Shown: in pieces, positions 1-64,000 of the stretch
Numbering within the stretch: the stretch's first letter is position 1
Layout: every line of letters begins with the position of its first letter
NCBI RefSeq assembly: GCF_010730355.1
Contig: NZ_AP022576.1
Coordinates: forward strand, 558,001 to 622,000
Source: Mycobacterium florentinum
GTDB lineage: Bacteria; Actinomycetota; Actinomycetes; Mycobacteriales; Mycobacteriaceae
DNA: 64,000 nucleotides
Reading direction: 5' to 3'
Made by a program: the position numbers and the translations under genes
The notes under the pieces: generated by a model
Seen by the model: the letters and a program-made list of their open reading frames with translations, nothing else
Told to the model about the DNA's origin: nothing
Database searches by the model: none

Positions 1-104
1 CCTCACCGGCCGATCGGGTCTGAATGCGGCGGTGGGCGCCTTCAAGCCAGCTATTTGTTGTTCGGAGTCTGGAGCGGCCTTTCCTGCGCCTCCTGACGCC
101 GCAT

Positions 105-125
105 CCCGGCTTTCCTTGAGCCGGG
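105..125 (+). repeat. Leader hairpin before micropeptide copy 1
   Basis: CCCGGCT and AGCCGGG form a 7-bp stem with a 7-base loop, ending 24 bases before the ATG at 150. An equivalent hairpin lies at 1199-1220 before copy 3, with a changed loop and one G-U pair. It is probably part of a structured 5' leader. Confidence 0.5.
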
Positions 126-149
126 TTATACCTGGATGAATGGAGTGCA

Positions 150-251
150 ATGTCGCGCATAACCAACAAAGTCGGTGTCGCTTTGATCCTGGGCTTCACC
201 GCCGTGACGGCTTCGGGATGTTCGCCGGTCCTGTCGCTTTTCTCCTTTTGA
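150..251 (+). CDS. 33-aa lipoprotein-like micropeptide, copy 1
   Basis: Unrecognised family, described from sequence. The 33-residue product starts MSRITNKVGVALILGF, continues into a short hydrophobic stretch and reaches TASGC, which resembles a lipobox with Cys24; only nine residues follow the Cys. GGAG lies four bases before ATG. Four related copies follow at 782, 1248, 2449 and, on the minus strand, 3073-3195. Conserved positions are MSR, Lys7, ALILGFTA and SGC. A signal peptide with almost no mature part would leave a tiny lipidated peptide on the membrane. It could also be a small membrane peptide or toxin-like product. A real family seems likely because the same residues recur while the surrounding DNA has diverged. 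Confidence 0.6.
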   Translation: MSRITNKVGVALILGFTAVTASGCSPVLSLFSF

Positions 252-419
252 TGCCGTGATCCGCGGGGAATTCTTCTCGCTTCGGGCCTAATCCCGGAAC
301 GTGGTTTTGCTCGCGGATGCCCGACGGACGGGCCGTCAGCGGTCGGCGGATGCTCAAAAGGCACGCTGACGCCAAGTGCGCGACGGAAGCGCTTGAAGGC
401 GGAATGTCCATCCCGGGCC

Positions 420-454
420 GTCGTCGGCGAGCGCGGCCGGCGCTCGCCGACGAC
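420..454. repeat. Perfect 15-bp hairpin
   Basis: GTCGTCGGCGAGCGC (420-434) and its exact reverse complement (440-454) flank a 5-base loop. No U-tract follows on either strand. It may be a bidirectional terminator of the non-U-tract kind proposed for mycobacteria, or a protein site. Confidence 0.75.
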
Positions 455-460
455 GAACCC

Positions 461-480
461 GCGCCGCCGCGCGGCGGCGC
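461..480. repeat. Perfect 20-bp GC palindrome
   Basis: GCGCCGCCGCGCGGCGGCGC is its own reverse complement and lies six bases after the 420-454 hairpin. Function unknown. Confidence 0.75.
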
Positions 481-781
481 GAGACTCCCTTATCAGACAA
501 CTGCGGGTCACTCATATGAGTTTGCGGTGAGTAGCGGCGGATGGCGCGCGTTCGAGCGGATTTGTTCTGTTCGACGACAGTCGCAGTTACGTGGCGATAC
601 CTAGCCCCGCAACCCATATTGGCTACCGTGTGCACCGCATCGGGACTGAATGCGGTGGCGGGCGATTCTGCGCCAGCTACCAGTCCTGAAGGCCCGGAGA
701 TGGCCCTGATTGCGTCCGCCGACGTCGCGGCTGATGCGGCTTCATTTGGGCCGGGTGAAACCTTGATGAACGGACTGCTTA

Positions 782-904
782 ATGTCGCGCGTTACCAGCA
801 AAGTTCGTGCGGCTTTGATCCTGGACTATGCCGCGCCGATGGGCTCCGGATGCTCGCCAGCCTTTCCGGTGGCTCCTTTTGAGTCCCGCGAAACCGCGGG
901 ATAG
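782..904 (+). pseudogene. Degenerate micropeptide copy 2
   Basis: The frame from ATG 782 encodes MSRVTSKVRAALILDYAAPM, then GSGC and a tail of sixteen residues. It aligns with copy 1 base by base. Its hydrophobic core is broken by Arg, Asp, Tyr and Pro, the ribosome-site box is damaged (GGACTG), and the original stop is lost, so the frame runs to 904. Probably a decayed copy, although the frame is open. Confidence 0.5.
884..901 (+). repeat. Terminator-like hairpin in copy 2
   Basis: TCCCGCG and CGCGGGA pair around an AAAC loop at the end of the degenerate copy. A short 7-bp GC stem without a T-run. Confidence 0.4.
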
Positions 905-1158
905 TCCCATGGTTTTCGCGAACGTAAAAATCTCGGCCGAGGGCTTTTCATGTGCTGCCGATCGACGGACAACAGTGCACGTCAGTGAGATTTTCTGCCG
1001 GTCGGACGGACCTGAGCATCGCTTCACTCAGCGACACGGGCACATTACTTCATGGTAAAGCTAGCATGTCTAGTAGATCTCGGGTTACTATCGGCACCGG
1101 CCGATTCGGGTCTGAATGCGATGGTGGGCGCCTTCATGCCAGCTAATTATTGTTCGGA

Positions 1159-1190
1159 GTCAGGAGCGGCCGTTTTTTGCGCCTCCTGAC
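1159..1190 (+). repeat. Leader hairpin H1 of copy 3
   Basis: GTCAGGAG (1159-1166) pairs perfectly with CTCCTGAC (1183-1190). In unit A1 the same element has one T-T mismatch (GTCTGGAG). The loop carries a run of six T. Confidence 0.5.
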
Positions 1191-1198
1191 ACCAAAAA

Positions 1199-1220
1199 CC
1201 CGGCTCCTACTTGAGTCGGG
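1199..1220 (+). repeat. Leader hairpin H2 of copy 3
   Basis: CCCGGCTC pairs with GAGTCGGG, 8 bp with one G-U, 27 bases before ATG 1248. It matches the position of the hairpin in unit A1. Confidence 0.5.
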
Positions 1221-1247
1221 TGCAAACCGGGACGAATGGAGTGTGTT

Positions 1248-1355
1248 ATGTCGGGCGTAACCAGCAAAATCAGTGTCGCCGTAATCCTTGGCTTTACCGC
1301 CGTCGCGGCGACGGGATGCACGCCGGTTCTATCGCTGATCACCATCTCGATGTAA
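1248..1355 (+). CDS. 35-aa lipoprotein-like micropeptide, copy 3
   Basis: The 35-residue product begins MSGVTSKISVAVILGF, followed by TAVAATGC and a short tail PVLSLITISM. Cys24 sits where the lipobox Cys of copy 1 lies, and the PVLSL tail is shared with copy 1. The same GAATGGAGTG box precedes the start. The hydrophobic core is intact, so this copy looks functional. Function unknown; a lipidated or small membrane peptide is the best guess. Confidence 0.6.
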   Translation: MSGVTSKISVAVILGFTAVAATGCTPVLSLITISM

Positions 1356-1868
1356 GTTCACGTGGCTTGTCGCACTGTGCTCTGGTCACGCGCGGGTGAA
1401 CGCTAGTCAAGTTGTTTGCTATGGTGCGGGGCCCTCTACACGACATGACGCCCTCGGGTAGGCATCATGTGTGTCCGCGCGGTGCGGGTGTTCGCCAACG
1501 CATTCTCAGCAGCCAGCCGCTCCGCGCCACGGGCGCGTGGGGCCGGCACGGCGTCTGCTGGCTTGGCGAGCACACCTAGTGCGTTGAGGTACCCCAGGGC
1601 GGCACTTTTCCAATCGTGCCGTTGCGGTGTTCGTCGTCTGTCCGGGCCGCCGATGGTTGCGGCCCGGACAGACGTGCGCTGCATCGCCGCCCAGACAGCA
1701 GCAGCGCGATCTGGGCGGCCCCGCCGACGGGGATTGGGTGCGGCGCCGCCTCAATATCGGTCTGTGGATGGCTGGGCGCCGTGGCTCGTCGAAGTCGGGC
1801 GCCAACCGCTACCTACGGCGTGTTCATCTGCGACGCTTTAATTGCATCGCGACGGGGAGGAGGACCTG
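1356..1868. other. Gene-poor segment with a 16-bp hairpin
   Basis: No convincing gene. Open frames on both strands are Arg/Ser/Pro-rich GC shadows. The strong hairpin at 1635-1674 is the only clear element. Confidence 0.5.
1635..1674. repeat. Perfect 16-bp hairpin
   Basis: CGTCTGTCCGGGCCGC (1635-1650) and its exact complement (1659-1674) flank an 8-base loop CGATGGTT. No adjacent T-run. Terminator or regulatory structure. Confidence 0.75.
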
Positions 1869-2042
1869 ATGGCGCGCTTCGAAACCGAAATGGAAGTCTG
1901 CCCGCATTGCCGGCGGGCAGCCGAGGCCACAGTCGAGTACGTCCGCGACGCCGACGGCAAGGTCGTCCGCAGGCGGGTACACGATATTAACTGCCGATAC
2001 GGCGACTGCCCGGGTAGTGAAGTGCCCCCGCACTGGGGCTAG
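1869..2042 (+). CDS. 57-aa Cys-rich zinc-ribbon-like protein
   Basis: Family not recognised. ATG follows a GGGGAGGAGG ribosome site. The product MARFETEMEVCPHCRRAAEA continues to an INCRYGDCPG segment. Two Cys pairs (CPHC near residue 11 and C-x4-C near residue 45) suggest a small zinc ribbon. The central part is charged (YVRDADGKVVRRRVHD), as in small nucleic-acid-binding or chaperone-like proteins. No operon partner is visible; it lies among the micropeptide genes. Real coding is supported by the ribosome site and the paired Cys, but the function is unknown. Confidence 0.6.
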   Translation: MARFETEMEVCPHCRRAAEATVEYVRDADGKVVRRRVHDINCRYGDCPGSEVPPHWG

Positions 2043-2266
2043 TCCGGATTGCCATCACGAAAATCGGCTAGGAAACCGTTCTCGACCGTCTCGTCGTCAC
2101 CCCGGAGTGGTTCGCCGCACCCACAAATCGAGCCCTTGCGGTCGCGGACACGCGGGTAGTCCGGCCGATCTTCCGACCGCCTCCGGCCTGCATCCCTTGT
2201 CCCAGCTGATTTCCCAGTGATCTTGATTTGAAAGAGGTTGCGCTGCAGTAGATTTCGATGGCACAT
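2039..2266 (-). CDS. Possible small protein, C-terminal half protein-like
   Basis: Weak candidate. The frame ends with an acidic, ordinary-looking sequence (GSICGCGEPLRGDDETVENG, then FLADFRDGNPD) unlike the Arg-rich shadows around it. It overlaps the last bases of the zinc-ribbon gene in convergent orientation. ATG at 2266 is the nearest in-frame start, but I see no good ribosome site. It could be a remnant or spurious. Confidence 0.2.
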   Translation of the reverse strand: MCHRNLLQRNLFQIKITGKSAGTRDAGRRRSEDRPDYPRVRDRKGSICGCGEPLRGDDETVENGFLADFRDGNPD

Positions 2267-2448
2267 ACCGGGGTTCCTGCGAGCGGCGGCGGAATCGTAC
2301 CGATTGAATGCAATAGCGGGAAAAAGTTTGCGGCGATTTCGGGAAAACACTCGTGATCAAGCTCTTTGGCGTCGTATTGTACGTGTGTCTCGGGCACAGA
2401 TCGGCTCTCTGGTAACAGATTGTCCTTAGACGAAACGGGGGCAACACC
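2043..2448. other. Leader region of micropeptide copy 4
   Basis: Apart from the weak minus-strand candidate, no gene seen. The last 60 bases (CTCTGGTAACAGATTGTCC to ACGGGGGCAACACC) resemble the leader of copy 5 on the other strand (CTGGCAACAGATCGTTCGG to ACGGGGG). This is a second leader type, different from units A1-A3. Confidence 0.5.
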
Positions 2449-2574
2449 ATGTCACGTCTCAGCAGTAAAGTTGTCGTCGCCTTGATCCTCGGCTTCACCG
2501 CGCTTACGGCATCAGGGTGCACGATCCCACTCACCATCGACCCAGGTGGTTCCGGCTTAGTCTTTACGCCGTAG
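2449..2574 (+). CDS. 41-aa lipoprotein-like micropeptide, copy 4
   Basis: The product starts MSRLSSKVVVALILGFTALT, then ASGCTIPLTIDPGGSGLVFTP. The region before Cys24 is a good lipoprotein signal (Arg3, Lys7, a hydrophobic core, TASGC). The tail is 17 residues, longer than in copies 1 and 3. A GGGGG box lies eight bases before the ATG. It is nearly identical through residue 30 to the minus-strand copy at 3073-3195. A strong 16-bp hairpin follows at 2602. Function unknown. Confidence 0.65.
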   Translation: MSRLSSKVVVALILGFTALTASGCTIPLTIDPGGSGLVFTP

Positions 2575-2601
2575 CAAGGCGCTTATCGGTCGTGGGGTGA
2601 C

Positions 2602-2639
2602 TCCGCGATAATCCCTGTGCGAGCAGGGATTATCGCGGA
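2602..2639 (+). terminator. Perfect 16-bp hairpin after copy 4
   Basis: TCCGCGATAATCCCTG (2602-2617) and its exact complement (2624-2639) enclose loop TGCGAG. It lies 27 bases after the stop of copy 4, in terminator position, but no T-run follows. Confidence 0.55.
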
Positions 2640-3072
2640 TCCCCGGCTATGGCCCTGTTCGAACCGCCGCCAGCGCGCTCGCGCCATGCGGATTGGGCCG
2701 GCGTCTGATCAGGAATGCATCTGACGACAAGCCGCATCACGGATGTTGCTTGTCTAGGACGCCTTGAGGGCAGGTCGAGCCGGGGCGCGGATCGATGCCG
2801 TATACTCAGGCGTCGCCGAAATCCACTGTGCTGCAAGCGAAGTTTGGCGGACTCCCCCGGTGTAATGATCACCGTGAAAATCAGCCGACCGCTGGCGGCG
2901 CGGATACGTATTCGCCAGTGCGCACGATCGCGGCGCCGAGAGACCAGTGATGCTGTGGCGCAACCGGGTTGACGGTGCACCATGACCGTCGCGCCTTCGG
3001 GCTCGGCACACTGAGTGCGCGCCCCAAGGGTCGCGATCGGCTTACTTGCGATCTAGATGAATGGGTTGGTCG
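2640..3072. other. No gene seen
   Basis: Between two convergent micropeptide genes. Open frames on both strands are Arg-rich shadows without ribosome sites. No repeat or hairpin comparable to the neighbours was noticed. Confidence 0.45.
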
Positions 3073-3195
3073 CTATCCGGCGCTGCAGGTGAGTGGGGCG
3101 CAATCGATGGTGAGTGGGATCGTGCACCCTGATGCCGTAAGCGCGGTGAAGCCCAGAATAAGGGCGACGATGAATTTGCTCGTGTGACGTGACAT
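3073..3195 (-). CDS. 40-aa lipoprotein-like micropeptide, copy 5
   Basis: Read on the minus strand the product is MSRHTSKFIVALILGFTALT, then ASGCTIPLTIDCAPLTCSAG. The stretch ALILGFTALTASGCTIPLTID is the same as in copy 4, so copies 4 and 5 are recent relatives in opposite orientation. The tail has two extra Cys. The leader contains a CGTTCG/CGAACG hairpin and a GGGGG box, as before copy 4. Function unknown; probably exported and lipid-anchored. Confidence 0.65.
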   Translation of the reverse strand: MSRHTSKFIVALILGFTALTASGCTIPLTIDCAPLTCSAG

Positions 3196-3452
3196 TCAGT
3201 TCCCCCGTTCGTTTTCCGAACGATCTGTTGCCAGACATATGGATTTGTGTATGCCCGAGTTACCCCGAGGCGCCTGATTCTACGCCGTCAATCCAGCTGC
3301 GCCAAGAGGTTTCGTCGTGTGGAAGACCGTCGCACTGGTGCGTGTTGATCGCGCGAAATGGGGTGTTTTTCCACTACCCCAACGATTTCCGCGTCAACGG
3401 TCCCGGTTGATCGGTTGGACGAGAAACATAGCAAACACATGAAAAGGCATTG
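3196..3452. other. Leader of copy 5 and end of the cyclase gene
   Basis: Contains the minus-strand leader of copy 5 (hairpin around 3201-3217). No other gene seen. Confidence 0.4.
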
Positions 3453-5504
3453 CTATGAGGCTAATTCGTGCAGCACGCAAAGTCGGACGGGATCGCGCTT
3501 GCCTTTGACCTTCACCCAGCCATGGCGGCTGACCCGGGCGGTCGTACCGAGCTCGGTCGAGGTGCTGGGGCCGATCACCACCTGGCCCGGCTCGGCCAAG
3601 TTCTGCAGGCGTGCGGCCAGATTCATGGTGTCCCCGATCGCGGTGAAGCTGCGCATCTGCTCGGCGCCGATGTTGCCCACCAGGGCGGGCCCGGTGTTGA
3701 TCCCGACCCGAAACCGCGGCCAGTCGGTATGCCCGCACGCCGCCTCCTCGACGACGGAGTGCAGCTCGAGTGCGGCACCCGCGGCCCGCAACGCGTGATC
3801 GGCCTGGCGAGCCGGAGCACCCCAAATCGCCATCACCGCGTCGCCGACGAATTGCAGGACGGTGCCGCCCGACTCGAGAATGACCGGAACGACCGCGCCG
3901 TAGTAGGTATTCAGCATGGTGACCACTTGCTCCGGAGATGTTGCTTCCGCGAATGGGGTGAAGCCATCCAAGTCGGCCATCAACACCGTCACCTCGGTGA
4001 TCGCGCCACCCAGACCGGCCTGATCGGGGTCGGCGAGCAGCGCGGTCGCGACCGCGGGCGACATGTAACTGCGGAACAGGCCGTCGAGGTGGTGGTAGAG
4101 CCGGGCGTTTTCCAGTGCGATCGAGGATTGAGTGGCGAACGATCCCAGCAGCGCGACGTCGGCCTCGTCGAACGCGCCGTCCGGTCGATACGCCTCGATC
4201 AGACCGGCGACCTGCCCCTTGACCATCAGCGGCAGCTCCAGCGCAGCGACGGATATCGCGTCGTCGCGAAAACTGAGCGTCCCGTCGCGCATGATGCCCA
4301 GTCGAAATCGGTCCCCGGGGAAGGCGTCGGCGATGGCCGCCATAACCCGGGCAAGCAATGCGTCCTCGTCCTGGATGACGCTGGACTCCCGGCCCAGGGC
4401 GATCAGGGTGCCCAGCTTGCGCACGCGTTCGCGCTCGGTGCCGAGCGCCTCCGCGCCGCGCTTGAGGACCGCGACCTGTTGTTCCGATAGCTCGAACCGG
4501 TCGGCCAGCCGTGCCGCGGCGGCGCCGGGCGGCACCTGGTCGCCACGCTCGCGGCGCTGCAGCACGTCGACCATCTCCTCTAGCGCCACGGCATAATCGC
4601 GGCGCAGATCGGCGATGGTCTGCTGGGTGGCCAGTGAATCGAACAACCCTCGCACCGAGCCCTCGCGGCGGAACTGCACCCGCGCGCTGTAGGCGATGAA
4701 ACAGAAGGCCAACGTCATGAGCACGTGCCACAGCCACCAGGACGCGTGCCAGCTCATGCCGAGTGCCAGCGCCACCGACGCCTCGGCCAGCAGCACGAAG
4801 GCGCTGAGCACCGACATGACGACAACCGCGGGGCGTCGACGATAGATCGGGAAGTAGGCCAGCGCCGCCACCGTGAACAACGCTCCGCCGCCCAGCGCCC
4901 CGATCTGTTCCAAGTCTTCCAGCACCGCTTGATTCGGTAATCGGTCCAGCGTGCCGCACAGGATCAAGACCGCCGAGGCCACCATCAGGACCCAGACCAG
5001 CGTCGACAGCCGTCTTCGCCACGCCCATAGCCGGGCGTTTCTCGACGGGGTGAAATTCACCGCCGACGCCAGGGCGATCCCACCGGCCAGGACGAGGCCC
5101 ATCCGCGTCGGCAACATGAACTCCGCGTCGGAGGTCTCCAGCAGCACGCCCGGCGTGAACAGGGCGTGCACCCCGAAAAAGCCGGCCGTCGTGATAAATA
5201 CCAGCGATACCAGCCACAGGCGGGCATCGTCGCGGGTGCGCGCCTCGCGGCCGATCAGGGCGCCCAGCACCACGCTCACCAGGGCCGCCGATAGGACGAG
5301 CACGAAGTGCGCCACCCGGTTGTCCCACTCCAGGTCGACCTTGGGGATGCCCAGCAGTAGCCACAGTGCCAGCATCGGAAGGGCCATGTGTATCAACCAA
5401 TTCGCGGTGCGCACTCGCGATCCCGGGCTTGTGGTGGCGCTGCTCGTCGTAGGCCGGCCACGCCAGCCGATCCGCCGGCTCGTGGCCCGCATCGAAAAAG
5501 CCAC
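3453..5504 (-). CDS. Membrane class III adenylate cyclase with GAF-like domain
   Basis: Predicted to make cAMP from ATP at the membrane. The 683-residue protein has about eight hydrophobic segments in residues 36-275, a helical linker, a GAF-like region (about 345-480) and a C-terminal class III cyclase domain (about 505-660). Metal-binding Asp are in ADLDGFTPF and FVGDAVMAIWG; the adenine-side Asp and the Asn/Arg pair are in GDTMNLAARL. The Lys that normally precedes the second metal Asp is Gln here (QFVGD), so substrate choice or activity may be altered. Start is GTG 5504; ATG 5492 is an alternative. It is transcribed alone, with a 17-bp palindrome upstream (5573-5589). The input signal is unknown. 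Confidence 0.88.
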   Translation of the reverse strand: MAFSMRATSRRIGWRGRPTTSSATTSPGSRVRTANWLIHMALPMLALWLLLGIPKVDLEWDNRVAHFVLVLSAALVSVVLGALIGREARTRDDARLWLVSLVFITTAGFFGVHALFTPGVLLETSDAEFMLPTRMGLVLAGGIALASAVNFTPSRNARLWAWRRRLSTLVWVLMVASAVLILCGTLDRLPNQAVLEDLEQIGALGGGALFTVAALAYFPIYRRRPAVVVMSVLSAFVLLAEASVALALGMSWHASWWLWHVLMTLAFCFIAYSARVQFRREGSVRGLFDSLATQQTIADLRRDYAVALEEMVDVLQRRERGDQVPPGAAAARLADRFELSEQQVAVLKRGAEALGTERERVRKLGTLIALGRESSVIQDEDALLARVMAAIADAFPGDRFRLGIMRDGTLSFRDDAISVAALELPLMVKGQVAGLIEAYRPDGAFDEADVALLGSFATQSSIALENARLYHHLDGLFRSYMSPAVATALLADPDQAGLGGAITEVTVLMADLDGFTPFAEATSPEQVVTMLNTYYGAVVPVILESGGTVLQFVGDAVMAIWGAPARQADHALRAAGAALELHSVVEEAACGHTDWPRFRVGINTGPALVGNIGAEQMRSFTAIGDTMNLAARLQNLAEPGQVVIGPSTSTELGTTARVSRHGWVKVKGKRDPVRLCVLHELAS

Positions 5505-5572
5505 CCCCTAGCTGATATGCCTTCGAACCCGCCGCGCTCGGGCTGGTTCGATTCCAGTAAACCGCATGGCGC

Positions 5573-5589
5573 AATGGGAAATTCCCATT
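5573..5589. promoter_or_regulatory. 17-bp palindrome, candidate operator
   Basis: AATGGGAAATTCCCATT is a perfect dyad around one central A, 69 bases upstream of the cyclase start, in the 133-bp gap to the amidohydrolase gene. It suits a dimeric repressor. The regulator is unknown. Confidence 0.45.
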
Positions 5590-5637
5590 CATCGGCAATC
5601 GTGATGACAACGCGAGATGTCTGCTCGGCCTGGTTGT

Positions 5638-6768
5638 CTAGCCCGCGCCGAGCCGATAGACGCGGGCGGCGTTCTGGTGGGCGATCAGATCGACCACCCG
5701 GATCGCGTCGGCCTCGCTCCACTCGCCGTCCTCGACGAAGTCGTGCAGCACCCGATGAATCCCCCTGCGCCACAACGTAGCACCCAAATAGTGCAATTCA
5801 GCCGGCCCGAAGCCGTCCGAGGAATACAGGATCTTGCGAAACGGTGCCATTTCCAGCAGCCGGGCGATGAACGCCGGTGCCCGAGCACCCAGGTGATTGA
5901 TGCTCAATCCGCCGTCGAGGTAGACGTTGTTGAAGGCTTGCGCAAGATAACCCGCCTCGCGCTCGTAGGGGTAGCAGTGCAGCAACATGATCGGGGTGTC
6001 GCCGGATTGACGCAGAAATTCCAGCAGATAAAGCGGATTGGCTTTGTGGAGATCGCAGTCGCGGTCGCCGAAACCGACATGGAATTGCAGTGGCTTGCCG
6101 AGCCGCAACGCCTGGTGCAATCCGAAACGCAGCAGAACTCGATCCTGTAGCCGGGTCCCGCCGAGATCCCGCCATCGGTCGGCGGCCTCGGCGACTTCGG
6201 CTGCGCGCGGTTCGGTCAGGTCGCCGTCGAAACCGCCCCGGTAAGCCAGGATTGACTTGGTGCCGACGGCACCGGGCGCGCGCTCATTGAGGATCGCTTC
6301 GAATGCCGACGCGTAATCGCCGGGCGCTTGCGCGGCCTGTTCGGCTACCTGCTCGAGACGAACGATCTCGTGTGCACGGTTACCGGACAATGCGGTGAAT
6401 TCGGCGATATCTGTTGTGCCGGACGTGATTCCGGTGTCCACCAGCCAGTCGCTGACTCCGGCCGCCGGCAGGAACAGCTGCGCCAGCTCGCTTTCGGTGA
6501 ATTCGCTGCGACGCTCCCAATAGACTTGTGGATCAATGTGTTTGGGCAATTCCAGGATCGGGGCGCAGTGGGCCCGCACCGCGAAGCCGAGCTGTGAATC
6601 GAAGCCCGAGTCGGCCAGGGGTTCGGTGTTGGCCTCGTTGAGGGCGTTCTCGAAGCGTCGCCGATCCCCCGGCTCCGACCAGCAGCCGTGGACATGGTGG
6701 TCGATCAATGCCACTTCGCCGATGTGGCGGGCGAGCGCCGACGAGCCAGCCACCGCTAGAGGCTCCAC
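5638..6768 (-). CDS. Amidohydrolase-fold protein (Rv1879-like)
   Basis: Predicted metal-dependent hydrolase of the amidohydrolase superfamily, 376 residues. DHHVHG near the N-terminus supplies the first metal pair; QFHVGFGD, MLLHCYPY and YSSDGFG fit the later His and Asp ligands. In M. tuberculosis the same gene follows glnA3, as here. Substrate unknown; the glnA3 link suggests gamma-glutamyl or amide chemistry. The GTG start at 6768 overlaps the glnA3 stop by 13 bases, so the two are probably co-translated; GTG 6753 would give nearly abutting genes. Confidence 0.85.
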   Translation of the reverse strand: MEPLAVAGSSALARHIGEVALIDHHVHGCWSEPGDRRRFENALNEANTEPLADSGFDSQLGFAVRAHCAPILELPKHIDPQVYWERRSEFTESELAQLFLPAAGVSDWLVDTGITSGTTDIAEFTALSGNRAHEIVRLEQVAEQAAQAPGDYASAFEAILNERAPGAVGTKSILAYRGGFDGDLTEPRAAEVAEAADRWRDLGGTRLQDRVLLRFGLHQALRLGKPLQFHVGFGDRDCDLHKANPLYLLEFLRQSGDTPIMLLHCYPYEREAGYLAQAFNNVYLDGGLSINHLGARAPAFIARLLEMAPFRKILYSSDGFGPAELHYLGATLWRRGIHRVLHDFVEDGEWSEADAIRVVDLIAHQNAARVYRLGAG

Positions 6769-8108
6769 GCCATCCGGAACTTGTCGGCCAGTTGCTCGGG
6801 GCCGAGGTCGCCGTAGCGCTCGTGCTCCAGACGCCGGACTGCGACGACCATGTCCAGCGCGGGATCGCCCAGAATACTTCGCAGTAACGCCGAATCATTC
6901 AGTGCGGCAATCGTATCCATCTGAGACCGGGCAAGACTCTCGATGCCGGCGCGCTCCCGCTCGGAATCGGAGAGCTTTGCCGGGTCCACTGTCGTTTCCG
7001 GCGGTAGCGCCGCGTTGCGCCGGATACCGTCGAGTGCCAGCCCGAGGATCGCCGCCGATGCGAGGTACGGGTTCGCCGACGGATCGACGATCTTCACCTC
7101 TACATTTCCCCCGTATGCGCTGCCGGCTCCGCCCTTGACGAAACGCACTGCGGCCTCACGATTCTCGATCCCCCAGCAAGCGTAGGCCCCGGCCCAGTTT
7201 CCCGGCTGCATGCGCAAACCGGACACGATCGACCCGCACAGCACGCCCTGGGCCTCGGGTAAGCCGCGAACCACCCCCGCGAGCGCACTCTGTCCCGCCG
7301 GTGCCATGCCGCCGGGACCCGGTCCGCCGGAAAACAGCGGACCATCGGGGCTTGTCAGCGAGAAGTGTTGGTGTGCACCGGATCCGACACTACCGGCGAA
7401 GGGCACCGGCGACAGGCTGATCCGCAGGCCGTGGCGACGCGCGGCGCGGCCGATGATGATTCGGGTCAGCACCAACTGGTCGGCCGCGGGAACCGGCGCC
7501 AGCGGCGACAACGAGATTTCGAACTGGTTGGCCCCGTACTCGGGATGGAACTGCTCGATCCCCACGCCCGACGCCGCGGCCGCGGCGATGACATCGCGGA
7601 CGAACGCCTCGTGTTCGAGCACACCGGCGAGGCCGTACTGCGCCCACATGGTCGACGGCAGCCGGCCGCCGTCGGGGTCGACCAGAACGAACTCGATCTC
7701 ATGGCCGACGGTGGCCTCGAGGCCGTCGTCGCGCAGGGCGGTCTCGACCCGGCTCAGCGTTCCACGGCCACAGGTGGCGACCGGTGTGCCGTCCTGCTCG
7801 AAGAATGCCGCGGGCGCCCATGCCAATCCGTCGTCGATGATGCGCAGGGCCGACGGGTCGATGCGCACCCGCTGATCGCCGATCACCCCGGCCGACTCGG
7901 TAAAGGCGATGCCGGTCTGGTCGGCGGCGAAGGCATGCCACGACGGGCTGGCACCCAGGCCCGGATCGGCGAAGGTACTGACGTGCCGGATCGGCACGGT
8001 CTTGGCCAGGGTGAGGCCGGCGGGGTTCACGACGGTGCCGATGACGGTGTCAACGCCCTCGGCCTCCAGCTGGGCGACCGCCGCCGCGGCACGGTGCATG
8101 GCCGTCAT
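6756..8108 (-). CDS. glnA3: Glutamine synthetase-like ligase GlnA3
   Basis: Member of the glutamine synthetase superfamily, 450 residues, of the type that ligates glutamate to an amine rather than the housekeeping GlnA1. It shows the GS fold order: an N-terminal beta-grasp part, HEIEFVLVD (metal/glutamate site), GSGAHQHFSLTS, NREAAVRFV and a C-terminal NVEVKIVDPSANPY segment. Position between the Rv1877 remnant and the Rv1879-like gene matches M. tuberculosis glnA3. Actinobacterial relatives include gamma-glutamylpolyamine synthetases; whether this enzyme uses polyamines is inference. Likely co-transcribed with the downstream amidohydrolase. Confidence 0.88.
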   Translation of the reverse strand: MTAMHRAAAAVAQLEAEGVDTVIGTVVNPAGLTLAKTVPIRHVSTFADPGLGASPSWHAFAADQTGIAFTESAGVIGDQRVRIDPSALRIIDDGLAWAPAAFFEQDGTPVATCGRGTLSRVETALRDDGLEATVGHEIEFVLVDPDGGRLPSTMWAQYGLAGVLEHEAFVRDVIAAAAASGVGIEQFHPEYGANQFEISLSPLAPVPAADQLVLTRIIIGRAARRHGLRISLSPVPFAGSVGSGAHQHFSLTSPDGPLFSGGPGPGGMAPAGQSALAGVVRGLPEAQGVLCGSIVSGLRMQPGNWAGAYACWGIENREAAVRFVKGGAGSAYGGNVEVKIVDPSANPYLASAAILGLALDGIRRNAALPPETTVDPAKLSDSERERAGIESLARSQMDTIAALNDSALLRSILGDPALDMVVAVRRLEHERYGDLGPEQLADKFRMAWSL

Positions 8109-8138
8109 CGCAGCCTTACCGGCGGGCGCGGTCGGCGA

Positions 8139-8633
8139 CTACGCCCGGCTGGGCAGGGTCAGCATGCAGGTCTGGCCGATGTCGAGGGTCCGCAGCATCC
8201 GTCCCATGCCGACCCAGAGCGCACAGGACATGGCGAGGTCGGCGAGCAGCTCCTCGGAGAAGTGCTCGTTGGCCCGGGTCCAGAAGTCTTCGTCGTCGCG
8301 CAACTTGGTGTGCTCGGTGCCGAACCGGTGCGCGAACTCGGCCGCCAGCCTTTCCTGCTCGCTGAAACCGGGCCAGGTGCGCCACTCAAGCGCGTGCTCG
8401 TAGAGCTCTTCGTCGACGCCCGCGGCCGGCCCGTCGGCGTCGCGGGTGTTCATGCACACGGTGCATTCGTTGTCGTGGGCGATCACGGCGCGGGCGATTT
8501 CGCGGGTGCGCATCGGCAGCCGGTTCTTGGTGTACACGGCCTGGCTGAAGTTGGCGATCGCGCCACCGAGGTCCGGAGACTTCGTGGCCCAGCTGTAGAT
8601 GTCGTCGTCAGCGAACGTTCCGATTCGGCTCAT
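8139..8633 (-). CDS. Carboxymuconolactone decarboxylase (AhpD-like) family protein
   Basis: A 164-residue alpha-helical protein of the CMD/AhpD family. IAHDNECTVCMNTRDADG carries the CxxC pair (Cys57, Cys60), but the usual His four residues later is Arg64. The redox pair could still work as a thiol peroxidase or disulfide reductase; loss of the His may change proton relay. ATG 8633 is chosen because it begins MSRIGTFADDD without the upstream basic stretch. It sits between glnA3 and the MFS remnant on the same strand, with no counterpart in the M. tuberculosis order I recall. Confidence 0.82.
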   Translation of the reverse strand: MSRIGTFADDDIYSWATKSPDLGGAIANFSQAVYTKNRLPMRTREIARAVIAHDNECTVCMNTRDADGPAAGVDEELYEHALEWRTWPGFSEQERLAAEFAHRFGTEHTKLRDDEDFWTRANEHFSEELLADLAMSCALWVGMGRMLRTLDIGQTCMLTLPSRA

Positions 8634-8675
8634 GGCGTGATGGTACGCCCGAGCGCCCGATTTTTGGAACACGTT

Positions 8676-9437
8676 CTAGTATCGGCCACCGGTACCGGCC
8701 TCAAGCCGGCCGGTGCTGGGCGCGTCGTCGTGCCAATCGCGTTGTGCCAGAACGCGGTGGGCGATGTGCTGCAGCGCGGTTTCGACTTCGCGGCGGTCCG
8801 GCCGGCCCTGATAGCCGGGCGAACGGGACAGCTTGTCGACGATCCAGCCCAGCAGCAACGAATAGACGTAATCGACCTGCTGGGCGCCGGCCGGGGTCAG
8901 CCACATCTGATCGCCGTCGCGCTGCGCGTAGCCGCCCGCGACCAGGCGCCCGAAGGTGGGTTCGAGCATCGCGATGCTGCGCAACCGAACACCGGGGTCA
9001 CCGCGCAGCATTCGCGCAATCGCGTTCTCCAGCAGCCGTTCCGGGGTATCGGTGGTCGGCATCCCGAATCCGTCACCGAGATCGACTGCGCTGTTGTGGA
9101 TGTCACGCAACGGGATCTCCCGCAGGAACAACGCGAGGACAAATCCGAGCAGGGCGACCGGCGCCGCCCAGAAGAACACCTCGGTCAGCGACTCGGAATA
9201 GGCCGCCACAATGGGGGCGGCCACCTCATGCGGCTGGCGATGCAGGGCTCCCGGTGAACTGACCGCCTCGGGTGGTGCGCCGCTTTCCGCCAGCGCCGCG
9301 AGCAGCATCCCCAGCACGATCGCGACGAAGATCAGGTTCCGCCGTTGCGGGGTGATCAGCGCGCCGCTGGCTGCCGGATCCCCGATGACGGGATTGGCTT
9401 GGGTCGCCGCGCTAGATGCCGCTCTCGGGCTCGTCAT
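8676..9437 (-). pseudogene. Internally deleted MFS drug transporter (Rv1877 remnant)
   Basis: Rv1877-type transporters have about 14 membrane helices and nearly 690 residues. Here only 253 residues remain in one open frame. The N-terminus RRNLIFVAIVLGMLLAAL is the family's first helix, but it runs straight into AESGAPPEAVSS, then the last helix (VFFWAAPVALLGFVLALFL) and the cytoplasmic tail (EIPLRDIHNSAVDLGDGFG onward). About a dozen helices are missing without loss of frame. The tail after LRSIAM also looks shortened. It cannot transport as an MFS protein. It may be a neutral remnant or a two-helix protein kept for its C-terminal domain. It lies downstream of bfrA as in M. tuberculosis. Confidence 0.75.
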
Positions 9438-9491
9438 GCCTGCCTTCCCGTCGGCGTTCGATGCTAACGGGTGCCCGGGGGAATCCTCGGG

Positions 9492-9980
9492 TTACGCGAT
9501 CGAGCCCGGCGGGCGGGAAACGCATTGCGCCAAGTACAGCGGCTCGCCCAGCTTCTCCATCAGTTGCAGCTGCGTCTCCAGATAGTCGACGTGGTTTTCC
9601 TCGTCGGCGATGATCTTCTCCAGCAGGAAGGCGCTGGTGCTGTCTTCTTTCGCGCGGCACATGATGACGCCGGGCTTCAGCCGCGCCAACACCTCGTACT
9701 CGATGGCTAGATCGGCCTCGAATTGCTCGCGCAGCGTCTGGCCGATGCGCAATGAGAAGAGGCGCTGATAGTTCGGCAGGCCGTCCAGCAGCAAGATGCG
9801 ATCGGTGATCGCCTCGGCGTGGCGCATCTCGTCGAAGGACTCCGAACGGGTGTGCTCGGCTACCTCGGTGAAGCCCCAGTTCTCTTGCATCTTCGAGTGC
9901 AGGAAGTACTGGTTGATCGCGGTGAGTTCACTGGTCAATTGCTCGTTGAGTAGACGCAGAACGTCGGCATCCCCTTGCAT
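9492..9980 (-). CDS. bfrA: Bacterioferritin BfrA
   Basis: Haem-containing iron-storage protein forming a 24-subunit cage with ferroxidase activity; 162 residues. Ferroxidase ligands are at their usual places: Glu18, Tyr25, Glu51, His54, Glu94, Glu127 and His130. Met52 is the haem axial ligand. ATG 9980 is set by a GGAGGAG ribosome site eight bases upstream and by the typical start MQGDADVLRLLNEQL. It is divergent from bfd across two IdeR-type boxes at 10140-10177, so iron-responsive control by IdeR is expected. Confidence 0.96.
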   Translation of the reverse strand: MQGDADVLRLLNEQLTSELTAINQYFLHSKMQENWGFTEVAEHTRSESFDEMRHAEAITDRILLLDGLPNYQRLFSLRIGQTLREQFEADLAIEYEVLARLKPGVIMCRAKEDSTSAFLLEKIIADEENHVDYLETQLQLMEKLGEPLYLAQCVSRPPGSIA

Positions 9981-10139
9981 GATCACTCCTCCGGTGTCAG
10001 GGCTGTATGTCAGAGCGCGGCATGGGCGCTGGGCTGGAGCGCACCATGCCAGCCGTAGCAGCACTTTGCCACGCAAATTGGAATAGTTCCAGCAAGGTAT
10101 GGCTGCGCTCACTAGCTCAAATAGCAACACGGCGAGTGG

Positions 10140-10158
10140 TTAGGTCCGTCTAACCTAA
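10140..10158. promoter_or_regulatory. IdeR iron box 1
   Basis: TTAGGTCCGTCTAACCTAA matches the mycobacterial iron box TTAGGTTAGGCTAACCTAA at 16 of 19 positions. It lies between bfrA and bfd. Confidence 0.85.
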
Positions 10159-10177
10159 TTAGGCTAGACTTACTTAA
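10159..10177. promoter_or_regulatory. IdeR iron box 2
   Basis: TTAGGCTAGACTTACTTAA matches the same consensus at 15 of 19 and directly abuts box 1. Tandem boxes are known for M. tuberculosis bfrA, where IdeR activates in high iron. Confidence 0.8.
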
Positions 10178-10210
10178 CATGAGGCTTGTCCGCGTCGGTG
10201 AGGTGCGCTG

Positions 10211-10408
10211 ATGTACGTATGCCTGTGCGTCGGTGCCACCAACCACACCGTGGCCGAATGCGTCGCGCGTGGGGCCTCCACTTCCAAGGAGGTGGCCGCG
10301 GCGTGCGGCGCGGGCGGTGACTGCGGACGGTGCCGACGCACGTTGCGGGCGATCATCGAGGCATCGAAGAAACACGAACCCGAGCTGGAATCCGCGGCGT
10401 CGCTCTAG
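10211..10408 (+). CDS. bfd: Bacterioferritin-associated ferredoxin Bfd
   Basis: A 65-residue [2Fe-2S] protein that transfers electrons to bacterioferritin for iron release. Cys4 and Cys6 (CLC) and Cys38 and Cys41 (CGRC) form the Bfd CxC-x31-CxxC cluster motif. Divergent from bfrA with two iron boxes in between, so both are likely IdeR targets. The start ATG 10211 has a modest GTGAGGT ribosome site. Confidence 0.93.
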   Translation: MYVCLCVGATNHTVAECVARGASTSKEVAAACGAGGDCGRCRRTLRAIIEASKKHEPELESAASL

Positions 10409-10423
10409 CCCTGTCGCGTTTCG

Positions 10424-11182
10424 TTAATTCCTTTTTCGCTCAGTGAAATCCGCGAGGGCCGCGGCGTTGGCCTGGGCGCCCATCAGCTCGGCGAAGTGCG
10501 CGTTCTCCCGCGCGGTCGCAGCCACGATCCCGGGCCGAATCGGTTCTGTCATCGTGTGTTTGACCGCCATGAGGCTCGAAACCGGCCGGGAGGCAAGGAT
10601 TTCGGCATACCGACGGGTTTCGTCCAGCAGCTCGTCCGGCTCGCAGACCCGCCAGACCAGGCCCATCCGCAAGGCCTCCTGCGCGTCCACCCACTCCGAG
10701 GACATCAACAACCATGCGGCGTTCTGGCGGCCCACCAACTGCGGCAGCAGGTAGGACGAGGCCGCCTCGGGGGCCACGCCGAGGCTGGTGAACGGGCACT
10801 TCAGCCGGGCGGTCGACGACATGAACGCCAGGTCGGCGTAGCCGAGGATGGTGGCGCCGATTCCCACTCCGATACCGTTCACGGCGCAAATCAGCGGCTT
10901 GGGAAACGCGCTCAGCGCGTCGATCATGCCGGGGAATCCGTGTTTGCCAGGAGTGAAGCCGGGGTCGGTGATGCGGGCCTGCATCTCGGCGAGATCGGTG
11001 CCGGCAGAAAAGCCGCGGCCGGTCCCGGTCAGGACGACGACCGCAACCTCCGGATCGTCGGTGGCGGCCAACAGTGCCTCGGCGGTGGCGTCGTACAGCG
11101 CTTCGTTGAACGCGTTCAGCGCCTCGGGCCGGTTCAGCGTCAGGGTGCGGACCCGGTTGGTGTCATCGATCAGCAGCGTCAC
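10424..11182 (-). CDS. Enoyl-CoA hydratase/isomerase family protein
   Basis: Crotonase-fold enzyme of 252 residues acting on acyl-CoA thioesters. GRGFSAGTDLAEM is the oxyanion-hole segment, AVNGIGVGIGATIL the next core motif, and LGVAPEAASSYLLP carries the second catalytic Glu. The first catalytic Glu of true hydratases (in GGGCEL) is replaced by Thr in IGATIL. A single-Glu site is typical of delta3,delta2-enoyl-CoA isomerases, so isomerase or another crotonase reaction is more likely than hydration. It stands alone, convergent with bfd. Confidence 0.85.
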   Translation of the reverse strand: MTLLIDDTNRVRTLTLNRPEALNAFNEALYDATAEALLAATDDPEVAVVVLTGTGRGFSAGTDLAEMQARITDPGFTPGKHGFPGMIDALSAFPKPLICAVNGIGVGIGATILGYADLAFMSSTARLKCPFTSLGVAPEAASSYLLPQLVGRQNAAWLLMSSEWVDAQEALRMGLVWRVCEPDELLDETRRYAEILASRPVSSLMAVKHTMTEPIRPGIVAATARENAHFAELMGAQANAAALADFTERKRN

Positions 11183-11219
11183 CGCTGCAGCCTAACCTCG
11201 CGACGTCGCCGCCCTGAGC

Positions 11220-11663
11220 TCACCCGTTGCTATAGACGCGGGTTGGTGCGATCAGCACCACGGCGCGACGTTCCAGGGCCATCACCCGGTCGTACTCGTC
11301 CCAGTCGTCGTGGGTTCCGCCGGCGGCGGTGAAGACCTCGCGGAGCAGGAGCCGCAACTGGTCGTCGTCGGCGAGCCACGGCTGCGAGTCGTCGGGGCCG
11401 ACCAGCTCCGCGCGTCCTTCGGCGGTCGCCCACTGCCAGCCGTTGCGGTACGTGACGGCCAGCTGTGGCCGCTCCCGGAGATTGGCGAGCTTTACTTTGC
11501 CGTAGGTGGTGAAGCCGAGCACCGATTCACCCGTCTGCGGGTGCCGTAACAGACCGACATTGACCAGCGACGATTGCACGGTGCTGTCGGCACGGACCGT
11601 CGAGATCACCGCCAGACCGCTTTCCGCCGCCGCCAGCGCCACTGCGTCTTCGAGTGTTGTCAT
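11220..11663 (-). CDS. Split-barrel flavin/F420-binding protein (Rv1875-like)
   Basis: A 147-residue protein of the pyridoxamine-phosphate-oxidase-like split-barrel family that in mycobacteria often binds F420. It shows LAVISTVRADSTVQSSLVN, a typical N-terminal strand pair, and AVTYRNGWQWATAEGRAEL. Length and position match Rv1875 of M. tuberculosis. It follows the Rv1874-like gene by nine bases on the same strand, so an operon is likely. Substrate unknown. Confidence 0.82.
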   Translation of the reverse strand: MTTLEDAVALAAAESGLAVISTVRADSTVQSSLVNVGLLRHPQTGESVLGFTTYGKVKLANLRERPQLAVTYRNGWQWATAEGRAELVGPDDSQPWLADDDQLRLLLREVFTAAGGTHDDWDEYDRVMALERRAVVLIAPTRVYSNG

Positions 11664-11672
11664 TTGCGGTCC

Positions 11673-12374
11673 TCACGTTCGAAAGGCTGCCTTGAATACA
11701 TAGCGGCTGGTCGGTACCGTGTCGATGTTCTCGTTGGCGCCGAATGCGGTTGTGCTGGCGACCATCCGGCCCAGCCGATCCTGCAGGTCGTCATCGTCGG
11801 CGGCCCCGAAAAACGCCTTCAAATCCGTTACCGCTTCGATTGGGAACAACTCCTCCACGATGGCAGCGATTCCCGGCGCGTCGGGAGTCAGTGTTCGCAC
11901 CACCCAGTTCTGGGTGTAGCCGAACGTCGCTTGGGTCTCGATGGCGACCGAGGTCTGGTTGAGTTGCCACCGGTTCAGCCAGGTCGCCTCGTCCAGCTCC
12001 GCGGGCCGGCGCAGCAGCGCAATGTTCGCGAAACCTTCTGTGCGCGAACCGGGCTCGCCGCCCGGTGTGGCCAGCGGAACGGACTCGGTCACCAGGTAGG
12101 CGGCGACCTGTTCGCACTCGGCCTCCAGCAGCTTGAGCGCCGCCGTCATCTGTTCGCCGTAGCACTGCTGCGTCCACATGCTCACCACCGCACCCGCCGG
12201 TGGGTCCATGGTCGTCAGGGTCATCAGCGAGTGCCGCACCGCCGCGTCGCGCACATTGATAGCCAACCCGGGCAGGCCCAGGTCTAACAGCGCGTCCGCG
12301 ATCGGGCCCCGCTGGCGAGCACACCAATCGTCGTCGAAGTCGGCCGTCCGCAGCACCGCGATCACCTTTTCCAT
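11673..12374 (-). CDS. EthD-like conserved protein (Rv1874-like)
   Basis: A 233-residue conserved mycobacterial protein with two related alpha/beta halves resembling EthD or dimeric ferredoxin-like barrels (EKVIAVLRTADFDDDWCARQ and ANIALLRRPAELDEATWLNR). No catalytic motif is recognised. It is the first gene of a probable operon with the Rv1875-like gene. Two 13-bp direct repeats (12405-12449) lie just upstream, shared with the divergent PPE gene. Confidence 0.78.
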   Translation of the reverse strand: MEKVIAVLRTADFDDDWCARQRGPIADALLDLGLPGLAINVRDAAVRHSLMTLTTMDPPAGAVVSMWTQQCYGEQMTAALKLLEAECEQVAAYLVTESVPLATPGGEPGSRTEGFANIALLRRPAELDEATWLNRWQLNQTSVAIETQATFGYTQNWVVRTLTPDAPGIAAIVEELFPIEAVTDLKAFFGAADDDDLQDRLGRMVASTTAFGANENIDTVPTSRYVFKAAFRT

Positions 12375-12404
12375 AGGCAGAACCTACAGTCGGCGGCGCC
12401 GCGC

Positions 12405-12449
12405 AATGCAGTAGTCGTTGCCTGATGCGGGCGAAAAATGCAGTAGTCG
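12405..12449. promoter_or_regulatory. Two direct repeats, candidate regulator site
   Basis: AATGCAGTAGTCG occurs at 12405-12417 and again at 12437-12449. The offset of 32 bases is about three helical turns, placing both on the same face of DNA, in the divergent promoter region of the Rv1874-like and PPE genes. Confidence 0.45.
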
Positions 12450-12522
12450 GTCCCGGAACGAACTGCCGTGGCTTCGTTCGACGATGGTCGGCGAACGCGC
12501 CGGCCGACGAGAGCACGATTTC

Positions 12523-13701
12523 ATGGATTTCGGGTTGTTACCCCCAGAAGTCAATTCGGGGTTGATGTATGCCGGTCCCGGGTCGGGGCCGCTGCTGGCC
12601 GCCGCGGCGGCCTGGAATGCGGTGGCCGCCGAGCTGGAATCCAGTGCCGCGGGCTACTCCACGTCGGTGTCTGAGCTGACCGGTTTGGCCTGGTTGGGTC
12701 CGTCGGCGCTGGCCATGTCGGGTGCGGCCGCCCCTTACGTGGCCTGGTTGCAGGCCGCCGCGGCCCAGGCCGGCATCACCGCCACCCAGGCGTACGCGGC
12801 GGCCGCCGCCTATGAGGCCGCGTTCGCCATGACGGTGCCCCCGCCGGTGATCGCGGCCAACCGCGCGCTGTTGATGGCGTTGATCGCCACCAACTTCTTC
12901 GGGCAGAACACCGCCGCGATCGCCGCCACCGAAGCCGAATACATGGCGATGTGGGTGCAAGACGCCGCCGCCATGTACAGCTACGCCGCCGACGCCTCCG
13001 CGGCGAGCACCTTGCAGGCGTTTGACGAACCGCCACAGACCACCAACCCGTCCGGGCAAGACGACCAGGCCCGCTCACTGGCCCAAACCACCGCCAACAC
13101 CACCAGCGCCCGCACCCAATCCCTGGTTCAAAGCCTCGCCACGCAGCAGGCCAACCTCGTCGACCCGCCCCTGCCCAATGGCAGCACCGCCAACATCGCA
13201 CCCGGCGGCGCCACCCTCGAGCCGGGCGTGACCTTCACCGTCACCCCGGGCAACCCCGTCACCGCCAGCAATGGCGCCGCATTCACAGTCGACAGCTTGG
13301 CCACCTGGTTGTACCAAGGACAGGTCGTCAGCAGCTTCGGAACTCCGTTGCTCAGGGAGTCCTACGGCTTCACGTTCCTGAGTGGCACCTTTACCGTGTA
13401 CCCGCCCTGGGTAGGAGGCGCTGAGATCACCATCCCCAGCGGCTCTGTCACCGCCGGCGGCGCCGGTGTCGAAGTCACCATCGACGCCGGCACGGGCCTC
13501 GTCACCGCCGTCAACAGCGGCACGGTCATCACCGCCCCCACCTACTCCTTCACTCCCGTCGTGGCCAGCTCGTCGAGCGCGTTCGTTGCGGCACCGGCGG
13601 CCATGGCAACCAGCGCTCCGGGCCTGGCGGGAACGGCCGCGATCCAACCCCAACTCAACGTCGACGCACTCATGGACGCGCTGGCCGCCGCTGCCGAATA
13701 A
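12523..13701 (+). CDS. PPE family protein with unusual C-terminal region
   Basis: The 392-residue protein starts [20 protein letters not shown], the hallmark PPE start, and has the helical PPE domain to about residue 180, with the WxG-type turn at [12 protein letters not shown] proteins are usually secreted by ESX systems. The C-terminal part (about 200-370) is beta-rich and Thr/Val/Gly-rich ([50 protein letters not shown]). It lacks the SVP, PPW and MPTR signatures. No PE gene is adjacent. There is no counterpart here in M. tuberculosis, so it is a lineage-specific insertion. Confidence 0.88.
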
Positions 13702-13705
13702 GACG

Positions 13706-14641
13706 TTATTTGACCAGGCGCACCTGCTGCTCACTACTGACCGACTCGCCGATGATGGCGGCGAGCCGCCGATAGGATTCGTCGCGGCCACTCGACGAGC
13801 GAAACACCAGCCCGATGCGACGGCCCGGGCGTGGAGTCGCAAATTGCGCGAGCCCGAGCTGACTGCGCGCGGCTTCGACGGGCGCGGCGCTCTGGGGGAT
13901 CAGCGTTACCCCCAGCCCGCCGGTCACGCATTGCACCGCCGTCGCCAGCGAAGCGGCCCGGGTGTCGGCGAGTTCGGCTCGGACACCGGCCTTTTGGCAG
14001 ACGTCCAGGGCCTGATCGCGCAGGCAGTGGCCCTCGTCGAGCAGCAGTAGCGGCAGGTCAGCCAACGTCGACGCGGGCACCCGGCGCTTGCCCGACAGCG
14101 GGTGTCCGGGCGGTACCGCGAGCAGGAAGTCCTCCTCGTAGATCGGAACCTGCGTGATCCCAGCGACGTCGGCGGGCAGGGCGATCAGGGCGGCATCCAG
14201 CGATCCGCCACGCAGGGCCGTCAGTAGACGTTCGGTCTGGTCTTCGATCACCCGCAGCGTCAGTTCGGGGAGGCGACTGGACAATCCGGCCAGCACGGTG
14301 GGCAGGACGTAGGGCGCGACCGTCGGGATCATGCCCAGCCGCAGGGTGCCCTGCAATGGATCCGAGGTGCCCCCCGCGGCGGCGGTGAACGCCTCCGCCG
14401 CCTCGACCACGGCCTGGGCGAGCGGCAGCAGTTGCGCGCCTTCCGGTGTCAAGCGGACACGCCGCGTCGAGCGCTCGACGAGGTGGGTGCCCAGGCCCGT
14501 TTCGAGGGCGGCGAGCGACTGCGAGAGCGTCGACTGGCTGACGCCGAGATCCGTTGCAGCACCGCCGAAATGGTGCTTTCCCGCGACCGCGGTGAACGCC
14601 CGCAGCCCGGCCAGGGTCGGCTGAAAACTCTTATCGGTCAT
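13706..14641 (-). CDS. oxyR: Peroxide-sensing LysR regulator OxyR, intact
   Basis: LysR-type activator of antioxidant genes, 311 residues. The N-terminal winged helix-turn-helix is [20 protein letters not shown]; the sensor domain carries Cys206 and Cys215 in [14 protein letters not shown], the redox pair that forms a disulfide with peroxide. M. tuberculosis oxyR is a pseudogene, whereas this frame is uninterrupted. It is divergent from ahpC, with a LysR-type site over its own start codon. ATG 14641 is chosen from the family start [16 protein letters not shown]. Confidence 0.94.
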
Positions 14642-14650
14642 GGCTATAAG
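14630..14650. promoter_or_regulatory. LysR-type T-N11-A site, candidate OxyR operator
   Basis: CTTAT and ATAAG are separated by exactly 11 bases, spanning the oxyR start codon in the oxyR-ahpC divergent region. This fits LysR sites and autorepression of oxyR. A GATATATC palindrome follows at 14659-14666. Confidence 0.6.
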
Positions 14651-14743
14651 TATAGTGCGATATATCACCTTTACTTCAGACACCGCTCCCGGCAATATGG
14701 TGGCAGACACCCAAACTTGACTAGATCCAGATAAGGAGCGGAC

Positions 14744-15331
14744 ATGACACTGCTAACGATCGGCGACCAGTTTCCCGCCTACGAGCTCACCGGGCTGATC
14801 GGCGGCGACCTGTCGAAGGTCGACGCTCAGCAACCCGAGGACTACTTCAAGACCATCTCCAGCGACGATTACGAGGGCAAGTGGCGAATCGTCTTCTTCT
14901 GGCCCAAGGACTTCACCTTCGTGTGCCCGACCGAGATCGCCGCGTTCGGCAAGCTGAACGACGAGTTCGAGGATCGTGACGCGCAGGTGCTCGGCGTCTC
15001 GGTGGACAGCGAATTCGTGCATTTCCAGTGGCGCGCCCAGCACGAGGACCTCAAGAAGTTGCCGTTCCCGATGCTCTCGGACATCAAGCGCGAACTCGCG
15101 CTGGCCACCGGCGTGCTCAACGCCGACGGCGTCGCCGACCGGGTGACCTTCATCGTCGACCCCAACAACGAGATCCAATTCGTCTCGGCGACCGCAGGAT
15201 CCGTGGGGCGTAACGTGGACGAGGTGCTGCGGGTCCTGGACGCTCTGCAATCCGATGAGCTGTGTGCCTGCAACTGGCGCAAGGGCGACCCGACGCTCAA
15301 CGCCGGCGAGCTGCTGAAGGCGTCCGCGTAA
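14744..15331 (+). CDS. ahpC: Alkyl hydroperoxide reductase AhpC
   Basis: Two-Cys peroxiredoxin of 195 residues that reduces peroxides and peroxynitrite. The peroxidatic Cys61 is in FTFVCPTEI; resolving Cys174 and Cys176 are in [11 protein letters not shown], the three-Cys arrangement of mycobacterial AhpC. An AAGGAG ribosome site precedes ATG. Its stop overlaps the ahpD start by one base (TAATG), so translation is coupled. Expected to be activated by the divergent OxyR. Confidence 0.97.
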
Positions 15332-15867
15332 TGAGCATCGAGAATCTGAAAGAAGCGCTGCCGGAGTACGCCAAGGACCTCAAGCTCAACCTGGGCTCGA
15401 TCGCCCGCAGCACCGTGTTGAACGATGAGCAGCTGTGGGGCACGCTGCTCGCGAGTGCGGCGGCAACGCGAAACACCCAGGTGCTGGCCGAGATTGGCGC
15501 CGAGGCGGCGGACAACCTGTCCGCCGAGGCGTACCAGGCGGCGCTGGGCGCGGCGTCCATCATGGGCATGAACAACGTTTTCTACCGCGGCCGCGGCTTT
15601 CTGGAGGGCGCGTACGACGACCTGCGGGCCGGACTGCGGATGAACATCATCGGCAACCCGGGTGTGGACAAGGCGAATTTCGAGCTGTGGTCCTTCGCGG
15701 TGTCCTCGATCAATGGCTGTTCGCATTGCGTTGTCGCGCACGAGCACACCCTGCGTGAGGCCGGTGTTGACCGGGAAGCGATCCTGGAAGCCCTGAAGGC
15801 GGCCGCGATCGTTTCGGGTGTGGCACAGGCGATCACCACCGCGCAGACACTGGCGAGCGTCGGCTGA
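15331..15867 (+). CDS. ahpD: Alkylhydroperoxidase AhpD
   Basis: Reductant for AhpC that links it to lipoamide-dependent electron supply; 178 residues. The catalytic set Glu118, Cys130, Cys133 and His137 is present in NFELW and [10 protein letters not shown] at the same numbering as the M. tuberculosis enzyme. It is translationally coupled to ahpC and followed after seven bases by a glycosidase gene. Confidence 0.96.
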
Positions 15868-15874
15868 TCGCTTG

Positions 15875-17188
15875 GTGTCTTCGGCCTGGGTAGCGCACGC
15901 GATCTGGTGGCAGGTCTATCCCTTGGGGTTCGTGGGAGCCTTTCGGACCCCCGAGGGATCGACGCAGGCGGGTCCGGGCGAACATCGGCTGCGGCGGCTC
16001 GTCGACTGGTTCGATCACGCCATCGAGCTGGGGGCATCCGGAATCGCGCTGGGGCCGATCTTTGCCTCGCGCACACACGGTTACGACACCACCGACCATT
16101 ACCGGATCGACCCCCGGCTCGGTGACGACGACGATTTCGACTATCTGATTGCCCAAGCGCGCGTCCGCGGCCTGCGGGTGCTGCTCGACGGCGTCTTCAA
16201 CCATGTCGGGACGGACTTCTCGCGCTACCGGGACGCGACGCACGACGACGCGGCGGCGCGCTGGTTTCATGGGCGCCCGGGGCGATTTCACACCTTCGAG
16301 GGGCACTCCGAGCTCATTACCCTCAATCACGGCAACCCGGACGTCGGCGACTACGTCGTCGACGTGATGGCGCACTGGTTGCAACGGGGCGCGGACGGCT
16401 GGCGTCTGGACGCGGCTTATGCCGTGCCGCCACAATTCTGGGCACAGACATTGCCGAGGGTACGCACGCTGCACCCCGGCGCCTGGTTCGTCGGCGAACT
16501 CATCCACGGCGATTATGCGGCGATCGTCGAGCAGGCCACCTTCGACTCGGCTACCCAGTACGAGCTGTGGAAGGCGATCTGGAGCAGCCTCAACGACGGC
16601 AACTTCTTCGAGCTCGACTGGGCCCTGCAGCGGCACAACACGTTTCTGGCCAGCTTCGCGCCGCTGACGTTCATCGGCAATCACGACGTCACGCGCATCG
16701 CGAGCCGGCTGGACAACACCGATCAGGTGCCACACGCGCTGGTGCTGTTGTTGACGGTCGGCGGGGTGCCCAGCGTGTACGCCGGCGACGAGTTCGGATT
16801 CCGGGCCGTCAAAGAGGAGCGCTACGGCGGCGATGACGCGATTCGCCCGGAGTTCGGCTCTCCCCCATTGCCATTGGACGACTTCGGTGCCGAGATGTGG
16901 CGACTGCACCGGTTCCTGGTGGGACTGCGCCGTCGCCACCCCTGGCTGCATGCGGCCACCACCACGGCCCTGCGGCTGGCCAACCAGCACTACGTCTACG
17001 AGACGCGCAGCGGCGATGACGCACTGCTGGTTGCGCTGAACATCGGCGACGAGCCGCTGCCGCTGGAGCTCTCGGAGTTGGGCCCGGCTCGCGCCGAAGT
17101 GGTCGCCGGATCGGCGGCCCCGCCCAGCGATGTAGTCGGCGAGGTGACCGTCGAACCACGCGGCTGGCGAATCCTGCGGCCCGCTTAG
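15875..17188 (+). CDS. GH13 alpha-amylase-family glycosidase
   Basis: A 437-residue (beta/alpha)8 glycosidase or transglycosidase. The GH13 catalytic triad is visible: nucleophile Asp179 in GWRLDAAYA, acid/base Glu208 in FVGELIHGD and Asp271 in FIGNHDVTR. DGVFNHVG is conserved region I. It is shorter than trehalose-metabolism enzymes such as TreS and has only a small C-terminal beta domain. GTG 15875 lies seven bases after ahpD, so it is probably read with ahpCD, an unusual pairing with peroxide defence. Likely acts on cytosolic alpha-glucans or maltooligosaccharides; specificity is not evident. Confidence 0.85.
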   Translation: MSSAWVAHAIWWQVYPLGFVGAFRTPEGSTQAGPGEHRLRRLVDWFDHAIELGASGIALGPIFASRTHGYDTTDHYRIDPRLGDDDDFDYLIAQARVRGLRVLLDGVFNHVGTDFSRYRDATHDDAAARWFHGRPGRFHTFEGHSELITLNHGNPDVGDYVVDVMAHWLQRGADGWRLDAAYAVPPQFWAQTLPRVRTLHPGAWFVGELIHGDYAAIVEQATFDSATQYELWKAIWSSLNDGNFFELDWALQRHNTFLASFAPLTFIGNHDVTRIASRLDNTDQVPHALVLLLTVGGVPSVYAGDEFGFRAVKEERYGGDDAIRPEFGSPPLPLDDFGAEMWRLHRFLVGLRRRHPWLHAATTTALRLANQHYVYETRSGDDALLVALNIGDEPLPLELSELGPARAEVVAGSAAPPSDVVGEVTVEPRGWRILRPA

Positions 17189-17619
17189 TCGCGTAGCTGG
17201 GCCAGCGTCAGGGCGTCCTGTTCGCCGCGGTAGTAATTTTCGAGCAGCGTGGTGAAATCCTGAGGATCGTCGGTCGCCAGGGCGAACAACGTCATCGACG
17301 AACGCAGCTTGAGATCGTCGGGTGAGCCGAAGATCTCCGTGATCGAGCGGCCTCGCACCTGATTGACCAGCTGGGTGCACTCACGCAATCGCGGTCCCAG
17401 CAGCTCATGTCCTAGATACGCGCGAGCCTCCTGCAGCGACGAGATGCCGTAGTGGACCGCCGTCGGGCTGCTGCCCAGGCCACGCAGCTGCGGGAACACG
17501 AACCACATCCAGTGCCCGCGTTTTCGTCCGTCGCGCAGCTCCGCGACGACGGAGGGGTAGACCGGGGTTTGGGCGACAACGAATCGTGTCAGATCGAAGG
17601 GATCGTCTGCCGAATCCAT
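17185..17619 (-). CDS. DUF1810 protein (Rv1873-like)
   Basis: A 144-residue helical protein of the DUF1810 family; M. tuberculosis Rv1873 is its counterpart. Family motifs include [27 protein letters not shown] and RLRECTQLV. No enzymatic function is established. Its ATG (17617-17619) lies 18 bases from the start chosen for the divergent lldD2, so each promoter must lie inside or very near the other gene, or transcripts are leaderless. Its stop overlaps the glycosidase end by four bases (convergent). Confidence 0.85.
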
Positions 17620-17637
17620 ATGACTACGGTGACACAC

Positions 17638-18876
17638 ATGGTGGTCAAACGACGCATGCCCAAAGCCCGCGACCTGGCCCCGCTGATGCAGTTCAAGCGG
17701 CCGCAGTTCGACGCGACCCGGCGCCGGCTCGACGCGGCCTTCACGATCGACGATCTGCGGCGCATCGCCAAACGCCGGACCCCCAAGGCGGCATTCGACT
17801 ACACCGACGGCGCGGCCGAGGATGAGCTGTCGCTCGCGCGCGCCCGTCAAGCCTTCCGCGACATCGAGTTTCACCCGACGATCCTGCGCGACGTCAGCAA
17901 TGTCACCGCCGGCTGGAACGTGCTGGGCCACCCCGTGGTGTTGCCATTCGGCATCGCACCGACCGGGTTCACCCGGTTGATGCACACCGAAGGCGAGATC
18001 GCCGGAGCCGCCGCGGCGGCCAGAGCCGGCATTCCGTTCTCGCTTTCCACGCTTGGCACCTGTGCGATCGAAGACCTGGTCGCGGCGGTCCCGCAGGGCC
18101 GCAAATGGTTTCAGCTGTACATGTGGAAGGACCGGGAGCGGTCGATGGCGCTGGTCAAGCGTGCCGCCGACGCGGGATTCGACACCCTGCTCGCCACCGT
18201 CGACGTGCCGGTCTCCGGGGCGAGGTTCCGCGACAACCGCAATGGCATGACGATCCCGCCGTCCTTGACGTTGCGCACCGTGCTCGACGCGGTACCGCAC
18301 CCGAAGTGGTGGTTCGACCTGCTGACCACCGAACCGCTGGCATTCGCATCGCTGGATCGCTGGCCGGGCACCGTCAGCGAGTACCTGAGCACGATGTTCG
18401 ACCCCAGCCTGACCTTCGACGACCTGGCCTGGATCAAGGAGCAATGGCCCGGCAAGCTCGTGGTCAAAGGCATCCAGACGCTGCAGGACGCCCGTGCCGT
18501 GGTGGAGCGCGGTGTCGACGGCCTCGTGTTATCCAATCATGGTGGACGACAACTGGATCGGGCCCCGGTGCCCTTCCATCTGCTGCCGACGGTGGCGCGC
18601 GAGCTCGGCAAGGACACTGAGATCCTGGTGGACACCGGCATCATGTCGGGCGCCGACATCGTGGCGGCGATCGCGCTGGGGGCGCGGTGCACGCTGGTCG
18701 GGCGGGCCTATCTCTACGGGCTGATGGCCGGCGGTGAGGCGGGGGTCAACCGTGCGATCGACATCCTGGAGAGCGGGGTGCTGCGCACGATGCGGCTGCT
18801 GGGCGTGACCTGTCTCGAGGAGCTTTCGCCCGCGCATGTCACGCAGCTGCGGCGGTTGCTCCCTGGGCAGATGTAG
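17638..18876 (+). CDS. lldD2: FMN-dependent L-lactate dehydrogenase LldD2
   Basis: Oxidises L-lactate to pyruvate at the membrane, feeding the quinone pool; 412 residues of the alpha-hydroxyacid oxidase family. The catalytic His301 lies in [12 protein letters not shown], and [20 protein letters not shown] is the FMN phosphate loop. The sequence follows M. tuberculosis LldD2, the enzyme for lactate growth. The start ATG 17638 gives [18 protein letters not shown], matching the family N-terminus; ATG 17620 in frame would abut the DUF1810 start. Confidence 0.94.
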
Positions 18877-18925
18877 TTCAAATCACCGCTCGTCAGGCCG
18901 GTCTTTAGGACGCGCAGCCGCTTGG

Positions 18926-18949
18926 CTGAGTCTTGTAGGCAATACTCAG
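18926..18949. promoter_or_regulatory. Inverted repeat upstream of hydrolase
   Basis: CTGAGT and ACTCAG with a 12-base spacer, 54 bases before the hydrolase start. A candidate operator, weakly supported. Confidence 0.3.
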
Positions 18950-19002
18950 GGTCTAGAGTGTGAAGCTAGCCGCACGCCGGGTCGTCGGGCATAAGGAGTG
19001 AC

Positions 19003-19827
19003 ATGAGCGTTTCGATCCGCCCCCAATTCACCACGATCGACGGACTCTCGGTGCGTTTCGCCGAGGGCGGACACGGCGATCGCGACGCGATTCTGCTGAG
19101 TCCGTGGCCGGAGAGCGTGTACGCGTTCGAACCCAGCTGGGAGCGCCTGGGGGCACACGCGCACCTCGTGGCCGTAGACCCGCCCGGGTTCGGAAAGTCG
19201 GACTATCGCGAATCGCTGATGAATCCAAAGGCGATGGGTGATTTCATTATTCGCATCGCCGACACTTTCGGGCTGGACCACCCGCACGTCGTGGGGCCCG
19301 ATATCGGCACCTCGTCGGTGTTGTTCGCCGCGGCCGCACAACCGGGCCGGTTTCGCAGCGTCGTCGTCGGCAGTGGCGGTGCCGCGGTGCCGATCCAGGT
19401 GACCGGCGTGCTGAAGGACTGGGTCGAGGCGACCGATCTGGAGCCCTACCGCCAATTCGGTGGGCGCAAGATCGTCGAGATCGCGCTCAGCACGATTGCG
19501 GGATACGCGCCGTCGGCCGAGATCCGCGAGGACTACCTGTCGGCGTACGAGGGCGATCGCTTCGCCGAGACCATCCCGTATGCGCAGAGCTACCGCGAAT
19601 ACCTCCCCCGGCTCGCCGAGCTGTTGCCGCGGATCCAGACGCCGGTGCGCATCGTCGCCGGGGCAGACGACCAGGTGGTGCCGCCGGTCAACGCGGAGTT
19701 CCTCGACCAGCGCCTGCCGCACAGTCGCGTCGACCTGATCCCGGGTACGGGTCACTTCTGCTGGGAGGAAAAGCCCGCCGAATACGCCGCACTGGTCACC
19801 GGCTGGTGGGCCGGAAACGGGGGCTGA
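19003..19827 (+). CDS. Alpha/beta hydrolase, epoxide-hydrolase/dehalogenase type
   Basis: A 274-residue alpha/beta hydrolase. The nucleophile elbow VVGPDIGTSS has Asp rather than Ser, as in epoxide hydrolases and haloalkane dehalogenases. The acidic residue is in IVAGADDQVVPP and the His in PGTGHFCWEE. An AAGGAG ribosome site precedes ATG 19003. A CGNR-type regulator follows after 52 bases and may belong to the same unit. Substrate unknown. Confidence 0.82.
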   Translation: MSVSIRPQFTTIDGLSVRFAEGGHGDRDAILLSPWPESVYAFEPSWERLGAHAHLVAVDPPGFGKSDYRESLMNPKAMGDFIIRIADTFGLDHPHVVGPDIGTSSVLFAAAAQPGRFRSVVVGSGGAAVPIQVTGVLKDWVEATDLEPYRQFGGRKIVEIALSTIAGYAPSAEIREDYLSAYEGDRFAETIPYAQSYREYLPRLAELLPRIQTPVRIVAGADDQVVPPVNAEFLDQRLPHSRVDLIPGTGHFCWEEKPAEYAALVTGWWAGNGG

Positions 19828-19879
19828 CCGCGTGCCGCCAGCGGTTGCGGGCTGCCCTGAAACCTGCCAAGGTGGTTAC

Positions 19880-20428
19880 GTGAAATTCGGGTTCGTATGC
19901 GGCCGGGCCTGCCTCAACTTCGCGGGCACGCTGAAACACCGCAACACCGTCCGCGAGGAGCGGTTGACCGAGCCCGCGGTGCTGTCGGAATGGGCCGTTC
20001 AGGCGGGGCTGGTGGATGCCGGCGTCGAGGTCAGCGACCAGGATCTGGCCACCGCGATCGAAGTCCGCGAAGCGATCTACCGGACCGCCATCGCCCGGCT
20101 GGACGACACCGAGCCGCAGCCGGCCGACGTCGACCTGCTGAACCAGCAGGCAGCGCAACCCCGGCTGACGCCGCGGCTGCTCCCCAACGGCGACACGAGC
20201 CGCGAGGGCACCGCCCCCCAACTGGTCGCCAGCCTGGCGGCGGACCTGCTCGACCTGCTCGCCGGGCGCGACATCGCCAACGTCAAGCGCTGCGACCACC
20301 CGAACTGCTCGCTGCTCTACGTCGACTCCTCGCGGGCGAAGAACCGCCAGTGGTGCGGCATGGCCACCTGCGGCAACAAAGTCAAGGTCCAGGCCTTCCG
20401 GGCCCGCCAGCGCGCATCGGCACATTGA
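19880..20428 (+). CDS. CGNR zinc-finger regulator
   Basis: A 182-residue protein with an N-terminal ABATE-like stress-sensor region (FGFVCGRACLNFAGTLKHR) and a C-terminal CGNR-type zinc finger (CDHPNCSLLYVD, then QWCGMATCGNKVKVQAFRAR; the family's CGNR reads CGNK). Such proteins are putative transcription factors. GTG 19880 is preferred because AAGGTGG lies just upstream and the family starts near FVCG. It probably controls or responds with the adjacent hydrolase. Confidence 0.8.
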   Translation: MKFGFVCGRACLNFAGTLKHRNTVREERLTEPAVLSEWAVQAGLVDAGVEVSDQDLATAIEVREAIYRTAIARLDDTEPQPADVDLLNQQAAQPRLTPRLLPNGDTSREGTAPQLVASLAADLLDLLAGRDIANVKRCDHPNCSLLYVDSSRAKNRQWCGMATCGNKVKVQAFRARQRASAH

Positions 20429-20491
20429 CCCGCCAATTGAGCTAGTTCACACCGCGGGCCCGAGATGGCTCGGGAACAAAAGCCTGCCAGC

Positions 20492-20520
20492 AAAGGTTGA
20501 GCGCAACAGACTAAACCTTT
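20492..20520 (+). promoter_or_regulatory. Inverted repeat abutting the lon ribosome site
   Basis: AAAGGTT (20492-20498) and AACCTTT (20514-20520) pair around a 15-base spacer and end immediately before GGAG at 20521. It could be an operator or an RNA hairpin affecting translation. Confidence 0.45.
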
Positions 20521-20529
20521 GGAGTGCAG

Positions 20530-22848
20530 ATGTCTGAACCTAAATCAGTGCCGGTGCTGTTCGTCACCGCCACGATCGTGTTGCCCGGAATGGTCGTGCC
20601 GATCGAGCTGGACGATGCCGCGCGGGCGGCGATCGACGCGGCGCGGGCCAGCGAATCAGGTGAATTGCTGATCGCCCCCCGGCTGGAGGACCGGTATCCG
20701 TCCCACGGCGTAATCGCCAAGATTCTCCAGGTCGGACGCATCGCCGGCAGTGGCGGCACCGCGGCCGTCGTGCGCGGCGAGCGCAGGGCGCAGATTGGCG
20801 CGGGAGCCACCGGCCCGGGCGCGGCGTTGTGGGTAGAGGTGACCGAGGTCGACGACGTCGCTGTCACCGACGAGATCAAAGCCCTTGCCGCGGAGTACAA
20901 GAAGCTGCTGCTGGCCATGCTGCAACGCCGCGAAGCCTGGCAGATCATCGACTACGTCAACAGCCTGACCGACCCGTCGGCGCTGGCCGACACGTCGGGG
21001 TACGCCTCATATCTGACCGACGTGCAGAAGCGGCAACTGCTGGAGACCGTGGACATCGCCGAGCGGCTGCGGGTGCTGATCGACTGGACCAGTGATCATT
21101 TGGCCGAAGTCGAGGTCAACGACAAGATCGCCGAGGACGTCCGCGACGGCATGGAGAAGACGCAGAAGGAGTTCCTGCTGCGCCAGCAACTCGCCGCCAT
21201 CCGCAAGGAACTGGGTGACGGCGAACCCGACGGATCCGACGACTACCGGGCCCGGGTGGAGGCCGCCGAACTGCCCGAGAAGGTGCGCGAGGCCGCGCTG
21301 CGCGAGGTCGGCAAGCTGGAACGGGCCAGCGACCAGGGCCCGGAGAGCGGCTGGATCCGGACCTGGCTGGACACCGTGCTCGACCTGCCGTGGAACGTGC
21401 GGACCGAGGACTCGACGGACCTGAAGGCCGCGCGGGAAGTCCTGGACGCCGACCACCACGGGCTCGACGACGTCAAGGACCGCATCGTGGAATATCTGGC
21501 CGTGCGTAGCCGACGCGCCCAGCGCGGGCTGCAGATCGTCGGCGGCCGCGGCTCCGGCGCGGTGATGGTGCTGGCCGGGCCTCCCGGTGTCGGCAAGACG
21601 TCGCTGGGCGAGAGCGTCGCCCGGGCGCTGGGCCGCAAGTTCGTGCGCGTCGCGCTGGGCGGCGTTCGCGACGAGGCCGAGATCCGTGGGCACCGGCGCA
21701 CCTACGTGGGTGCGTTGCCCGGCCGTATCGTGCGCGCGATCGGCGAGGCGGGATCGATGAATCCGGTTGTGCTGCTGGACGAAATCGACAAGGTCGGTTC
21801 CGACTATCGCGGCGATCCTTCGGCTGCCTTGCTGGAGGTCCTGGACCCGGCGCAGAACCACACGTTCCGCGACCACTACTTGGATCTGGACCTCGACCTG
21901 TCCGACGTCGTGTTCCTGGCCACCGCCAACGTGATCGAGAACATCCCGTCGGCGCTGCTGGACCGCATGGAGTTGGTGCAGATCGACGGCTACACCGAAG
22001 ACGACAAGGTCGCCATCGCCCGCGAATACCTGCTGCCCCGGCAGCGGGAGCGGGCGGCGCTGACCGCCGACGAGGTGACGGTGACCGACGACGCGCTGCG
22101 CAAGATCGCCGCCGACTACACCCGGGAGCCGGGGGTTCGGCAGTTCGAGCGGTTGCTGGCCAAGGCGCTGCGCAAGGTGACCACGAAGATCGCCGACGAA
22201 CCGGTGGTCATCGATGAGCCCGATCTGGTCGATTACCTTGGCCGGCCACGGTTTACGCCCGAGTCGGCCGAGCGTACGGCGGTGCCCGGTGTTGCCACCG
22301 GGCTGGCCGTCACGGGCCTGGGCGGCGATGTGCTCTACATCGAAGCCGGGGCGACCGACGGCGAGCCCGGGTTGCAGCTGACCGGTCAATTGGGCGACGT
22401 GATGAAGGAGTCGGCGCAAATCGCACTGTCCTTCGTCCGTTCGCACGCCGCGGAGCTCGGCGTCGACCCGAAGGCGCTGGACCGGCGCATCCACGTGCAC
22501 GTGCCCGCGGGCGCGGTGCCCAAGGATGGCCCGTCGGCCGGTGTCACGATGGTGACCGCGCTGGTGTCGATGGCGACCGGACGTCAGGTTCGCTCCGACG
22601 TCGGCATGACCGGTGAGGTCACGCTGAACGGCCGGGTGCTGCCGATCGGCGGTGTCAAGCAGAAGCTGCTGGCCGCCCAACGGGCCGGCCTGTCAACGGT
22701 TTTCATCCCGCAGCGAAACGAGCCGGACCTGGACGACGTCCCGGCCGAGGTGCTCGACGCGCTGACGGTCAAACCGATGACGGACGTCGCGGAAATCGTC
22801 GCGCAGGCTCTCGAACCGGCGGCGCAGACGGCCACCGTCGCCGCCTGA
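20530..22848 (+). CDS. lon: ATP-dependent protease Lon
   Basis: Cytosolic AAA+ serine protease that degrades damaged proteins. From ATG 20530 it has 772 residues: an N-terminal substrate domain, Walker [10 protein letters not shown] (Lys356), Walker [12 protein letters not shown], and the protease domain with Ser669 in KDGPSAGV and Lys710 in [10 protein letters not shown], the Lon dyad. M. tuberculosis lacks Lon, while M. smegmatis and several non-tuberculous species have it. GTG 20524 is an alternative start. It is convergent with the cyclase-LuxR gene. Confidence 0.95.
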
Positions 22849-22872
22849 GAGGACCTCGGACGCCGCGCCTCA

Positions 22873-25800
22873 TTAGCAGTGTCGCGCGGCCTCCTGCACC
22901 AGCTGCACTCGGGAGGACAGACCCAGTTTCGTGTACACGTGCGACAGGTGGGCTTGAACTGTACGCGGGGAGACGAACAGTCGTGCGGCGATGTCCTTGT
23001 TGCCCAGGCCGTCGCAGACCAACCGCACGACGTCAAGTTCGGCCGGAGTCAGCGATGGCCAGCCGTTGTCCGGTCGCAGTCGCGGGCCACGGGCTCGGGT
23101 CGCGTAGGTGATGGCTTCATCGATGCTCAGCGCTTCGCCGTCGGCCCACGCAGAGTCGAACTCGCTGGACGGTAGTTTTTCCCGCAGGGTGGCGAGCAGG
23201 CTGTGGTAGCCGGCGTCGTGGATTGCGAAGCGCACCATCCCCCGGCTGCGCCGGATCGCTGCGGCCGCTCCCAGCGACCGCACGGCGTCGGCGCGGGCGC
23301 CTTGATCGCTGACGGCTGCGGCCAAACATTCGAGGGCGTCAGGCACATGCAGATATGTCCCGCAGTCAACAGCAAGCGAAAGCGCTTGCCGCACATCCTG
23401 ATCTGCCGCCCCGGAGCGACCGTCTAGCAGTGCTGCACGGGCACGCACAATCAGCGCGTAGGCCAGGTGCCAGCCTCCGGTCACCGAGATCGCCTCGTCG
23501 GCCCAGGAGCGCGCCGCCACGACATCACCGGTAGCCAGCGCCGCCTCGGCGCTGCGAGCCCGCTGATTGGCCGCGAGAACTTCCTGCGGACTCTGCTGTT
23601 GTCGGCTCGCCTCGCTCGCTATGAGACCCGCCGCGGCGTCTCCTGCCGCCAGTTCGGCTGTAGACAGCGCGGAGTGGCCGATTCCCTGCAGAGACCCACC
23701 GATATCAGTCTCGGCGGCGATTCCGGCGTGCGACGCCGCGCGCGCCTCCCTGACCTGGCCGGCCCAGGCCAGCGCGGAGCCGAGACCGTGCAGACAGGCC
23801 GGCAGCAGAAACAGCGCCCGAGCCCTCTCCACGTCGGCGAGCACCGCACGGAAGTGGGCGATCGCTCCTGGGACGTCAGCAGCCATCAGCTGTCCCCAGC
23901 CGATGCCCAACCGGCACTCCAGCGAGTCGAACACGTCACCGATCGCCTCAGCGATGTCGCGTCCCTGCTCGGCCGCGGCGCGCCCCCCGCGAGCGTCGCC
24001 GGCGCTGATCGCCGCATAGCCCTGCCACGCATAGATCTGGCTGAGCCGCCAGGAGTCACCGAGTTCTCGGGCGATGCGGCCGGCCTCCTCGAAGCAGGCC
24101 CGGGCGACCGGCCCGCTGACCGAGCTGTACCCCGCGATCAACCCGCAGGCCGTCAGCGCCCGTGCCAGCAGGGCCGGGTCATTGACCTCACGCGCGATCG
24201 CCAGCGCCTGCTCCGCACGTTGCGTGCTGTCGGCGGCCCCGAGCCAGGTGCCCAATGCCGCGCCATCGGCCAGAGCTCGCGCCCATATCGCGCTGTCGAT
24301 CACTGCCTCATCGCCGGGAGCCACCTCGGCGAAAACGGTGTCGAACCAGGCCTGGCCCTCTCGGATACGCAGGCGCGATCGCCACAGCGGGACCAGGGCG
24401 GACGCCAATGTCAACGCCTGCGCGACGTCGTTTGTCTCCAGACACCAGCCCAACGCGGCGCGCAGGTTGTCCATCTCGAGCTCGGCTTGGTCAAGAAGCT
24501 GTTCGTAGTCAGTGCGCTGTGGTGTATCGAGCACGGTGGCCATCGCCAGGTAATAATCCCGGTGGCGGCCGTGTACGGTGTCACCTTCTCCGGACGCGCC
24601 GAGTTTCGACTGGGCATATTGGCGGATAGTCTCCAGCAACCGGTAGCGCGTTCCGCGCCGTCCTTCCTCCACCACCACCAGCGATTTGTCGACCAACAAC
24701 GTCAGCTCATCGAGGATGTGGAAGCGCGGGGCGTTTTCGCCCCCGCATACCAAACATGCTGCCTCCAAATCGAATCCACCCGCGAACACCGAGGTGCGAT
24801 GAAACAGTGTTCTTCCCTCATCGGTCAGCAAGGTGTGCGACCAATCGACGGAGGCAAGTAACGTTTGCTGGCGGCGTACCGCCGTCCGGGAGCCACCTGT
24901 CAGCAAACGGAAGCGATCGTTGAGGCCCTCAACGATCTCCGACAATGACAACGCGCGCACCCGCGCCGCGGCCAGTTCGATGGCCAGGGGAAGACCGTCG
25001 AGGCGACGGCACAGCTCGCGCACCGCGCCGACATTGTCCTCGGTGATACGGAATTCTGGACGGGCATGTCGCGCGCGATCGGCGAACAAGGCGACAGCAT
25101 CGTCGTTGACGGACAGTGATGGCACTCGCCAGCTCACCTCACCGGCCACACCGATCGGTTCTCGACTCGTGGCCATTACCTTGAGATGTGGGCAACGAGC
25201 GAGCAGTTCGATGAAGACCGCGGCGGTCCCGTCGAGCAGGTGCTCGCAATTGTCGACCACCATCAGTGAGGCACGATCGCCGACAAAGCGCACGATGTTG
25301 TCAAGCGTCGAGCGTCCGGGCTGATCGGACAGGCCCAGCGCCAGCGCGATCGTCACCGCGATCACGTCGGGGTGCGGGATCGGCGCCAGATCGACCCACC
25401 AGACGCCGCCGGCGAGCTCGGCGTGCGTCGTCGTCGCCAGCTGGAGCGCGAGCCGAGTCTTCCCGGCCCCACCTGTCCCGGTCAGCGTCAGCAAACGATT
25501 GTCCGCCAATATGTTTCTCAGCTCAGCTAGCTCATCGCGCCGCCCCACGAAGTTGGTCAAGTGAACGGGAAGCCTGCCGGCCGCAGCGTCGTTGTCCACG
25601 CGCAACGGCGGAAACTCGGCACCCACGTCGGGATGACACAGCTGCACTACTCGGTCGGCGCGCGCCAAACCGCGCAACCGGTGCGTTCCCAATTCGGTCA
25701 TCCAAGCGTCAGGCGGCAGGTTGTCGGCCGCTAGTTCCGCGGCCGCACCCGACAGCACGGTCTGCCCGCCATGTGCGAGATCGCGCAGCCTCGCTGCCTT

Positions 25801-26181
25801 GTTGATGGTGGTTCCGATGTAGCCGCCCTCGTCGCGCAGTTGCACATCTCCGGTGTGCACTCCGATGCGCAGCTTGATCGGCGCCAGCGGCGCCCGCTGT
25901 ATATCCAAAGCGCACGCGACGGCGTCGCCGGCGCGGCGGAACGCCAGGACAAAGCTGTCGCCCTCGCCTTGCTCGATCGGCCGCACACCGCGGTGCTCGG
26001 CGACAATCCGGCCCAGCACCTCATCGAGTCGGGCGACGGCGCCGGCCATCTCATCGGGAGCGGCTTGCCACAATTGGGTCGAACCCTCGACGTCAGCCAG
26101 CAGCAGCGTCACTGTTCCCGTAGGCAACACCTCGGGCACGCTCAGGTCGCTTTCGTCGGTTTCGCTCATGCTAGCCACCAT
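22873..26181 (-). CDS. Cyclase-ATPase-LuxR regulator
   Basis: A 1102-residue multidomain regulator of the mycobacterial Rv0386/Rv2488c type. Order: class III cyclase domain (about 20-190, ADVEGSTQLW and GEGDSFVLAF), STAND/NB-ARC ATPase (Walker A LTGTGGAGKTRLA; VDNCEHLLDG), a long helical repeat region, and a LuxR helix-turn-helix at the C-terminus (LTPAELDVVRLVCDG to HVYTKLGLSSR). The cyclase lacks the canonical substrate Lys (Gln in QGEGD) and the adenine Asp (Thr in GTTINKAARL), as in atypical family members, so it may sense nucleotides rather than make much cAMP. ATG 26169 (MSETDESD) is an alternative start. Divergent from a P450 gene it may control. Confidence 0.9.
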   Translation of the reverse strand: MVASMSETDESDLSVPEVLPTGTVTLLLADVEGSTQLWQAAPDEMAGAVARLDEVLGRIVAEHRGVRPIEQGEGDSFVLAFRRAGDAVACALDIQRAPLAPIKLRIGVHTGDVQLRDEGGYIGTTINKAARLRDLAHGGQTVLSGAAAELAADNLPPDAWMTELGTHRLRGLARADRVVQLCHPDVGAEFPPLRVDNDAAAGRLPVHLTNFVGRRDELAELRNILADNRLLTLTGTGGAGKTRLALQLATTTHAELAGGVWWVDLAPIPHPDVIAVTIALALGLSDQPGRSTLDNIVRFVGDRASLMVVDNCEHLLDGTAAVFIELLARCPHLKVMATSREPIGVAGEVSWRVPSLSVNDDAVALFADRARHARPEFRITEDNVGAVRELCRRLDGLPLAIELAAARVRALSLSEIVEGLNDRFRLLTGGSRTAVRRQQTLLASVDWSHTLLTDEGRTLFHRTSVFAGGFDLEAACLVCGGENAPRFHILDELTLLVDKSLVVVEEGRRGTRYRLLETIRQYAQSKLGASGEGDTVHGRHRDYYLAMATVLDTPQRTDYEQLLDQAELEMDNLRAALGWCLETNDVAQALTLASALVPLWRSRLRIREGQAWFDTVFAEVAPGDEAVIDSAIWARALADGAALGTWLGAADSTQRAEQALAIAREVNDPALLARALTACGLIAGYSSVSGPVARACFEEAGRIARELGDSWRLSQIYAWQGYAAISAGDARGGRAAAEQGRDIAEAIGDVFDSLECRLGIGWGQLMAADVPGAIAHFRAVLADVERARALFLLPACLHGLGSALAWAGQVREARAASHAGIAAETDIGGSLQGIGHSALSTAELAAGDAAAGLIASEASRQQQSPQEVLAANQRARSAEAALATGDVVAARSWADEAISVTGGWHLAYALIVRARAALLDGRSGAADQDVRQALSLAVDCGTYLHVPDALECLAAAVSDQGARADAVRSLGAAAAIRRSRGMVRFAIHDAGYHSLLATLREKLPSSEFDSAWADGEALSIDEAITYATRARGPRLRPDNGWPSLTPAELDVVRLVCDGLGNKDIAARLFVSPRTVQAHLSHVYTKLGLSSRVQLVQEAARHC

Positions 26182-26326
26182 CTACCGAGCGGCAATCTCA
26201 CGTCATCAGCCAAATCGCTGACGCACGCTCGTCACGCATTCGGGGTGCGAATAGGCAATTAGGCCGATGACCCAGCCGATGTCGCGCCGGATAGTCGATG
26301 CCGACCCTACTCCGAGGAGCAACCTG

Positions 26327-27562
26327 ATGACCGCACACGCTTTGCCAGCCATCAACGACGTGGCGCTTCCGACCATCGCCTACGATGACGCCCGCTGCAT
26401 CGACGATGTCCACGAGGCGATTCGGCAGGCCCGCGAACAGGGCCCATTCGCACTGGGCCCGTTGGGTCCCGAAGTCCTCACTTACGACCTGGTGCGCACG
26501 GTCCTGCGTGATTCCCGCTTCGCCATGCCCCGCGGCCTTGCCTTGGCTGTCCAGGGGATCACCTCCGGACCGGCGTGGGACCGGGCGTGCCGACTGATCG
26601 TCAGCATGGATGGCGCGGAGCACCGTCGCTTGCGCCGACTCGTCTCGCGCGCCTTCACACCCCGCGCGGCCGAGCGGCTGCGACAAGCTTCTAGCGACGT
26701 CATTATCGAGCTGGTCGCAAAGCAGCGCGAAGCGGGGCGCTGCGACATCGTCGCCGACATCGCCCGCTCCTACCCGGTGCCCATCATCTGCGCGCTGCTC
26801 GGGGCACCGCGCTCCGACTGGCAGCTGTTCTCTCGGTGGGCGGATCAGATCGGTCACGTCTTCGGTGGGGAGGTCGCGCAGCACACGACGGCAATCCTGA
26901 CGGCCTGGGACGAGTTCGACGAATACCTGAACGACTTGATCGCCCGGCGCCGCCACGATCTGTCCGATGACGTGATCTCTGACCTGATCCGAGCCGAGGA
27001 CGAAGGCGATCGCCTTACGCACGAGGAACTCATCAGCCTGGCTCTGATCCTGCTCAACGGTGGAACCGACACCACTCGCAATCAGTTGGCCGCCGCCGTG
27101 CAGGCATTCTGCGATCATCCTGATCAATGGGACCTGCTCGCGCGGCACGCCGAGCTGGCGCCGCGCGCGGTCGAGGAAGTGATGCGCCACTCGCCGGTGA
27201 TCTTGAAAACCCTACGCATCGCCGTCGAAGATGTGCCCCTTGGCGGCATCGTAATCCCCTCCGGAACACCGCTTTTCGCCAACACCGCCGCAGCTAATCG
27301 CGACCCCGCCTGGTACGACAGACCAGAGTGTCTGGACATCACCCGCGACGCCGCACCCGCGATGTTGACCTTCGGCGGCGGCAGTCATTTTTGCCTCGGC
27401 GCCCACCTGGCACGTGTCGAGCTCGCCGAAGCGCTCACCGTGATGACTCAGATGCTCAGCCGCCCGCGTCTCGCCGCGGATGCTCCCTGGAAGCCGATCA
27501 GCGGAATCTCCGGCCCCCGCAGACTCATCGTCGACTACACCTCGCGGCCAAGTCCGGGGTAG
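26327..27562 (+). CDS. Cytochrome P450
   Basis: Soluble bacterial-type P450 monooxygenase, 411 residues. The haem Cys356 lies in FGGGSHFCLGAHLAR; the I-helix oxygen-activation motif is NGGTDTT; the ExxR pair is in VEEVMRHSP. It needs ferredoxin and a reductase, and a ferredoxin-reductase-like gene lies 0.9 kb downstream (28430). It is not the CYP140 found near this point in M. tuberculosis, as far as sequence recall allows. A GAGGAG ribosome site precedes ATG 26327. Substrate unknown. Confidence 0.92.
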   Translation: MTAHALPAINDVALPTIAYDDARCIDDVHEAIRQAREQGPFALGPLGPEVLTYDLVRTVLRDSRFAMPRGLALAVQGITSGPAWDRACRLIVSMDGAEHRRLRRLVSRAFTPRAAERLRQASSDVIIELVAKQREAGRCDIVADIARSYPVPIICALLGAPRSDWQLFSRWADQIGHVFGGEVAQHTTAILTAWDEFDEYLNDLIARRRHDLSDDVISDLIRAEDEGDRLTHEELISLALILLNGGTDTTRNQLAAAVQAFCDHPDQWDLLARHAELAPRAVEEVMRHSPVILKTLRIAVEDVPLGGIVIPSGTPLFANTAAANRDPAWYDRPECLDITRDAAPAMLTFGGGSHFCLGAHLARVELAEALTVMTQMLSRPRLAADAPWKPISGISGPRRLIVDYTSRPSPG

Positions 27563-27597
27563 CCCCGTTCTGACGTGGATGCTGCAGAATCGGGGAT

Positions 27598-27987
27598 ATG
27601 AGCGGACTCCGCGATCTCAAACGGCAGGTAGTACATCGCGTTCAACGGCGGGTGGTCAATCCGGTGGGCCGGCAATTGCCGGTGACCATGCTCGAAACGA
27701 CTGGTCGCAAGAGTGGGCAGCCACGCCACACCCCGGTCGGCGGACGCCTGGTGGACGACAAGTTCTGGATGGTCTCCGAACACGGCGAGCACTCGGACTA
27801 CGTCCGCAATATCAAGGCGAACCCCAGTGTGCGACTGCGCCTCGGGGGCGAATGGCGCAGAGGAACCGCTCACCCGCTGCCCGACGACGACGCTGTGCAG
27901 CGGCTGGGCAATCTCCCGCGGCTCAACAGCGCCATGGTGCGCTTGATGGGCAGCGAACTGCTGACCATCCGGGTCGATCTGGACTGA
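27598..27987 (+). CDS. Ddn-type F420-dependent nitroreductase-family protein
   Basis: A 129-residue split-barrel protein of the deazaflavin (F420)-dependent Ddn family. TMLETTGRKSGQPRHTPV is the family's core motif for F420 binding, followed by DDKFWMVSEHGEHSDYVRNI and NPSVRLRLGGEWRRGTA. Such enzymes reduce quinones or other substrates with F420H2. It follows the P450 by 35 bases on the same strand and may be co-transcribed. Confidence 0.88.
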   Translation: MSGLRDLKRQVVHRVQRRVVNPVGRQLPVTMLETTGRKSGQPRHTPVGGRLVDDKFWMVSEHGEHSDYVRNIKANPSVRLRLGGEWRRGTAHPLPDDDAVQRLGNLPRLNSAMVRLMGSELLTIRVDLD

Positions 27988-28027
27988 CCCGGCCACCGAT
28001 GTCGGTGCCGACGATTAGCGTCGACGC

Positions 28028-28360
28028 ATGGCATATGACCTCGATCTCGCCAACCGGATCCGCGAGTTGCTGGCGCGGCAGCGCGGTGTCGACGAGAAGT
28101 CGATGTTCGGCGGGCTCGCGTTTCTCATCGGCGGAAACATGGCGGTCGCGGCCAGCGGCAAGGGTGGACTGATGGTGCGGGTGCCGCCCGAAGACACCGC
28201 CAAGCTGCTGGATCGCCCGCACGTCAGCCCGATGGTGATGGCCGGCCGCGAGACCCGGGGCTGGTTGCGGGTCGACGCCGAGGGCGTGAAAACCAAACGC
28301 CAGCTTGAGAGTTGGGTTTCCCGCGGCGTCGGATACGCAAGCAGCCTGCCACCGAAGTAG
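28028..28360 (+). CDS. TfoX N-terminal-domain protein
   Basis: A 110-residue protein with the TfoX N-terminal fold: LANRIRELLARQ, then KSMFGGLAFLIGGNMAVAASGKGGLMVRV. TfoX proteins regulate competence in gamma-proteobacteria; actinobacterial single-domain forms have no established role. The gene lies between the Ddn-like gene and the reductase, all on the plus strand with short gaps. Confidence 0.82.
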   Translation: MAYDLDLANRIRELLARQRGVDEKSMFGGLAFLIGGNMAVAASGKGGLMVRVPPEDTAKLLDRPHVSPMVMAGRETRGWLRVDAEGVKTKRQLESWVSRGVGYASSLPPK

Positions 28361-28429
28361 CGTTTGCCGGCGCACGTCTCGGGTACGCGCGAGTAGGGTG
28401 GAAAACGCGACACGAACGGAGCAACGATC

Positions 28430-29662
28430 ATGGCCGGTTCGACTACATTCGTCATCGTCGGCGGCGGGCTCGCCGGGGCCAAAGCAGCAGAAGCTCTGCG
28501 CGACAACGGTTTTGACGGGCACATTGTACTGTTTGCCGATGAGGAGCATTTGCCCTACGAGCGACCACCGCTTTCCAAAGAGTATCTCGCGGGAAAGAAG
28601 TCGCTGACCGACTTCACCGTGCACACCTCGGACTGGTACTCCGGCCACGACGTCGACCTGCGGCTCGGGTCACGAGTGTGCAGCCTGGACACCTCAGCAC
28701 ACACTGTTGGACTGCGCGACGGCGCCACCGTGCGCTACGACAAGGTGCTGCTGGCGACCGGCTCGGCGTCGCGGCGCCCACCGATCCCCGGATGTGACGC
28801 CGACGGGGTCCACTACCTGCGCAGCTACGACGACGCCGCGCTGCTGAATTCGGTTCTGGCCGAAGGGTCTTCGCTCGCGGTGGTGGGCGCGGGGTGGATC
28901 GGGCTCGAGGTGAGCGCCGCCGCCCGCCAGCGCGGCGTCGAGGTGACCGTCGTCGAGGCCGCCAAACAACCACTGCTGGCGGCGCTCGGCGAAACGGTCG
29001 GCGAGGTATTCGCCAAGCTGCATCGCGACCACGGCGTCGACTTGCGGCTGCAAGCACAGGTCGAGGAGATCACCGCGACGGACGGAACCGCGACCGGCCT
29101 GCGGCTGCGCGACGGCTCGACGGTCGCGGCCGATGCCGTGTTGGTGGCCGTCGGTGCCAAGGCGAACGTCGAACTCGCCGAGCAGGCCGGGCTGTCCATG
29201 GGAGACGGCGGCGTCCTCGTCGATTCGTCGCTGCGTACCAGCGATCCCGACGTCTTCGCGGTCGGCGACATCGCGGCCGCCGAGCACCCGTTCTACAACA
29301 CCCGCATCCGCACCGAACACTGGGCCAATGCGCTCAAACAACCCGTGGTGGCGGCAGCCGGAATGCTAGGCACGCCAGGTGAATACGCGGAGCTGCCCTA
29401 TTTCTTCACCGACCAGTACGACCTCGGCATGGAGTACGCCGGGCACGCACCCAGCTTCGAGCAAGTGGTCTTGCGCGGCGACGTCGCCGGGCGCGAGTTC
29501 GTCGCGTTCTGGCTCGATGGCGAGAATCGGGTGCTGGCCGGAATGAACGTCAACATCTGGGATGTGCTCGACGACGTCAAAGCCCTGATCCGATCCAGGT
29601 CCGCCGCCGACCCCGGCAAACTGGCCGACCCGCGGTCAGCCCTCGCTGATCTCCTGGGCTGA
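28430..29662 (+). CDS. NAD(P)H:ferredoxin reductase-like flavoprotein (Rv1869c-like)
   Basis: A 410-residue FAD-dependent pyridine nucleotide-disulfide-type reductase. FVIVGGGLAGAKAAEAL binds FAD, LAVVGAGWIGLEVSAAA binds NAD(P)H and PDVFAVGDIAAAEHP closes the FAD site. This class supplies electrons to ferredoxins for P450s or dioxygenases. Position matches Rv1869c. Its end overlaps the convergent Rv1868-like gene by 27 bases. Confidence 0.9.
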   Translation: MAGSTTFVIVGGGLAGAKAAEALRDNGFDGHIVLFADEEHLPYERPPLSKEYLAGKKSLTDFTVHTSDWYSGHDVDLRLGSRVCSLDTSAHTVGLRDGATVRYDKVLLATGSASRRPPIPGCDADGVHYLRSYDDAALLNSVLAEGSSLAVVGAGWIGLEVSAAARQRGVEVTVVEAAKQPLLAALGETVGEVFAKLHRDHGVDLRLQAQVEEITATDGTATGLRLRDGSTVAADAVLVAVGAKANVELAEQAGLSMGDGGVLVDSSLRTSDPDVFAVGDIAAAEHPFYNTRIRTEHWANALKQPVVAAAGMLGTPGEYAELPYFFTDQYDLGMEYAGHAPSFEQVVLRGDVAGREFVAFWLDGENRVLAGMNVNIWDVLDDVKALIRSRSAADPGKLADPRSALADLLG

Positions 29663-31759
29663 CGTGTGCTCGACCGGCACCCAGCCGTGGTCGATGACTT
29701 CCGGCGGGTGCTGGACCTGCAGGCGCTCACGTTCGGCGCGGCGGCGTTTGATCCGCAGCCGGGCATCGGCCGGCATCGTGACCAGCTCGTCGCAGGTCAG
29801 GTAGTGCACGTCGTCGACGACATCGATCAGGTCGGCCTCGACCCGACGGGATCCCAGCTCGCGCAACGTCATTCGAAGCTCATGGGTGAACCGGAGAGTG
29901 GCGTCGTGGGCGAGTTCGCGCGAAACGCGGGCGTTGGTGGCGATTCGTCGGACCAGCGTCGCGGGCGGCTTCGGCTCGGCGGGCTCACCGGCCTTGTCAG
30001 CGGCCACGGTCAACAGCATCGCCGGGTCGTCGCTGAAGACCCGGCTGGCGAGCTCCCCTTCCCCGGGTCCGCGGTGCCCGATCTCGGCGATCGCGGCATC
30101 CAACAGGGCGGCGGTGGCGGGCGACAGCGCACGAATGCTGGCGACGTTGCCTTCCTGGGCCATCGCCCGCAACGTCGGGTCGGCACGTAGCGCCGCCGTC
30201 AGCTCGGCGGTCTCGTCGGCGACGCGGTCGCTTTGCATGATCGCGCTTACTCCGGGCACCCGGGAGCCCGCCGCGGTGTGCTCCAGCGCAGCCGCGGTGA
30301 CACCGGAGTCGATCAACCACAGCGCGGTGAGAATCCAGCCCTGGTGAATTCGGTCCCGCAGCAACCGGACTCGCACTCCGAGGCCCGCGTCGGGCACCAG
30401 GCCCAGTTGCGTGGCGTCCCAATGCTCGGCAGTCGCTGCGGTGCGATACGCCCGCGTATCGGCCTTGAGATGACGCATCAGGGCCAGCGATCGTGTGGTG
30501 GCGACCGCCTTGGCGACCGACCCGAGCGCTCCGGCCGCGAGCCGGGGCTGACCGAACGGCAGCACGTCGCCGACCTGCGGCTGATCGACCAGGGCACGCT
30601 GAACCAGCGCCTTGCCGTCCCAGCCGAGCAGCTGGCCGGCGGCGACCACGTTGGACGACACCCCGACATAGGGCCGGTGGCCGAACACCGCGATGGCCCG
30701 ACTGCCCCACTCGTCATCCACCACACCGCCCAGCGCCAGCGCCTGACCCATCACCCTGCTGGCAGTGCGCAACCCGCTCAGCTGGACATCCAGGGTTATC
30801 GGCGTCAGGGGCCCGGGCAGCGCCTGGGTGAGGCCGTCGGTGGCGAAGACCGGGAACCGTGGGTCGATGCGGTCGTCGAACTCACCCTCGATGCCCTCCG
30901 GCGCGGCGCTGCGTAACTCGTCGGACCTCGCGGGGCGCGGCACGACTTCCACGGGAAGGGCCATCTGCACACCGTGGCTGATCGCACCGTCGGCACCGAG
31001 TCTGCGGCCGACGAGTCCGCGCGCGGTGTCGGCGACCGCGTCGAACGCCGGCCAGCCGAACTCGAACATCCAATCCTCTTGTGCGGAAACGATATCCATG
31101 GCCGGAATCAGTTTGGTCCAGCTGCGAATCCGATGGTTTCGAGACCGGGGGTCGACGGCCCGCAACAGCCGCCACGCGGTCACCACATTGGTGGTGTCCG
31201 GGGTGGCCAGATCCACCACCCCGGTGCGGTCGGTATTCAGTGCCAGAACCAGGAAGCGCACCAGGTCGTCGAGGTGCAGCACCCGCACCGGCTGCGCCGA
31301 GACCTTGGCGCGCAGCAGGGAGGCCACGGTGCGGCACACCATCCAGTCGAGCTGGCGGCCAACCGGTGGCGCGATCCGGATGATCAGGATCGGCCCCAGG
31401 CTGCTGGACACCAGGTCCTCGGCCGGTTCGTACACCTGCGGGGAGCCCGCGGCCTGGGATACGAACAGCAAGCGAGCGCCGGCGCGCCCGGCCGCATGCG
31501 TCACATGCGCCACACCGTTGATGCCCGCGCTGCCGGGTGCCCCGGTTTCGACCGGGGCCAGATGAATCACCGCGTCGGCTTCGTCGGCCAGTTCTTGCAG
31601 GATGGGGTCGCTCAGCGATGCGCGGACGAACTCGACCGCCGGGTCCAGCCGGGCGTCGGGATACTCAGAAATGCCGGTGACCGAATGCCCGGCAGCAATC
31701 AGCTGCCGTGCAACCAGCCGCCCGACGGTGCCGGTGGCGTCGGTAACCAGGATGTGCAC
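29636..31759 (-). CDS. Conserved protein with N-terminal Rossmann fold (Rv1868-like)
   Basis: A 707-residue protein found across mycobacteria. The first 200 residues are an extended-SDR/epimerase-like Rossmann domain (MHILVTDATGTVGRLVARQL, AVIHLAPVET). The remainder, about 500 residues, is largely helical and not recognised. It follows the Rv1867- and Rv1866-like genes in the same order as in M. tuberculosis. Function unknown. Confidence 0.78.
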   Translation of the reverse strand: MHILVTDATGTVGRLVARQLIAAGHSVTGISEYPDARLDPAVEFVRASLSDPILQELADEADAVIHLAPVETGAPGSAGINGVAHVTHAAGRAGARLLFVSQAAGSPQVYEPAEDLVSSSLGPILIIRIAPPVGRQLDWMVCRTVASLLRAKVSAQPVRVLHLDDLVRFLVLALNTDRTGVVDLATPDTTNVVTAWRLLRAVDPRSRNHRIRSWTKLIPAMDIVSAQEDWMFEFGWPAFDAVADTARGLVGRRLGADGAISHGVQMALPVEVVPRPARSDELRSAAPEGIEGEFDDRIDPRFPVFATDGLTQALPGPLTPITLDVQLSGLRTASRVMGQALALGGVVDDEWGSRAIAVFGHRPYVGVSSNVVAAGQLLGWDGKALVQRALVDQPQVGDVLPFGQPRLAAGALGSVAKAVATTRSLALMRHLKADTRAYRTAATAEHWDATQLGLVPDAGLGVRVRLLRDRIHQGWILTALWLIDSGVTAAALEHTAAGSRVPGVSAIMQSDRVADETAELTAALRADPTLRAMAQEGNVASIRALSPATAALLDAAIAEIGHRGPGEGELASRVFSDDPAMLLTVAADKAGEPAEPKPPATLVRRIATNARVSRELAHDATLRFTHELRMTLRELGSRRVEADLIDVVDDVHYLTCDELVTMPADARLRIKRRRAERERLQVQHPPEVIDHGWVPVEHTSAQEISEG

Positions 31760-31817
31760 CTGGGCTCACCTCCCCCAACGTCCCCTCCGACAATATGCGC
31801 GCCACTATCGCTGCGCG

Positions 31818-31837
31818 ACTGTAACGGCGATAACAGT
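31818..31837. promoter_or_regulatory. Short inverted repeat between Rv1867- and Rv1868-like genes
   Basis: ACTGT and ACAGT with a 10-base spacer; overall size fits a TetR operator. Only five paired bases, so weak. Confidence 0.2.
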
Positions 31838-31868
31838 GCTGTTGGCCTGGTCTTTTATTCCGGCCGGG

Positions 31869-33353
31869 CTACCGTAGCGTGGCGGTGCCGTCCGCGGTGA
31901 CGGCAACCTTGGCGCCACCGATGTCTCCACGAACGGTGGCCTGCGCCGAGTCGGGATCGGCGATGACCGCCAGTGCCCGGGACCCGTCAGGCGTGCGCAC
32001 AGCAACGAAAGCCTTTTCAGGTTGCCCGTCGCGGTCGAACGGCGTCGTCCACGCTTCGACGGTACCGACGCCTTCCCATTGCACCAGCCCGTCGCGGACC
32101 GGTTCCCGTTCCACCACGGATTGGGTATTCTCCCAACGGAATTCGGTCGGTGGCTCGCTGCTGTAGACCCCGAAGCTGTGCTTGGTCAGGTAGCCGCCGT
32201 TGGCGGTGATCAGGGCACGTCGTCCGGGATTGGCCACCAGCAGCTCGGCCACGGTGGCAATCGAGTGCATCACGTAGTTGCTCCACGGGCCGCCGGCGAA
32301 CGTCAGCCCACCGGTGACGGTCAGCGGGCGCGCGGGGTCGTCGGTGCTCAATCCCAACTCGGCGGCCGCCACCTGAACGGCGGACGGAAAGCACGAGTAC
32401 AGATCGACGTAGTCGACGTCGTCGATGCCCAGGCCGGCGAGCTCCAGCGCCCGCGCACCGGCGATCCGGATGGCAGCAGACCGGTGCAGTTCGTCGCGAT
32501 CGGCGATCGACGGGGTGTCGTAGGCGTCGGTGCCGGCGTGCGGATAGATCCACTGGTCGGTGGGGACCTGCAGGCGCTGGGCCTGCTCGACCGAGGTCAG
32601 GATCAGCGCGGCGCCCTGATCGACCATGTTGTTGGAGTTCATCAGCTTGGTATAGGGCCAGCTGATCATCCGGTTCTGCGGGCCGGGCTGCGAGATCTCG
32701 GCCGCCGTGGACGGCTTGTGGATCCAGGCATGCGGATTACCGACCGCGACGGCGTTGAACCGCGCCCACAGCTCGCCCACGCGGTCGCGGTGGTCCTCGA
32801 TGGACTCGCCGTTCGCGATGCGAAGCGCCTGCTCGAACAGCGGGTAGACGTAGGCCGGCCGGTCCAGCTTGATCCTGATCTCGGCGTCCCCGGCCATCGG
32901 CACGTCCTCGCCGCTGACCTGCGCCATCGGCACGGATTCGTCCTGAGCCGTCCATTCGAGCCGGCCGCCCTTGGCCTTCAGTCCCCGCCGGGTGCGCCAG
33001 GTTTCGGCGCCGGTGAGCAGCACCACGCCGGCGTGGCCCTGCTGGATGTCCAGGCAGGCCTGGTTGAGCAGCGTCTGCGGCACGTTGCCGCCGACCGGGC
33101 TGTACAGCGTCGTGAATTTCTGGGCGCCGATCCGCTCGCCGACCAGCAACCCGGCGTCGCGGTAGGTCGCCGATAGGACGTTCACCACCCGGATGGCGTC
33201 AACGGCCTCGAGGACCTGGGCGTCGGCGGCTTCGGAGGCCGCGGCGACCATCAGGTCGACGGGTTCGACCGAACGGGTATCCGGGTCGATCTCGTCACGG
33301 TGGTTGACCTGGCCATAGCCGATCAGCACCGGGGTTTTGGGGTCGACGGGCAT
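31869..33353 (-). CDS. Thiolase-like acetyl-CoA acetyltransferase family protein (Rv1867-like)
   Basis: A 494-residue thiolase-superfamily protein resembling SCP-x-type thiolases (PVLIGYGQVNHRDE, then GADLAL-like central strands, DYVDLYSCFPSAVQVAAAEL and TGGLTFAGGPWSNYVMHS). Probably acts on acyl-CoA in lipid metabolism. The C-terminal 100 residues extend beyond the thiolase core. It lies 48 bases after the CoA-transferase gene, consistent with an acyl-CoA operon. Confidence 0.82.
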   Translation of the reverse strand: MPVDPKTPVLIGYGQVNHRDEIDPDTRSVEPVDLMVAAASEAADAQVLEAVDAIRVVNVLSATYRDAGLLVGERIGAQKFTTLYSPVGGNVPQTLLNQACLDIQQGHAGVVLLTGAETWRTRRGLKAKGGRLEWTAQDESVPMAQVSGEDVPMAGDAEIRIKLDRPAYVYPLFEQALRIANGESIEDHRDRVGELWARFNAVAVGNPHAWIHKPSTAAEISQPGPQNRMISWPYTKLMNSNNMVDQGAALILTSVEQAQRLQVPTDQWIYPHAGTDAYDTPSIADRDELHRSAAIRIAGARALELAGLGIDDVDYVDLYSCFPSAVQVAAAELGLSTDDPARPLTVTGGLTFAGGPWSNYVMHSIATVAELLVANPGRRALITANGGYLTKHSFGVYSSEPPTEFRWENTQSVVEREPVRDGLVQWEGVGTVEAWTTPFDRDGQPEKAFVAVRTPDGSRALAVIADPDSAQATVRGDIGGAKVAVTADGTATLR

Positions 33354-33400
33354 GCGACGAATTTATCCTGGCGGCGGCGCGCGCCCCTCCGGCGGTGTGA

Positions 33401-35797
33401 TTACGAGCCGTCGGCGGGCGCGAAGAGCACCTGTTCGGCGATCAGACGGTCGATCTCCTCGGTGCTCATGCCGAGCAGTTTCCGGCAGAGCTCGCGGGTG
33501 TCCTGACCGGGCAGCGGCGCGGGACGTTGTGGGGCCGGCGGGATGTGGCGCAACGGCGCCGGCCCGGTCTCGGCGGGCAGCGGCCGCTCGACGAGCGGAT
33601 GCACCATGTCGCTGAGCAGCTTTCGCTCGATCAGCTGCGGGTCCTCGAGGACGTCCGGCGGGCGATTCATCGGGCCGGCCGCAATGCCGGCCGCCTGCAG
33701 CGCCGCGGCGGCTCGTCTCGGAGTTCGCGTGACCGTCCAGGCGGACACCAGCCGAACCAACTCCGCGCGATGGGCCGTCCGCGACTCCCCCGTCGCGAAG
33801 CGCGGATCGTCCGCAAGCTGAGGCTGCTCGAGAAGTGCTGTGAGACTGTGCCATTCGCTGTCCGAGCGGATCGAGATGGCGCACCACTCGTCATCGCCGG
33901 CGCACGGGTAGACCGCGTGCACGCTGGTGTCGTCGCGGATTTCGGCGACCCCGGCCCCCAACGCGGCCTGGGTGACGTACAGGGTGTCCAGCTGGTTGAC
34001 GACCACCTCGGCCTGCGAGATGTGCATGTGGGCCGGGTCGCCGGTCCGATCGCGCCGGATCAGGGCGGCCAGCGCGGCGATCGCGGTGACCCGTCCCACG
34101 ATGTGGTCGGGGAAGATCGTGGTCGCGTCGTAGAACGCATGGCGGGCGCCGGCGGCGCGGGCTTCTTCGGACGCTTCCTCCGATGTCCAGAGACTGGTCA
34201 CGCCGGTGGTGGCGCGGACCAGTGGGCCGTAACCCATCCGCCTGCTCCACGGCCCGCGGTTGCCGAAGGCGCTGCTGCCCGCGAGCACGATCCGGGGGTT
34301 GATCTCGCGCAGCGTGTCGAACGAAAAACCAAGCGAGGTAAGGGTTCCCGGCTTGAAGTTGGCGAACACCGCGTCGGCCTCGGCGACCAGGCGGCGGAAG
34401 ATCTGTTTACCCTGTTCGCTGCGCAGGTCGAGGCCCAGCGCCAGGTGATTGCGGTGCGTCCAGGCGAACGACTCGCTCATCACCGCGCCGACCCGCGATT
34501 GCCGCAGCCCGTCGGGATAGTTGGCGCTTTCGACCTTGATCACCTCGGCGCCCAGGTCCCCATACAGCCGGCTCAGCTCGCCGCCCGCGACGATCACGCC
34601 GAGATCGAGAATCCTCAGGTCCTTGAACGGGTGCTCGCCGGCCCGGCCCGACGGTGCCGCCGTCACCGGGTCGGCCAGCCAGCGCGGTTCGTCGGCTCCG
34701 GCGGCCGGAGCCGGAGTACGGAAGCCGCAGCGTTCGTCGTCGACGACGAAGTATCCCGTCGGCACGTCGGTGCGCACCCCGGGAACCAGCTCGGCATTGG
34801 TGATCGCGCCCACGGCCTGGAAGTGCTCGGAGGCCAGGATCCGCGACGGCGTCAGCACCGCCGAGATGGGGACGCCGTGCGCCTGCCCCTCGGCAACCAG
34901 CTCCTTCATCGTCTTGTCGGCGAACAACGCGTCGACCAGCACGCTGATCTGCGGCCACGCGGCGAACCGGGCGCCCAGCGTGTCGTAGCCGGGGTCCTGG
35001 AATTCCTCGGGCTCCCCCAGCCAGCGGCGCAGGCCGCGCCACTGCCGTGGCGCCATGACGCACAGGCGCACATAGCCATCCCGGCACGGACAGATCGGGT
35101 AGGGGTCCTGGTTTTTCGGACGGCCCCGCCACCCGCTGGTGCGCTGCCCGGCGGTGGCCTGCCCATGCGCGCCGAATGCCGGGTCCAATGCCATCACGAC
35201 CGCGTCGAACCGGGAGAAGTCGATGTAATCGCCGCTGCCGCAGCGCAATCTGTCGTAGTACGCGACGAGTGCGGCCCAGGCCGCCTGCACGGCGGCGGTG
35301 GCCGACGCGATGCCGTCGGGCGGCAGCACCGGGGTGCCGACGGTCGGTCCGGACCGCGACAGCGCGCCGGACATCGCGAACAGCACCGGGTCGGTGGCGC
35401 GCCACGACGAGCGCGGACCGGTCGCGCCGAAGTCGGTGATCGACAACACGACCAGCTGCGGATGGCGGTCGGCCAGCTCGGCACCCGAAGTCCCGAACGC
35501 GACGGCCGCGGCCACGCCGTCCACGACGATGTCGGCGCCCTCGACAAGCTCGGCGAAACGGCGGCGGTCGTCGTCATCGCGCGGGTCCAGTACCACGCTG
35601 CGCTTGTTGGCGTTGTGCACGGCGAACGGGATGCTGGCGCCGGCCAGCGTCGGGCGATCGGCGCGGGCCGGGCTGCCGCCGGGCGGCTCCACCTTGACGA
35701 CGTCGGCGCCGAGGTCGGCGAGCAGGCGCGTCACCGTGTCCGTGACGCCGGCCGACAAGTCGACGACGCGCACCCCGGCGAGCAGCCTGTCAGCCAT
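33401..35797 (-). CDS. Two-domain family III CoA-transferase (Rv1866-like)
   Basis: A 798-residue protein with two tandem CaiB/BaiF-type CoA-transferase domains. The first begins LLAGVRVVDLSAGVTDTVTR (residues 4-23), with LGADVVKVEPPGGSPAR. The second starts near residue 397 with FKDLRILDLGVIVAGG and GDLGAEVIKVESANYPDGLR. Family enzymes move CoA between carboxylic acids. The fused form may be a self-contained dimer. ATG 35797 is set by homology; first gene of the Rv1866-1868-like set. Confidence 0.88.
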   Translation of the reverse strand: MADRLLAGVRVVDLSAGVTDTVTRLLADLGADVVKVEPPGGSPARADRPTLAGASIPFAVHNANKRSVVLDPRDDDDRRRFAELVEGADIVVDGVAAAVAFGTSGAELADRHPQLVVLSITDFGATGPRSSWRATDPVLFAMSGALSRSGPTVGTPVLPPDGIASATAAVQAAWAALVAYYDRLRCGSGDYIDFSRFDAVVMALDPAFGAHGQATAGQRTSGWRGRPKNQDPYPICPCRDGYVRLCVMAPRQWRGLRRWLGEPEEFQDPGYDTLGARFAAWPQISVLVDALFADKTMKELVAEGQAHGVPISAVLTPSRILASEHFQAVGAITNAELVPGVRTDVPTGYFVVDDERCGFRTPAPAAGADEPRWLADPVTAAPSGRAGEHPFKDLRILDLGVIVAGGELSRLYGDLGAEVIKVESANYPDGLRQSRVGAVMSESFAWTHRNHLALGLDLRSEQGKQIFRRLVAEADAVFANFKPGTLTSLGFSFDTLREINPRIVLAGSSAFGNRGPWSRRMGYGPLVRATTGVTSLWTSEEASEEARAAGARHAFYDATTIFPDHIVGRVTAIAALAALIRRDRTGDPAHMHISQAEVVVNQLDTLYVTQAALGAGVAEIRDDTSVHAVYPCAGDDEWCAISIRSDSEWHSLTALLEQPQLADDPRFATGESRTAHRAELVRLVSAWTVTRTPRRAAAALQAAGIAAGPMNRPPDVLEDPQLIERKLLSDMVHPLVERPLPAETGPAPLRHIPPAPQRPAPLPGQDTRELCRKLLGMSTEEIDRLIAEQVLFAPADGS

Positions 35798-35910
35798 TCG
35801 CCCACCGTACCGGCCCGCGGTGGCCAAATGCATAGCCGCTCAACCTGGTTCGGATGGCGATCGCCGACCGGCTACGCTGCGTAGTTCGTCGTCCGGCACG
35901 CAGGAGGCTT

Positions 35911-36828
35911 GTGAGTACGCACTTGAATTACGTCGAAGCCCTATTGGTTGGCGCCGCGCAGGGCGTGACCGAACTATTTCCCGTCTCCAGCCTCGGCCAC
36001 TCGATATTGGTGCCGGCGCTGGTCGGCGGACAATGGGCGCGCGACCTGGACGTCTCCGCACCCCAATCGCCGTACCTGGCGTTCATCGTCGGCCTGCACG
36101 TCGCCACCGCCGCGGCGCTGCTGGTGTTCTTCTGGCGCGACTGGCTGCGCGTGCTGGCCGGATTCATTTCCTCGGCGCGACACCGCCGAATCCAGACGCC
36201 CGACGAGCGGCTGGCCTGGCTGATCGTCGCCGCCACCATCCCGGTGGGCCTGGCGGGGCTGTTCCTGGAGAAGTTGTTTCGCACCACGCTGGGCAAACCG
36301 ATTCCCGCGGCGGCGTTCCTGCTGCTCAACGGAATTGCGCTGTACGCGGGCGAGGTGCTGCGCCGCCGCGCCGCTGCGGGCCCCACAGACCGGGTTGTCG
36401 CCGATGACCGATCCACGCATACCGGCGAAGCCGTCGACCACCGGCTCGCCGAGCTGCCGCTGGGTCGCGGCGTGGTGATCGGCAGCGCGCAGATCCTGGC
36501 GCTGCTGCCCGGCATCAGCCGGTCCGGCATCACCATCGTGGCGGGGCTGTGGCGCGGCCTATCGCACGAAGACGCTGCCCGCTTTTCCTTTCTGCTGGCC
36601 ACGCCGATCATCCTGGCGGCCGGGGTGTACAAGATCCCCGAGCTGTTCGGGCCGATGGGCGCCGGGATCGCCGGGCAGGTCCTGGCCGGCAGCCTTGCCT
36701 CGTTCGTCTGCGCCTACCTCGCCGTGCGTTTCCTCACCCGGTACTTCGAAACGCGCACCCTGATCCCGTTCGCCATCTACTGCACGCTGTTCGGTGCCGG
36801 GAGCCTCGCCTGGTTGACGTTGCGCTAG
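35911..36828 (+). CDS. Undecaprenyl-diphosphatase-like protein (UppP/BacA family)
   Basis: Integral membrane phosphatase family that recycles the lipid carrier for peptidoglycan; 305 residues. The two signatures are present but variant: QGVTELFPVSSLGH (residues 17-30, with Glu21, Ser26 and His30) and LLPGISRSGIT. The usual first motif reads EFLPISSSGH. About seven hydrophobic helices follow. A GTG start is supported by AGGAGG three bases upstream. M. tuberculosis has its uppP elsewhere, so this may be a second paralogue, possibly with a changed substrate. Its stop directly abuts the stop of the convergent GNAT gene. Confidence 0.85.
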   Translation: MSTHLNYVEALLVGAAQGVTELFPVSSLGHSILVPALVGGQWARDLDVSAPQSPYLAFIVGLHVATAAALLVFFWRDWLRVLAGFISSARHRRIQTPDERLAWLIVAATIPVGLAGLFLEKLFRTTLGKPIPAAAFLLLNGIALYAGEVLRRRAAAGPTDRVVADDRSTHTGEAVDHRLAELPLGRGVVIGSAQILALLPGISRSGITIVAGLWRGLSHEDAARFSFLLATPIILAAGVYKIPELFGPMGAGIAGQVLAGSLASFVCAYLAVRFLTRYFETRTLIPFAIYCTLFGAGSLAWLTLR

Positions 36829-37335
36829 TCAAAGCGTGCACTGATAGCGCACTTCGTCCACGGGCGCGGAGCCGTAGGTCGAAACGCGCCGCGTCCCGTC
36901 GCAGTGCCAGCCGTCGCGTTCGTAGAACCGCCGAGCGCGGGCATTGCCGTCAACCACCCACAGGACAGCGGTCGTGACGCCGACACTGCGCAGCCGGGTC
37001 CGGGCGGCGGACATCAGCAACCGGCCGACGCCGGTGCGCAGATATGCCGGATCGACGTAAATCGCCATCAGCTCACCGAGATTCGTTAGGTCGTCGTCGC
37101 GGCACAGGCCGGTGGTGACCAGGCCGCACACCGTCGCACCCTCGACCGCGACCTGGGTGGACGGTTGCCGAAACCCCATGCGGCCGAACGTGTATCTGTG
37201 AACCCAGGCGTCCGGTTCGAGGCTGTCGAGATATTCCTGGGCGAGCAGTCCCCGGTAGGCCCACTGCCACGATCGGACGTGCACACGGGACACGTCGTGC
37301 GCGTCGGCCGGCACGGCTGGTCGCACGGTGATCAC
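36829..37335 (-). CDS. GNAT-family N-acetyltransferase
   Basis: A 168-residue GNAT protein. MAIYVDPAYLRTGVGRLLM carries the acetyl-CoA pyrophosphate loop (RTGVGR), and ARRFYERDGWHCDGT is the C-terminal motif B. The N-terminus reads ITVRPAVPADAHDVSRVHVR after a GTG start at 37335. It ends with no spacing against the UppP-like gene (convergent). Substrate unknown. Confidence 0.85.
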   Translation of the reverse strand: MITVRPAVPADAHDVSRVHVRSWQWAYRGLLAQEYLDSLEPDAWVHRYTFGRMGFRQPSTQVAVEGATVCGLVTTGLCRDDDLTNLGELMAIYVDPAYLRTGVGRLLMSAARTRLRSVGVTTAVLWVVDGNARARRFYERDGWHCDGTRRVSTYGSAPVDEVRYQCTL

Positions 37336-37407
37336 CGTTGCAGTATCGGCGCCGCCGACATCGGCCCCGTCATTGCATCGCCCGACGCCGAGTGCTGTGC
37401 TGGGGAG

Positions 37408-38256
37408 ATGGCAGACACCGCATCCATCGGCCTCAAAGTTCAGGGCAAGGTCATCGTGATCACCGGCGGCGCACGGGGAATCGGGCTGGCCACCGCGACC
37501 GCGCTGCACAACCTGGGCGCCAAGGTCGCGATCGGCGACATCGACGAAGTCAGGGTCAAGGAGTCGGGCGCCGCACTCGGGCTCGACGTGTACGGCAAGC
37601 TCGATGTCACCGACCCGCACTCGTTTTCGGACTTCCTCGACGAGGTCGAGCGCCAACTCGGACCGATCGACGTGCTGGTCAACAACGCCGGAATCATGCC
37701 CGTGGGCCGCATCATCGACGAGCCGGACGCCGTCACCCGCCGCATCCTGGACATCAACGTCTACGGCGTGATGCTGGGCACCAAGCTGGCGGTGCAGCGC
37801 ATGGTCCCGCGCGGCCAGGGCCACGTCATCAATGTGGCGTCGCTGGCCGGCGAGATCTACTCCGTCGGCCTGGCGACCTACGGCGCCAGCAAGCACGCAG
37901 TGATCGGCTTCACCGACGCCGCGCGGCTGGAGTACCGGCCCGCCGGGGTGAAGTTCTCGATGGTGTTGCCGACGTTCGTGAACACCGAGCTCGTCGCGGG
38001 CACCACGGGATTGAAGGGATTCCGCAACGCCGAGCCGTCCGACATCGCCGACGCGATCGTCGGGCTGGTCGCCCACCCCAAGCCGCGGGTGCGGGTCACC
38101 AAGGCGGCCGGCGCGTTGATCGCATCACAGAAGTTCCTGCCACGCGCGGTCTCCGAGGGGCTCAACCGCGTCATGGGTGGTGAGCACCTCTTCACCGACG
38201 ACGTCGACGTCGACAAGCGCCAGGCCTACGAGTCCCGTGCCCGCGGCGAGGAGTGA
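37408..38256 (+). CDS. Short-chain dehydrogenase/reductase (Rv1865c-like)
   Basis: A classical SDR of 282 residues. The cofactor loop is VITGGARGIGLA, NNAGIMP the structural motif, and the active site has Ser in VASLAG and Tyr/Lys in YGASK. GAKVAIGDIDE with an acidic residue at the end of beta-2 suggests NAD(H). ATG 37408 is preceded by GGGGAG. Position matches Rv1865c. Probably oxidises a lipid alcohol or similar; substrate not evident. Confidence 0.9.
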   Translation: MADTASIGLKVQGKVIVITGGARGIGLATATALHNLGAKVAIGDIDEVRVKESGAALGLDVYGKLDVTDPHSFSDFLDEVERQLGPIDVLVNNAGIMPVGRIIDEPDAVTRRILDINVYGVMLGTKLAVQRMVPRGQGHVINVASLAGEIYSVGLATYGASKHAVIGFTDAARLEYRPAGVKFSMVLPTFVNTELVAGTTGLKGFRNAEPSDIADAIVGLVAHPKPRVRVTKAAGALIASQKFLPRAVSEGLNRVMGGEHLFTDDVDVDKRQAYESRARGEE

Positions 38257-38302
38257 CTTTCGCTCCTAGCGAGGTTCATCGGGGGCGCGGAGAATCGGGC
38301 GG

Positions 38303-40681
38303 GTGAGCCTGCAAAGCCCGACAACCGCGCCCGAAGCACTCTCCGACGACGAACTCACGCTGATCGACAAGTACTGGCGCGCCGCGAATTACCTGTCGGT
38401 CGGGCAGATCTATCTGCTGGACAATCCGCTGCTCGCCGAGCCGCTGGCGGCCGAACACGTCAAACCCCGGCTGCTGGGGCACTGGGGCACCACGCCGGGG
38501 CTCAACCTGATTTACGCGCACCTGAACCGGATCATCCGCAACCGCGACGCCAGCGTCATCTACGTCACCGGACCGGGGCACGGCGGCCCGGGTCTGGTGG
38601 CCAACGCCTACCTGGAGGGCACCTACACCGAGGTGTACAGCGGTATCGGCGAGGACGCCGAGGGTCTGCGCCGGCTGTTTCGCCAGTTCTCCTTTCCGGG
38701 CGGCATCCCCAGTCACGTGGCCGCCCAGACCCCGGGGTCCATCCACGAAGGCGGCGAACTCGGCTACGCCCTGGTGCACGCCTTCGGTGCGGCGTTCGAC
38801 AATCCCGATCTGGTGGTCGCGTGCGTGATCGGCGACGGCGAGGCGGAGACCGGGCCGCTGGCGGCCGGGTGGCATTCGAACAAGTTCCTCAACCCGGCCG
38901 TCGACGGCGCGGTGCTGCCGATCCTGCACCTCAACGGCTACAAGATCGCCAACCCGACCGTGCTGGCCCGCATTCCGGAGGCCGAACTCGAATCCCTGTT
39001 GCGCGGCTACGGCTATCGGCCGATCACGGTCGCCGGTGACGATCCGGCCATCGTGCACCGGGAGCTGGCCGCCGCCCTCGACGACGCCTTCGACGACATT
39101 GCCGCCATCCAGAGCGCGGCACGCAACGGCAAACAGACCGACCGCCCGGTGTGGCCGATGATCGTGCTGCGCACCCCGAAGGGCTGGACCGGGCCCAAAG
39201 AGGTCGACGGCAAGCACGTCGAGGGCACCTGGCGCGCACACCAGGTGCCGCTGGCCGAGACGCACGAGAACCCCGCGCACCGCGCGCAGCTGGAAGAGTG
39301 GCTGCGCAGCTATCGGCCCGACGAATTGTTCGACGGCCACGGGGTGCTGCGCCCGGAGCTGCGCGCGCTGGCGCCGAAGGGCCAGCGGCGGATGAGTGCC
39401 AACCCGCACGCCAACGGCGGCCTGCTGCTGCGCGAGCTGGATCTGCCGGACTTCCGCGACTACGCGGTGCCGGTGCCACAGCCGGGCGGGTCCACCCACG
39501 AGGCCACCCGGGTGCTGGGCACCTTCCTGCGCGACGTCATCGTCGGCAACCCTGACCGATTCCGGGTGATGGGTCCCGACGAAACCGCCTCCAACCGGTT
39601 GTCGGCCGTGTTCGAGTCCACCGACAAGGTGTGGCTGTCGCGGACCGAACCCGATGACGAAGGCCTCGCGCCGGACGGCCGCGTGATGGAGGTGCTCTCC
39701 GAGCACCTGTGCCAGGGCTGGCTGGAGGGCTACCTGCTGACCGGTCGGCATGGGCTGTTCAACTGCTACGAGGCGTTCGTGCACATCGTCGACTCGATGC
39801 TCAACCAGCATGCGAAGTGGCTGGCCACCAGCCGCGAGCTGCCCTGGCGGCAGCCGATCGCGTCGCTGAACTACCTGTTGAGTTCGCATGTGTGGCGCCA
39901 GGACCACAACGGCGCCTCCCACCAGGACCCGGGTTTCATCGACCTGGTCGCCAACAAGCGGGCCGAGATCGTGCGGGTGTACCTGCCGCCGGACGGCAAC
40001 ACGCTGCTGTCGGTCGCCGACCACTGCCTGCGCAGCCGCGACTACATCAACGTCATCGTCGCCGGCAAGCAACCCGCCCTGGCCTACCTCGACATGGACG
40101 ACGCGATCGCGCACTGCACCCGCGGCCTGGGGATCTGGGAATGGGCGAGCACCGCGACCGGCGAACCCGACGTGGTGCTGGCGTGCGCCGGTGACATCCC
40201 GACGCAGGAGACCTTGGCCGCCGCCGACATCCTGCGTCGCGAACTGCCCGACCTGGCGGTGCGGGTGGTCAACGTCGTCGACCTGATGCGCCTGCAGCCG
40301 GACTCCGAACATCCACATGGGTTGCCTGACAAGGAATTCGACGCGTTGTTCACTCGAGACAAGCCGGTCATCTTCGCCTACCACGGGTATCCGTGGCTGA
40401 TCCATCGGCTCGCGTACCGGCGCAGCAATCACGCGCACTTCCATGTCCGCGGTTTCAAGGAGCGCGGCACCACCACCACACCGTTCGACATGGTGATGCT
40501 CAACGACCTGGACCGCTTCCACCTGGTCATCGATGTCATCGACCGGGTCGACGGCCTCGCCGGCCGTGCCGCCCTGCTGCGCCAGCGCATGGTCGACGCG
40601 CGGCTGAACGCGCGCCGCTACACGCGCGAACACGGGGAGGACGACCCGCAGATCGCGCACTGGAAGTGGGAATCCATCTGA
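38303..40681 (+). CDS. xfp: Xylulose-5-phosphate/fructose-6-phosphate phosphoketolase
   Basis: Thiamine-diphosphate enzyme that splits xylulose 5-phosphate or fructose 6-phosphate with phosphate to acetyl phosphate. The 792-residue length is typical. Conserved sites include [51 protein letters not shown] for ThDP/Mg and [23 protein letters not shown] start. M. tuberculosis lacks the enzyme. No acetate kinase or phosphotransacetylase is adjacent, so acetyl phosphate would be used elsewhere. It stands between an SDR and a CPBP gene on the same strand. Confidence 0.95.
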
Positions 40682-40718
40682 CCGGGGCGGTAGCGGCGCG
40701 CAGGTAAACTCGGCGGCA

Positions 40719-41486
40719 ATGTCTGAGCAGCCCGCCTTCGATGCCGTCGACCTCCATCCGGTGGTGTCGCAGCTGTCGGCGCTGCACCGGCTGCGGCTGT
40801 ACTTCGACATCGCCGTGGTCGTCGCGGTGCTGGTGGGAACGAACCTGATCGCGCACTTCACCACGCCGTGGGCCAGTGTCGCCACCGTGCCGGTCGCCGC
40901 CGTCGGGTTGGTGCTGTTGATGCGCGCCACCGGCCTGGACTGGGTGGACCTGGGGCTGGGCCGCGAGCACTGGCGCTCCGGGCTGGGCTACGCGCTGGCC
41001 GCCGTCGCCGTCGTGGCATCGGTGATCGCCGTCGGCGTGCTGCTGCCGATGACGCGCCCGATGTTCCTGAACAACCACTACGCGACGGTCTCGGGTGCGC
41101 TGATCGCCTCGATGGTCATCATTCCGCTGCAAACCGTGATCCCCGAGGAGCTGGCCTTCCGGGGCGCGCTGCACGGCGCGCTGCATCGGGCCTGGGGATT
41201 TCGCGGGGTCGCGCTCGTCGGTTCGTTGTTGTTCGGCCTGTGGCATGTGGCCACCTCGGTGGGGCTGACCAGAAACAACGTCGGCTTCACCCGGTTGTTC
41301 GGCGGCGGGTTCGTCGGGATGGCCGCCGGGGTGACGCTGGCCGTGCTGGCGACCGGCGGCGCGGGCTTCGTGTTCAGCTGGTTGCGCCGGCGCAGCGGCA
41401 GCCTGATCGCACCGATCGCGCTGCACTGGTCGTTGAACGGGCTGGGCGCCCTGGCCGCCGCCCTGGTCTGGCACCTGTCGACCTGA
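40719..41486 (+). CDS. CPBP-family intramembrane protease (Rv1863c-like)
   Basis: Membrane protein of 255 residues with about seven hydrophobic segments and the CAAX/CPBP motifs: IPEELAFRGAL (Glu-Glu and Arg), LFGLWH (His) and ALHWSLNG (His, Asn). Family members are glutamate-type intramembrane proteases. Position and length match Rv1863c. Ends six bases from the convergent adhA gene. Confidence 0.88.
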   Translation: MSEQPAFDAVDLHPVVSQLSALHRLRLYFDIAVVVAVLVGTNLIAHFTTPWASVATVPVAAVGLVLLMRATGLDWVDLGLGREHWRSGLGYALAAVAVVASVIAVGVLLPMTRPMFLNNHYATVSGALIASMVIIPLQTVIPEELAFRGALHGALHRAWGFRGVALVGSLLFGLWHVATSVGLTRNNVGFTRLFGGGFVGMAAGVTLAVLATGGAGFVFSWLRRRSGSLIAPIALHWSLNGLGALAAALVWHLST

Positions 41487-41492
41487 ACCGCG

Positions 41493-42509
41493 CTACACCA
41501 CCAGCACCGCGGCACCCGCGATGCGGCCGGCGGCCAGATCGGCCAGCGCCTGATCGGCCCGATCGACTGGATACTCCGGCGTCGTCACCTCGATGCGATG
41601 GCGACCCGCGAAGTCGAGAAACTCCCGCGCGTCGGCCCGGGTGTTCGACGTGACCGAGCGAATCTGGCGCTCCTGGAACAGGTGACGCTGATAATTCAGG
41701 ACCGGGATATCCGACAGGTGAATCCCGGCGATGGCCAAGGTGCCGCCGCGGTCCAGCGCCTCGCAGGCGGGCAGCACCAGATCGCCGACCGGGGCGAACA
41801 GGATCGCGGCGTCCAGCGGGACCGGCGGCGGATCCGCGGCCCCCTGCGCTGAGGCCGCACCCAGCGCGAGCGCCAGCTCGCGGGCCCGCTCACCGCGGGT
41901 CATCACGTGCAGTTCGGCGCCCTGGGCCAGCGCGACCTGCGCGGTGATGTGCGCGCTGCCGCCGAACCCGTAGATGCCCAGCCGGCCACCCGGCGGCAGC
42001 TCGGCCCGCAGCAGCGAGCGGTATCCGATGATGCCGGCGCACAACAGCGGCGCGAGCTCGCTGTCGCTGTATCCGCTCGGCAGATGGTGCGCGAAAGCCG
42101 CTGGAACCGTGGCGAATTCGGCGTATCCGCCGTCGGCGTCCCAGCCGGTGTAGCGCGACTGCGGGCAGAGGTTCTCGTCGCCGCGCTTGCAGTACTTGCA
42201 CACTCCACAGGTGTGGCGCAGCCACGCGATGCCGACCCGGTCCCCCACGCCGAACCCGTCGCCGGCGTCGGCGCCCACCTCGATAACCTCCCCCACGACC
42301 TCGTGGCCGGGGGTGACGTGCTCGCGGTGCACCGGTAGGTCACCCTCGGTGACGTGCAGGTCGGTGCGGCACACGCCGCAGGCGCGCACGGCCACCAGTA
42401 GCTCGGACGGCGCGGGCCGCGGCACCTCGGTGGTGACGCGCTGCAGCGGGTCGGTGTCCATCGGGCCGGGCCGACGCACCCGCCACGCCTTCATCGCCTG
42501 CGGGGTCAT
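41493..42509 (-). CDS. adhA: Zinc-dependent alcohol dehydrogenase AdhA
   Basis: Medium-chain, zinc-dependent alcohol dehydrogenase of 338 residues. The catalytic zinc ligands lie in [11 protein letters not shown] and [10 protein letters not shown]; the structural zinc is held by the four Cys of [26 protein letters not shown] is the NAD(P) loop (GFGGSA). Oxidises primary alcohols or reduces aldehydes. Same order as M. tuberculosis Rv1860-Rv1862, downstream of the YeaQ-type genes. Confidence 0.92.
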
Positions 42510-42559
42510 TACCCGATCATGCCGCTATGCGGCGCCGATCCGCATGAGCACTAAGACCC

Positions 42560-42838
42560 CTACAACGTTTTGGTGCGCGAGGTGGCGAATTTGTAGATCA
42601 GCAACAGGATCACCGCGCCGACCAGCGCACCCAGGAACGAATGCTGAATGGGCGGGTGAATGTCGAATTGATGCGGCGGAAAGACGATGCTGCCCAGGGT
42701 GCCACCGACATACGAGCCGACGATGCCGAGCAGCGCGGTGGCGACCCAACCCATCGGCTGTTTGCCCGGCACCAGCAGGCGCGCAACCAGGCCGACGATC
42801 AGGCCCAAGACGATTAGCCAGATGATGTGCATGATCAT
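42560..42838 (-). CDS. GlsB/YeaQ/YmgE-family membrane protein (Rv1861-like)
   Basis: A 92-residue protein with three hydrophobic helices: IIWLIVLGLIVGLVARLLVP, GWVATALLGIVGSYVGGTLG and FLGALVGAVILLLIYKFA. The Gly-rich second helix is the hallmark of the transglycosylase-associated GlsB family. Role unknown, possibly envelope stress. It is followed by adhA and preceded by a second family member. Confidence 0.85.
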   Translation of the reverse strand: MIMHIIWLIVLGLIVGLVARLLVPGKQPMGWVATALLGIVGSYVGGTLGSIVFPPHQFDIHPPIQHSFLGALVGAVILLLIYKFATSRTKTL

Positions 42839-42914
42839 GACCGGCTCCTTCGATTAGCCAACAGAGGGGACCCGGGACGTATACCCCCCGACGGTCAGCT
42901 AAACCCGCACCGGC

Positions 42915-43214
42915 TCAGCGCTTTCGCACCATGCCGACGATCCAGAGCAGGATCACCGACCCCAGCAGCGCGGCGAAGAAGGTGAACCACTTGCGGCCGT
43001 GTTCCACGTCGACGTGCAGCCAGGTGAGCAGCATCCCCCCGATGAACCCGCCGATCACGCCGATGACGACATTCAGCAAGATCCCGGCGCCGCCGCCTTT
43101 CACGATCTTGCCCGCGATCCAGCCGGCGAACCCGCCGATGATCAGGTAGGCGAGCCAACTCACGGCCGTCGGCGGGGCAAGGGCCAGGTACTCCGAAGCT
43201 GCGGTGACGGTCAT
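42915..43214 (-). CDS. Second GlsB/YeaQ/YmgE-family membrane protein
   Basis: A 99-residue paralogue of the next gene: SWLAYLIIGGFAGWIAGKIV, then GILLNVVIGVIGGFIGGMLL, then WFTFFAALLGSVILLWIVGMV. M. tuberculosis has a single gene (Rv1861) between apa and adhA, as far as I recall, so this is a local duplication or retained extra copy. ATG 43214 follows a GGGAGACC-type ribosome site. Function unknown. Confidence 0.83.
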   Translation of the reverse strand: MTVTAASEYLALAPPTAVSWLAYLIIGGFAGWIAGKIVKGGGAGILLNVVIGVIGGFIGGMLLTWLHVDVEHGRKWFTFFAALLGSVILLWIVGMVRKR

Positions 43215-43233
43215 GCGGGTCTCCCGTTGCGGG

Positions 43234-44196
43234 TCAGGCGGGAAGCGTCTGCTGCGGCGTGGGGCTCGGGGTCGGGGTGACCTCACTCGCGGGTGCCTGG
43301 CCCGGCGCGGCCGGCGCGGGTGCGCCCGGTGCCGGAGCCCCCGGAGCCGGCGCACCGGGTGCCGGCTCCGCGGGTGCGGTGAACGGCAGGATCGACTCGG
43401 CCAGCGCCTTGGCCCCGACCTTGTCCACCGGGTTGTTGCCGGTGCCGAGCCACACCACGAACCAGCGCTGGGGTGGGCCGGCTGCGGCCGCATTCGGCGC
43501 GCTGACGACACCGGTCCAGATCTGCCCGTTCGGCTTGCTCGGATCGCTGAACTTGACCTCGTAGAACGACGAGCTTCCGGTGATCCCGTTGGCGCCGGTC
43601 AGCGGGCCGGATTCCTGATTGATCCGAGTGCCCGGATACGGCATGAAGAACTCACCCATGTCCGAACCCAGCCGAACAGCGGCCTTGCCGTCGTTGGCTT
43701 CCGCACTGGCATAGAGCTTTTGGTCCAGGCGGCCCATCACGATGCGCGTGTCATTCGCAACCGGCGCCGGCTGTCCGGGCTGCGGAGGCGGACCGATCAT
43801 CTTGCTGAGCAGTGCCGAGCCGTAGTCGAGGTGCGAGGCGTCCGACTCGGCCCAGCCGCCGGGAAGCAGGTAGCTGAAGCCCCCGACCACGTTGGTGATC
43901 CGGGCGATGTTCGGGTCGACTGGCGGCGGCGGAGGAGGCGCGTTCGGGTCGACGGGCGGGGGCGGCGGGGGCACCGGCGCGTTCGGGTCACCTGCCGCCG
44001 GTTGCCCGGCGGGTGCGGGCGCGCCCGCCGGAACGGGCGCGGTGGTCGTTGCCGGAACCGGAGTCGGGACTTCGGGATCGGCATTCGCGGGGGCCGGCAA
44101 CGCGAAGGTGATGGCACTGGCACTGGTCACCGTGGCGATCGCCAGCGTCGCCCACAAACCTTTGCGACGTTGGGAGGTTGAGTCCACCTGATCCAT
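43234..44196 (-). CDS. apa: Alanine/proline-rich secreted antigen Apa
   Basis: Secreted, in mycobacteria O-mannosylated, fibronectin-attachment protein of 320 residues. A Sec signal peptide spans about 1-39 with cleavage likely after PANA and before DPEVPT. The mature N-terminus is Pro/Ala-rich (poly-Pro runs near 70-95), the centre is a folded domain ([20 protein letters not shown]), [12 protein letters not shown] is the fibronectin-binding motif, and the tail repeats APGAP. Lies next to modCBA as in M. tuberculosis. Confidence 0.95.
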
Positions 44197-44304
44197 GGCG
44201 ACGAACCTACCGTGTTACCGCTGTGACGCAAGGGTGCCGTGCTGGCGATGCGAGGCGGTTTTCGCGATGTTGCCGGAGCGCAACCTGCGCCAAGTCTGTG
44301 CAGT

Positions 44305-45429
44305 TCACCGCTGGTTGGTGTGTCGCGGCGCGGCCGGATACAGCGCCACTTCGAGCGCTTTGACCGAAAACCAGACCCGGTCTCCGGGGGTCAGCCGCAG
44401 CTCCGCGCCGGCGTCGACGGTGATCTCGGCCGCCAGTCCCGGGGCTCCGTCGGGCTGCTCCTGGCTGCGCACCACGACCGCGGGTCCCCGAATGTCCAGC
44501 TCCGCCACGGTGAGCTCGACGCAGTTGCGGGGACTGCCGTGCGGCAGGTCGCGGTACACGGCCACCGCCGTCGGCGGGAACGCCGCGATCGCGTCCTGCC
44601 CGTGGGTCAGCTCGGCGCCAAGCCGCGCGGCGGGGGTCCCGTACCAGTGCGCGCCGGCGCTGGTGTGCAGCGAGCCGTCCGGCCCGATCGTTCCATTGAC
44701 CAGGTTGATGCCCGCGATGCGGGCACCGAAATGGCTGCGCGGCGCGGTGAGCACCTCGGGCACCGGCCCGACCTCGGCGATCTTGCCGGCCTCGAGCACC
44801 AGCGCCCGATCGGCCAGGGTGAACACGTCGAGCAGATCGTGGGTGATCAGGATGACCGCGCAGCCGCTGCGGGCGACGGCGGTGCGCAGGACGGCCCGGA
44901 TGGCCGCGGCGGCTCCGACGTCCAGGCCGTTCAACGGTTCGTCGAGCAGCAGCACGTCGGGTTCGGCGGCCAGCGCCCGCGCGATCGCGACCCGCTGGGC
45001 CTGGCCGCCGGACAGCTGGCGCGGTTTGCGGTCGGCGAACTGTTCGGCGTCCACCTCGCGCAGCCAGCGCAGGGCGGCCTGCTTCTCCATGGCGCGAGCC
45101 GAGCGGAACAGGCCACGTCGACTGTGCGGCCCGAACGCCACATTGGCCGCGACGCTCAGGTGCGGGAACAACAACGGGTCCTGAAGCAGCAGCCCGACCC
45201 GGCGATCATGGGTCGCCACATCGATCCCGGCGGCCGTGTCGGTCAACACCCGATCCCCCAACCGCACCACTCCCTCGTCGGGGTGCACCAGCCCCGCGAT
45301 GACGTGCAAGGCGGTCGACTTGCCCGCGCCGTTGGGCCCGAGCACCGCGAGCACCTCGCCGGCAGACACCGAGAACTCCACATCCAACCCGCGGTCGGCG
45401 ACGACCGCGCGAAGCGCTAGCTCGCTCAC
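44305..45429 (-). CDS. modC: Molybdate ABC transporter ATPase ModC
   Basis: ATPase of the molybdate importer, 374 residues. Walker A GPNGAGKST, signature LSGGQAQRVAIARAL and Walker B DVLLLDEPL are intact; a C-terminal TOBE-like domain (about 290-365) can bind molybdate. Follows modB by six bases on the minus strand, so modABC is one operon. Supplies Mo for molybdenum-cofactor enzymes. Confidence 0.95.
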   Translation of the reverse strand: MSELALRAVVADRGLDVEFSVSAGEVLAVLGPNGAGKSTALHVIAGLVHPDEGVVRLGDRVLTDTAAGIDVATHDRRVGLLLQDPLLFPHLSVAANVAFGPHSRRGLFRSARAMEKQAALRWLREVDAEQFADRKPRQLSGGQAQRVAIARALAAEPDVLLLDEPLNGLDVGAAAAIRAVLRTAVARSGCAVILITHDLLDVFTLADRALVLEAGKIAEVGPVPEVLTAPRSHFGARIAGINLVNGTIGPDGSLHTSAGAHWYGTPAARLGAELTHGQDAIAAFPPTAVAVYRDLPHGSPRNCVELTVAELDIRGPAVVVRSQEQPDGAPGLAAEITVDAGAELRLTPGDRVWFSVKALEVALYPAAPRHTNQR

Positions 45430-45435
45430 TGCCCG

Positions 45436-46230
45436 CTACCTCGCGTCTGTTCCGGTCAGCCGGCGAGCACCCAGCCCGAGTACCACCAGCGCGGCCACCG
45501 CCACGAGCAGAATCGACAGTGCCACAGCGGCATTCGCGTCGGTCACCCGTTGCAGGTAGATCTCCAGCGGCAGGGTGCGGGTGACCCCCTCGCGCGAACC
45601 CGCGAACGTCAGCGTCGCGCCGAACTCCCCCAGCGACCGGGCGAACGCCAGCACCGCGCCCGACACCAAACCCGGCAGCAGCAGCGGCAGGGTGACACGC
45701 CACCACACCGTGCTCGGCCGCGCCCCGAGCGTCGCGGCGACCACCTCATAGTCGGACCCCGCGGTGCGCGCCGCGCCCTCGAGGGAAATCACCAGAAACG
45801 GCAGCGAGACGAAGGTCTGCGCCAGCACCACCGCGGTCGTGCTGAAGGCGATGCTGATCCCGGCCGCCTCCAGGTACTGCCCGATCAGCCCGAGCCGCCC
45901 GAATGCGTAGAGCAACGCGATGCCGCCCACCACCGGCGGCAGCACCAGCGGCAGCAGGATCAGTGGCCGCAGCAGCCGGACCAGTCGCGCCGTGCTGCGG
46001 GCCAGCACCAGCGCCATCGGCACGCCCAGCAGCACGCACAGCACGGTGCTGGCGGCCGCGGTCTTGAGGCTGAGCAGCAGGGCCGTCTTCGACGACGAGC
46101 TGGTGATCAGCGACCAGAAATTCGGCCAATCAACCTTGATCGCGATCGCCAGCAGCGGCAGCACCACGAAGGCGGCCCCCACCGAGGCAGGGACGAAGAC
46201 CCAGCGGGGCAGGTTCGTGGGCCGACGCAC
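45436..46230 (-). CDS. modB: Molybdate ABC transporter permease ModB
   Basis: Inner-membrane permease of the molybdate importer, 264 residues, about six helices. The ATPase-coupling EAA-type loop is [23 protein letters not shown]. It begins two bases after modA ends. Confidence 0.94.
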
Positions 46231-46232
46231 GG

Positions 46233-47018
46233 TCAGGGTTTTGCGAAGCCCGACTGGGCCAGGATCTTCTGGCCCGCATCGGAGGTCACCAGGGTCACGA
46301 ACTTCTGTGCCGTCGCCGCCTGCGAGGCCTTCTTCAATACCCCGATCGGATAGACGTTGACCGCACCGGCGGCCTCGGGAAAGTTGACCGTCGCCACCTT
46401 GTCCTTGGCGCTCTTCGCGTCCGTGACGTAGACCAGCGCGGCATCGGCCTGCCCGGTGGTCACCTTGTTGAGGACATCGCTCACGCTGGGTTCCTCGCTG
46501 ACCGGGTTGAGGTGCACTCCGGTGCTGTTCTCGATGCGCTGGGTCGCCGCCCCGCAGGGCACCGGCTTCTGGCAGACGACCACGCTGATGCCCGGTTTGG
46601 CCAGGTCGGCGAAGGAACCGATGTTGCGCGGGTTGCCTGGCGCCGTGACGATCACCAGGGTGTTGGCGGCGAAATTCGTCGGGTTCCCGGCCAGCAGCCC
46701 GGCCTTGACGACGACGTCCATCTGCGCGGTGTCCGCCGAGGCGAAGACGTCGGCGCTGGCACCCTGTGTCAGCTGCGTGGCGAGTTCGGAGGAACCGGCG
46801 AATTCGAACTCGACACCACTGCCCGGATTGTCGGCCTTGAACTGCTGACTGAGCTGGGTGAACGCCGGCTTGAGCGAGGCCGCCGCGAACACCACGATCG
46901 AGCCCGACGGCGACGACGACTGACCGGGCGACGACGACGGCGTCGTCGAACTACACGCCACCACACCCGCGACGAGCAACGTGGATACCAACCCGGCCAG
47001 GACCCCGATCCGACGCAT
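46233..47018 (-). CDS. modA: Molybdate-binding lipoprotein ModA
   Basis: Substrate-binding protein of the molybdate importer, 261 residues. A lipoprotein signal ends at GVVAC (Cys about 22), followed by a Ser-rich linker and the ModA fold: [33 protein letters not shown] and [15 protein letters not shown]. First gene of modABC; its promoter lies in 47019-47206, shared with a divergent SDR-like gene. Confidence 0.95.
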
Positions 47019-47206
47019 GGTCAGACCCTAGCTTGCGCACGGTTAAGCGATGACGACCAAAGAGTTATCGAAAATTGTCAGCGCGTCGCGGCGTCCTTAG
47101 TTTCCCCTTAGAGCTACTGTCCAGTAACATCGACGGAGATTGACGCCATACGCGCTGAGATCCCAGGCATCGGTCCTGTGGGTTCAACGTTGAACACGAG
47201 GAGGTC

Positions 47207-47884
47207 ATGCCAGTGGAGGTGCTGGTCACCGGCGGCGACACGGATCTTGGGCGGACAGTAGCCGAGAGCTTTCGCGATGACGGTCACAAGGTGACCCTCG
47301 TGGGTGCACGGCGCAGCGACCTCGAGGTCGCCGCCAAAGAGCTGGACGTCGACGCGATCGTCTGCGACACCACCGACCCGGCCAGCCTCGAAGAGGCTCG
47401 TGGGTTGTTCCCCCATCACCTGGACACCATCGTCAACGTGCCCGACAGCGGCTGGGACGACGGCGACCCGCGCACCTATTCACTGGCCGACACCGCCGCG
47501 GTGTGGCGCAGCTCCCTCGAGGCGACCGTGCTGACGGCGGTGCTGACGGTGCAAGCCGTCGGCGACCACCTGCGCTCCGGTGGCTCCATCATCAGCGTCG
47601 TGCCGCAAAACCCGCCTGCGGCCAGTGTCGACGCCGCGATCAAAGCCACGCTGTCGAGCTGGATCGCCGGACAGGCCGGCATTTTCGGCACCCGCGGGAT
47701 CACGGTCAACGCCGTGGCGAGCGGGCGCAGTGCCCAGGCCGGTTACGAAGGTCTTTCTCGCACACCGCCTTCCGTCGCCGACGAGGTCGCCCGGTTGGCG
47801 TTGTTCCTGACCACCCCGGCGGCCCGCCACATCAGCGGCCAGACGTTGCACGTCAGTCACGGCGCACTGGCGCGTTTCGCCTAA
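47207..47884 (+). CDS. SDR-fold protein lacking the catalytic Tyr (Rv1856c-like)
   Basis: A 225-residue short-chain dehydrogenase fold. The N-terminal nucleotide loop is VTGGDTDLGRTVAE. The usual active-site YxxxK is DAAIK, so the Tyr is replaced by Asp, and the NNAG motif is NVPDS. It may bind nucleotide without classical dehydrogenase activity. An AGGAGG ribosome site precedes ATG. Divergent from modABC, as Rv1856c is from modA in M. tuberculosis. No Rv1855c homologue follows. Confidence 0.8.
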   Translation: MPVEVLVTGGDTDLGRTVAESFRDDGHKVTLVGARRSDLEVAAKELDVDAIVCDTTDPASLEEARGLFPHHLDTIVNVPDSGWDDGDPRTYSLADTAAVWRSSLEATVLTAVLTVQAVGDHLRSGGSIISVVPQNPPAASVDAAIKATLSSWIAGQAGIFGTRGITVNAVASGRSAQAGYEGLSRTPPSVADEVARLALFLTTPAARHISGQTLHVSHGALARFA

Positions 47885-48039
47885 TACGTATCTCGTTTCA
47901 TTTCGCTAGCCGCTGGCTACGGTAAGAACCGCGGCTATCCGCCGAGGCGTTGCTACCGCTGCGCGGCATGTAACCAAGGTCGCATTCGGCGTCGGACATG
48001 ACGCGAATCACGTTGGCACGACCAGCGACAACGGGCCGG

Positions 48040-48055
48040 TGTGGTTGACTACACA
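48040..48055 (+). promoter_or_regulatory. Candidate CRP-type site upstream of ndh
   Basis: TGTGGTTGACTACACA has the TGTG-N8-CACA core of cAMP-receptor-protein sites (consensus TGTGA-N6-TCACA), about 95 bases before the ndh start. Confidence 0.4.
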
Positions 48056-48149
48056 GGCTTACTACCTGGGTTTCGGCGCGGCGGGATGACTAGCGTTATA
48101 GCTAACTGACACCGCACCACACGAAGCCCCATCAGGAGCATCCAAAGCA

Positions 48150-49538
48150 ATGAGCCCCCAGCAAGAAGGCACAGCTGAACCGAAGCGACGGCACCGAGTT
48201 GTCATCATCGGGTCGGGATTCGGCGGACTCAACGCGGCAAAGAAACTCAAACGGGCCGATGTCGACATCAAGTTGATCGCCCGCACCACGCATCACTTGT
48301 TCCAGCCGTTGCTGTACCAAGTCGCGACCGGGATCATCTCCGAGGGTGAGATCGCCCCTCCGACCCGCGTTGTGCTGCGCAATCAGCGCAATGTGCAGGT
48401 GCTGCTCGGCAACGTCACCCACATCGACCTGGCCAACCAGACCGTCGTCTCGGAGTTGCTCGGCCATAGCTACGAAACCCCGTACGACAGCTTGATCGTC
48501 GCCGCCGGGGCCGGCCAGTCGTACTTCGGCAACGACCATTTCGCCGAGTTCGCGCCCGGGATGAAGTCGATCGATGACGCGCTCGAATTGCGCGGCCGCA
48601 TCCTGAGCGCTTTCGAACAGGCCGAGCGGTCCAACGATCCCGAGCGCCGCAAGAAGCTGCTGACCTTCACCGTCGTCGGAGCCGGACCGACCGGCGTCGA
48701 AATGGCAGGGCAGATAGCCGAATTGGCCGAGCACACCTTGAAAGGCGCCTTCCGTCATATCGATTCGACGAAGGCTCGGGTGATCCTGCTCGACGCGGCT
48801 CCGGCGGTGTTGCCGCCGATGGGCGAAAAGCTCGGTGAGCGGGCCAAAGCGCGGCTCGAGAAGATGGGCGTCGAGATCCAGCTGGGTGCGATGGTCACCG
48901 ACGTGGACCGCAACGGTCTCACCGTCAAGGATTCCGATGGCACCATCCGGCGCATCGAATCCGCCTGCAAGGTCTGGTCCGCCGGCGTGCAGGCCAGCCG
49001 GTTGGGGCGCGACATCGCCGAGCAGTCGCCCACCGAACTCGACCGGGCCGGCCGCGTCAAGGTGCTGCCCGACCTGTCGGTCCCCGGGTACCCGAACGTG
49101 TTCGTCGTCGGCGACATGGCCGCCGTCGAGGGCGTGCCGGGAGTCGCGCAGGGTGCTATCCAGGGCGCCAAGTATGTGGCCGGCGCGATCAAGGCCGAAC
49201 TCGCCGGGGCCGACCCCGCCGAGCGTGAGCCGTTCCAGTACTTCGACAAGGGCTCCATGGCCACGGTGTCGCGGTTTTCCGCGGTGGCCAAAATCGGCCC
49301 GCTGGAGTTCAGCGGCTTCATTGCCTGGCTGATCTGGCTGGTGCTGCACCTGGTGTACCTGATCGGGTTCAAGACCAAAATCACCACGCTGTTGTCCTGG
49401 ACCGTGACGTTCCTGAGCACGCGCCGCGGCCAGCTGACGATCACCGACCAGCAGGCCTTTGCGCGAACACGGATTGAACAGCTGGCCGAGCTGGCTGCCG
49501 AGGCCCGTGTGTCCGCGACGGTCCGGGCGGCAAGTTAG
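48150..49538 (+). CDS. ndh: Type II NADH dehydrogenase Ndh
   Basis: Non-proton-pumping NADH:menaquinone oxidoreductase on the inner membrane face, 462 residues. FAD loop VVIIGSGFGGLNAAKKL near the N-terminus, NADH loop VVGAGPTGVEMAGQI, and VFVVGDMAAVEGVPG closing the FAD site. The C-terminal FIAWLIWLVLHLVYLIGF is a membrane anchor. The quinone-site AQGAIQGAKYVA is intact. Corresponds to Rv1854c. CAGGAG lies just before the ATG. Convergent with ureD, overlapping by four bases. Confidence 0.96.
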   Translation: MSPQQEGTAEPKRRHRVVIIGSGFGGLNAAKKLKRADVDIKLIARTTHHLFQPLLYQVATGIISEGEIAPPTRVVLRNQRNVQVLLGNVTHIDLANQTVVSELLGHSYETPYDSLIVAAGAGQSYFGNDHFAEFAPGMKSIDDALELRGRILSAFEQAERSNDPERRKKLLTFTVVGAGPTGVEMAGQIAELAEHTLKGAFRHIDSTKARVILLDAAPAVLPPMGEKLGERAKARLEKMGVEIQLGAMVTDVDRNGLTVKDSDGTIRRIESACKVWSAGVQASRLGRDIAEQSPTELDRAGRVKVLPDLSVPGYPNVFVVGDMAAVEGVPGVAQGAIQGAKYVAGAIKAELAGADPAEREPFQYFDKGSMATVSRFSAVAKIGPLEFSGFIAWLIWLVLHLVYLIGFKTKITTLLSWTVTFLSTRRGQLTITDQQAFARTRIEQLAELAAEARVSATVRAAS

Positions 49539-50176
49539 CCGGCCAGCCGGTCGGCCTGCCAGGTGCGCAGCGTTCCACCACCCGCCAACGCCAGAACGGT
49601 GGATTCGCTCGGCATGTCCGTGAATTGTGTTGTTGGATAGCATAATTCGCTGATAGTTGCCCGCGGGGCGGCAATGCTGTCGTCGGCTACCGACCCGGCG
49701 CCCAATTCCACCCGATGCCGCAACAATGGGCGATCGTGCCGGTCGGCGCGTAGCGATCCCGACCAGAAGCCCTCGCGCTCATTGCATCTGCCGATCTGCA
49801 CTCGCTCGCGGAAGCGAACCCGGCCGTCGTCGTGCAGCACCAACACCACCGTCGACATATGCCGCGCATCGGCGGCCACCACAGTCGGCTCCAGATCGAC
49901 GTCGAGAGTTCCGCTCACCTCGATGGTCCAATCGGTATGCGACGTCAGCGTTTTAGCCCCGGGCAAGGCCACGGTGGCAGCCGCGCTGCGTAGCTTCAGG
50001 ACCGCGCTGGCCTCGACGACGACCCGGATGTCGATGGTGTCGCCGCCCAACGGGGTGGCGGCCGCCGACACCAGGTACACCGTGTCGGGTGCGGTGCAGC
50101 GGGCCTGGATCCCACCGCTGCACCGGATGCGCGGCAACCGGTTACGTGCGGCGACCAGCAATACCTCAGAGTGCAT
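49535..50176 (-). CDS. ureD: Urease accessory protein UreD
   Basis: Scaffold (UreD/UreH family) that helps load nickel into urease, 213 residues. Family features: [32 protein letters not shown] and [20 protein letters not shown]. Its ATG overlaps the ureG stop by 11 bases, so the two are coupled. Last gene of the urease set. Confidence 0.9.
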
Positions 50177-50834
50177 CGGCGGCCAGCTGCGCGTGCACCC
50201 AGGCCAGCACCTCGGTGGCAGCCGGATCCTTGGTCAGTGACTGCAGCACGGTCGGCCGGCCGTCTCGCACCGCGTCGGCGTCGCGGGCCATCACATCCAG
50301 GTCGGCGCCCACCAATGGCGCGAGATCAATCTTGTTTACTACCAATAGATCCGAGTACGTCACTCCCGGCCCTCCCTTACGCGGCACCTTGTCGCCGCCG
50401 GCCACATCGATGACGAAGATCTGGACGTCCACCAGGCCCGACGAGAACGTCGCGGTCAGGTTGTCGCCGCCGGACTCGACCAGGATCAGGTCCAGCGTGT
50501 CGTGGGCGGCGATCAAGTCGTCGATCGCATCGAGGTTCGCGGTGATGTCGTCGCGGATCGCGGTGTGCGGGCAGCCGCCCGTCTGCACGGCCGCGATCCG
50601 GTCGTCCGGCAGCACCGCGTGTTTGCGCAAGAAGTCGGCGTCTTCGGTGGTGTAGATGTCGTTGGTCAGCACCGCCACCGACAGCTCATCGCGCAACTGC
50701 CGGCACAGCGCGGCGACGAGTGCGGTTTTTCCGCATCCGACCGGGCCGCCGACGCCGATGCGCAGCGGCTCCCCCGGCTGCCGGACCCGTTTGGGTCGTT
50801 CGATGTGCGGATGGCTGTGCGAATGTGCTGGCAT
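50166..50834 (-). CDS. ureG: Urease nickel-insertion GTPase UreG
   Basis: SIMIBI GTPase delivering Ni to urease, 222 residues. The His-rich N-terminus (HSHSHPH) binds metal; the P-loop is [13 protein letters not shown], the Ni-binding CPH is in [11 protein letters not shown], and [12 protein letters not shown] and [10 protein letters not shown] complete the GTPase. In M. tuberculosis it follows ureF directly. Here 6.4 kb on the other strand separates them, so it needs its own promoter in 50835-50983 or another source. It could also serve the neighbouring Ni-type guanidine hydrolase (inference). Confidence 0.94.
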
Positions 50835-50983
50835 GGCATGTCTTTCGGAGGCGATGGGAATCGTGCGCTCGGCATGATGTCAGGCCAGCGTATCGGCCAA
50901 AGGATGGCCGAGTCAGCCAGGCAGGCGTAGCGCCGCGCAAGCCTTCCCAGGAAAGTCACAGCAGTCTGTCCGCTACCAGAAAC

Positions 50984-51011
50984 TTGAAGTCGAGGATCGA
51001 GCAGGTACGTT
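50984..51011 (+). promoter_or_regulatory. Candidate promoter for the riboswitch transcript
   Basis: TTGAAG at 50984-50989 and TACGTT at 51006-51011 with a 16-base spacer resemble a housekeeping sigma promoter. A start near 51018 would place the aptamer at the very 5' end of the mRNA. Confidence 0.4.
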
Positions 51012-51035
51012 GAAGCATGGCGCGCCGAGACGGCC

Positions 51036-51079
51036 GCCCGGACGAGTTCGCCGTACCCGGAGAGCGACAAGACGGTGAC
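51036..51079 (+). promoter_or_regulatory. Guanidine-III riboswitch aptamer
   Basis: Closely matches the guanidine-III aptamer known from Thermobifida. P1 pairs CCGG (51038-51041) with CCGG (51057-51060). ACGAG follows P1 and a CGCCGT strand (51049-51054) pairs with ACGGTG (51072-51077) as the pseudoknot, six pairs with one G-U. CCGTACCCGG and GACAAGACGG are the conserved stretches. It lies 117 bases before the start of the guanidine hydrolase-like gene. Ligand: guanidinium. Confidence 0.85.
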
Positions 51080-51125
51080 CGCGGGATGCCTTGCGCGCCG
51101 GTCAACCGAAAACGCTTGTTGGAAC

Positions 51126-51130
51126 TCCTC
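51126..51130 (+). promoter_or_regulatory. Possible anti-Shine-Dalgarno segment
   Basis: TCCTC (inside ACTCCTCC) is complementary to GAGGA at 51186-51190 in the ribosome site. It could mask the site when the aptamer is empty. Inference only. Confidence 0.3.
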
Positions 51131-51195
51131 CTTCGTTTGGTCCTGGTCGTCGGGGCATCCTCCACCGTGAGTTGATACTCGACGAGAGGAAAACG

Positions 51196-52359
51196 ATGAT
51201 CAATCCGTTCGCCGGCCAGGCCGATATTCCCAACCGCGAAGGTGCGTGGGCACAGCAAGCCGAGGCTGAGTTGTCGACCCGGCGCCACAAGGAAGAGATC
51301 GAGCGCTGCCTTGCCCACGGGCTGGAAGCGGCGCCCACCATCAACGACCGCACGTTGTCCACCTTTTCCCGCGGTGAGCTGCCGCACTTCGCAGGGGAGC
51401 GCGGCACGTTTCTGAAGTGCCCGTTCCTCGAAGACGTGCACGACGTGGGCGACGCCGAGGTCGCCGTCTTCGGCGCGCCGCTGGACGCGGGTACCACCTA
51501 CCGGCCCGGCACTCGGTTCGGCCCGATGGGAATTCGGCGCTCTACCAACCTGTTTGGGACGTATTGCTACGAGTTGGGTGTCGACTTGCGCGAGCAGCTC
51601 AACATCGTTGACATCGGTGACGTGGTCACGATTCCGGCCAACATCGAGAAGTCGTTCGATCAGATCAGCACGGCCATGTCCCACGTGGTCTCCCAGGGTG
51701 TGTTCCCGGTGATCCTGGGTGGCGATCACTCGATCGGGTTCCCGACCGTGCGCGGTCTCGCCCCGCACATGGACGGCAATGTCGGCATCATCCACTTCGA
51801 CCGTCACGTCGACACCCAGGAAACCGATCTCGACGAGCGGATGCACACCACGCCGTGGTTCCACGCCACCAACATCAAGAACGCGCCCGCCACCAACCTG
51901 GTGCAGATCGGCATCGGCGGATGGCAAGCGCCCCGTGCGGGTGTCGAAGTCGGCCGGAAACGCGGCAGCACGGTGATCACCGTCGGCGACGTCGAGCGCG
52001 TCGGGATCGAGAAGATCGCCGAAATCGCACTTGAGACGGCGTGGAAGGACGCCAAGGCGGTGTATCTCTCGTTCGACATTGACGTGATCGACGCAGGATT
52101 CGTACCGGGCACCGGCTGGCCGGAGCCGGGCGGTCTGCTGCCGCGCGAGGCGCTCAACCTCATCCGGCTGATCTCCGAACCCGGACTCAACGGCATCGAA
52201 GTGGTGGAGTGTTCACCGCCTTACGACTGGGCGGAACAAACCGCGCTGATGAGCAGCCGGGTCATCCTGGACAGCCTGGCCGTCATGGTTCGGGCAGGCA
52301 AACTCGGCAAAAAGCCGGCCGCGCTGAAGCGCCATGCCTGGGGACCCTACGGCGACTGA
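51196..52359 (+). CDS. gdmH: Guanidine hydrolase-like ureohydrolase (GdmH type)
   Basis: Arginase-superfamily enzyme of 387 residues, predicted to hydrolyse guanidine to urea and ammonia. All six metal ligands are present: His178 (GGDHSIG), Asp202/His204/Asp206 (FDRHVDTQ) and Asp294/Asp296 (SFDIDVID). Features of the guanidine hydrolase branch as I recall it are the N-terminal extension with AWAQQAEAE, FDRH in place of FDAH, DERMHTTPWFHATN, GIGGWQ and PGTGWPEPGG. The cyanobacterial enzyme uses nickel and HypA/B-type helpers. A guanidine-III aptamer upstream and urease genes on both sides agree with the substrate. Agmatinase or guanidinobutyrase is the alternative. ATG 51196 follows AGAGGA. 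Confidence 0.85.
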   Translation: MINPFAGQADIPNREGAWAQQAEAELSTRRHKEEIERCLAHGLEAAPTINDRTLSTFSRGELPHFAGERGTFLKCPFLEDVHDVGDAEVAVFGAPLDAGTTYRPGTRFGPMGIRRSTNLFGTYCYELGVDLREQLNIVDIGDVVTIPANIEKSFDQISTAMSHVVSQGVFPVILGGDHSIGFPTVRGLAPHMDGNVGIIHFDRHVDTQETDLDERMHTTPWFHATNIKNAPATNLVQIGIGGWQAPRAGVEVGRKRGSTVITVGDVERVGIEKIAEIALETAWKDAKAVYLSFDIDVIDAGFVPGTGWPEPGGLLPREALNLIRLISEPGLNGIEVVECSPPYDWAEQTALMSSRVILDSLAVMVRAGKLGKKPAALKRHAWGPYGD

Positions 52360-52382
52360 TCAAATTGCCTGTCGTAACTTAA

Positions 52383-52397
52383 CCCGGATGTTCCGGG
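52383..52397 (+). terminator. Hairpin after the guanidine hydrolase-like gene
   Basis: CCCGGA and TCCGGG pair around TGT, 24 bases after the stop. Short, no T-run; possible weak terminator or mRNA end. Confidence 0.4.
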
Positions 52398-52401
52398 ATT
52401 C

Positions 52402-52489
52402 AGGCCAGTGAGCTAATTTGCTCAGTGGCTTAGTAGCAAACCATTTATGGGCTTCTCTACTGAGGGTCTATATTTAGCCGCACTGGCCT
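52402..52489 (+). repeat. 88-nt nested hairpin
   Basis: Nested helices: AGGCCAGTG (52402-52410) with CACTGGCCT (52481-52489), 9 bp; GCTAA (52412-52416) with TTAGC (52474-52478); CTCAGT (52421-52426) with ACTGAG (52459-52464), extendable by two pairs; and inside AGC...GCT plus CCAT...ATGG. May be an RNA control element or a small inverted-repeat mobile remnant. Confidence 0.6.
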
Positions 52490-52866
52490 TGCGCGTACCT
52501 TCAGCGATGCCGAGATGCGCTCTTTAACAGCGCTATACGAGCGCTTCGCCGTCGACGACGTCGCGATGTCCGTTGCTCATACGACATTCTTACGGCCCGC
52601 TGCGCCGCTCTCTAAGGCAAATATATTCATTGCCAGCTTATTCTCAGCAGCTAACCATGGTTATTACAGATATAGCGGCGGATATTGCTATTTGTGCGAC
52701 AACGTCGACATCGCAACGCCGTTTTGTACGTGCGTGCGGTGGCGGTCGCGTGGGGGCATCGCACCATTCGTGCGCGAGCGATCGCGCGCGAACCTGAGCG
52801 TCACACCATCGTCCGATTCGGGCCGGGTGCGGGTGATTTGGCGCGTCGATCGTTGGGGGTTAACTA

Positions 52867-54228
52867 GTGGATTTTGCGGCGCTCCCGCCCGAGGTCAACT
52901 CCGGGCGGATGTACGCGGGCGCGGGGGTCGGGCCCTTGGTCGCGGCCGGTGCGGCCTGGGATGCGTTGGCAGCCGAGTTGAGTTCTGCGGCAGCGTCATA
53001 CCGGACGGTGATGTCGGAGCTCACCGGTGGCCCGTGGGTGGGTCCGTCGTCGGCGACGATGGCGGCCGCAGTGGGGCCGTATGTCTCGTGGATGACTTCT
53101 ACTGCGGCACAAGCCGAACAGACGGCCGACCAGCTCGAGTCGGCAGTCGCAGCCTACGAGGCGGCGTTTGCCGCCACGGTCCCGCCGCCCGAAATCGAGG
53201 TCAACCGGGCGCTGCTGGCGTCATTGGTAGCCACCAACGTAGTCGGGCAGAACACCCCGGCGATCGCGGCCACCGAGGCGCAGTACTCCGAGATGTGGGC
53301 CCAGGACGCCGCGGCGATGTACGGCTATGCCGGCGCATCGGCAACGGCAACGAGGTTGTCACCCTTCAACTCTCCACCGCAGACCACCGACCCCGCCGGT
53401 ACGGCGAAGCAGGCCGCTTCCGTCGACCAGGCCGCGGCGTCCTCGGCGGGGCCGAGCACTCAATCCGCACTGGCCAATGTGCCGAACGCGCTGCAGAGTC
53501 TGTCCACCGGCTCGATCACCAGCCCGACGGACCTCGACCCGGGGCTGGGCAGCCTGCTCGATACTCCCAGCGGGGGTCCGACCGGCCTCAACTTGTTCAC
53601 CCAGAACGTCGGGAACTGGGCCCTGGTCATTAGTGGCCCGCTGTTCACGGCTTCGGGTATCACACCCCTGTTGGGTGGCCTGTACGGCCTCGCGTTGCCG
53701 ACTGCCGCGGCGGTGGCCGGAGACGTCAGTCCGGCCGACGCCGGCCTGGGCACCCTGGTGGATTCGCACGCGTCCGGGGCGGGTTCGGTCTCGGCGAGTC
53801 TGGGCAAGTCGGCCACCGTCGGCGAGTTGTCGGTCCCACGATCCTGGGGCAGTTCCCCCGCCGTCCGGCTGGCCGCCAGCGCATCACCGTTGCCGTCCGC
53901 CGGGCTGGGCGGGGCGCCGCAAGCCGAAATCGCCTCCCCCGGAGGGTTCTTCGGCGGTATTCCCCCGATCGGCAGCCTGGTCAACGCGCCCAGGGGCGAG
54001 CAGACCCGTGCCGGCAGCGACACGGGTCCGAAAGTCATCCCGGCCCTGCCCGGTGAGTCCGGCACTGCCGATCAGGCGCCTGCCGCGCGGCCACCGGCCC
54101 GCCGCCATGTCGCCAGCGCGCTGAGCGAAAGCGAACGTCAGGAGCTGGAAAAGCTGCGCAAGGACATCGCCGATGCGGCGACGGAGCGCGATGCGGCGGC
54201 GCGCCTGATCAAGGAGGCGATGCTGTGA
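52867..54228 (+). CDS. PPE-SVP protein, first of a coupled pair
   Basis: A 453-residue PPE protein from GTG 52867, preceded by GGGGG. It starts with [16 protein letters not shown] and has the helical PPE domain to about 180 with [10 protein letters not shown]. The SVP signature is [14 protein letters not shown] near residue 320. The extreme C-terminus is a predicted coiled coil ([20 protein letters not shown]), unusual beyond the SVP region. No PE partner is adjacent. Its stop overlaps the start of the next PPE gene. Some PPE proteins form outer-membrane solute channels; here guanidine would be the suggested cargo (inference). Confidence 0.88.
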
Positions 54229-55595
54229 CCGTCCCGATGGACTTTGCGGGGACGCCCCCCGAGGTCAACTCGGCGCGGATGTACTCCGGCGCCGGACCGG
54301 GATCGCTGGCGACGGCCGCGGCGGCCTGGGAGAAATTGGCCACCGAATTGAGTTCGACGGCAGCGTCGTACCGCGCGGTGGTGTCTGAGCTGACGGGTGA
54401 GCCGTGGGTGGGCCCGTCCTCGGGCTCAATGGCTGCTGGGGTAGCGCCGTATGTGTCGTGGATGAATAGCGCTGCGGCACAGGCACAGCAGACCGCCAGT
54501 CAGCTTGGGGCGGCGTTGGCAGCGTACGAGGCGGCGTTCGCCGCGACCGTGCCGCCACCGGAGATCGAGGTGAACCGGGCGCTGCTGGCCTCGTTGGTGT
54601 CCTCCAACGCTTTTGGGCAGAACACGCCGGCGATCGCGGCCGTCGAGGCGCAGTATTCCGAAATGTGGGCCCAGGATGCCGCGGCGATGTACGGCTACGC
54701 CGGCGCATCGTCCGCGGCAACGAGGTTGACGGCGTTCGATTCTCCGCCCCAGACCACCGATTCCAGTGGCACCAACAACCAGAACGGCGCGGTCGCCAGG
54801 GCAGCGCTGTCGGGGACCAACCAGAGCGTTCAGTCGACGCTGTCCAGCGTGCCCAGCCTGTTGCAGAAGGCCGCGGCGGGATCACCGTCCGCGACGCCCT
54901 CCACCACGTCCGCGACGTCGGGCGGTTCGCTGCTGGACTTGTTCAATAACTTCAGTGCGAACACCATCGGCTACCAAATCCTCTCCGAGGGTTTGAACTT
55001 CGACGCGTCCGGTACGTTGCTGACCCTCGCGCCGCCGGTGGCCGCTGCCTGGAATCCTTTGGTCAGTTCGCTGTCGGCGCCGGCGACCGCGGCGTCTTCG
55101 GTGTCGGGTTCGGCTTCCACGCTTGCCAATTCGTACGGAGCCTCGGCGGGCCTGGGCAGCGCGGCATCGGTCGGCCAGCTGTCGGTGCCGCAGTCGTGGG
55201 GCGACTCCCCCGCGATCCGGCTGGCCGCCACACAATTTCCCGGCGGCGGCCCGGACAGTCCGCCCCCGACCGGCTCGATCGGTCCGGGTTTCTACGGCGG
55301 CGTGCCCCCGATGGGGCCGGTCGCCAGCGTGGTCAATGCGCCGCGCGGCGACCAGGGCCGCCTTCGAGACGGCAAGGGGCACAAGGCGATTCCTGCGGCG
55401 GCAGCCGAATCGGGCCTGCGGGAGGACCCCGCCGCCCGCTGGGTCGAACCGGCGGCGCCCTCGGACGGCGACGGCGCGGTGAGCGAGCGCGACGAGCTGA
55501 TCCAGCTGCGCAAGGCGATGGCCGATGTGACTAGGCAGCGCGACGTCCTCAAGCGCACGGCAGCGACCTTGATCAAGGAGGCAACGCAGAAGTAG
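54225..55595 (+). CDS. PPE-SVP protein, second of a coupled pair
   Basis: A 456-residue paralogue of the preceding gene. GTG 54225 overlaps the upstream stop (GTGA); ATG 54237 would start at [16 protein letters not shown]. The PPE domain, [14 protein letters not shown] and a C-terminal coiled coil ([20 protein letters not shown]) all recur, so the pair arose by tandem duplication and may form a heteromer through these coils. The amino-acid permease gene follows within 30-60 bases, making a probable three-gene operon. Confidence 0.88.
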
Positions 55596-55623
55596 GGACG
55601 GAACTTCAGGTGCAGAACTCGTT

Positions 55624-57210
55624 TTGGCAATCGACGATTGGAACTCAGCACAGATGTTCTTCACAAAACCAGCCACGCGGTCCTCGCAGCGTTGGGATGG
55701 CGACGTAGTGGTCGACGCGAAACCCGCGGCAGCCCCGATGGATACGGTGGAGGGCTCGCTCGACGACGAGGACCAGGCGCAGCTCAAAGCCCTCGGATTC
55801 CAGTCGGACTTCAAGCGGGACATGAGTCCGTGGGCCAACTTCTCACTGGGCTTCACCTACCTGTCGCCGGTGGTCGGCATCTACACGGTGTTCGCCTTCG
55901 CACTATCGGCCGCCGGCCCACCGATGATTTGGAGCCTGCTGATCGCGGGCGCCGGGCAGATGCTGGTCGCACTGGTGTTCAGCGAAGTGGTGGCTCAGTT
56001 CCCGGTGGCGGGCGGCGTCTATCCCTGGGCACGACGGTTGTGGGGACGCAAGTGGGCGTGGATGACCGGATGGGTTTACATGTTCACGCTGTTGGCCCTG
56101 CTGGCCGACGCCGCCTATGGCGCCGGGCCGTATGTTGCAGATGTGTTCGGCTTCGCACCCTCGCCACACGCCACGGTCTTGTGCGCGCTCGTCATGCTGG
56201 CGCTGGCGACGACCATCAACCTCACCGGCACCAAGATGCTGGGCTACTTCGCCATATTCGGGTTCAGCGCCGAGCTGATCGGCGCTCTGGCCGTGGGTGT
56301 CTGGCTGCTGTGCACCCAACGCCACCACGGGCTTGGGGTGCTGTTCCACAGCTTCGGCGCCGAGGGTCATCACAGCTATACCTACGCCTTCCTGGCCGCC
56401 AGCCTGATTGCCCTGTACCAGTTCTTCGGCTTCGAGGCGTGCGGCGACGTCGCCGAGGAGGTGCGCAATCCCGGCGTGCAAATCCCGAAGGCGATGCGCC
56501 GCACCATCTACATCGGCGGTTCGGCGGCCACGTTCGTCTGCCTGAGCCTGATCTTGTCGGTGACCGACTTCTCAGCGGTGATCAGCGGCAAGGACGCCGA
56601 TCCGATTGACACCATCCTGAAAACGGCGTTCGGCGGCATCGGCGCCAAGGTCGTTCTGTGCATCGTGCTGATCTCGTTCGTGTCATGTGCGCTGAGTCTG
56701 CAGGCCGCGGCCAGCCGGCTGATCTACTCCTACGGCCGTGACGACATGATCGTCGGCTCGAAGCTGTTGGCGCGCTTCGACCACAAACGCCACGTGCCGC
56801 CTTTCGCACTGCTCATCGCGGTCATCATTCCGGCGTTCTTGATCATCGGATCACTGATTTCCAGCGACGCGCTCACCAAGCTCGTCAGCTTCGGTTCGGT
56901 CGGCGTCTACATCGCCTTCCAGATGGTGGTGCTGGCCGCCCTGCGCGCCAGGATCAAAGGCTGGGTACCGACCGGCAAGTACCGGCTGGGCCGCTGGGGC
57001 ATACCCGTCAACATCGGCGCAATGATCTACGGCGTCGCGGCCATCGTCAATCTGTCCTGGCCGCGGGACTCTCACCAGCCCTGGTACGACGACTACATCA
57101 TTGCGCTCATGTCGGTGATCATTATCGGGCTCGGCATTGTGTACCTCGTCTTCACCCGGGCCCACACCAAGAGTGACGCACCGCACGCCGACGCCATTCC
57201 TAAACCGTAA
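55624..57210 (+). CDS. APC-family amino acid/amine permease
   Basis: Inner-membrane secondary transporter of the APC superfamily, about 12 helices. From TTG 55624 it has 528 residues; ATG 55654 (MFFTKPATR) is an alternative and the choice is uncertain. The cytoplasmic N-terminus is about 70 residues. PWANFSLGFTYLSPVVGIY is helix 1, and DVAEEVRNPGVQIPKAMRRT is the family signature, as in GABA and choline-type permeases. Downstream of two PPE genes and a guanidine hydrolase-like gene, it is a plausible guanidinium importer; a related cation or amino acid is also possible. Its end is 21 bases from the convergent ureF. Confidence 0.88.
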   Translation: MAIDDWNSAQMFFTKPATRSSQRWDGDVVVDAKPAAAPMDTVEGSLDDEDQAQLKALGFQSDFKRDMSPWANFSLGFTYLSPVVGIYTVFAFALSAAGPPMIWSLLIAGAGQMLVALVFSEVVAQFPVAGGVYPWARRLWGRKWAWMTGWVYMFTLLALLADAAYGAGPYVADVFGFAPSPHATVLCALVMLALATTINLTGTKMLGYFAIFGFSAELIGALAVGVWLLCTQRHHGLGVLFHSFGAEGHHSYTYAFLAASLIALYQFFGFEACGDVAEEVRNPGVQIPKAMRRTIYIGGSAATFVCLSLILSVTDFSAVISGKDADPIDTILKTAFGGIGAKVVLCIVLISFVSCALSLQAAASRLIYSYGRDDMIVGSKLLARFDHKRHVPPFALLIAVIIPAFLIIGSLISSDALTKLVSFGSVGVYIAFQMVVLAALRARIKGWVPTGKYRLGRWGIPVNIGAMIYGVAAIVNLSWPRDSHQPWYDDYIIALMSVIIIGLGIVYLVFTRAHTKSDAPHADAIPKP

Positions 57211-57231
57211 ACTGTTGTAGATCAGCATCAT

Positions 57232-57867
57232 TCAAGAACTAAACAGAGGTCGCTCGCGTTCGATGTGACGCTGGGCCAAGGTATCGAGCAGCGGGTCCGA
57301 CAAGTCGGCCAGGCCGGCGGTTGCCTCGCTGGCGGTGCCCTCACACACCCGGGCCAGCCGGAACGTGCATGCAGCCACGTCGGCAGGATCCAGGGCCAGC
57401 AGCCGCTGACCCGCGGTCGCCGAGCCCGTCATCGTGGTGTAGACGATCGCCAGCGCCCCCTGCTCGGGAGACAGACCGCTCACGGCGCCGACCCGCCCGG
57501 CCGCGACCGCCAGGTGCGGATAGACCCCGAGATCGTCCCAGCCGGCGTCGGGCCAGACCCGTCGTGCCAGCCTCGCCAACCCGCGGCCCTGGCTGCGTGA
57601 CGCCTGCCGGGCCGCCGGCGCCGGTGTGCGGGCGTCGGCCTCCTGATCGGCGCGCTCGGGGTCGAGCTCACCACGATGAACAGCCGCCGCGATCGACGCC
57701 GTGACCAACCCGTGGCTGCGAATTCTGCGGCGCAAGAAGGCTTCCAGCGTGTCCAGGTTGGTCACCAGGCCGCTGGCTACGGCCTCCTCCACGCCGCCGG
57801 AATGCACGTGGGCGCCGGCCGGCAGTCGAGAATCGGCCAGGATGAGCAGCGTCGCCAGTGCAGACAT
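57232..57867 (-). CDS. ureF: Urease accessory protein UreF
   Basis: Helical accessory protein that works with UreD and UreG in nickel insertion, 211 residues, the same length as the M. tuberculosis protein. LLILADSRLPAGAHVHSGGVEEAV is the conserved N-terminus; GLADLSDPLLDTLAQRH the C-terminus. ATG 57867 lies five bases after the ureC stop. Last of the ureABCF block; ureG and ureD lie 6.4 kb away. Confidence 0.93.
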   Translation of the reverse strand: MSALATLLILADSRLPAGAHVHSGGVEEAVASGLVTNLDTLEAFLRRRIRSHGLVTASIAAAVHRGELDPERADQEADARTPAPAARQASRSQGRGLARLARRVWPDAGWDDLGVYPHLAVAAGRVGAVSGLSPEQGALAIVYTTMTGSATAGQRLLALDPADVAACTFRLARVCEGTASEATAGLADLSDPLLDTLAQRHIERERPLFSS

Positions 57868-57872
57868 ACGAG

Positions 57873-59597
57873 TCAGAACAGGAAGTACCGTTGTGCCATC
57901 GGAAGTTCGGCTGGTGGTTGCTCCTGCCACACCTCGCCGTCGATGCGCACGGTGAAGGTATCGGGATCCACTTCGATGTCGGGCAGCGCATCGTTGAGCG
58001 GCAGCGAGGCCTTGCCGAGCCCCGCGGTATTCCGTACCGGGACCAATCGCCGGTTGACTGAGAGCTTTTCGGCCAGGCCCGCCTCGATGGCCTGTGGCGC
58101 GACGAAATGCACCGACGTGGCGGCTGCCGCTGCCGGGGCGGCGCCGAACATCGGACGTGGCAGCACCGGTTGGGGCGTCGGGATCGAGGCGTTGGCGTCA
58201 CCCATTGCGGCCCAGGCGATCATGCCGCCCTTGAGCACCGCGTGCGGGCGGATCCCGAAGAACGCCGGTTCCCACAGCACGAGATCGGCCAGCTTACCCA
58301 CTCCGACCGAGCCGATCTCACCGTCGAGTCCATGCGCAATGGCCGGGCAGATCGTGTATTTGGCGATGTAGCGACGCACTCGCAGGTTGTCGGACCCGGC
58401 GTTGTCGCCGGGCAGCGCTCCGCGCCGGCGTTTCATCACGTGCGCGGTCTGCCAGGTGCGCAGCACCACTTCCCCGATGCGGCCCATCGCCTGCGAGTCG
58501 CTTCCGATCATCGAGATCGCGCCGATGTCGTGCAGCAGGTCTTCGGCCGCCATCGTCGACGGCCGAATCCTGCTCTCGGCGAAGGCCAGATCCTCGGGCA
58601 CCTGAGGGTTGAGGTGATGGCAGACCATCAACATGTCGAGGTGCTCATCGAGGGTGTTCAGCGAGTGCGGCCGGGTCGGGTTGGTGGAACTGGGCAGTAC
58701 ATTCGGCTGGCCGGCAACCCGGATGATGTCGGGCGCGTGGCCACCGCCGGCGCCCTCGGTGTGATACGTGTGGATCGAACGGCCGGCGATCGCGGCCAGC
58801 GTGTCTTCGACGAAGCCCATCTCGTTGAGCGTGTCGGTGTGCAACGCCACCTGCACCCCGGCGGCGGCGGCGACGGTGAGGCAGGCGTCGACGGCCGCGG
58901 GGGTGGATCCCCAATCCTCATGCAGCTTGAAACCCGATGCGCCGCCGCGTAATTGCTCCCAGAGCGCCTCTGAATTGACGGTGTTGCCCTTGCCCAGCAA
59001 CGCGAAGTTCACCGGCCACCCGTCGAGCGCCTCGAGCATGCGGGCCAAGTGCCAGGAGCCCGGGGTCACGGTGGTGGCCTTGCTGCCCTCGGCGGGACCG
59101 GTGCCGCCGCCCAGGATCGTCGTGATCCCGGAGCCGAGCGCCTCGGACATCAGCTGCGGGCAGATCAGATGCACATGGCAGTCGACGGCGCCCGCCGTGA
59201 CGATGCGGCCATTGCCCGCGATGACTTCGGTGCCGGGCCCGACCACCAGGTCCGGATGCACACCCGCCATGGTGTCGGGGTTGCCGGCCTTGCCCAGAGC
59301 GACGATCCGGCCATCGCGAATGCCGATGTCGGCCTTGATGATTCCCCAATGATCGATGATCACGGAACCGGTGATCACGGTGTCGGGCGCACCTTCGGCT
59401 CGGGTGGCGCGGCCCTGGCCCATTGATTCGCGCAGTACCTTGCCGCCGCCGAACACCGCCTCGTCGCCGGCGGATCCCGGTCCCCCGCTGCGGTCTTCGG
59501 TGATCTCGATCAATAAGTCCGTGTCGGCCAGCCTGATTCGGTCGCCGGTAGTCGGGCCGTACAGCTGGGCGTATTGCAGCCGGGACAGTTGCGCCAT
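57873..59597 (-). CDS. ureC: Urease alpha subunit UreC
   Basis: Catalytic subunit of nickel urease, 574 residues, hydrolysing urea to ammonia and carbamate. Ni ligands and active residues are present: His pair in DCHVHLICP, the carbamylated Lys in [44 protein letters not shown] (active-site flap His) and the Asp ligand in [10 protein letters not shown]. Overlaps ureB by one base. Urea could come from the adjacent guanidine hydrolase-like enzyme. Confidence 0.97.
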
Positions 59598-59908
59598 CAG
59601 GTATCCAGTCGTCCGGGAGGGTCCAGGCTCAGGCCATACACCTCGCGGCTTCCGCGCAACGGCACCAGCTGAACATGTTGGGGCACACCGGGTTCAAAGC
59701 GGATCGCAGTGGCGGCCGGTATATCGAGGCGGTAACCACGGGCTGCCGCGCGATCGAACGACAGCGCCGAGTTGGCTTGCGGCAGGTGGACATGGCTGCC
59801 GACCTGGACCGGGCGGTCTCCGGTGTTCACGATCTCCATGTTTATCCGCGGCGCGCCCGCGTTGACCTCGATATCACCGCTGCCATAGAGGATTTCGCCG
59901 GGAATCAT
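59597..59908 (-). CDS. ureB: Urease beta subunit UreB
   Basis: Structural subunit of urease, 103 residues, starting [20 protein letters not shown] with the conserved [19 protein letters not shown]. Overlaps ureA by four bases and ureC by one, so ureABC are translationally coupled. Confidence 0.96.
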
Positions 59909-60207
59909 AGGATCGGGTGGTGGACGGTGACCAGCTTCGTGCCGTCCGGAAACGTCGCTTCCACCTGCACGTGGTCGAGCATCTCCGGTACTCCTTCCAT
60001 CACGTCGTCGCGACTCAATACCTCGCAGCCGCTGGTCATCAGCTCGCTCACGGTGCGGCCGTCGCGCGCGCCCTCGAGGATGTGGTCGGTGATGAGCGCG
60101 ACGGCTTCGGGATGGTTGAGCGGTAGGCCGCGGGCACGGCGGCGGCGAGCCAATTCGGCGGCGTAGGACAGCAGGAGTAGCTCCTGCTCGTGCGGCGTCA
60201 GGCGCAT
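59905..60207 (-). CDS. ureA: Urease gamma subunit UreA
   Basis: Structural subunit of urease, 100 residues, starting [42 protein letters not shown] and [19 protein letters not shown] are the family motifs. ATG 60207 gives the same length as in M. tuberculosis. First urease gene; the thioesterase-like gene lies 49 bases upstream on the same strand. Confidence 0.96.
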
Positions 60208-60256
60208 GCTCTGCGATCCTGCCACGCCATCCTTGGGAATTCCCTGTGACGGCGTG

Positions 60257-60676
60257 TCAGTCCGCGCGGGGCTCGAGGTTCTGCAGCCGCACCTGCCCGC
60301 GCGCGACGACGCGTTGGTTGTCGTCGGTGATGGTGACCAACCACAGCTGCTGGCGCCGGCCGCGATGAATGGGCTCGGTGGCGCCGTAGATGATTCCCGA
60401 GCGGATCGAACGCAGGAAATCCGTGTTGTTGTTCACACCCACGACCTCACCGCCGCCCTGAGTGGCGAGCCAGGTATAGGCGGACACGCTGGCCATGCTC
60501 TCCACCACCGAGCAGTAAACACCGCCATGCACCAGGCCCATCGGCTGCAGCAGTTTGGGCGTGACCTCGAGCTGGGCACGGGCGCCGTCGGGGCTGAGCT
60601 CGGTGAATCGCAGGCCCAGCTCGGCATCGAAGGGTGCCGTGAAACCGGCTGGGATCGCGTCTGGCGGCATTGACAC
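60257..60676 (-). CDS. PaaI-type hotdog thioesterase (Rv1847-like)
   Basis: A 139-residue hotdog-fold protein of the PaaI thioesterase group: [20 protein letters not shown] is the active-site helix region and [19 protein letters not shown] the following strand pair. Predicted to hydrolyse aryl- or acyl-CoA. It precedes ureA as Rv1847 does in M. tuberculosis and could be the first gene of the same transcript. Divergent from blaI; a candidate IdeR box lies between them (60820-60838). Confidence 0.85.
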
Positions 60677-60711
60677 GCTCTGTTGTCTACACCATCAGGC
60701 GATAAGGAACA

Positions 60712-60746
60712 GGCGAGCCCCGTGCAACTAGGGCACGGGGCTCGCC
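60712..60746. repeat. Perfect 14-bp hairpin
   Basis: GGCGAGCCCCGTGC (60712-60725) and its exact complement (60733-60746) flank loop AACTAGG. It lies 36 bases upstream of the thioesterase start, in what would be its 5' leader. No T-run follows. Attenuator or terminator-like. Confidence 0.6.
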
Positions 60747-60819
60747 GATCGAGTTCGACCGGGGGTCACAGCAGCCCTCTGGACACTCCGGCGGTCTGTT
60801 GCGCTCGACCTCCTTGAGT

Positions 60820-60838
60820 ATAGGCAAGGCTGCCCTAA
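60820..60838. promoter_or_regulatory. Candidate IdeR iron box
   Basis: ATAGGCAAGGCTGCCCTAA matches the 19-bp iron box at 14 positions, including the GG-CT centre and CCTAA end. It lies between blaI and the thioesterase/urease genes. Confidence 0.5.
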
Positions 60839-60980
60839 CTTTGCAAGGGGTAGTCTGTAGGCACGCCGACCGGGCGCATGCGTGCCGATGGTCGGACACC
60901 GAATTAGCCCGGCTGTTGTTACGACCGCCGGTAGTAAGCCGGAGTACGCTTGTTTCAACGCTGATGGAGATGAACGAACT

Positions 60981-61373
60981 ATGGCCAAGCTGACACGGCT
61001 GGGGGATCTGGAACGGGCAGTGATGGACCACCTGTGGTCCACACCGGAACCGCAGACGGTCCGTCAGGTGCACGAGGCCTTGTCCGCGCGCCGCGACCTC
61101 GCCTACACCACGGTGATGACCGTGCTGCAGCGGCTGGCCAAGAAGAATCTCGTATCCCAGATCCGCGACGACCGCGCGCACCGGTATGCGCCCGTGCACG
61201 GCCGCGACGAGCTGGTCGCCGGCCTGATGGTGGACGCGCTGGCCCAGGCCGAGGATTCCGGCGACCGGCAGGCCGCGCTGGTGCATTTTGTCGAGCGTGT
61301 CGGCGCTGACGAGGCCGAGGCACTGCGCAGGGCGCTCGCCGAACTGGAAGCAAATCAACGCAACACGCCATGA
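60981..61373 (+). CDS. blaI: BlaI/MecI-family transcriptional repressor
   Basis: Winged-helix repressor of 130 residues. In M. tuberculosis BlaI controls blaC and the adjacent peptidase gene. LGDLERAVMDHLWSTPEPQT and LAYTTVMTVLQRLAKKNLVS form the DNA-binding domain; the C-terminal helix bundle dimerises. GGAG precedes ATG. The M56 peptidase gene follows after 38 bases, forming the usual BlaI-BlaR-type pair. Confidence 0.92.
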   Translation: MAKLTRLGDLERAVMDHLWSTPEPQTVRQVHEALSARRDLAYTTVMTVLQRLAKKNLVSQIRDDRAHRYAPVHGRDELVAGLMVDALAQAEDSGDRQAALVHFVERVGADEAEALRRALAELEANQRNTP

Positions 61374-61411
61374 GCTGGCGCTAGACCGGCGCACTGAGGG
61401 ACACTAGTGAT

Positions 61412-62362
61412 GTGTCCGCGTTGGCCTTTACTTTCCTCGCGGTGCTGCTGATCGGTCCAACGCCAGCCCTATTAGCGCGAGCGTCCTGGCCACTGCGTGC
61501 ACCGCGTGCGGCGATGGTGCTGTGGCAAGCCATCGCCGTGGCCGCGGTGCTCTCGGCGTTCAGCGCCGGTATCGCGATTGCCACCCGGATTCTCATGCCT
61601 GGTCCCGATGGCCGGCCCACGGCCAGCATCGTCGGTGCGGCCGGACGGCTCGGCTGGCCGTTGTGGACGGTCTACATCGCCGCATTCGCGCTGACGGTGC
61701 TGGTGGGTGTGCGTTTGGTGGTCGCGGTGCTGCGGGTCGCGATCGCCAACCGGCGCCGGCGGGCGCACCACCGAATGGTGGTCGACCTGGTCGGGGTGGG
61801 GCACGACGCGGCCCTTGCTCAACCCTGTGCCGGCGGCCGCGACCTGCGTGTTTTGGAGGTCGCCGAACCGCTGGCCTACTGCTTGCCCGGGGTCCGCAGC
61901 CGGGTCGTCGTCAGCGAAGGAACCCTGACCAAACTCAACCAAGACGAAGTCTCGGCCATCCTGACCCACGAGCGGGCTCATCTACGCGCCCGCCACGACC
62001 TGGTTCTAGAGGCGTTCACCGCGGTGCATGCCGCCTTCCCGCGGCTGGTGCGCAGTTCCAATGCGCTGGGCGCCGTACAGCTGCTGGTCGAGCTGCTCGC
62101 CGACGACGCCGCGGTGCGCGCCGCCGGGCGCACTCCCCTGGCCCGCGCGCTGGTGGCCTGCGCCGCCGGGCGGGCGCCGTCCGGTGCGCTGGCCGCGGGC
62201 GGTCCCAGCACCGTGGTGCGGGTGCGCCGGCTATCCGGACAGGGCAACAGTGTGATGCTTTCCGCGGCCGCTTACCTGGCCGCGGCCGCCGTTCTGGTGG
62301 TGCCCACCATCGCATTGGCGGTGCCCTGGCTCACCGAGCTCAAGCGACTGTTCAACCTCTAG
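61412..62362 (+). CDS. M56 (BlaR1-like) membrane metallopeptidase (Rv1845c-like)
   Basis: A 316-residue integral membrane peptidase without the C-terminal penicillin-binding sensor of classical BlaR1. Three to four hydrophobic helices surround the zinc motif LTHERAHLRARHD (HExxH). It is thought to cleave BlaI on a cell-wall or respiratory signal. GTG 61412 start. It follows blaI as in M. tuberculosis. Confidence 0.9.
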   Translation: MSALAFTFLAVLLIGPTPALLARASWPLRAPRAAMVLWQAIAVAAVLSAFSAGIAIATRILMPGPDGRPTASIVGAAGRLGWPLWTVYIAAFALTVLVGVRLVVAVLRVAIANRRRRAHHRMVVDLVGVGHDAALAQPCAGGRDLRVLEVAEPLAYCLPGVRSRVVVSEGTLTKLNQDEVSAILTHERAHLRARHDLVLEAFTAVHAAFPRLVRSSNALGAVQLLVELLADDAAVRAAGRTPLARALVACAAGRAPSGALAAGGPSTVVRVRRLSGQGNSVMLSAAAYLAAAAVLVVPTIALAVPWLTELKRLFNL

Positions 62363-62464
62363 CCCGGCCGACGGCGAATCCCTTTGGCGGACCTGAACTC
62401 CGCTGTGCCACAGTGTGACGGAAACCGCGTAGCAAAAGTTTTCCAACTCGAGAGGCGAAGACAC

Positions 62465-63931
62465 ATGAGTGCCCAGGATTCCAAGGATTCGAAGACTGGT
62501 ATCGCGCAGATCGGCGTCACCGGGCTGGCAGTCATGGGCTCGAATCTCGCCCGCAACTTCGCCCACCACGGCTACACCGTGGCGCTGCACAACCGGTCGA
62601 TCGCCAAGACGGATGCGCTGCTCGCCGAACACGGCGACGAGGGCAACTTCGTCCGCTCGGAGACCATCGCGGAATTCCTGGACGCGCTGGAGAAGCCCCG
62701 CCGGGTGATCATCATGGTCAAGGCCGGTGACCCCACCGACGCGGTGATCAACGAGCTCGCCGACGCCATGGAACCCGGCGACATCATCATCGACGGCGGC
62801 AACGCCCTCTACACCGACACCATCCGCCGCGAAAAGGCGATCCGTGAGCGCGGGCTGCACTTCGTCGGCGCCGGCATCTCCGGTGGCGAGGAAGGCGCGC
62901 TGAAGGGCCCGTCGATCATGCCCGGCGGTCCGGCCGAGTCCTACACGTCGCTGGGCCCGCTGCTCGAGGAGATCTCCGCCCACGTCGACGGCGTGCCGTG
63001 CTGCACCCACATCGGCCCCGACGGCGCCGGTCACTTCGTCAAAATGGTGCACAACGGCATCGAGTACTCGGACATGCAGCTGATCGGCGAGGCCTACCAG
63101 CTGCTGCGCGACGGCCTGGGCAAGACCGCCCCCGAGATCGCCGACGTCTTCGCCGAGTGGAACAAGGGCGACCTGGACAGCTACCTGATCGAGATCACCG
63201 CCGAGGTGCTCAAGCAGATCGACGCCAAGACCGGCAAGCCGCTGGTGGATCTCATCCTGGACGAGGCCGAGCAGAAGGGCACCGGCCGCTGGACGGTGAA
63301 ATCCGCCCTCGACCTCGGCGTGCCGGTGACCGGTATCGCCGAGGCGGTGTTCGCCCGGGCGCTGTCGGGTTCGGTGGCCCAGCGCAAGGCCACCACCGGG
63401 CTGGCCTCCGGCGAGCTGGGCGCCAAGCCGACCGATGCCACACAGTTCACCGAGGATGTGCGGCGCGCCCTGTACGCATCGAAGATCATCGCCTACGCGC
63501 AAGGGTTCAACCAGATTCAGGCCGGCAGCATCGAGTACGACTGGAACATCACCCCCGGCGATATGGCCACCATCTGGCGCGGCGGCTGCATCATCCGGGC
63601 CAAATTCCTCAACCGCATCAAAGAGGCCTTCGACGAGAACGCCGACCTGCCGTCGCTGATCGTCGCGCCGTACTTCCGGGAGGCCATCGAGGCCTCGATC
63701 GACAGCTGGCGCCGGGTGGTGGTGACCGCCACGCAGCTGGGCATTCCGGTCCCCGGCTTCGCCTCGGCGCTGTCCTACTACGACGCGCTGCGCACCGAGC
63801 GGCTCCCCGCGGCGCTGACCCAGGGCCTGCGCGACTTCTTCGGCGCCCACACCTACGGGCGCATCGACGACGACCCGGACAAGCGCTTCCACACGCTGTG
63901 GAGCGCAGACCGCAGCGAAGTGCCGGCCTAG
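62465..63931 (+). CDS. gnd1: 6-phosphogluconate dehydrogenase Gnd1
   Basis: Pentose-phosphate enzyme converting 6-phosphogluconate to ribulose 5-phosphate with NADP reduction; 488 residues, the long form. IGVTGLAVMGSNLARNFAHHG binds the cofactor; IIDGGNALYTDTIRRE, GISGGEEGALKGPSIMPGG and GHFVKMVHNGIEYSDMQLI (catalytic Lys and His) mark the active site. The cofactor loop GLAVMG is normal for this family. ATG 62465 start. Next gene is guaB1, as in M. tuberculosis. Confidence 0.96.
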   Translation: MSAQDSKDSKTGIAQIGVTGLAVMGSNLARNFAHHGYTVALHNRSIAKTDALLAEHGDEGNFVRSETIAEFLDALEKPRRVIIMVKAGDPTDAVINELADAMEPGDIIIDGGNALYTDTIRREKAIRERGLHFVGAGISGGEEGALKGPSIMPGGPAESYTSLGPLLEEISAHVDGVPCCTHIGPDGAGHFVKMVHNGIEYSDMQLIGEAYQLLRDGLGKTAPEIADVFAEWNKGDLDSYLIEITAEVLKQIDAKTGKPLVDLILDEAEQKGTGRWTVKSALDLGVPVTGIAEAVFARALSGSVAQRKATTGLASGELGAKPTDATQFTEDVRRALYASKIIAYAQGFNQIQAGSIEYDWNITPGDMATIWRGGCIIRAKFLNRIKEAFDENADLPSLIVAPYFREAIEASIDSWRRVVVTATQLGIPVPGFASALSYYDALRTERLPAALTQGLRDFFGAHTYGRIDDDPDKRFHTLWSADRSEVPA

Positions 63932-63981
63932 CGGACCAACTAAGGTTTCGGTCGACGGGTACCAAAGGGTGGGCGAGTGCG

Positions 63982-64000
63982 ATGAAGTTCCTGAACGGCG
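63982..64000 (+). CDS. guaB1: Start of IMP dehydrogenase-family gene guaB1 (partial)
   Basis: Only MKFLNG is visible before the window ends. The start, and the position after gnd1, match M. tuberculosis guaB1 (Rv1843c). GGGTGGGCGAG lies just upstream. The assignment rests on gene order. Confidence 0.6.

Follow-up and report, generated by a model that had tools for sequence, protein, structure and literature searches.

Two described operons for guanidine hydrolysis come close to the locus analyzed here. According to the available text of its description (PMC11410670), the guanidinase operon of Nitrospira inopinata comprises a guanidine-I riboswitch, an APC permease, and the guanidinase, with urease as the next step. 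The operon of Synechocystis Sll1077/GdmH, as given in the available text of PMC12186494, combines a guanidine-I riboswitch with an ABC importer and Ni chaperones. The guanidine carboxylase pathway, which is made up of a carboxylase, CgdA/CgdB, and allophanate hydrolase, acts on the same substrate. This carboxylase route makes no urea. On the side of transport, the PPE families are large, and both the cargo of individual PPE proteins and their link to inner-membrane transport are an open question in mycobacterial biology. PPE51 and a PPE64 channel of Mycobacterium tuberculosis have been presented, in the available texts of PMC12802285 and PMC13315784, as cases of PPE proteins acting as outer-membrane nutrient channels. 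As for regulation, ykkC-III leaders of emrE and speB genes, including a speB-type gene that follows the motif, were noted in 2010; the ligand was then unknown, and the available text of that work does not place the motif in a PPE or urease context (PMC2864571).

Here, we describe a block of genes in Mycobacterium florentinum that combines elements of these systems. The window, that is, the whole stretch of DNA that was analyzed, has a length of 64,000 nucleotides. The block shares with N. inopinata the enzyme clade (the best PDB match of its hydrolase, at 504 bits, is 9fek, the N. inopinata guanidinase in the available text of PMC11410670), urease as the next step, and an APC permease as the predicted importer, the permeases being likened by description. 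It differs in having a class III instead of a class I riboswitch, in that the permease precedes the enzyme in N. inopinata, and in sitting inside or next to the urease operon; the term PPE is absent from the main text of PMC11410670. Synechocystis has a GdmH with specificity residues identical to those of the window enzyme, whereas the ABC transporter and Ni chaperones of its operon have no counterpart among the ORFs scanned in the window block. As in M. tuberculosis, PPE-family proteins would be associated with small-molecule passage across the outer membrane. Unlike the M. tuberculosis cases, the window has a tandem PPE–PPE pair that goes with a single catabolic enzyme and a single permease. 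No PE domain, as expected of a partner for secretion, was seen among the eight longer ORFs scanned. For the guanidine carboxylase pathway, no TIGR03425 match was found in the window's genome.

By title or abstract, no mycobacterial guanidine system with PPE proteins appeared among the literature matches listed, which mostly came without subscription full texts and supplements. As far as these searches show, new features are the membership of a PPE pair in a guanidine module, the lodging of a PPE–guanidine block at a urease locus where it has been rearranged repeatedly, and the sharing out of one transport unit between two guanidine pathways. A preliminary description of this DNA had named no known mycobacterial guanidine system that uses PPE proteins; this stands for the PPE part, whereas the combination of enzyme, APC permease, and urease is known from N. 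inopinata (available text of PMC11410670).

A guanidine block within the urease locus

The presence of the guanidine block in the window is confirmed (Table 1). The block lies between ureG and ureF, and the aptamer, gdmH, PPEa, PPEb, and the permease gene all share one strand. Each part named in the preliminary description was recovered, namely a guanidine-III-like aptamer, a GdmH-type hydrolase with six metal ligands, two coupled PPE-SVP genes, and an APC permease, lodged between two urease genes that were both identified by profile match. The reading frames of PPEa and PPEb share 4 bases, and both proteins match the PPE and PPE-SVP domains above the gathering scores. Because gdmH and PPEa are separated by about 507 bp, the block as a whole is not one tightly packed run. 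Neither the ORF list nor the domain scan revealed an amine-degrading gene in the block. The best NCBIfam match of the permease is TIGR03428 (permease of urea carboxylase system), at 225 bits and below the cut-off of 740.

Table 1. Features of the guanidine block and its urease flanks in the window
Feature	Position	Strand	Basis
Guanidine-III (ykkC-III) riboswitch aptamer	51019..51081	+	Rfam RF01763
Probable expression platform	51082..51195	+	Pairing segments between aptamer and gdmH; switching inferred
gdmH, Ni-type guanidine hydrolase, 387 aa	51196..52359	+	PF00491, PDB matches, residues
Intergenic stretch with two conserved elements	52417..52670	+	Gap alignment, window and 27 loci
Dyad TTTGCT-N12-AGCAAA	52417..52440		Gap alignment of window and 27 loci
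CAGC-AATTC-CAG-TTAACCA-like element, about 210–230 bp before PPEa	52634..52657		Gap alignment
PPEa, PPE-SVP protein, 453 aa	52867..54228	+	PF00823, 225 bits; PF12484, 24.6 bits (cut-off 23)
PPEb, PPE-SVP protein, 456 aa	54225..55595	+	PF00823, 213 bits; PF12484, 36 bits
APC-superfamily permease, 528 aa	55624..57210	+	PF13520, 149 bits
ureG, urease Ni GTPase (flank)	50166..50834	-	TIGR00101, 279 bits (cut-off 204)
ureF (flank)	57232..57930	-	PF01730, 75 bits (cut-off 23)
ureC, ureB, ureA	57873..60225	-	ORFs 57873–59597, 59597–59908, 59905–60225; named from sequence

The hydrolase has the residues of a guanidinase

The hydrolase matches the structures of Synechocystis GdmH (7esr/7oi1) at 489 bits, the next-best ureohydrolase reaching only 160 bits, and agmatinase profiles stayed below their cut-offs (TIGR01230, 163 bits vs 174; NF002564, 203 bits vs 302). 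All six metal ligands of the ureohydrolase site are present (H178, D202, H204, D206, D294, and D296). Guanidinases require Thr, His, and Trp at N. inopinata positions 105, 222, and 313 (and Glu at 344), according to the available text of PMC11410670. Mapping by hand on the 9fek alignment, with an offset of 2 in the chain numbering, placed T101, H217, W308, and E338 of the window enzyme at these positions. The specificity and metal motifs are kept in 27/27 rows of the closely related enzymes referred to as clade A (the window and 26 others; the partial L058 was left out). By family and specificity residues, the window hydrolase is a GdmH, for which Ni-dependent guanidine turnover is predicted. 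The suggestion that UreG shares nickel handling with this enzyme did not gain support: HypA is found in the genome of the window and in 12/14 genomes checked, being absent in G007 and in G250 (M. montefiorense), the latter of which carries gdmH.

Riboswitch leader and intergenic elements

The RF01763 model matched the aptamer over its whole length (positions 1–67) at 49.0 bits (gathering score, 36; E = 1.1e-7), and this is the one Guanidine-III match in the 6.22 Mb genome. Long segments of the aptamer core are invariant in 27/27 leaders (the window and 26 loci). By covariance-model score, the RNA is a member of the Guanidine-III class, and guanidinium binding and switching are predicted for it.

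Downstream of the aptamer, GGATGCC (51084–51090) can pair with GGCATCC (51154–51160); alternatively, TCCTC (51158–51162) can pair with the Shine-Dalgarno segment GAGGA (51186–51190). Counted for the former pairing, the helix forms in 94.7% of 187 cells across the 27 leaders, compared with 41–51% for slid versions. Covariation in this helix is slight, with one pair only showing changes on both sides, and minimum-energy folding of the leader was not better than that of shuffles (z = −0.62). The conserved platform 3' of the aptamer is only suggestive of switching. For gdmH, the ATG at 51196 is the better start, and not 51091, where the longest ORF begins, as 27/27 leaders keep both the Shine-Dalgarno ACGAGAGGA and, in this register, an ATG, GTG, or TTG codon for initiation. 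An upstream ORF just past the aptamer (51087 onward) was considered as a leader peptide and rejected, one-base indels being found there in the leader alignment.

In the window and the 27 other clade A loci, the gap between gdmH and PPEa measures 449–811 bp and holds the dyad and the CAGC-AATTC-CAG-TTAACCA-like element. The latter occurs once in the genome (control, 0), and a diverged form of it stands before PPEa in 4/4 loci in which the PPE genes and the permease are linked to a carboxylase, as described later. The PPEa-PPEb-permease unit, having a conserved upstream element to itself, may therefore have its own start of expression instead of belonging to a single riboswitch-controlled operon with gdmH. 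The aptamer proposed earlier is present, whereas the case for its control of the PPE genes and the permease is weak. No Guanidine-III match over threshold was found in the four carboxylase-linked loci (L172–L175) or the stretches upstream of them, and an RNA-family scan of L212–L215, L178, and L179 gave no match.

The block and urease stay together in related genomes

Among 396 genomes of the genus, gdmH is matched in 87 (E ≤ 1e-60) and the Guanidine-III model in 222 (E ≤ 0.001). Clade A comprises 28 of the gdmH genomes, including that of the window, with 92–100% identity in gdmH; M. sherrisii, M. ahvazicum, M. montefiorense, M. interjectum, M. szulgai, M. scrofulaceum, and M. persicum belong to it. 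The 59 others consist of 56 at 80–86% identity (clade B), two at 55%, and one at 38%. The carriers of the block are a group of slow-growing mycobacteria. In addition to the window, the loci that we read number 27 in clade A and 33 among the 59 others; some of these 33 are short.

In 27/27 clade A loci, gdmH is followed by PPEa, and the order gdmH-PPEa-PPEb-permease recurs in all of them as far as the contigs reach; the permease is in view in 24, the other three stopping at contig ends. Because the block recurs in 27/27 other loci, a chance origin is excluded, and the survey of conservation suggested in the preliminary description finds its genes co-conserved in these loci. Some copies are damaged: L040, L041, and L048 have a split or short PPEa, L048 also has a short PPEb, and the permease of L047 is spread over two frames.

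Urease genes are in view beside the block in 26/27 loci, and relative to the urease operon the block takes up at least four different positions. It follows ureG on the opposite strand, as in the window, in nine loci, with only the ureF side in view in two more. It is divergent from ureA, leaving the urease operon intact, in six, lies upstream of ureA in the same direction in eight, and is found between ndh and ureD in one; one further locus is unplaced. The block and urease have therefore remained neighbors through at least four layouts. The 33 other gdmH loci that were read show neither these PPE genes nor urease close by; 24 of them have a gene for a sodium/solute symporter (PF00474), usually adjoining gdmH, and L072–L075 have an APC permease. 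At the level of whole genomes, ureC is found in 28/28 clade A genomes and in 86/87 gdmH genomes (the single exception is G369), compared with 179/309 genomes without gdmH (Fisher p = 2e-16, kinship not corrected).

A putative transport unit shared with the guanidine carboxylase route

Searches with PPEb (297 genomes, best five candidates scored per genome) and with the permease (396 genomes) showed that some genomes hold the PPE-permease unit without gdmH. In four relatives (G233, G269, G283, and G290; L172–L175), PPEa, PPEb, and the permease (about 90% identical) stand without gdmH and divergent from a TetR gene, on the other side of which lies an allophanate hydrolase gene (4/4). Beyond the latter, G233, G283, and G290 have a carboxylase gene and DUF1989 genes of the carboxyguanidine deaminase kind. 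The carboxylase clusters of these three are complete, and that of G269 is cut by a contig end inside the allophanate hydrolase gene, with deaminase-type genes on another contig and the carboxylase outside the readable sequence.

The carboxylase matches TIGR02712 with 1733 bits in the two scanned loci, the allophanate hydrolase of L172 and L174 gives one unbroken tblastn match, and the DUF1989 pair was read in one of these loci. TIGR03425 (deaminase-type) scores over its cut-off in all four genomes, adjoining the carboxylase in three. An Asp at Kluyveromyces lactis position 1330, the published mark of a guanidine and not a urea carboxylase, is present in 3/3 readable loci; the Asp at position 1584 was judged on one locus, using the PDB alignment and a partial consensus line. 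As far as their sequences are readable, the four relatives carry the marks of the guanidine carboxylase pathway, and none of them has a ureC match at E ≤ 1e-100.

A permease tree rooted on the remaining permease kin unites the four carboxylase-linked rows in a single clade (100/98). Within the gdmH-linked set, this clade attaches to the group of the window (100/100). A PPE tree built with a quick method also places the carboxylase-linked rows in the gdmH-linked set, in unresolved order, and is compatible with the permease tree. On the simplest reading, a lineage without urease would have retained the transport unit while exchanging the enzyme. This natural swap, the strongest of the new findings, separates guanidine from urea as cargo: because one transport unit appears to serve two unrelated guanidine routes, guanidine is suggested, and the genomic evidence points to it rather than to urea. 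The full path for guanidine claimed in the preliminary description draws support from this second pathway beside the PPE-permease unit, together with the 27/27 co-conserved loci.

Proposed pathway and alternative readings

We consider it likely that the block is a module for assimilation of guanidine nitrogen, comprising the PPE pair, the APC permease, GdmH, and urease. Judged from genome context, guanidine is most likely transported by the PPE pair and the permease: PPEa and PPEb would give it passage across the mycolic-acid outer membrane, and the permease would take the guanidinium cation over the inner membrane. Cytosolic guanidine would bind the Guanidine-III leader, which is predicted to free the ribosome-binding site of gdmH. 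From its family and specificity residues, GdmH would convert guanidine to urea and ammonia, and the neighboring urease would complete the breakdown of this urea. If so, non-tuberculous mycobacteria would be able to grow on nitrogen from guanidine with the help of their urease.

PPEa, PPEb, and the permease would then be a separable transport cassette, used with the guanidine carboxylase route in the four relatives that lack ureC. A more specific proposal, whose chances we see as evenly balanced, is a two-membrane cassette dedicated to guanidine uptake. In it, the two tandem PPE proteins would form or gate a route through the outer membrane and pass guanidinium on to one particular permease of the inner membrane, and the cassette would be swapped between two guanidine-degrading pathways of unrelated kind, according to whether urease is present in the host. 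If true, this would be a PPE system whose cargo is readable from genome context. Since the PPE pair is connected with a single permease and, by way of two unrelated enzymes, with a single chemical, its cargo is open to a direct test.

Permease kin at 63–79% identity occur in other species, and we read 26 of their loci, part of those listed, naming the neighboring genes from one representative each. PPE genes are absent near the permease in 26/26 of these loci, which lie outside guanidine contexts. This argues against the idea that the PPE genes are hitchhikers, i.e., a pair that came to lie close to gdmH and serves an unrelated function at the surface, as do the gene order kept in 27/27 loci (as far as contigs reach) across at least four layouts and the return of the PPEa-PPEb-permease order in the four carboxylase-linked loci. 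The hitchhiker reading would fit the large size of the PPE families, the damaged PPE genes in 3/27 loci, and the existence of related PPE pairs elsewhere, some of them (those of L176, L178, and L179) nested inside the gdmH-linked set of the PPE tree; on balance, we find it unlikely.

The same 26 loci bear on the cargo of the permease. Their neighbors include genes for glutamine-synthetase-like proteins (24/26), peptidase C26 (23/26), GntR (21/26), aldehyde dehydrogenase (14/26), and P450 (11/26). These clusters look like amine breakdown, and we take them to resemble secondary-amine breakdown clusters in particular. Since such kin exist, the permease family does not appear to be guanidine-only; it would carry amines or cations at large, with context indicating guanidine in the present case. 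The permease could then import another amine or guanidino compound (methylguanidine, agmatine, or a cyclic amine), or GdmH could clear toxic guanidine instead of supplying nitrogen, one further point in favor being that many guanidine riboswitches control exporters (available text of PMC12186494). This reading is rather improbable in our view, given the lack of an amine-degrading gene found in the block, the response of guanidine riboswitches to guanidine and near analogues (available text of PMC12186494), and the coupling to urease and swap to the carboxylase–deaminase–allophanate hydrolase route, which fit nitrogen gain from guanidine. Import of urea, or a general service to urease with a secondary tie to gdmH, would explain the urease genes beside the block in 26/27 loci and the below-cut-off permease match to a family named for a urea carboxylase system, but is very unlikely because four genomes keep the PPE-permease unit without ureC, next to carboxylases with the guanidine-type Asp at K. 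lactis 1330 (3/3 readable) and deaminase-type genes.

Some of the nested PPE pairs speak against guanidine assimilation, the reading that we prefer. In L178 and L179, neither gdmH nor guanidine carboxylase was found adjoining the PPE pair; the neighbors of the pair in L178 include a 2-oxoglutarate oxygenase and an APC permease of weak similarity. The contigs of L176 (G007) are too broken to give the whole arrangement; this genome, without gdmH and ureC, has deaminase-type matches and a permease of 79% identity beside a PPE fragment. A role of the PPE pair as replacement for a missing MspA porin was also considered and is weakly supported at best, as MspA-family genes are present in 22/28 clade A genomes. 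For the same reason, other routes may exist beside the PPE route. MspA-family genes also occur in 4/4 carboxylase-linked genomes and in 31/31 other gdmH genomes searched.

Variation of the guanidine block among relatives

A stretch containing AGGAAAGTCACAGC-GTCT precedes the guanidine-III aptamer in both the ureG-side and the ureA-divergent loci; the same comparison showed that the loci in which the block is co-directional with ureA lack this stretch before the aptamer. The stretch is perhaps a urease promoter element that has remained at the junction.

Within the block, the trees place the parts of one locus, L050 (genome G261), differently: PPEa and PPEb cluster with the loci of co-directional layout in the PPE tree, whereas the permease clusters, on a long branch, with the window's set in the permease tree. 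Recombination inside the block is therefore possible. In L033, a contig of M. sherrisii, a second PPEa–PPEb pair lies immediately 5' of gdmH, at the place expected for ureG, and neither ureG nor ureD is in view within the stretch examined. In genome G089 (3.2 Mb), where the genus-wide gdmH search gave no match, a permease piece (74%, residues 321–527) directly adjoins ureC and is perhaps a decayed leftover of the block. A GdmH that is 84% identical lies on a contig labelled Myxococcales (L129), reflecting either transfer or a mislabelled bin.

Features located in the window and in related loci
Feature	Position	Strand or placement	Basis or context
Conserved AGGAAAGTCACAGC-GTCT stretch	window, about 50947-50973	5' of aptamer	leader alignment
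5_ureB_sRNA (RF02514) match	window, 59144-59430	+	Rfam, 51.2 bits, threshold 40
2-Oxoglutarate oxygenase	L178, 3060-4082	-	neighbours: PPEa/PPEb pair and APC permease
Second PPEa-PPEb pair	L033, 6697-9428		
Permease piece and the adjoining ureC	G089 contig C80, 8686-9309 and 9993-11720		

In the Rfam scan of the window, the RF02514 match was antisense to ureC. Since this family originates in Helicobacter urease, the match probably represents conserved urease coding sequence rather than an RNA gene.

Genes neighboring the PPE pair, gdmH, and permease homologs

The top PDB match of the L178 oxygenase was 9ovh (210 bits), named as an ethylene/succinate-forming enzyme, and its match to the well-studied ethylene-forming enzyme 5lsq reached only 61 bits. 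Because ethylene-forming enzymes release guanidine, according to PMC12186494, the oxygenase could connect the PPE pair to guanidine production; its position may equally be coincidental.

Outside the clade that carries the window's gdmH type, L061 and 23 other gdmH loci contain a PF00474 sodium/solute symporter gene, mostly divergent from gdmH, which likely encodes another type of guanidine transporter. A nitrilase-family gene lies downstream in L061. Close to the permease orthologue in L190 and L199 is an ammonium transporter gene, its family assignment being read in L190.
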